Assembly: GCA_937925645.1 (NCBI GenBank)
Contig: CALAMB010000331.1
Location: 1-13,029 of the forward strand
Origin: an uncultured Acidobacteriota bacterium
GTDB lineage: Bacteria; Acidobacteriota; JAAYUB01
Direction of reading: 5' to 3'
DNA length: 13,029 nucleotides
This document shows positions 1-13,029 of the stretch, one piece after another (position 1 is the first letter of the stretch; the number at the start of each line of letters is the position of its first letter). The notes beneath the pieces are model-generated. The model was not told where the DNA came from, searched no databases, and saw only the letters and a program-made list of their open reading frames with translations. The position numbers were made by a program, and so were the translations under genes.

Positions 1-619
1 CGCCGCCCGGACCGGCCAGGTAGTCGGCGCCCATGTCCGTCTCCACCCAGCCGGGGGCCACCGCGTACACGAAGACGCCGTGGGGCGCCAGCGCCTTGGC
101 CAGCGACTGGCTCATGGCGTTGAGCCCTGCCTTGCTGGCGCCGTAAGCGGGCGCGTCCGGCTCCCCGCGGAAGGCGCCCCGTGACGACACGTTGATGATG
201 CGGCCGCCGCCGTGCGCGGCCATGTGCCGCGCCGCGGCATGGCAGAGGTTGGCCGGTCCGAAGAGGTTGGCCCCCAGGGTACGCTGCCAGGCGTCCCGCC
301 AGGCGTCGTAGTCCGACCCGAGCGGCGGGTGTTCCTCGAACACGCCGGCGTTGTTGACCAGCACCTGCAGCCCACCCAACCCCTGCACCGCCGCCTCCAC
401 CAGGGCCGGCGGGACCGCCGGGTCGGCGACGTCGCCTCCCAGCACGAGGTGCGGGCCGCCGGGGAGCGCGGCGGCCACCGCCTTGGCGGCGGCGTGGTTG
501 CGGTGATAGTGGACGGCGACGCGCGCGCCGGCCACGGCCAGAGCCCTGGCGATGGCCTTGCCGATGCCCCGCGAGGCGCCGGTCACCAGCGCGGACTGTC
601 CGGAAAGATCGAGCTGCAT
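1..619 (-). CDS. Short-chain dehydrogenase/reductase (SDR), 3' end missing
   Basis: The first 206 residues of a classical SDR oxidoreductase are present; the C-terminus runs off the window start, and the family is usually about 240-260 residues long. The Rossmann nucleotide site TGASRGIG is at residues 13-20, NNAG at 89-92, the active-site Asn around N118, the catalytic Ser in VSS at 144-146, and YxxxK as Y159/K163, followed by the PG turn at 189-190. These show an NAD(P)H-dependent reductase of a carbonyl/hydroxyl substrate; the substrate cannot be read from the sequence. The start ATG is preceded by a GGAGGGAG ribosome binding site 4-7 nt away. A promoter-like pair lies at 650-679. It follows the dynamin gene on the same strand after 156 nt, with a strong hairpin between them, so it is probably a separate unit. 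It could be FabG-like or a general cytosolic SDR. Confidence 0.93.
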   Translation of the reverse strand, partial: MQLDLSGQSALVTGASRGIGKAIARALAVAGARVAVHYHRNHAAAKAVAAALPGGPHLVLGGDVADPAVPPALVEAAVQGLGGLQVLVNNAGVFEEHPPLGSDYDAWRDAWQRTLGANLFGPANLCHAAARHMAAHGGGRIINVSSRGAFRGEPDAPAYGASKAGLNAMSQSLAKALAPHGVFVYAVAPGWVETDMGADYLAGPGG

Positions 620-649
620 GACTCCCTCCAATCGATGATGTGCACCGAC

Positions 650-679
650 AGTCTAGCGGAAATACCGCTGATACGGCAA
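650..679 (-). promoter_or_regulatory. Candidate SDR promoter with a palindrome in its spacer
   Basis: On the minus strand a TTGCCG (-35, 674-679) and TAGACT (-10, 650-655) are separated by 18 nt, about 30 nt before the SDR start. An inverted repeat AGCGG-AAATA-CCGCT (655-669) fills most of the spacer and could be a repressor site. The match to the sigma-70 consensus is only partial. Confidence 0.3.
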
Positions 680-702
680 GTACCTGCTTCTGCCCAGCGG
701 GT

Positions 703-738
703 CCGTTGGAGGCTGCGGAGCACTCCGTTCTCCAACGG
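703..738. terminator. Strong inverted repeat between the dynamin and SDR genes
   Basis: CCGTTGGAG (703-711) and CTCCAACGG (730-738) are perfect 9-bp arms. A second nested pair, CGGAG (716-720) and CTCCG (723-727), lies inside them, so nearly the whole 36 bp folds into one hairpin. It lies about 40 nt after the dynamin stop codon in the direction of transcription and may end or stabilise that transcript. No T-tract follows on either strand, so it is not a canonical intrinsic terminator. Confidence 0.35.
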
Positions 739-775
739 CGGCTTCATCAAGCGGTTTCGCTCATGCTCGGAAGAT

Positions 776-2491
776 TCAGGGTTGCGATTCCTCGAGCTTG
801 GCAAGCCGCGACAGCAGCGCATCAAGACGCCGGATTTCCGATTCAATGGAACGCGTCCCCTGGGCCTGAATCGCCCGGGCCTGTTCCCGGGCGCGCTCGG
901 CCGTGGTGACCGTTTCGCTCAGGATCGCGTGAATTTCCGCCTGCAGTTTTCGGCGGCTTTCCATGACGCGCTCCTCGAAATCTTTCACGATGCGATTCGC
1001 GTTGGCCAGGAGCATCAGGTCCTGGTATTCCCCCATGCGCCGCTCCAGGGCGAGAAGTTTGCGTTGCCTCGTCCGGATCAGGTTCCGCAGCCACCCCACG
1101 ACGGTCTGTTGGGTGTAGTTCATCAGCGACGTGTAGTACAGGCTGCTGCGCACCCGAAAGCCGATCTCAGGCTCCACGACTTGCGGCAGCGCGGCAAGGG
1201 CGGGATCGCCTGTCATCGCCAGCTTGCTGAGAAAATCATTCGCCAGACTGACAAATCGCGCCATGGCCTCGACGTATAACGATTCCGCGGCGGGTTGTGC
1301 TTCGGCCAGCCAGAGATCGAGCCAGCGCTGGGTGATCGCGTGCACGCATTGGACCGCCCAATCGCGCGACACGGGACCGCGTTGACGATCTTCCGCGCGC
1401 AGGACGGTGCTGAGTTCTTGTCGGCTCTCCGGCTGGGCCCGCCGCAGAAACGAGTCCTTCTGCTCGGCGAACAATCGGCTGAGGCGATCCTGCTCGGCAG
1501 TGAACAGATACCCCAAGTCGCTCAACGAAACCGCGGCCTCGGCCACCAGCGCGTGCAACTTTTCCACCCGGAGCTGTGATGCTTCGACGGGCCGAAGCAG
1601 CGCGTCCCGCTGTTCCGCCAACGCATGCCGCAGCCGTCGCGCCAGCATGGCGAAGCCGCGCGCCTCTGCCTGCCGAACCAGTTCCCCCTTGGAATGATAC
1701 GCCAGCCGGTGCATCGCCGCCACCAGGTCGGGCCAGCCCCTGGGCTCGTCGGCTCCGGCGAGCCGTTCCGCCGCGCTCACCTCGATGAGCGGCGGGATGT
1801 CCCGTCCCAGCCGCTCGCGGAGAATGCGGCGGGTGAACGCCGCCGCCGCGGCTCGGTCGGCGTCGGTCTGCTTGTCGGCTTTGCCGAGGACAAAAACCAG
1901 CTCGGGACACTGCCGGGCGATCTCCTCGATCAGAACCAGCTCCTCGGCCGAAATCGGCGGATCCGTTCCCAGAACCACGAGTGCGGCGTCGATGTGGGGC
2001 ACGAACGCCCGCGTGGCTTCGGTGTTGTCGATGAACACCGAGCCAATCCCCGGCGTGTCCACCAGGCACAGACCGCCTTCGAGCAACGGGCTTGGCGTGA
2101 GCACTTCGACTACCGCCACCCCCCGGCCGTTTTCCGGGTTTTTCTCCTCGGTGACGTATTCGGCGATCGCGCCGGGCTCGATGTCGGCCCACGAGCCGTC
2201 GGCGAACTGGACGCGGGCGGCACACGACTTCCCGTACCGGATGATGGTGACCACCACCGTCAAGGGAACGACGCCGACCGGCAGGACCCGCTCCCCCATC
2301 AGCGCGTTGAGCAGCGTGGATTTGCCGCGCTTGTACTGCCCCACGCAGACCACGTAGAACCGACCGGCCCGAACGCGCCCGGCCAGCGAGCGGGCGTCGG
2401 CGGCCATCGGTTCGCAGCCGGCCTCAACAGCCAGGCGCTGAAAGCTGTCGAGCCGGGAATCGTCGGATTGGCTGGAGCGTAATTCCGTCAT
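776..2491 (-). CDS. Bacterial dynamin-family GTPase
   Basis: This 571-residue protein is a large GTPase of the dynamin superfamily, a group that binds and remodels membranes in a GTP-dependent way. The P-loop GQYKRGKST is at residues 51-59 (Lys57, Ser58), the G2 threonine lies near T82, G3 is DTPG at 145-148, a G4-like GKAD at 203-206 replaces the usual N/TKxD, and VSA at 238-240 fits G5. Residues about 270-571 are charged and helical, with likely coiled coils around 290-350 and 475-570, as expected for the neck/stalk. No clear transmembrane hairpin is visible, so membrane contact would be through an amphipathic tip or a partner. The start ATG has a GGCGGGA Shine-Dalgarno 6 nt upstream that can be masked by the preceding fluoride aptamer (2524-2573). 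That leader is the unusual feature and suggests induction by fluoride. It is a single gene rather than the tandem pair seen in some bacterial dynamin operons. Confidence 0.9.
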   Translation of the reverse strand: MTELRSSQSDDSRLDSFQRLAVEAGCEPMAADARSLAGRVRAGRFYVVCVGQYKRGKSTLLNALMGERVLPVGVVPLTVVVTIIRYGKSCAARVQFADGSWADIEPGAIAEYVTEEKNPENGRGVAVVEVLTPSPLLEGGLCLVDTPGIGSVFIDNTEATRAFVPHIDAALVVLGTDPPISAEELVLIEEIARQCPELVFVLGKADKQTDADRAAAAAFTRRILRERLGRDIPPLIEVSAAERLAGADEPRGWPDLVAAMHRLAYHSKGELVRQAEARGFAMLARRLRHALAEQRDALLRPVEASQLRVEKLHALVAEAAVSLSDLGYLFTAEQDRLSRLFAEQKDSFLRRAQPESRQELSTVLRAEDRQRGPVSRDWAVQCVHAITQRWLDLWLAEAQPAAESLYVEAMARFVSLANDFLSKLAMTGDPALAALPQVVEPEIGFRVRSSLYYTSLMNYTQQTVVGWLRNLIRTRQRKLLALERRMGEYQDLMLLANANRIVKDFEERVMESRRKLQAEIHAILSETVTTAERAREQARAIQAQGTRSIESEIRRLDALLSRLAKLEESQP

Positions 2492-2497
2492 GCGTCG

Positions 2498-2529
2498 TCC
2501 CGCCGCTGGATACGTATGGCGCGGCAGGA
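2498..2529 (-). promoter_or_regulatory. Shine-Dalgarno-sequestering expression platform
   Basis: On the minus strand TCCTGCCGC (2529-2521), the tail of the fluoride aptamer, is complementary to GCGGCGGGA (2506-2498) with one G-U pair. The second element contains the Shine-Dalgarno of the dynamin gene, 6 nt from its ATG. The loop is 14 nt. The first TCC of the tail also belongs to the pseudoknot strand GACTCC, so ligand-bound aptamer and masked ribosome site should compete. This predicts a translational ON switch. The pairing is seen directly; the mechanism is inferred. Confidence 0.6.
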
Positions 2530-2573
2530 GTCATCAGCCCGTGGGGCGGTTAGGCGGGGGACTCCATCCCCAA
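2524..2573 (-). ncRNA. Fluoride riboswitch aptamer (crcB motif) before the dynamin gene
   Basis: Read on the minus strand, P1 is GGGG (2571-2568) with CCCC (2559-2556), enclosing the loop ATGGAGTC. P2 is GCCC-CAC-GGGC (2547-2537). The loop strand GGAGTC (2565-2560) is perfectly complementary to GACTCC (2532-2527), giving the defining pseudoknot. The conserved joins TAACC before P2 and CTGATGACTCCTGC after it match the fluoride riboswitch family closely. The aptamer ends about 32 nt before the dynamin ATG, with no terminator in between. Fluoride aptamers normally activate downstream genes. Fluoride exporters, enolase and pyrophosphatase are known targets; a dynamin is not one that I know of. 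Confidence 0.88.
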
Positions 2574-2584
2574 ATCAGACGGAG

Positions 2585-2613
2585 AAACTAACATTATTGC
2601 CGATTGAAATCAA
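2585..2613 (-). promoter_or_regulatory. Candidate promoter for the dynamin riboswitch transcript
   Basis: TTGATT (2608-2613, read on the minus strand) and TAGTTT (2585-2590) are spaced by 17 nt and would start RNA a few bases before the aptamer. The -10 match is weak (3 of 6). The local base composition is AT-rich compared with the surrounding genes. Confidence 0.3.
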
Positions 2614-2695
2614 GGCGAGTTTGACCGGTGCGATGAGTCCGCTCATCCGTCAATCCCATAACCTGTCGGCATCCAGCCGAATCATCCTGACCCGA

Positions 2696-3136
2696 TCATT
2701 CAGGATTCCGTCCGGTGACGACACCGGAGATCCGGCGGATGCGCGATTCGATCTCCTTCACCAGTGGGTCGAGATACGCGGCCGCAGTCGGGTCCACCGG
2801 CCCGTACCGCTTCATGTAGCGGCTTTCCAGTTCGATGATCCACTGTCGCGCCACGGCGCATGTCGCCCAGATGATTTGGGATGTGCTTTGATGCATCGGC
2901 TTCAGGCTCAACCGTTCCTGCATGTCGGACATGATCCGGTATAGTTCCCGAACTTCACTCCTGATCGCCTGTTTCTGCTCCTCCGTGAGCGGATTGATCT
3001 CCTGGTACATCGGCGCTTCGTATGCCCGTCCATCCGCCCAATCCGAAAATTCACACAGATACTGGGCCAGTTTGCCCAGCGTCACTGAAAGCCCCCGCAG
3101 ATGGTTCTCGGTGAGTCCCAGCGTATCTTCAACCAT
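2696..3136 (-). CDS. Hypothetical helical protein between the two riboswitches
   Basis: A 146-residue protein I do not recognise. It has no signal peptide or obvious membrane segment, and its many charged and amphipathic stretches suggest an all-helical cytosolic protein. Notable are a Trp/Tyr-rich part in residues 30-50 and a helix of type ELYRIMSDMQERL around 65-78. An AGGAG ribosome site lies exactly 6 nt before the ATG (3143-3147), and the base composition fits a real gene. It is on the same strand as the dynamin gene, 204 nt upstream of it, and diverges from eno. A promoter was not clearly identified; TATATT at 3212-3217 (minus strand) is a possible -10. Its position between two fluoride-controlled genes makes a role in the same response possible, but nothing in the sequence shows a function. 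Confidence 0.75.
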   Translation of the reverse strand: MVEDTLGLTENHLRGLSVTLGKLAQYLCEFSDWADGRAYEAPMYQEINPLTEEQKQAIRSEVRELYRIMSDMQERLSLKPMHQSTSQIIWATCAVARQWIIELESRYMKRYGPVDPTAAAYLDPLVKEIESRIRRISGVVTGRNPE

Positions 3137-3238
3137 TTTTTGCTCCTGCGTTGTCGATATTCAGATCCCGTCAACGATAGTGTTCAGAGCGCTGCCGGTC
3201 CGAACAGGAGCAATATACGTCTGACGGATAAAATTGTA

Positions 3239-3268
3239 TTGATCTTTCAGCCCTCCTGGAATGATAAT
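3239..3268 (+). promoter_or_regulatory. Promoter of the eno leader
   Basis: TTGATC (-35, 3239-3244) and GATAAT (-10, 3263-3268) are separated by 18 nt. Transcription would begin near 3275, just before the first base of aptamer helix P1 (3278), as expected for a riboswitch leader. The fit to the consensus plus this position gives moderate support. Confidence 0.55.
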
Positions 3269-3277
3269 TCACGCATA

Positions 3278-3325
3278 CAGGGATGGAGTTCCCTGAAAAC
3301 GCCTTCGGGCTGATAACTCCTACCA
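3278..3325 (+). ncRNA. Fluoride riboswitch aptamer (crcB motif) before enolase
   Basis: P1 is CAGGG (3278-3282) with CCCTG (3291-3295), around the loop ATGGAGTT. P2 is GCC-TTCG-GGC (3301-3310). The loop strand GGAGTT (3285-3290) pairs perfectly with AACTCC (3315-3320) to form the pseudoknot. The join AAAAC before P2 and CTGATAACTCCTAC after it match the fluoride riboswitch consensus. Enolase is inhibited by fluoride, and eno is a known member of the fluoride regulon in other bacteria. The pairings differ in sequence from those of the dynamin leader but keep the same structure, so base pairing is conserved between the two copies in this window. Confidence 0.9.
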
Positions 3326-3364
3326 GCTTGGCGGTGGGGTCATCGGACCGATTAATCACCCACC
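3318..3364 (+). promoter_or_regulatory. Antiterminator / anti-antiterminator switch of the eno leader
   Basis: GGTGGGG (3333-3339) has two possible partners. Upstream, TCCTACC (3320-3324 plus 3318-3319, with two G-U pairs) overlaps the pseudoknot strand. Downstream, CCCACC (3359-3364) is the 5' arm of the terminator. Without fluoride the first pairing would free the terminator; with fluoride the pseudoknot occupies CTCC, so GGTGGG can capture the terminator arm and transcription continues. The complementarity is seen; the order of folding is inferred. Confidence 0.6.
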
Positions 3365-3383
3365 AGCCCGGTGGGTTTTTGTT
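3358..3383 (+). terminator. Intrinsic terminator serving as riboswitch attenuator
   Basis: ACCCACC (3358-3364), loop AGCCC and GGTGGGT (3370-3376) form a perfect 7-bp stem followed directly by a T-rich tract (3376-3383, TTTTTGTT). It lies between the fluoride aptamer and the eno ribosome site, with no gene upstream on this strand, so it acts on the leader RNA rather than ending a gene. Confidence 0.85.
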
Positions 3384-3401
3384 TGAAATCCGATGCCTTG
3401 A

Positions 3402-4709
<1,308 letters not shown>

Positions 4710-4768
4710 CGCGGCTCCCGCGGCGGGCCGCTATCGGGTCGGCATCTTGCGCACGGGTGGCGGCAGCG

Positions 4769-5422
4769 ATGGAATTCAGCTGTTTTGTGGGCCGTGAACG
4801 GGAACTCCGTCAGCTCAAACAGGCGATCGCGGGCGGTGCCGACGTGATCCTCAGCGGGCGGTTTGGAATCGGCCGCACGAGTCTGGCACAGCAGGTCGCC
4901 ACCCGGCTGGAAGGACGCTATCGATTTGTTTTTCTTGACGGACAGCAGACCCCGGCCCTGCTCTGCCGTCAGATCATGACGGCACTCAATCCGGCGCAGG
5001 ATGGTCCGATCAGCTACAAGACCGGGCGCGTCCGGCTTCGCATGCTGCTGCAATCGGCCGCCCCGCCGTCCGTGTTCATCCTGGACAACATCTCCAGATT
5101 GTCAGCACCCAAGATCGAATTCCTGCGCCTGCTGTCCCGGGAGCGGCACAACCGCTTTATCCTCATTGTGGAGCCCTTTCTTCCCTCCGCCGACCTGGCC
5201 CGACTGCGCTCCATGTTCACCCCGATGTCGGAAACTCGCCTGGGTTATCTATCTCTGCGCAGTTCCATGGAATTTTTTCGCCGGCATGCCGCAGCTTACT
5301 CGTTAGGCTGGAGCGAGGCGGAGATCGACGCACGGGCCCGCGCCTGGGGCGGCTATCCGTTGAACATGCGCGCCAGCATCGAAATGGAATTAAAACGGTT
5401 GGCCACGCTGAAGTCTTCCTGA
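4769..5422 (+). CDS. Small AAA/ORC-like ATPase with altered Walker A
   Basis: A 217-residue P-loop protein that begins with FVGREREL, the usual opening of AAA ATPase domains of the AAA_16/ORC type. The Walker A region is GRFGIGRTS (30-38), where the normally invariant Lys is Arg36. A Walker B-like strand VFILDN (102-107) has Asn in place of the catalytic Glu. A sensor-2-like WGGYPLNMR lies at 193-201. It may therefore bind nucleotide weakly or not hydrolyse it. The ATG at 4769 is preferred because GGTGG lies about 8 nt upstream and the family motif starts at once; a GTG at 4757 would add four residues. It lies 59 nt after eno with no convincing terminator between, so it may be co-transcribed under the fluoride leader. 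It has no extra effector domain, and its role is unknown. Confidence 0.75.
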   Translation: MEFSCFVGRERELRQLKQAIAGGADVILSGRFGIGRTSLAQQVATRLEGRYRFVFLDGQQTPALLCRQIMTALNPAQDGPISYKTGRVRLRMLLQSAAPPSVFILDNISRLSAPKIEFLRLLSRERHNRFILIVEPFLPSADLARLRSMFTPMSETRLGYLSLRSSMEFFRRHAAAYSLGWSEAEIDARARAWGGYPLNMRASIEMELKRLATLKSS

Positions 5423-5578
5423 GCGTACACGAATACCGCTTCAGCGCACGCACGGTTCGGGTCATGACGGGTATTTTCATCCCGGCATGGACCCGCTGCC
5501 TAGAGTCTGTTAGACTGGGTGGCCGGTTGCAGCCGGATTTGCGGCCGGGCCATCATCCGGTTTTTGGGAGATGACATC

Positions 5579-6457
5579 ATGGGCGAGCTGTTCGCCCTCA
5601 CCTGCGCCATCATCTGGGCCTGCGCCGTGATCCTGCTGAAACGCTCCGGCGAGACGGTCTCGCCGTTCGCGCTGAACTTTTACCGCGTGTCCGTGTCCAG
5701 CACGCTGCTGCTGGTCACCCTGCTGTTCATGGGGGAGCCGCTGCTCCGCGCCGACGTGACGCTGTCCGACTACCTCATCCTCATCCTGAGCGGCATCATC
5801 GCCATCGGCATCTCCGACACGCTGTTCCACCTGAGCCTCAACATGATCGGGGCGGGCATCTCGGCTATCGTGGACTGCCTCTATTCCCCCTTCACCGTCG
5901 GCCTGGCCTGGCTGTTGCTCGGCGAGCACCTCACGGCGTTGCAGCTCCTGGGCATGGCGCTGGTGATGGCGGGCATGCTCGCCGCCGCCGGCCACGCGCC
6001 GCCGGCCGGCGCCAGCCGTCGCCAGATCGTCATCGGCGCCGCCTGGGGCGTGCTGGCGATGTTCACTCTGGCGCTGGGGATCGTCATCGCCAAGCCGGTG
6101 CTGGAACACACGCCGGTGATCTGGGCCACGACGGTGCGTCAGATCGGCTGCCTGGCGGCGCTGCTGCCCATCGCGGTGGTTTCGCCGAAGCGGCGGGAGC
6201 ACCTGGCCGTGATCCGCCCCAACCGCGACTGGCGGTTCATGCTCCCCGGCGCCATCCTCGGCTCCTACCTGTCGCTGATCTTCTGGATCGCCGGCATGAA
6301 ATACGTCGAGGTGGGCGTGGCGGCCATCCTCAACCAGTCCAGCACCATCTACGTGCTCATCCTGGCCGCGATCTTCCTGCGGGAGCCCTTCACCCGTCGC
6401 AAGGCGATCGCCTCGCTGGTGGCGCTGGCGGGCATCCTGCTGGTCACCGTCGGTTGA
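5579..6457 (+). CDS. EamA/DMT-family transporter
   Basis: A 292-residue inner-membrane protein of the drug/metabolite transporter superfamily, with two EamA repeats of about five helices each. Repeat 1 covers roughly residues 1-140 and includes the ALNFYRV segment of EamA domains. Repeat 2 covers about 155-292 and ends with the typical NQSSTIYVLILAAIFLREP followed by RRKAIASLVALAGI. The substrate cannot be predicted. The ATG at 5579 is chosen because of GGGAG 8 nt upstream and because the protein then begins directly in the first helix; an in-frame GTG at 5519 would add a non-membrane leader. The next gene starts 16 nt after its stop codon, so the two are probably co-transcribed. Confidence 0.92.
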   Translation: MGELFALTCAIIWACAVILLKRSGETVSPFALNFYRVSVSSTLLLVTLLFMGEPLLRADVTLSDYLILILSGIIAIGISDTLFHLSLNMIGAGISAIVDCLYSPFTVGLAWLLLGEHLTALQLLGMALVMAGMLAAAGHAPPAGASRRQIVIGAAWGVLAMFTLALGIVIAKPVLEHTPVIWATTVRQIGCLAALLPIAVVSPKRREHLAVIRPNRDWRFMLPGAILGSYLSLIFWIAGMKYVEVGVAAILNQSSTIYVLILAAIFLREPFTRRKAIASLVALAGILLVTVG

Positions 6458-6473
6458 CACAGGAGGCCGCCGG

Positions 6474-8102
6474 ATGCACCGCACGCTCTGGATCCTCATC
6501 ATCATCGCCGCGGGCCTGCTCGCGGCCGCCATCGCGATGCTGTCGACCTACCCCGGCGGCGTCCAGCGTACGGGCCACCGCGCCCGAACCGCTGACGGCG
6601 TTTCCATCGCCTACGACCTGTACCGGCCGTCGTCCGGCGCCACACCCCCACCGGTGGTCATCATCGGTCACGGCGTGGTCGTCAACAAGGAGATGATGGC
6701 CTCGCTGGCGCTGGAGCTGGCCGCCGGCGGATGCACCGTGGCGGCCCTCGACTGGCGGGGTCACGGCGCCAGCGGCGGCCGGCTGGGCCAGCGCGACGGG
6801 CTGGCTCGGGACCTCGCCGCCGTGGCCGCCGACCTGCCGCGGCGCGCGCCGGAGTCTGACATGGGCCGCCTCGCCCTGGTGGGTTTCTCTATGGGCGGAC
6901 CGCCCACCTTCCGGTTCGCCGTCGAGCACGATACCGTCCGGGCCTGGGTGGGCCTCGGCACCTTCGCCCCGTCCGGCGCGGGCGGTCCGCGAAGCCCGCG
7001 CAACGCGCTGCTGCTCATCGGCACCCTCGACGAGGCGTTCCGGCCGGAGCGCGTCCGCGCGTCCTTGGACCATTTGCTGACCGAAGGTCCGGCGGAGTAC
7101 GGCCGCCGGTACGGCTCGATCGCCGACGGCACTGCCCGGGAGGTGGTGCTCCTGCCGGGCGTGGATCACCTGTTGATCCCTTACCACGGCGGCGTGCTGC
7201 GCCGGACCCGGAACTGGATTCTCGAATCGTTCGGCCTGTCCACTGGCGCGGCCTTCGTGCTGGGACTGCGACTGGGCTGGCTGGCGCTGGGGCTCCTCGG
7301 ATTGGCCGTCCTCGTCTACGCGGTGGCGGCGCTGCCGCTGTTCGGACCGAAGTCTCCGGCCTCCGGCGCCCCGTCCCAACCCATTCCCGCTCGAACCATC
7401 GTCAGCCGCACGGCGATCAGTATGCTGGGTTGGCCGTTGGCGCTGCTATTCCTGCCGCTGGCGTTCACCGGGCTGGCCTTCAGCGCCCTGGCCACCGCCA
7501 TCCTGGGCAGTTGCGCCGCGAGCCTGGCGCTGGCCCTGCGGCGGCCCGCCCGCGCCGCTGGTTGTCCGCTCGGCCGGCTGTTCCGCGAAGCGCTCGGTGG
7601 CGGCTGCACGGCGTGGCTGCGCGCCGCGGCGCTGGCCGCGGTGCTGTGCACCGGCTGCCTGCTCCTGGTGGGGCGCCACTGGATCGGACTGCTGCCGGGC
7701 CCGGAACGCTGGCTCTTCCTCCCGCTGTTCTTCGCGCCCCTGTTCGCCATCACCCTTTGGTTCGCCATCTTCATCCAGAAACTGGCGGGACCGTCCCTCG
7801 CCGCGTGGCTGGGCCGCTGCTCCGGTCGCGCCCATCCGGCCGCCGGGACGTGGCTGGCTACGGGGTTGCTGTTCGGCTGGTTCGCTACGCTGATTCTCGG
7901 CTCCGGCTTGCTGCTGGGCAATTACTTCTTCACCATGGACCTCTTCCCGCTGGCGCCCATGCTGGCGGGTCTGGCCCTGGCGGGCGCCGCGTCCGAGCGG
8001 TCCACCGGTTCGGCATTGCCCGCTGCGTTCGCCAGCGCGCTGCTCTGGACGCTGGCCATCGTCACGCTCTCACCGGCGGTGGATTTTAGTGTGTTGTTTT
8101 AG
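6474..8102 (+). CDS. Alpha/beta hydrolase fused to a polytopic membrane domain
   Basis: This 542-residue protein has an N-terminal hydrophobic anchor (5-24), an alpha/beta-hydrolase domain (about 35-250) and about seven or eight hydrophobic segments in 255-542. The hydrolase shows the oxyanion HG at 66-67, the nucleophile elbow GFSMGG (137-142, Ser139), a likely acid D186 in IGTLDE and a likely His232 in GVDH, so a complete Ser-Asp-His triad can be proposed. The hydrolase would lie outside the membrane, probably on the periplasmic side. The substrate is unknown; an ester or lipid is plausible for a membrane-tied enzyme. AGGAGG (6461-6466) lies 7 nt before the ATG. It follows the EamA gene by 16 nt. 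Alpha/beta hydrolases are usually single-domain proteins, so the large membrane part is unusual. Confidence 0.85.
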   Translation: MHRTLWILIIIAAGLLAAAIAMLSTYPGGVQRTGHRARTADGVSIAYDLYRPSSGATPPPVVIIGHGVVVNKEMMASLALELAAGGCTVAALDWRGHGASGGRLGQRDGLARDLAAVAADLPRRAPESDMGRLALVGFSMGGPPTFRFAVEHDTVRAWVGLGTFAPSGAGGPRSPRNALLLIGTLDEAFRPERVRASLDHLLTEGPAEYGRRYGSIADGTAREVVLLPGVDHLLIPYHGGVLRRTRNWILESFGLSTGAAFVLGLRLGWLALGLLGLAVLVYAVAALPLFGPKSPASGAPSQPIPARTIVSRTAISMLGWPLALLFLPLAFTGLAFSALATAILGSCAASLALALRRPARAAGCPLGRLFREALGGGCTAWLRAAALAAVLCTGCLLLVGRHWIGLLPGPERWLFLPLFFAPLFAITLWFAIFIQKLAGPSLAAWLGRCSGRAHPAAGTWLATGLLFGWFATLILGSGLLLGNYFFTMDLFPLAPMLAGLALAGAASERSTGSALPAAFASALLWTLAIVTLSPAVDFSVLF

Positions 8103-8137
8103 CCGCAACCTTCTCTTATCATCGTGTTGATGGTTTA

Positions 8138-8151
8138 TGGGATGTGGGATG
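8138..8151. repeat. Tandem heptamer TGGGATG, two copies
   Basis: Two exact adjacent copies of TGGGATG. They are roughly inverted relative to the TCCCAG-type array at 8210-8244, so the two arrays could pair and form a hairpin across the space between the genes. Confidence 0.6.
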
Positions 8152-8209
8152 CCCCCAATTTCCAGACACTCGATGTGTTTGGCCGATCCACTGTGATCCA
8201 GGATTCAGG

Positions 8210-8244
8210 TCCCAGCTACCAGCTCCCAGGTCCCAGATCCCATG
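8210..8244. repeat. Tandem heptamer array TCCCAGN, five units
   Basis: Five 7-bp units in phase: TCCCAGC, TACCAGC, TCCCAGG, TCCCAGA and TCCCATG. A degenerate unit (ATTCAGG) precedes them at 8203-8209. The array lies in the 236-nt non-coding stretch between the hydrolase fusion gene and the small membrane protein. Such heptamers resemble the short tandemly repeated repetitive sequences known in cyanobacteria; no function is evident. Confidence 0.7.
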
Positions 8245-8338
8245 CCCGATGTCCGAATGGCGGTACCGGATATTCAAACGCCCGATCCAAAACAATCGCC
8301 GCATGGGTGCATGACATCTCCGGCAAGGAGCGAACGCC

Positions 8339-8731
8339 ATGGCAAACCGCAAGGGTGAGAAAATCGGCTGGACTTTCGGCTGGCTGGGCGGCTTCATCTG
8401 GGTGGCCGTGCTGGCGGTTGTCTTCATGTTTCAACATCAATGGCCCGCCGCCTTGGCGGGACTGGGACTGGTGGCCCTTGCCGTGGTCGCCATCGTGCTG
8501 AGCGCGCCGTGGCGACACCCCACGACCCGTTACTGGAAGCTCATGCTGATTCCCTACGCTCTGTTTATTCTCGCGGTGGTATGGGCTGTGTGGGCGTTCG
8601 GCCTGATGGGCGATCCCGGCCTCGCCTGGTGGCAGTTCGCCTGGGTCCTGACCACCCTCACCCCGCTGGTGATCATCGGTCGGTGGCGATGGAACGACTT
8701 TGCGCAGAAAACAGAGAATTGCAAACAGTAA
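8339..8731 (+). CDS. Small membrane protein with about four helices
   Basis: This 130-residue protein has hydrophobic segments at about residues 14-32, 35-55, 68-88 and 96-113 and a positively charged N-terminus (MANRKGEK). The ribosome site AAGGAG (8325-8330) lies 8 nt before the ATG. I do not recognise a family. The last residues (QKTENCKQ) and the stop codon are encoded by a heptamer repeat region (8707-8748), so the natural C-terminus may have been altered by repeat growth. It lies 236 nt after the hydrolase fusion gene and is probably a separate unit. Confidence 0.75.
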   Translation: MANRKGEKIGWTFGWLGGFIWVAVLAVVFMFQHQWPAALAGLGLVALAVVAIVLSAPWRHPTTRYWKLMLIPYALFILAVVWAVWAFGLMGDPGLAWWQFAWVLTTLTPLVIIGRWRWNDFAQKTENCKQ

Positions 8732-8748
8732 ACAGCTTGCAGAAAACA
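8707..8748. repeat. Phased heptamer repeat GNAAACA spanning a stop codon
   Basis: In 7-bp phase the sequence reads GAAAACA, GAGAATT, GCAAACA, GTAAACA, GCTTGCA, GAAAACA; four of the six units match GNAAACA. An 11-bp direct repeat GCAGAAAACAG occurs at 8704-8714 and 8739-8749. The TAA stop of the small membrane protein falls inside the unit GTAAACA. Confidence 0.6.
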
Positions 8749-8831
8749 GCAGGCGATTGACATCGGATGCGATTGGGATTTGTCGAGTGGATACCAGCGG
8801 CCTAACCCATCACGAGTCTTGAAAGTGGGGC

Positions 8832-8857
8832 ATTCCCTGGTGCAGCTCCAGTGGAAT
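8832..8857. repeat. Hairpin in the gap between convergent genes
   Basis: ATTCCCTGG (8832-8840) pairs with CCAG-T-GGAAT (8848-8857) with a single bulged T and a 7-nt loop. A second inverted pair TTGGGATT (8773-8780) / AATCCCAA (8855-8862) overlaps it. It lies between a plus-strand and a minus-strand gene and might act in 3' processing or termination, but no T-tract follows on either strand. The rest of 8732-8938 shows nothing else I can name. Confidence 0.35.
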
Positions 8858-8938
8858 CCCAAAAATTTCCAACCTCCCTTCAGCCATCAACTATAAACTC
8901 ATCAACCGTTTTCTAACTGGCGACTGTGCGCATCGACC

Positions 8939-11287
8939 TCACCGGCTCACGGGCAGCGTCGGGATCAACCCGTCCAGGTGCGCCATCAGTATGGCCAGGT
9001 CGGTCACGGTGATCCGGCCGTCGCCGTCCAGATCGGCCATGTCCGGTGACGCGACGAACGGCGCCTCCCCCGCCAGCAGCGAGCCGGCCAGATAGCCCGC
9101 CATGATCTGCGCGTCGAAGAGCGCGACCTCGCCGTCGAGGTCCAGGTCGCCGTAGCCGTTGTAGGGCGGCGCCGATGGCTCCATCACCGCCAGCGTCGCC
9201 GAGCGCGCCGGCAGCTCCAGCGCCAGCGCCCCGCCCGGCGCCGCCGCCGTCCCGGCCGGGCCCAGCCGGTGCGTGGCGTCAAAGCGGTACAGTGCGGCCG
9301 CGTAGGAATCGCCGCCGGCCACGCTAACCGCCGCGGTGTGCGGCACCGTGTCCTTGTTGAAGAGGAGCACGTAGAGCCGCCCGTCGCCGCGCACCTGCGC
9401 GTAGGCGCCCACCTGGTCCACGTTGGCGCTTTCAGCCCGTACCGATTCGCCCGTCACTTGCGCCCCGCCCCCGTCGTAATCCAGGTAGAGGCGGAACGCG
9501 TCCTCCACCAGGCTGTCGGCGTCGGGCGCCACCCAACGCGTGGCCAGGTCCACGCCCTCACGGGCAAAAATGGAGAGGACCTCCGCCTGCGCCAGGGCGT
9601 TGCTGACCGACGCATCGTTCGTCCCCCACGAGTACTCGGTGATGGCCAGCTTCACCGCCGGGGCGCGCGCGGCGATCCATTCCTTCATCCGCGGGATGAG
9701 GCGGACCGCCTGGCCGATCCACGACTCGTCGACATACGCCGGGTCGTACAGGCTCTTGACGGAGCGCAACCGCTGCTCCGCGATCGCTTCGCTCGTCGAG
9801 TAAATTCCGCCCTGCGGGTAATAGTGGATGTCCAGGTAATCCACGAGCCGGATCCCGTGCGCCTGCTCGTACGCGGTCATCTGCTGGAGGTACCACTCGA
9901 GAAACGGCAGTCCGCCGTGGGCCTGGCGGTCGGGCCCGTCGGGACAACCGTCGGCGGCCGATGTGAAGTACGCGCACCAGCCCCACACCACCGGCCCCAA
10001 CACCTCGGCGGACGGGTCCGCCGCCTTGACCGCCGCGGCGTAATCCACAGTGCGCTGCCAGACCTCGTCGTAGGTGGCCGGCGCCGGATGGACGTCGCGA
10101 TGGGTGCTGTTCCAGAGCATGGGCTCGTTGTCCAGGGCGTAGAACCGGATCCCGCCCTGGGCCGCGGTGCCGTTCCGGGCGACGAGGTGATCGATCCAGT
10201 CGGCGACGAAATCGGAGCCGATAGCGACGGAGGTGTCCGCAGGATCGTTGCCCGTCACGTCGGCACCGCCCACCAGGATGCCGTTGCCGGCGTCGGGGCG
10301 GCACCAGGCGGGGTAGCCGGTGGCGCTGCACTCGGTCTCGGTCTGGGCGCCGTACTTCTGCACCGAGAAGCCCCAACGGACCGAGCGGTCCCGGGGCGTC
10401 CAGCCGATGAGCGGCACCGTCAGAAGCACCTCGCGGCCGGCGTCCAGCGCCTCGTCGGCGAACACGTCGGCGGACGAGTCGTCGGGCAGCCGCTCCGGGT
10501 GTGGGTTGTCTTCGGGGATGTTCAGGAAGAACCAGTCCATGGCCCGGTTGCCCGTATCGGCGAGCCACGAGTAGCGCGTGGTGTGGTTGCCGCCCCAGCG
10601 GCGCACCGTGAAACCGGGCGCGTCGAGCTGGGCGGCCGCGCCGAAGCTGACCCCGTAGATCAGCGGGGAAACGGGCCGGCGGTCGGCGGCCGGATTGACG
10701 CTGACCGTCACGGTCGTGGGCTCAGGGGGCGGGCCGGCGCGCTCGGCGACGAGGATGTCGTCGACGTATACCGTCGCCTGGTCGCCGCCGGACCGGTCCT
10801 GCAGGCAGAAGCCGTTCATCACGCCGGCCGCCAGGCCCAGGTCCGCGAACGGCACCCGCACGCGCACCCACCCCCCGCCCGGCAGGACGCCGCCCGGCAG
10901 GTAGTTGGCCAGGGGCGCCGAACCCGCCAGCGACGTGCCGGTGTACAGGGCCACGGTGAGCGCCTGGCCGCCGGCGGCGCCGCCGTGGATCCAGAAGTCG
11001 AACGCCTCGTACGCGTCGGTGCTCAAGCCGGAATCCACGTGGAAGTAGATGCCCGCCCAGCCGTCGGGCTCGAACGATACGGCCGCGGTGCCGGTATGGA
11101 CCACCGCCGACTGGGTCAGATTGCGGGTGGCCCAGCTCCAGTCCTGGAAGCCGTTGCGGAGCCCGTCGTCGTAGATGACGCGGTCTGCCGCATGCACGGT
11201 CGGTGGCGCGATGAAACAGAGGATCAGTCCGCAAATTCCGATCGCGCTGAGCCAAAATGCGCCGCGGTGTTCGTTTCGATGCAGCAT
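8939..11287 (-). CDS. Secreted GH44 glycoside hydrolase with dockerin-like repeats
   Basis: A 782-residue secreted polysaccharide hydrolase. Residues 1-33 are a signal peptide (FWLSAIGICGLILCF core, likely cut after VHA). Residues 34-185 look like a beta-rich carbohydrate-binding or jelly-roll module, joined by a Pro-rich linker (184-190). About 195-700 is a glycoside hydrolase family 44 domain, known for endoglucanase/xyloglucanase activity on beta-1,4-glucans. The likely acid/base is E388 in LDNEP and the nucleophile E551 in AITEYSWG; WGGNHTTRYSW (231-241) is also typical. Two Ca-binding dockerin-like repeats follow, starting DLDLDGE (714-720) and DLDGDGR (752-758). The ATG at 11287 is chosen because the signal peptide starts there and GAGGGAAGG lies upstream; a further-upstream start at 11365 would precede the signal peptide. 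No cohesin or other CAZyme gene is nearby. Confidence 0.93.
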   Translation of the reverse strand: MLHRNEHRGAFWLSAIGICGLILCFIAPPTVHAADRVIYDDGLRNGFQDWSWATRNLTQSAVVHTGTAAVSFEPDGWAGIYFHVDSGLSTDAYEAFDFWIHGGAAGGQALTVALYTGTSLAGSAPLANYLPGGVLPGGGWVRVRVPFADLGLAAGVMNGFCLQDRSGGDQATVYVDDILVAERAGPPPEPTTVTVSVNPAADRRPVSPLIYGVSFGAAAQLDAPGFTVRRWGGNHTTRYSWLADTGNRAMDWFFLNIPEDNPHPERLPDDSSADVFADEALDAGREVLLTVPLIGWTPRDRSVRWGFSVQKYGAQTETECSATGYPAWCRPDAGNGILVGGADVTGNDPADTSVAIGSDFVADWIDHLVARNGTAAQGGIRFYALDNEPMLWNSTHRDVHPAPATYDEVWQRTVDYAAAVKAADPSAEVLGPVVWGWCAYFTSAADGCPDGPDRQAHGGLPFLEWYLQQMTAYEQAHGIRLVDYLDIHYYPQGGIYSTSEAIAEQRLRSVKSLYDPAYVDESWIGQAVRLIPRMKEWIAARAPAVKLAITEYSWGTNDASVSNALAQAEVLSIFAREGVDLATRWVAPDADSLVEDAFRLYLDYDGGGAQVTGESVRAESANVDQVGAYAQVRGDGRLYVLLFNKDTVPHTAAVSVAGGDSYAAALYRFDATHRLGPAGTAAAPGGALALELPARSATLAVMEPSAPPYNGYGDLDLDGEVALFDAQIMAGYLAGSLLAGEAPFVASPDMADLDGDGRITVTDLAILMAHLDGLIPTLPVSR

Positions 11288-11369
11288 TGCCTTCCCTCTT
11301 TGAGTAGTTGCGTGGGTGACAATCCCGGCAGCAGTCGCTGGAAATCCGATAAATTCAGAAGCCAATTGA

Positions 11370-11399
11370 ATTATCGCACATGTGTGATTTTTATGTCAC
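11370..11399 (-). promoter_or_regulatory. Candidate promoter of the GH44 gene
   Basis: Read on the minus strand, GTGACA (11394-11399) and GATAAT (11370-11375) are spaced by 18 nt in a locally AT-rich island. Each hexamer matches the sigma-70 consensus in 5 of 6 positions. The predicted 5' leader is about 75 nt. Confidence 0.5.
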
Positions 11400-11430
11400 G
11401 CATAGACAATATTTTGTGATTTTTAAATCA
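11383..11430. repeat. Paired operator-like direct repeats upstream of GH44
   Basis: TGTGATTTTTA occurs at 11383-11393 and 11415-11425, 32 bp apart (about three helical turns), each followed by a TCA that makes an imperfect palindrome. The second lies within TGATTT-TT-AAATCA (11417-11430). CACATGTG (11377-11384) is a further palindrome. The first copy lies in the promoter spacer next to the -35 hexamer, as an operator would. Confidence 0.45.
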
Positions 11431-11468
11431 GGATAGCTGATTCAAAAGAACAATCCCTACCACGACCT

Positions 11469-12302
11469 TCAGTCCAGCCGCCACTTGATGCGGGTGTAGG
11501 CGATGCGGAAGCCGTGGCGTTCGGCGTTGCGCTGGGAGGCGCTCCCCGGCGCCGCGCCCATCAGGGCGATGGCGCAGCCCTGCTCCCCCGCCGCGCGGAG
11601 GCGCGCCTCCAGAAGCGCCAGCTGCGCGCCCTGCCGGCGGGCGGCCGGAACGGTGGACGCGCCGGCCAGCAGCGCCACGTCGCCCGCCACGATGAGCATG
11701 CCCGTGGCGATCCACTGACCGTTCAGTTCAGCCAAATACGGGTGCGCCCCATCGCTCGCTGCGGAAATCCGGCCGAACTCCAGGAGGAAATCCGACAACT
11801 CGGGATGTTCGCTCCAACCGGCAGCCGACGTCCGGGCCCACCCCGCCGCCTCGTCGGGAGCAGTCCGCCGCACGGTGATCCCCCTGGCGGGCTGCGATCC
11901 AAGGCGGGCGTCCCGCCCGACGGGGCGGAACATCACGCTGGTGAACTCCACGGGCCGGTAGCCGCGATCCGGCAACAGCGTCAGGAGCGCCGGATCGGCC
12001 AGCGGGCTCACCTCGTGGCAGACCGGCGCTCCACGCTCGCGAAAAAACGCTTCGATGGCCGCCAGCGTCTCGGCGGCGGCCGGCTGGAACAATCCCAGGC
12101 CGAATGTCTGGCTCAGGGGTGAATCCGCCCCGTCGAACATGGCATACGTTCCCGCCACGTCGATCCAGAGGGCGCCGCTGTCCGGCTGCAGCCGGGCCCG
12201 AGCCTCGACGAACCGGGCGCTGGCCGTCCCCTCCGCCCGCTCCAGGCGCCGGGCCAGTTCATCGTCAATGACGGGATAATCCATTGTCTGATCCATCATC
12301 AT
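11469..12302 (-). CDS. GNAT-family N-acetyltransferase
   Basis: A 277-residue cytosolic acetyltransferase. The C-terminal half (about 140-277) carries the GNAT fold: the acetyl-CoA site motif A is seen in VPAARRQGAQLALLEARL (218-235), where the usual R/Q-x-x-G-x-G/A is RRQGAQ. Motif B follows as SASQRNAERHGFRIAYTRIKW (254-274 region). The N-terminal half (about 15-130) may be a degenerate second GNAT-like domain. The acceptor substrate is unknown. Three ATG codons lie in a row at the start; GAGGGA about 7 nt before the first (12302) supports it. It is 181 nt upstream of the GH44 gene on the same strand, but that gene has its own promoter. Confidence 0.88.
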   Translation of the reverse strand: MMMDQTMDYPVIDDELARRLERAEGTASARFVEARARLQPDSGALWIDVAGTYAMFDGADSPLSQTFGLGLFQPAAAETLAAIEAFFRERGAPVCHEVSPLADPALLTLLPDRGYRPVEFTSVMFRPVGRDARLGSQPARGITVRRTAPDEAAGWARTSAAGWSEHPELSDFLLEFGRISAASDGAHPYLAELNGQWIATGMLIVAGDVALLAGASTVPAARRQGAQLALLEARLRAAGEQGCAIALMGAAPGSASQRNAERHGFRIAYTRIKWRLD

Positions 12303-12394
12303 TTTGATTCCCTCGGCCTGTCTTCATCCAGATCGCGATGATTACATCGCACCGCGTCTCACCAGCCCGCGCCCCTCGTCTGGATGCGGCCACG

Positions 12395-12729
12395 CTACGC
12401 CTCGGGCGCGGCTGCCGCCAGAGTGTCCACCACGCGTGCCTTGCCGGCGGCGGTGGGCGGTTCCTGGACGGTGAGTGAGGCGACCGCCCTTTCAGCACCA
12501 GCACCCGCTGCCGCTTCCGGGGCACGGGCACCCCGGCCTTCACCGTCGCGAGGTGGCGCTCTTCGAATTCCAGCCCCGTCAGTTCAACCCACGCCAGGCG
12601 ATGCCGGCCGCGGATTGCTTTCGTACCGCGCGTTCGACGAACGCGCGCTCGAAGTGCCTCGCGGCCTACGGCAAGCACCTCACGCGCTCCGCGCAGTACC
12701 TCGCGGCCTCCGGCCGCGAGCTCGGCCAC
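12395..12729 (-). pseudogene. Possible frameshifted gene remnant
   Basis: On the minus strand a protein-like segment (containing AWVELTGLEFEERHLATVKA and then GVPVPRKRQRVLVLKG, about 12490-12595) runs into a C-terminal segment AVASLTVQEPPTAAGKARVV, then DTLAAAAPEA and a TAG at 12395-12397. The second segment is in another frame: one base appears to be missing near 12487-12489. The N-terminal part consists of a 21-bp repeat coding for GREVLRG-like heptads. I do not recognise the family. It could be a truncated pseudogene, a sequencing indel in a real gene, or chance. Confidence 0.3.
12646..12729. repeat. Degenerate 21-bp tandem repeat, four units
   Basis: Units of 21 bp at 12646-12666, 12667-12687, 12688-12708 and 12709-12729. 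The first and third share CTCGCGGCC at the same place; the second and fourth are more diverged. On the minus strand the units encode seven-residue repeats (GREVLRG, AREVLAV, GREALRA). Whether this is coding or a non-coding microsatellite is unclear. Confidence 0.55.
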
Positions 12730-12922
12730 GGCAGGATTTCAAGAATACCTCGCACTACTGCCGCGCGCGAGTTCGCTTGGCACCCCCCTGGAGACGCGTC
12801 TTCTTCTGCAGTTCGGCGGCACAACGCCGCTCTGGATGGGCGCGCGACGCTCAGGGCGCAACCGCGGCGTACGGTTAGTCGCGGAAAGCCAGATCCCGGC
12901 GCCTGCTCCGCAGGGAACCAGA

Positions 12923-12940
12923 GCGCAGACTTGTCTGCGC
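12923..12940. repeat. REP-like palindrome
   Basis: GCGCAGAC-TT-GTCTGCGC is a perfect inverted repeat with 8-bp arms and a 2-nt centre, in non-coding DNA. It resembles short dispersed palindromes found in many copies in some environmental bacterial genomes. Confidence 0.55.
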
Positions 12941-12980
12941 ACTCCAAACCAGGTGTCCCGGAGCATCCGATTGCCCGCCG

Positions 12981-13029
12981 CCCCGATCGCGAAGCGATCG
13001 AGGGGGACAGCCTGGGGTTTCAACCCCAG
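12981..13029. repeat. Two adjacent palindromes reaching the window edge
   Basis: GATCGC-GAA-GCGATC (12985-12999) is flanked by CCCC and GGGG (12981-12984, 13002-13005). It is followed by CTGGGGTT-TC-AACCCCAG (13012-13029), which has perfect 8-bp arms. Together with the palindrome at 12923-12940 they look like one repeated element, cut off by the end of the window. Confidence 0.55.

Follow-up and report, generated by a model that had tools for sequence, protein, structure and literature searches.

A fluoride riboswitch ahead of a dynamin-like GTPase gene, with a possible role in a membrane arm of fluoride resistance

Known defences against fluoride consist of export, pH and ion balance, and the replacement or bypass of inhibited enzymes, and the roles of bacterial dynamins are poorly understood. 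A 13,029-nucleotide stretch of DNA from an uncultured Acidobacteriota bacterium (contig CALAMB010000331.1; hereafter the window) raises the question of why a dynamin-family GTPase gene should lie behind a fluoride riboswitch. Here we examine whether the riboswitch is genuine, whether its association with dynamins recurs in other genomes, and which function of the dynamin best fits this arrangement.

Riboswitches and genes of the window

A first-pass annotation had placed a crcB-motif aptamer with all of its core elements at 2491-2613 on the minus strand, ahead of the dynamin gene, and had proposed a covariance-model search with RF01734 as a check. A cmscan search of the entire window against Rfam 15 at the gathering threshold returned two matches, each to RF01734 (Table 1). 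The match in the dynamin leader (aptamer 1, 2580-2518) falls within the annotated span, scores 52.8 bits (E 1.8e-12) against a gathering cut-off of 34 bits, and covers model positions 1-64, the full length. Its assignment to the family rests on this score above the curated threshold, on a core in which the cmscan alignment contains P1 (GGGG/CCCC), P2, a 6-bp pseudoknot (GGAGUC/GACUCC) and the conserved joins, and on a leader with a plausible expression platform; a spacing of 26 nt separates it from the dynamin ATG. With our own model, R1, it scored 63.9 bits, being itself among the 50 training rows. The sequences of the R1 set were chosen via P1 and the pseudoknot, P2 having played no part in the choice, and over 50 sequences 98.3% of cells were paired, with 45 cells having both sides changed. 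A P1-plus-pseudoknot descriptor gave 85 matches (two of which look false) across the window and 81 fetched loci, 82 sequences in total, and none in the same sequences reversed; by this difference and by its E-value the aptamer is beyond chance. The fluoride riboswitch before the dynamin gene is thus confirmed as real, and both aptamers would be expected to bind fluoride.

Table 1. Features of the window
Feature	Position	Strand	Remarks
Dynamin-like GTPase, 571 aa	776..2491	-	ATG start; Pfam Dynamin_N
Proposed expression platform, 9-bp hairpin	2498..2529	-	RNAfold minimum-energy structure
Fluoride riboswitch aptamer 1, RF01734	2518..2580	-	Dynamin leader; cmscan
N-domain protein, 146 aa	2696..3136	-	Homologous to N-terminal extension of ~700-aa fluoride dynamins
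Fluoride riboswitch aptamer 2, RF01734	3270..3329	+	Enolase leader; cmscan 47.3 bits, E 1.1e-10, full length
Intrinsic terminator, enolase leader	3358..3384	+	Stem 3358-3376, then T-rich run
Enolase, 427 aa	3426..4709	+	Divergent from dynamin; Pfam Enolase_N/_C
AAA ATPase, 221 aa	4757..5422	+	Start 4757 or 4769; Pfam AAA_22/AAA_16 over cut-off

The proposed platform hairpin has the arms UCCUGCCGC (2529-2521) and GCGGCGGGA (2506-2498); the 5' arm shares three bases with the pseudoknot strand, and the 3' arm overlies the purine-rich stretch before the ATG at 2491. The hairpin region folded on its own at -17.3 kcal/mol (RNAfold), and the alternative hairpin was only modestly stronger than in shuffles, both in the window (z -1.9) and among 39 dynamin-first riboswitches (median z -2.0; 5 of the 39 above 0). 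Terminator-like sites were found behind one of these 39 and behind 12 of 121 riboswitches overall (122 R1 hits, less one at 273-359 of L028 with an E-value of 0.018). As such sites are few behind dynamin-first riboswitches, transcriptional control was set aside and translational control favoured for them. A rise in cytoplasmic fluoride would then cause aptamer 1 to bind F-/Mg2+ and form its pseudoknot, and engagement of the pseudoknot strand would block the start-masking hairpin and turn dynamin translation ON, provided that hairpin and pseudoknot are mutually exclusive.

The protein encoded behind aptamer 1 carries a Pfam Dynamin_N domain (PF00350; 92.8 bits against a cut-off of 27, E 3.1e-26), in which the G1 residues G-Q-K-R-G-K-S and the G3 motif DTPG are invariant across a 21-row alignment, and the G4 motif reads GKAD where the consensus has NKAD. 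It combines a GTPase domain bearing these motifs with a long helical neck/trunk and a tip between helices, as bacterial dynamin-like proteins do; the AF2 model has a pLDDT of 81.2 and a pTM of 0.52, and the nearest solved folds are IniA, mitofusin, C. jejuni DLP and BDLP. No NCBIfam equivalog scored above its cut-off, and filing as DynA (NF052648) was rejected at 51.3 bits against a cut-off of 1600; though outside the DynA family, the protein may work like DynA. PADLOC gave weak matches to the G domain only, and the viral contigs searched contained a single distant dynamin (36% identity over query residues 44-246). The riboswitch-linked (fluoride) dynamins of other genomes occur in a short form and in a long form of ~700 aa, and the first ~150 residues of the long form's N-terminal extension also exist as a separate protein.

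Aptamer 2, absent from the list of the first-pass annotation, precedes the divergent enolase gene, whose product matched the NCBIfam eno equivalog at 637.8 bits against a cut-off of 300; enolase is a known fluoride-riboswitch target. A terminator scan of 2400-3500 found three candidates, against 0.8 in shuffles, and the stem of that in the enolase leader appears in the RNAfold structure. The AAA ATPase is possibly the second gene of an enolase operon, and the divergent enolase-AAA transcript would be switched ON via relief of this terminator.

The two partners that recur with dynamins elsewhere, one an AAA ATPase and the other a helical domain, each have a counterpart in the window. The AAA ATPase was matched by the profile of a recurrent AAA-like family (E 3e-10; 744 proteins), the representative of which lies under the Pfam cut-offs that the window member exceeds; the family occurs in 30 of 80 dynamin loci, these being the best 80 of at least 546 relatives. 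The N-domain protein was recovered by hmmsearch at E 2.4e-8 within a set of short proteins, shares 15-23% identity with distant rows of an alignment (A3), and is predicted to be a helical bundle (pLDDT 82.7); Foldseek gave no match at E <= 0.001, and the protein database search only three. Proteins of 108-146 aa beside the dynamin in two other loci (L005 and L019) proved by hmmsearch not to be that domain.

Riboswitch-dynamin association across genomes

Three evenly drawn genome samples were analysed, representing the class of Acidicapsa dinghuensis and the phyla of a Myxococcales MAG (G004) and a Binatia MAG (G009). In the class sample, RF01734 was present in 25 of 26 dynamin carriers versus 69 of 125 non-carriers, and at least 46 of 60 dynamin subfamily hits had a same-strand element no more than 6 kb upstream. 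The isolate Acidicapsa dinghuensis 4GSKX itself has four dynamin hits and 14 matches to RF01734, of which 12 exceed the cut-off. The G009 phylum gave 18 of 18 carriers versus 45 of 130 non-carriers, with a same-strand element within 400 nt upstream for 16 of 18 dynamin hits. In the G004 phylum 13 of 188 genomes carry the riboswitch, compared with 5 of the 8 dynamin carriers, and 5 of 9 dynamin hits have a same-strand element no more than 500 nt upstream (within 151 nt in all five carriers). Dynamins without a detected riboswitch occurred in the remaining three carriers of the G004 sample (G270, G344 and G382) and in G131 of the class sample; some dynamin hits are fragments, including two in G382, a 295-aa frame in G131, and one in G496 whose match is confined to the C-terminal portion of the profile.

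Among 80 loci that are related to one another and are the best 80 of at least 546 relatives, the dynamin gene had a riboswitch directly upstream in 19, lay downstream of one in an apparent operon in 38, and had none in 15, six of which offered less than 1 kb of upstream DNA. Several lineages, and two clades of the dynamins, show direct placement, and nine changes between direct and operon states were counted on a FastTree phylogeny of the dynamins; riboswitch control therefore seems, on this tree, to outlive gene rearrangement. The first-pass annotation had suggested searching for the same motif before homologous dynamins, and the leader proved to be conserved, which together with the covariance-model match supports its claim of a fluoride riboswitch controlling a dynamin-family GTPase. 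The link is not a one-off but recurs in several bacterial groups.

Genes were called in the fetched loci with a crude, purpose-written caller, which left 19 of the 121 riboswitches with no called gene within 500 nt and missed dynamins behind riboswitches in four loci (L001, L002, L008 and L010); cluster family names derive from one representative each. Genes for CrcB, DUF190, enolase, Na+/H+ exchanger, UspA, pyrophosphatase and MutS_V recurred among the dynamin loci, each in part of them. The dynamin is coupled to enolase in L004 and L077, and to an AAA gene in L031, L034, L038 and L076, as the reading frames overlap. In L068 a riboswitch scoring 47.6 bits, above the Rfam cut-off, is followed 236 nt on by a gene of the CMAS (cyclopropane fatty-acid synthase) family, and in L029, L036 and L048 a weaker element precedes a CMAS-family gene, a metallophosphatase, a HEAT protein and a dynamin, the element lying under the cut-off at 29.2 bits in L029 and 26.8 bits in L048. 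These lipid-modifying genes near fluoride riboswitches hint at the membrane.

Proposed function and competing explanations

From the computed aptamers, gene order, cross-genome association and fold family, we propose, with a probability of roughly 0.6, that the riboswitch-controlled dynamin forms a dedicated fluoride-induced membrane-remodelling arm. The window would hold part of a fluoride-response locus, and its dynamin would be a GTPase of the IniA/DynA/BDLP kind that remodels or seals membranes and limits membrane damage or proton/HF leak during fluoride stress, probably in partnership with both the AAA ATPase and the N-domain protein. Such an arm would complement export (CrcB) and the replacement of inhibited enzymes (enolase, pyrophosphatase), and suggests that some bacteria meet fluoride poisoning partly via membrane remodelling or repair.

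The dynamin might instead, together with DUF190 (PII-like) and AAA proteins, place or gate CrcB/Fluc channels or ion exchangers, with no remodelling involved. Among the best 80 of at least 546 related loci, CrcB occurred in 23, a small DUF190 protein in 36 and an Na+/H+ exchanger in 12, and L053 alternates such genes in the order riboswitch-dynamin-CrcB-188aa-DUF190-DUF190-dynamin-DUF190-dynamin. Of the 19 direct loci, two had a called CrcB and five an exchanger; we consider a partnership with exporters unlikely, as neither gene was called in the fetched stretches of 13 of these loci (with the crude caller, and on some short contigs) and no fluoride exporter was found by Pfam among nine scanned window proteins. 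The first-pass annotation had raised, beside a membrane role, the possibility that the GTPase is itself a target of fluoride and that induction makes up for the lost activity, in parallel with enolase; the inhibition would come about through AlF4-/MgF3- trapping. Trapping by metal fluorides is a classical property of GTPases, and the enolase in the same locus would fit such logic; at least two enolase hits occurred in 16 of 25 carriers tested (hand-chosen from 76 carrier genomes; one second hit was partial). Replacement is nevertheless disfavoured and seems improbable, for in the class sample Dynamin_N (E <= 1e-6) was absent from 122 of 151 genomes and present in only 29, and at least 51 of 60 subfamily hits lay within 10 kb of RF01734, so that there is usually no housekeeping dynamin to replace. 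The membrane role would fit better, given the fold family and the lipid-modifying enzyme and exchangers close by in some loci.

An unrelated defence dynamin (LeoA/DynA-like, for instance anti-phage) may have come under fluoride control by chance in a gene-collecting island, a reading in keeping with the weak PADLOC match to LeoA (E 3.2e-11, G domain only) and with the report that DynA shields B. subtilis populations against phage (PMC8844932). We regard this as quite doubtful, given direct placement of the riboswitch in several lineages and two clades and the persistence of the link through the nine state changes. That aptamer 1 is genuine yet controls nothing at the dynamin, having decayed or belonging to another transcript, would agree with a scan for sigma-70-type promoters that found no promoter-like site on the minus strand of 2400-3500; it is very improbable for a full-length element with an intact core 26 nt ahead of the ATG, an alternative hairpin overlying the start region, and counterparts in the leaders of related dynamins. 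The membrane-remodelling reading also admits a more speculative extension. Elsewhere, dynamin G-domain dimers are locked by transition-state complexes of GDP with a metal fluoride (AlF4- or MgF3-), and it is conceivable, as a long shot, that the dynamin is a fluoride-tuned machine which assembles on the membrane together with both the N-domain protein and the AAA ATPase, with metal-fluoride GDP complexes as a natural second trigger, such that fluoride would both induce it via RNA and clamp its assembled, membrane-sealing state.

Relation to known systems

If the proposed function holds, a conserved riboswitch-controlled dynamin module (Acidobacteria, Myxococcales, Deltaproteobacteria, Binatia) adds a membrane arm to fluoride resistance, offers a defined inducer and a simple assay for a group of bacterial dynamins, and is relevant to engineering microbes that survive fluoride set free from organofluorines. 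No paper linking a fluoride riboswitch with a dynamin was found in the literature searched, which stopped short of the paper that founded the fluoride-riboswitch field (Baker et al. 2012). Weinberg et al. 2010 list mutS and formate-hydrogen-lyase-like subunits among crcB-motif genes, and these kinds recur here as mutS, an NADHdh gene behind a riboswitch in L005 and Proton_antipo_M in the L040 locus, whereas dynamin, GTPase and enolase are all absent from that paper's main text (PMC2864571). The RF01734-controlled operon ppaC-uspA-eno-gpmA-crcB-orf5249 of the E. cloacae FRM island resembles the dynamin loci in its aptamer family, in having enolase, pyrophosphatase, UspA and CrcB under it, and in forming a multi-gene island, but its six genes include no dynamin, a word absent from the paper's main text (PMC5533749).

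The window dynamin is alike in fold and GTPase domain to IniA, DynA, BDLP1 and Cj-DLP1/2, from which the long form of the fluoride dynamins differs by its ~200-aa N-terminal extension. Bacterial DLP genes are frequently paired in operons (PMC6104087), as are the long and short fluoride dynamins; the inducers or stresses named for known bacterial DLPs in PMC6104087 and PMC8844932 are antibiotics and phage, in contrast to the fluoride riboswitch found here.

Fluoride riboswitches of the window

A cmscan search of the entire window against Rfam 15, at the curated threshold, returned only two matches, both of which were full-length fluoride riboswitches (RF01734). The first of these confirmed the proposal of the first-pass annotation that such a riboswitch precedes the dynamin gene, from whose ATG it is separated by 26 nt; the second, before the enolase gene, was absent from that annotation. 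Enolase is recorded as a fluoride-riboswitch gene in two sources (PMC5533749, PMC11139923). Elsewhere in the window, an 808-aa ORF (8939-11365, minus strand) encodes glycoside hydrolase family 44 and dockerin domains, one of each.

Fluoride riboswitches and associated genes of the window and of four retrieved dynamin loci (L029, L036, L048 and L068)
Feature	Location	Strand	Evidence or context
Fluoride riboswitch 1	2580-2518	-	RF01734, 52.8 bits
Fluoride riboswitch 2	3270-3329	+	RF01734, 47.3 bits
Dynamin ORF, 571 aa	2491-776	-	Pfam Dynamin_N, E 3.1e-26
146-aa ORF	2696-3136	-	No Pfam family; between the two riboswitches
Enolase	3426-4709	+	NCBIfam eno; behind riboswitch 2
AAA ATPase	3' of enolase		Pfam
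CMAS-family (cyclopropane fatty-acid synthase family) gene	L068 1849-3135	+	Directly behind riboswitch over Rfam cut-off
CMAS-family gene	L029 3328-4608	-	In or near fluoride-riboswitch operon
CMAS-family gene	L036 3452-4732	-	In or near fluoride-riboswitch operon
CMAS-family gene	L048 3296-4579	-	In or near fluoride-riboswitch operon

On the 3' side of the first riboswitch, the predicted minimum-energy fold contained a 9-bp hairpin (UCCUGCCGC / GCGGCGGGA) that pairs three bases from the 3' strand of the pseudoknot with a purine-rich stretch immediately before the dynamin ATG. As the pseudoknot and this hairpin would be mutually exclusive, fluoride binding should expose the dynamin start, and the leader may function as a translational ON switch. 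The enolase leader carries an intrinsic terminator (stem 3358-3376, then a T-rich run), and by inspection GGUGGG (3333-3338) could pair either with CCUACC (3319-3324), two bases of which lie within the pseudoknot strand, or with CCCACC of the terminator (3359-3364); this leader would be a transcriptional ON switch. Across 121 riboswitches, pairing of the pseudoknot strand with downstream sequence exceeded that in shuffled sequences (median z -1.9; z <= -1.5 in 75), with a median of -2.0 for the 39 with dynamin as first gene (five of which were above 0) and values in the window of -1.9 for the dynamin leader and -1.0 for the enolase leader.

Dynamin genes behind riboswitches in other genomes

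The best 120 of 1390 dynamin homologues comprised the window protein itself, two proteins with 88-90% identity and others with 48-59%. A profile (A1) was utilized to retrieve 80 loci from named genomes (the best 80 of 546 relatives), mostly of Acidobacteria MAGs, together with Myxococcales, Deltaproteobacteria, Binatia, one Rokubacteria-labelled and one Anaeromyxobacteraceae-labelled genome. Of the 76 genomes holding these loci, 74 had RF01734 matches (E <= 0.001), as against 4 of 14 control genomes; RF01734 exceeded the Rfam cut-off in 72 of the 76 (20/20, 30/30 and 22/26 by batch), with up to 21 copies per genome. A covariance model trained on 50 aptamers (R1) yielded 122 matches (E <= 0.05) in the 888 kb of loci and window, and a P1-plus-pseudoknot descriptor yielded 85 matches in 82 sequences and none when the sequences were reversed.

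The dynamin was situated directly behind a riboswitch (less than 450 nt, no called gene intervening) in 19 of the 80 loci. In a further 38 it lay downstream of a riboswitch, and every intervening gene was on the same strand. Another six were interrupted, two had a riboswitch elsewhere, and none was found in 15, six of which had less than 1 kb of upstream DNA. The direct loci spanned four lineages (Acidobacteria 10, Myxococcales 4, Deltaproteobacteria 3 and Binatia 2). The check proposed in the first-pass annotation, a search for the motif ahead of homologous dynamins, supported its reading.

A FastTree phylogeny of 125 dynamins, to which a long-branch warning applies, contained two main kinds, 'long' (~700 aa) and 'short' (~580 aa), with one 'long' member (L043_4) placed among the short dynamins. 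Directly behind riboswitches were 23 long and 20 short members, the window counted in. Among members with an assigned state, derived from crude gene calls, nine changes between the direct and operon arrangements were required; riboswitch control seems to have been kept while gene order shifted. The four nearest relatives of the window dynamin (loci L001, L002, L006 and L004) were all direct, and the fifth (L003) was from a locus without a riboswitch.

As the 80 loci had been picked via dynamin, three evenly drawn genome samples were added: (a) 151 genomes from the class of Acidicapsa dinghuensis (G016; dynamin E <= 1e-30), (b) 188 from the phylum of a Myxococcales MAG (G004; E <= 1e-60) and (c) 148 from the phylum of a Binatia MAG (G009). 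RF01734 occurred in 94, just 13 and 63 of these genomes and dynamin in 26, 8 and 18, respectively. Dynamin carriers harboured RF01734 in 25/26 versus 69/125 other genomes (a), 5/8 versus 8/180 (b) and 18/18 versus 45/130 (c), with Fisher p-values of 3e-5, 3e-5 and 4e-8 that are guides only, since the genomes within samples are related and not independent. In sample (a), at least 51 of 60 dynamin matches lay within 10 kb of RF01734, and at least 46 had it on the same strand no more than 6 kb upstream. The riboswitch lay 90-151 nt upstream of the dynamin match in the five positive carriers of sample (b), RF01734 not being found in the other three. In sample (c) it lay 75-398 nt upstream in 16 of 18 dynamin matches (one of them, in genome G496, a C-terminal partial match) and on a different contig for the remaining two.

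Gene neighbourhoods and a recurrent module

Neighbour families, each named from one representative, included small DUF190 (36 of the 80 loci), AAA-like ATPase (30), double DUF190 (29), CrcB (23), a 188-aa protein (18), enolase (16), UspA (14), Na+/H+ exchanger (12), HEAT (12), metallophosphatase (10), pyrophosphatase (10) and MutS_V (9). The first gene behind the 121 riboswitches was dynamin in 39 instances, Na+/H+ exchanger in eight and enolase in six, and neither CrcB nor Na+/H+ exchanger was called in 13 of the 19 direct loci. Reading frames overlapped between dynamin and enolase (L004), enolase and dynamin (L077), dynamin and AAA (L031, L034, L038, L076), and AAA and N-domain genes (L031, L076). 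Small proteins without a known family adjoin dynamin in L005 (5358-5684, plus strand), where the gene has its own fluoride riboswitch (5274-5341), and in L019 (4947-5387, plus strand). L005 also carries a dihydroxy-acid/6-phosphogluconate dehydratase gene (8355-10028, minus strand) behind a fluoride riboswitch (10093-10162).

In the isolate Acidicapsa dinghuensis 4GSKX, one operon encodes three dynamins, with a fourth close by. Locus L053 (1-13605) of this isolate has riboswitch-enolase, followed by a second riboswitch with the run dynamin (700 aa)-CrcB-188aa-DUF190-DUF190-dynamin-DUF190-dynamin-HEAT, then a MutS_V pair. The 188-aa protein (4226-4792, plus strand) had no Pfam or NCBIfam match. 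Of 14 RF01734 matches in this genome, 12 exceeded the cut-off and 13 were on one contig, spanning ~133 kb; the isolate, with this fluoride island, is a good experimental subject.

In L029, L036 and L048, a weak element resembling the riboswitch (34.9-35.6 bits with R1; sub-threshold for Rfam in L029 and L048) precedes a run of minus-strand genes for metallophosphatase, CMAS-family synthase, HEAT and dynamin, and a divergent strong riboswitch heads a second dynamin. Together with the L068 gene, a CMAS-family membrane-lipid enzyme is probably under fluoride control.

Dynamin, an N-domain protein, AAA ATPase and enolase are all encoded in the window. One riboswitch precedes dynamin and one precedes the enolase-AAA pair; no riboswitch was found immediately ahead of the N-domain gene. 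The N-domain protein, encoded by the 146-aa ORF, shares homology with the N-terminal extension of long dynamins (extension profile, E 2.4e-8; alignment) and with stand-alone N-domain proteins at other loci; it was modelled as a helical bundle, for which Foldseek gave no match at E <= 0.001. The AAA ATPase is a member of the AAA-like family that recurs across the loci (E 3e-10). Gene order suggests that dynamin, N-domain protein and AAA ATPase may form one machine.

Role of the dynamin and relation to known systems

The GTP-binding motifs of the dynamin are intact, with GKAD rather than NKAD at G4, and its predicted fold covers the bacterial dynamin architecture, the best solved structural matches being IniA, mitofusin, C. 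jejuni DLP and BDLP. The first-pass annotation had offered two roles, one at the membrane and one as replacement for a fluoride-inhibited GTPase. Extra copies of enolase do occur (16 of 25 carriers tested), whereas any Dynamin_N match was present in only 29 of the 151 sample (a) genomes and most matches to the dynamin subfamily were located in fluoride loci; the replacement role is therefore disfavoured. A membrane role is favoured on the basis of DynA, the effects of fluoride on membranes and the CMAS-family genes. DynA of B. subtilis is reported to form membrane clusters under nisin and phage stress, with damage sealing proposed (PMC6104087, PMC8844932), and HF crosses membranes, with cytoplasmic acidification accompanying fluoride exposure and fluoride-linked membrane changes on record (PMC11139923).

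C. jejuni DLP1 and DLP2 are coupled through an assembly domain, as described in PMC6104087, and by analogy the N-domain may have an assembly role. The accessible parts of the literature searched contained no pairing of a fluoride riboswitch with dynamin, though the 2012 founding paper or its supplement may list one. The aptamer itself is an ordinary RF01734 member, and the protein is a bacterial dynamin whose subfamily has no name; their pairing is conserved within the fluoride regulons of several lineages.
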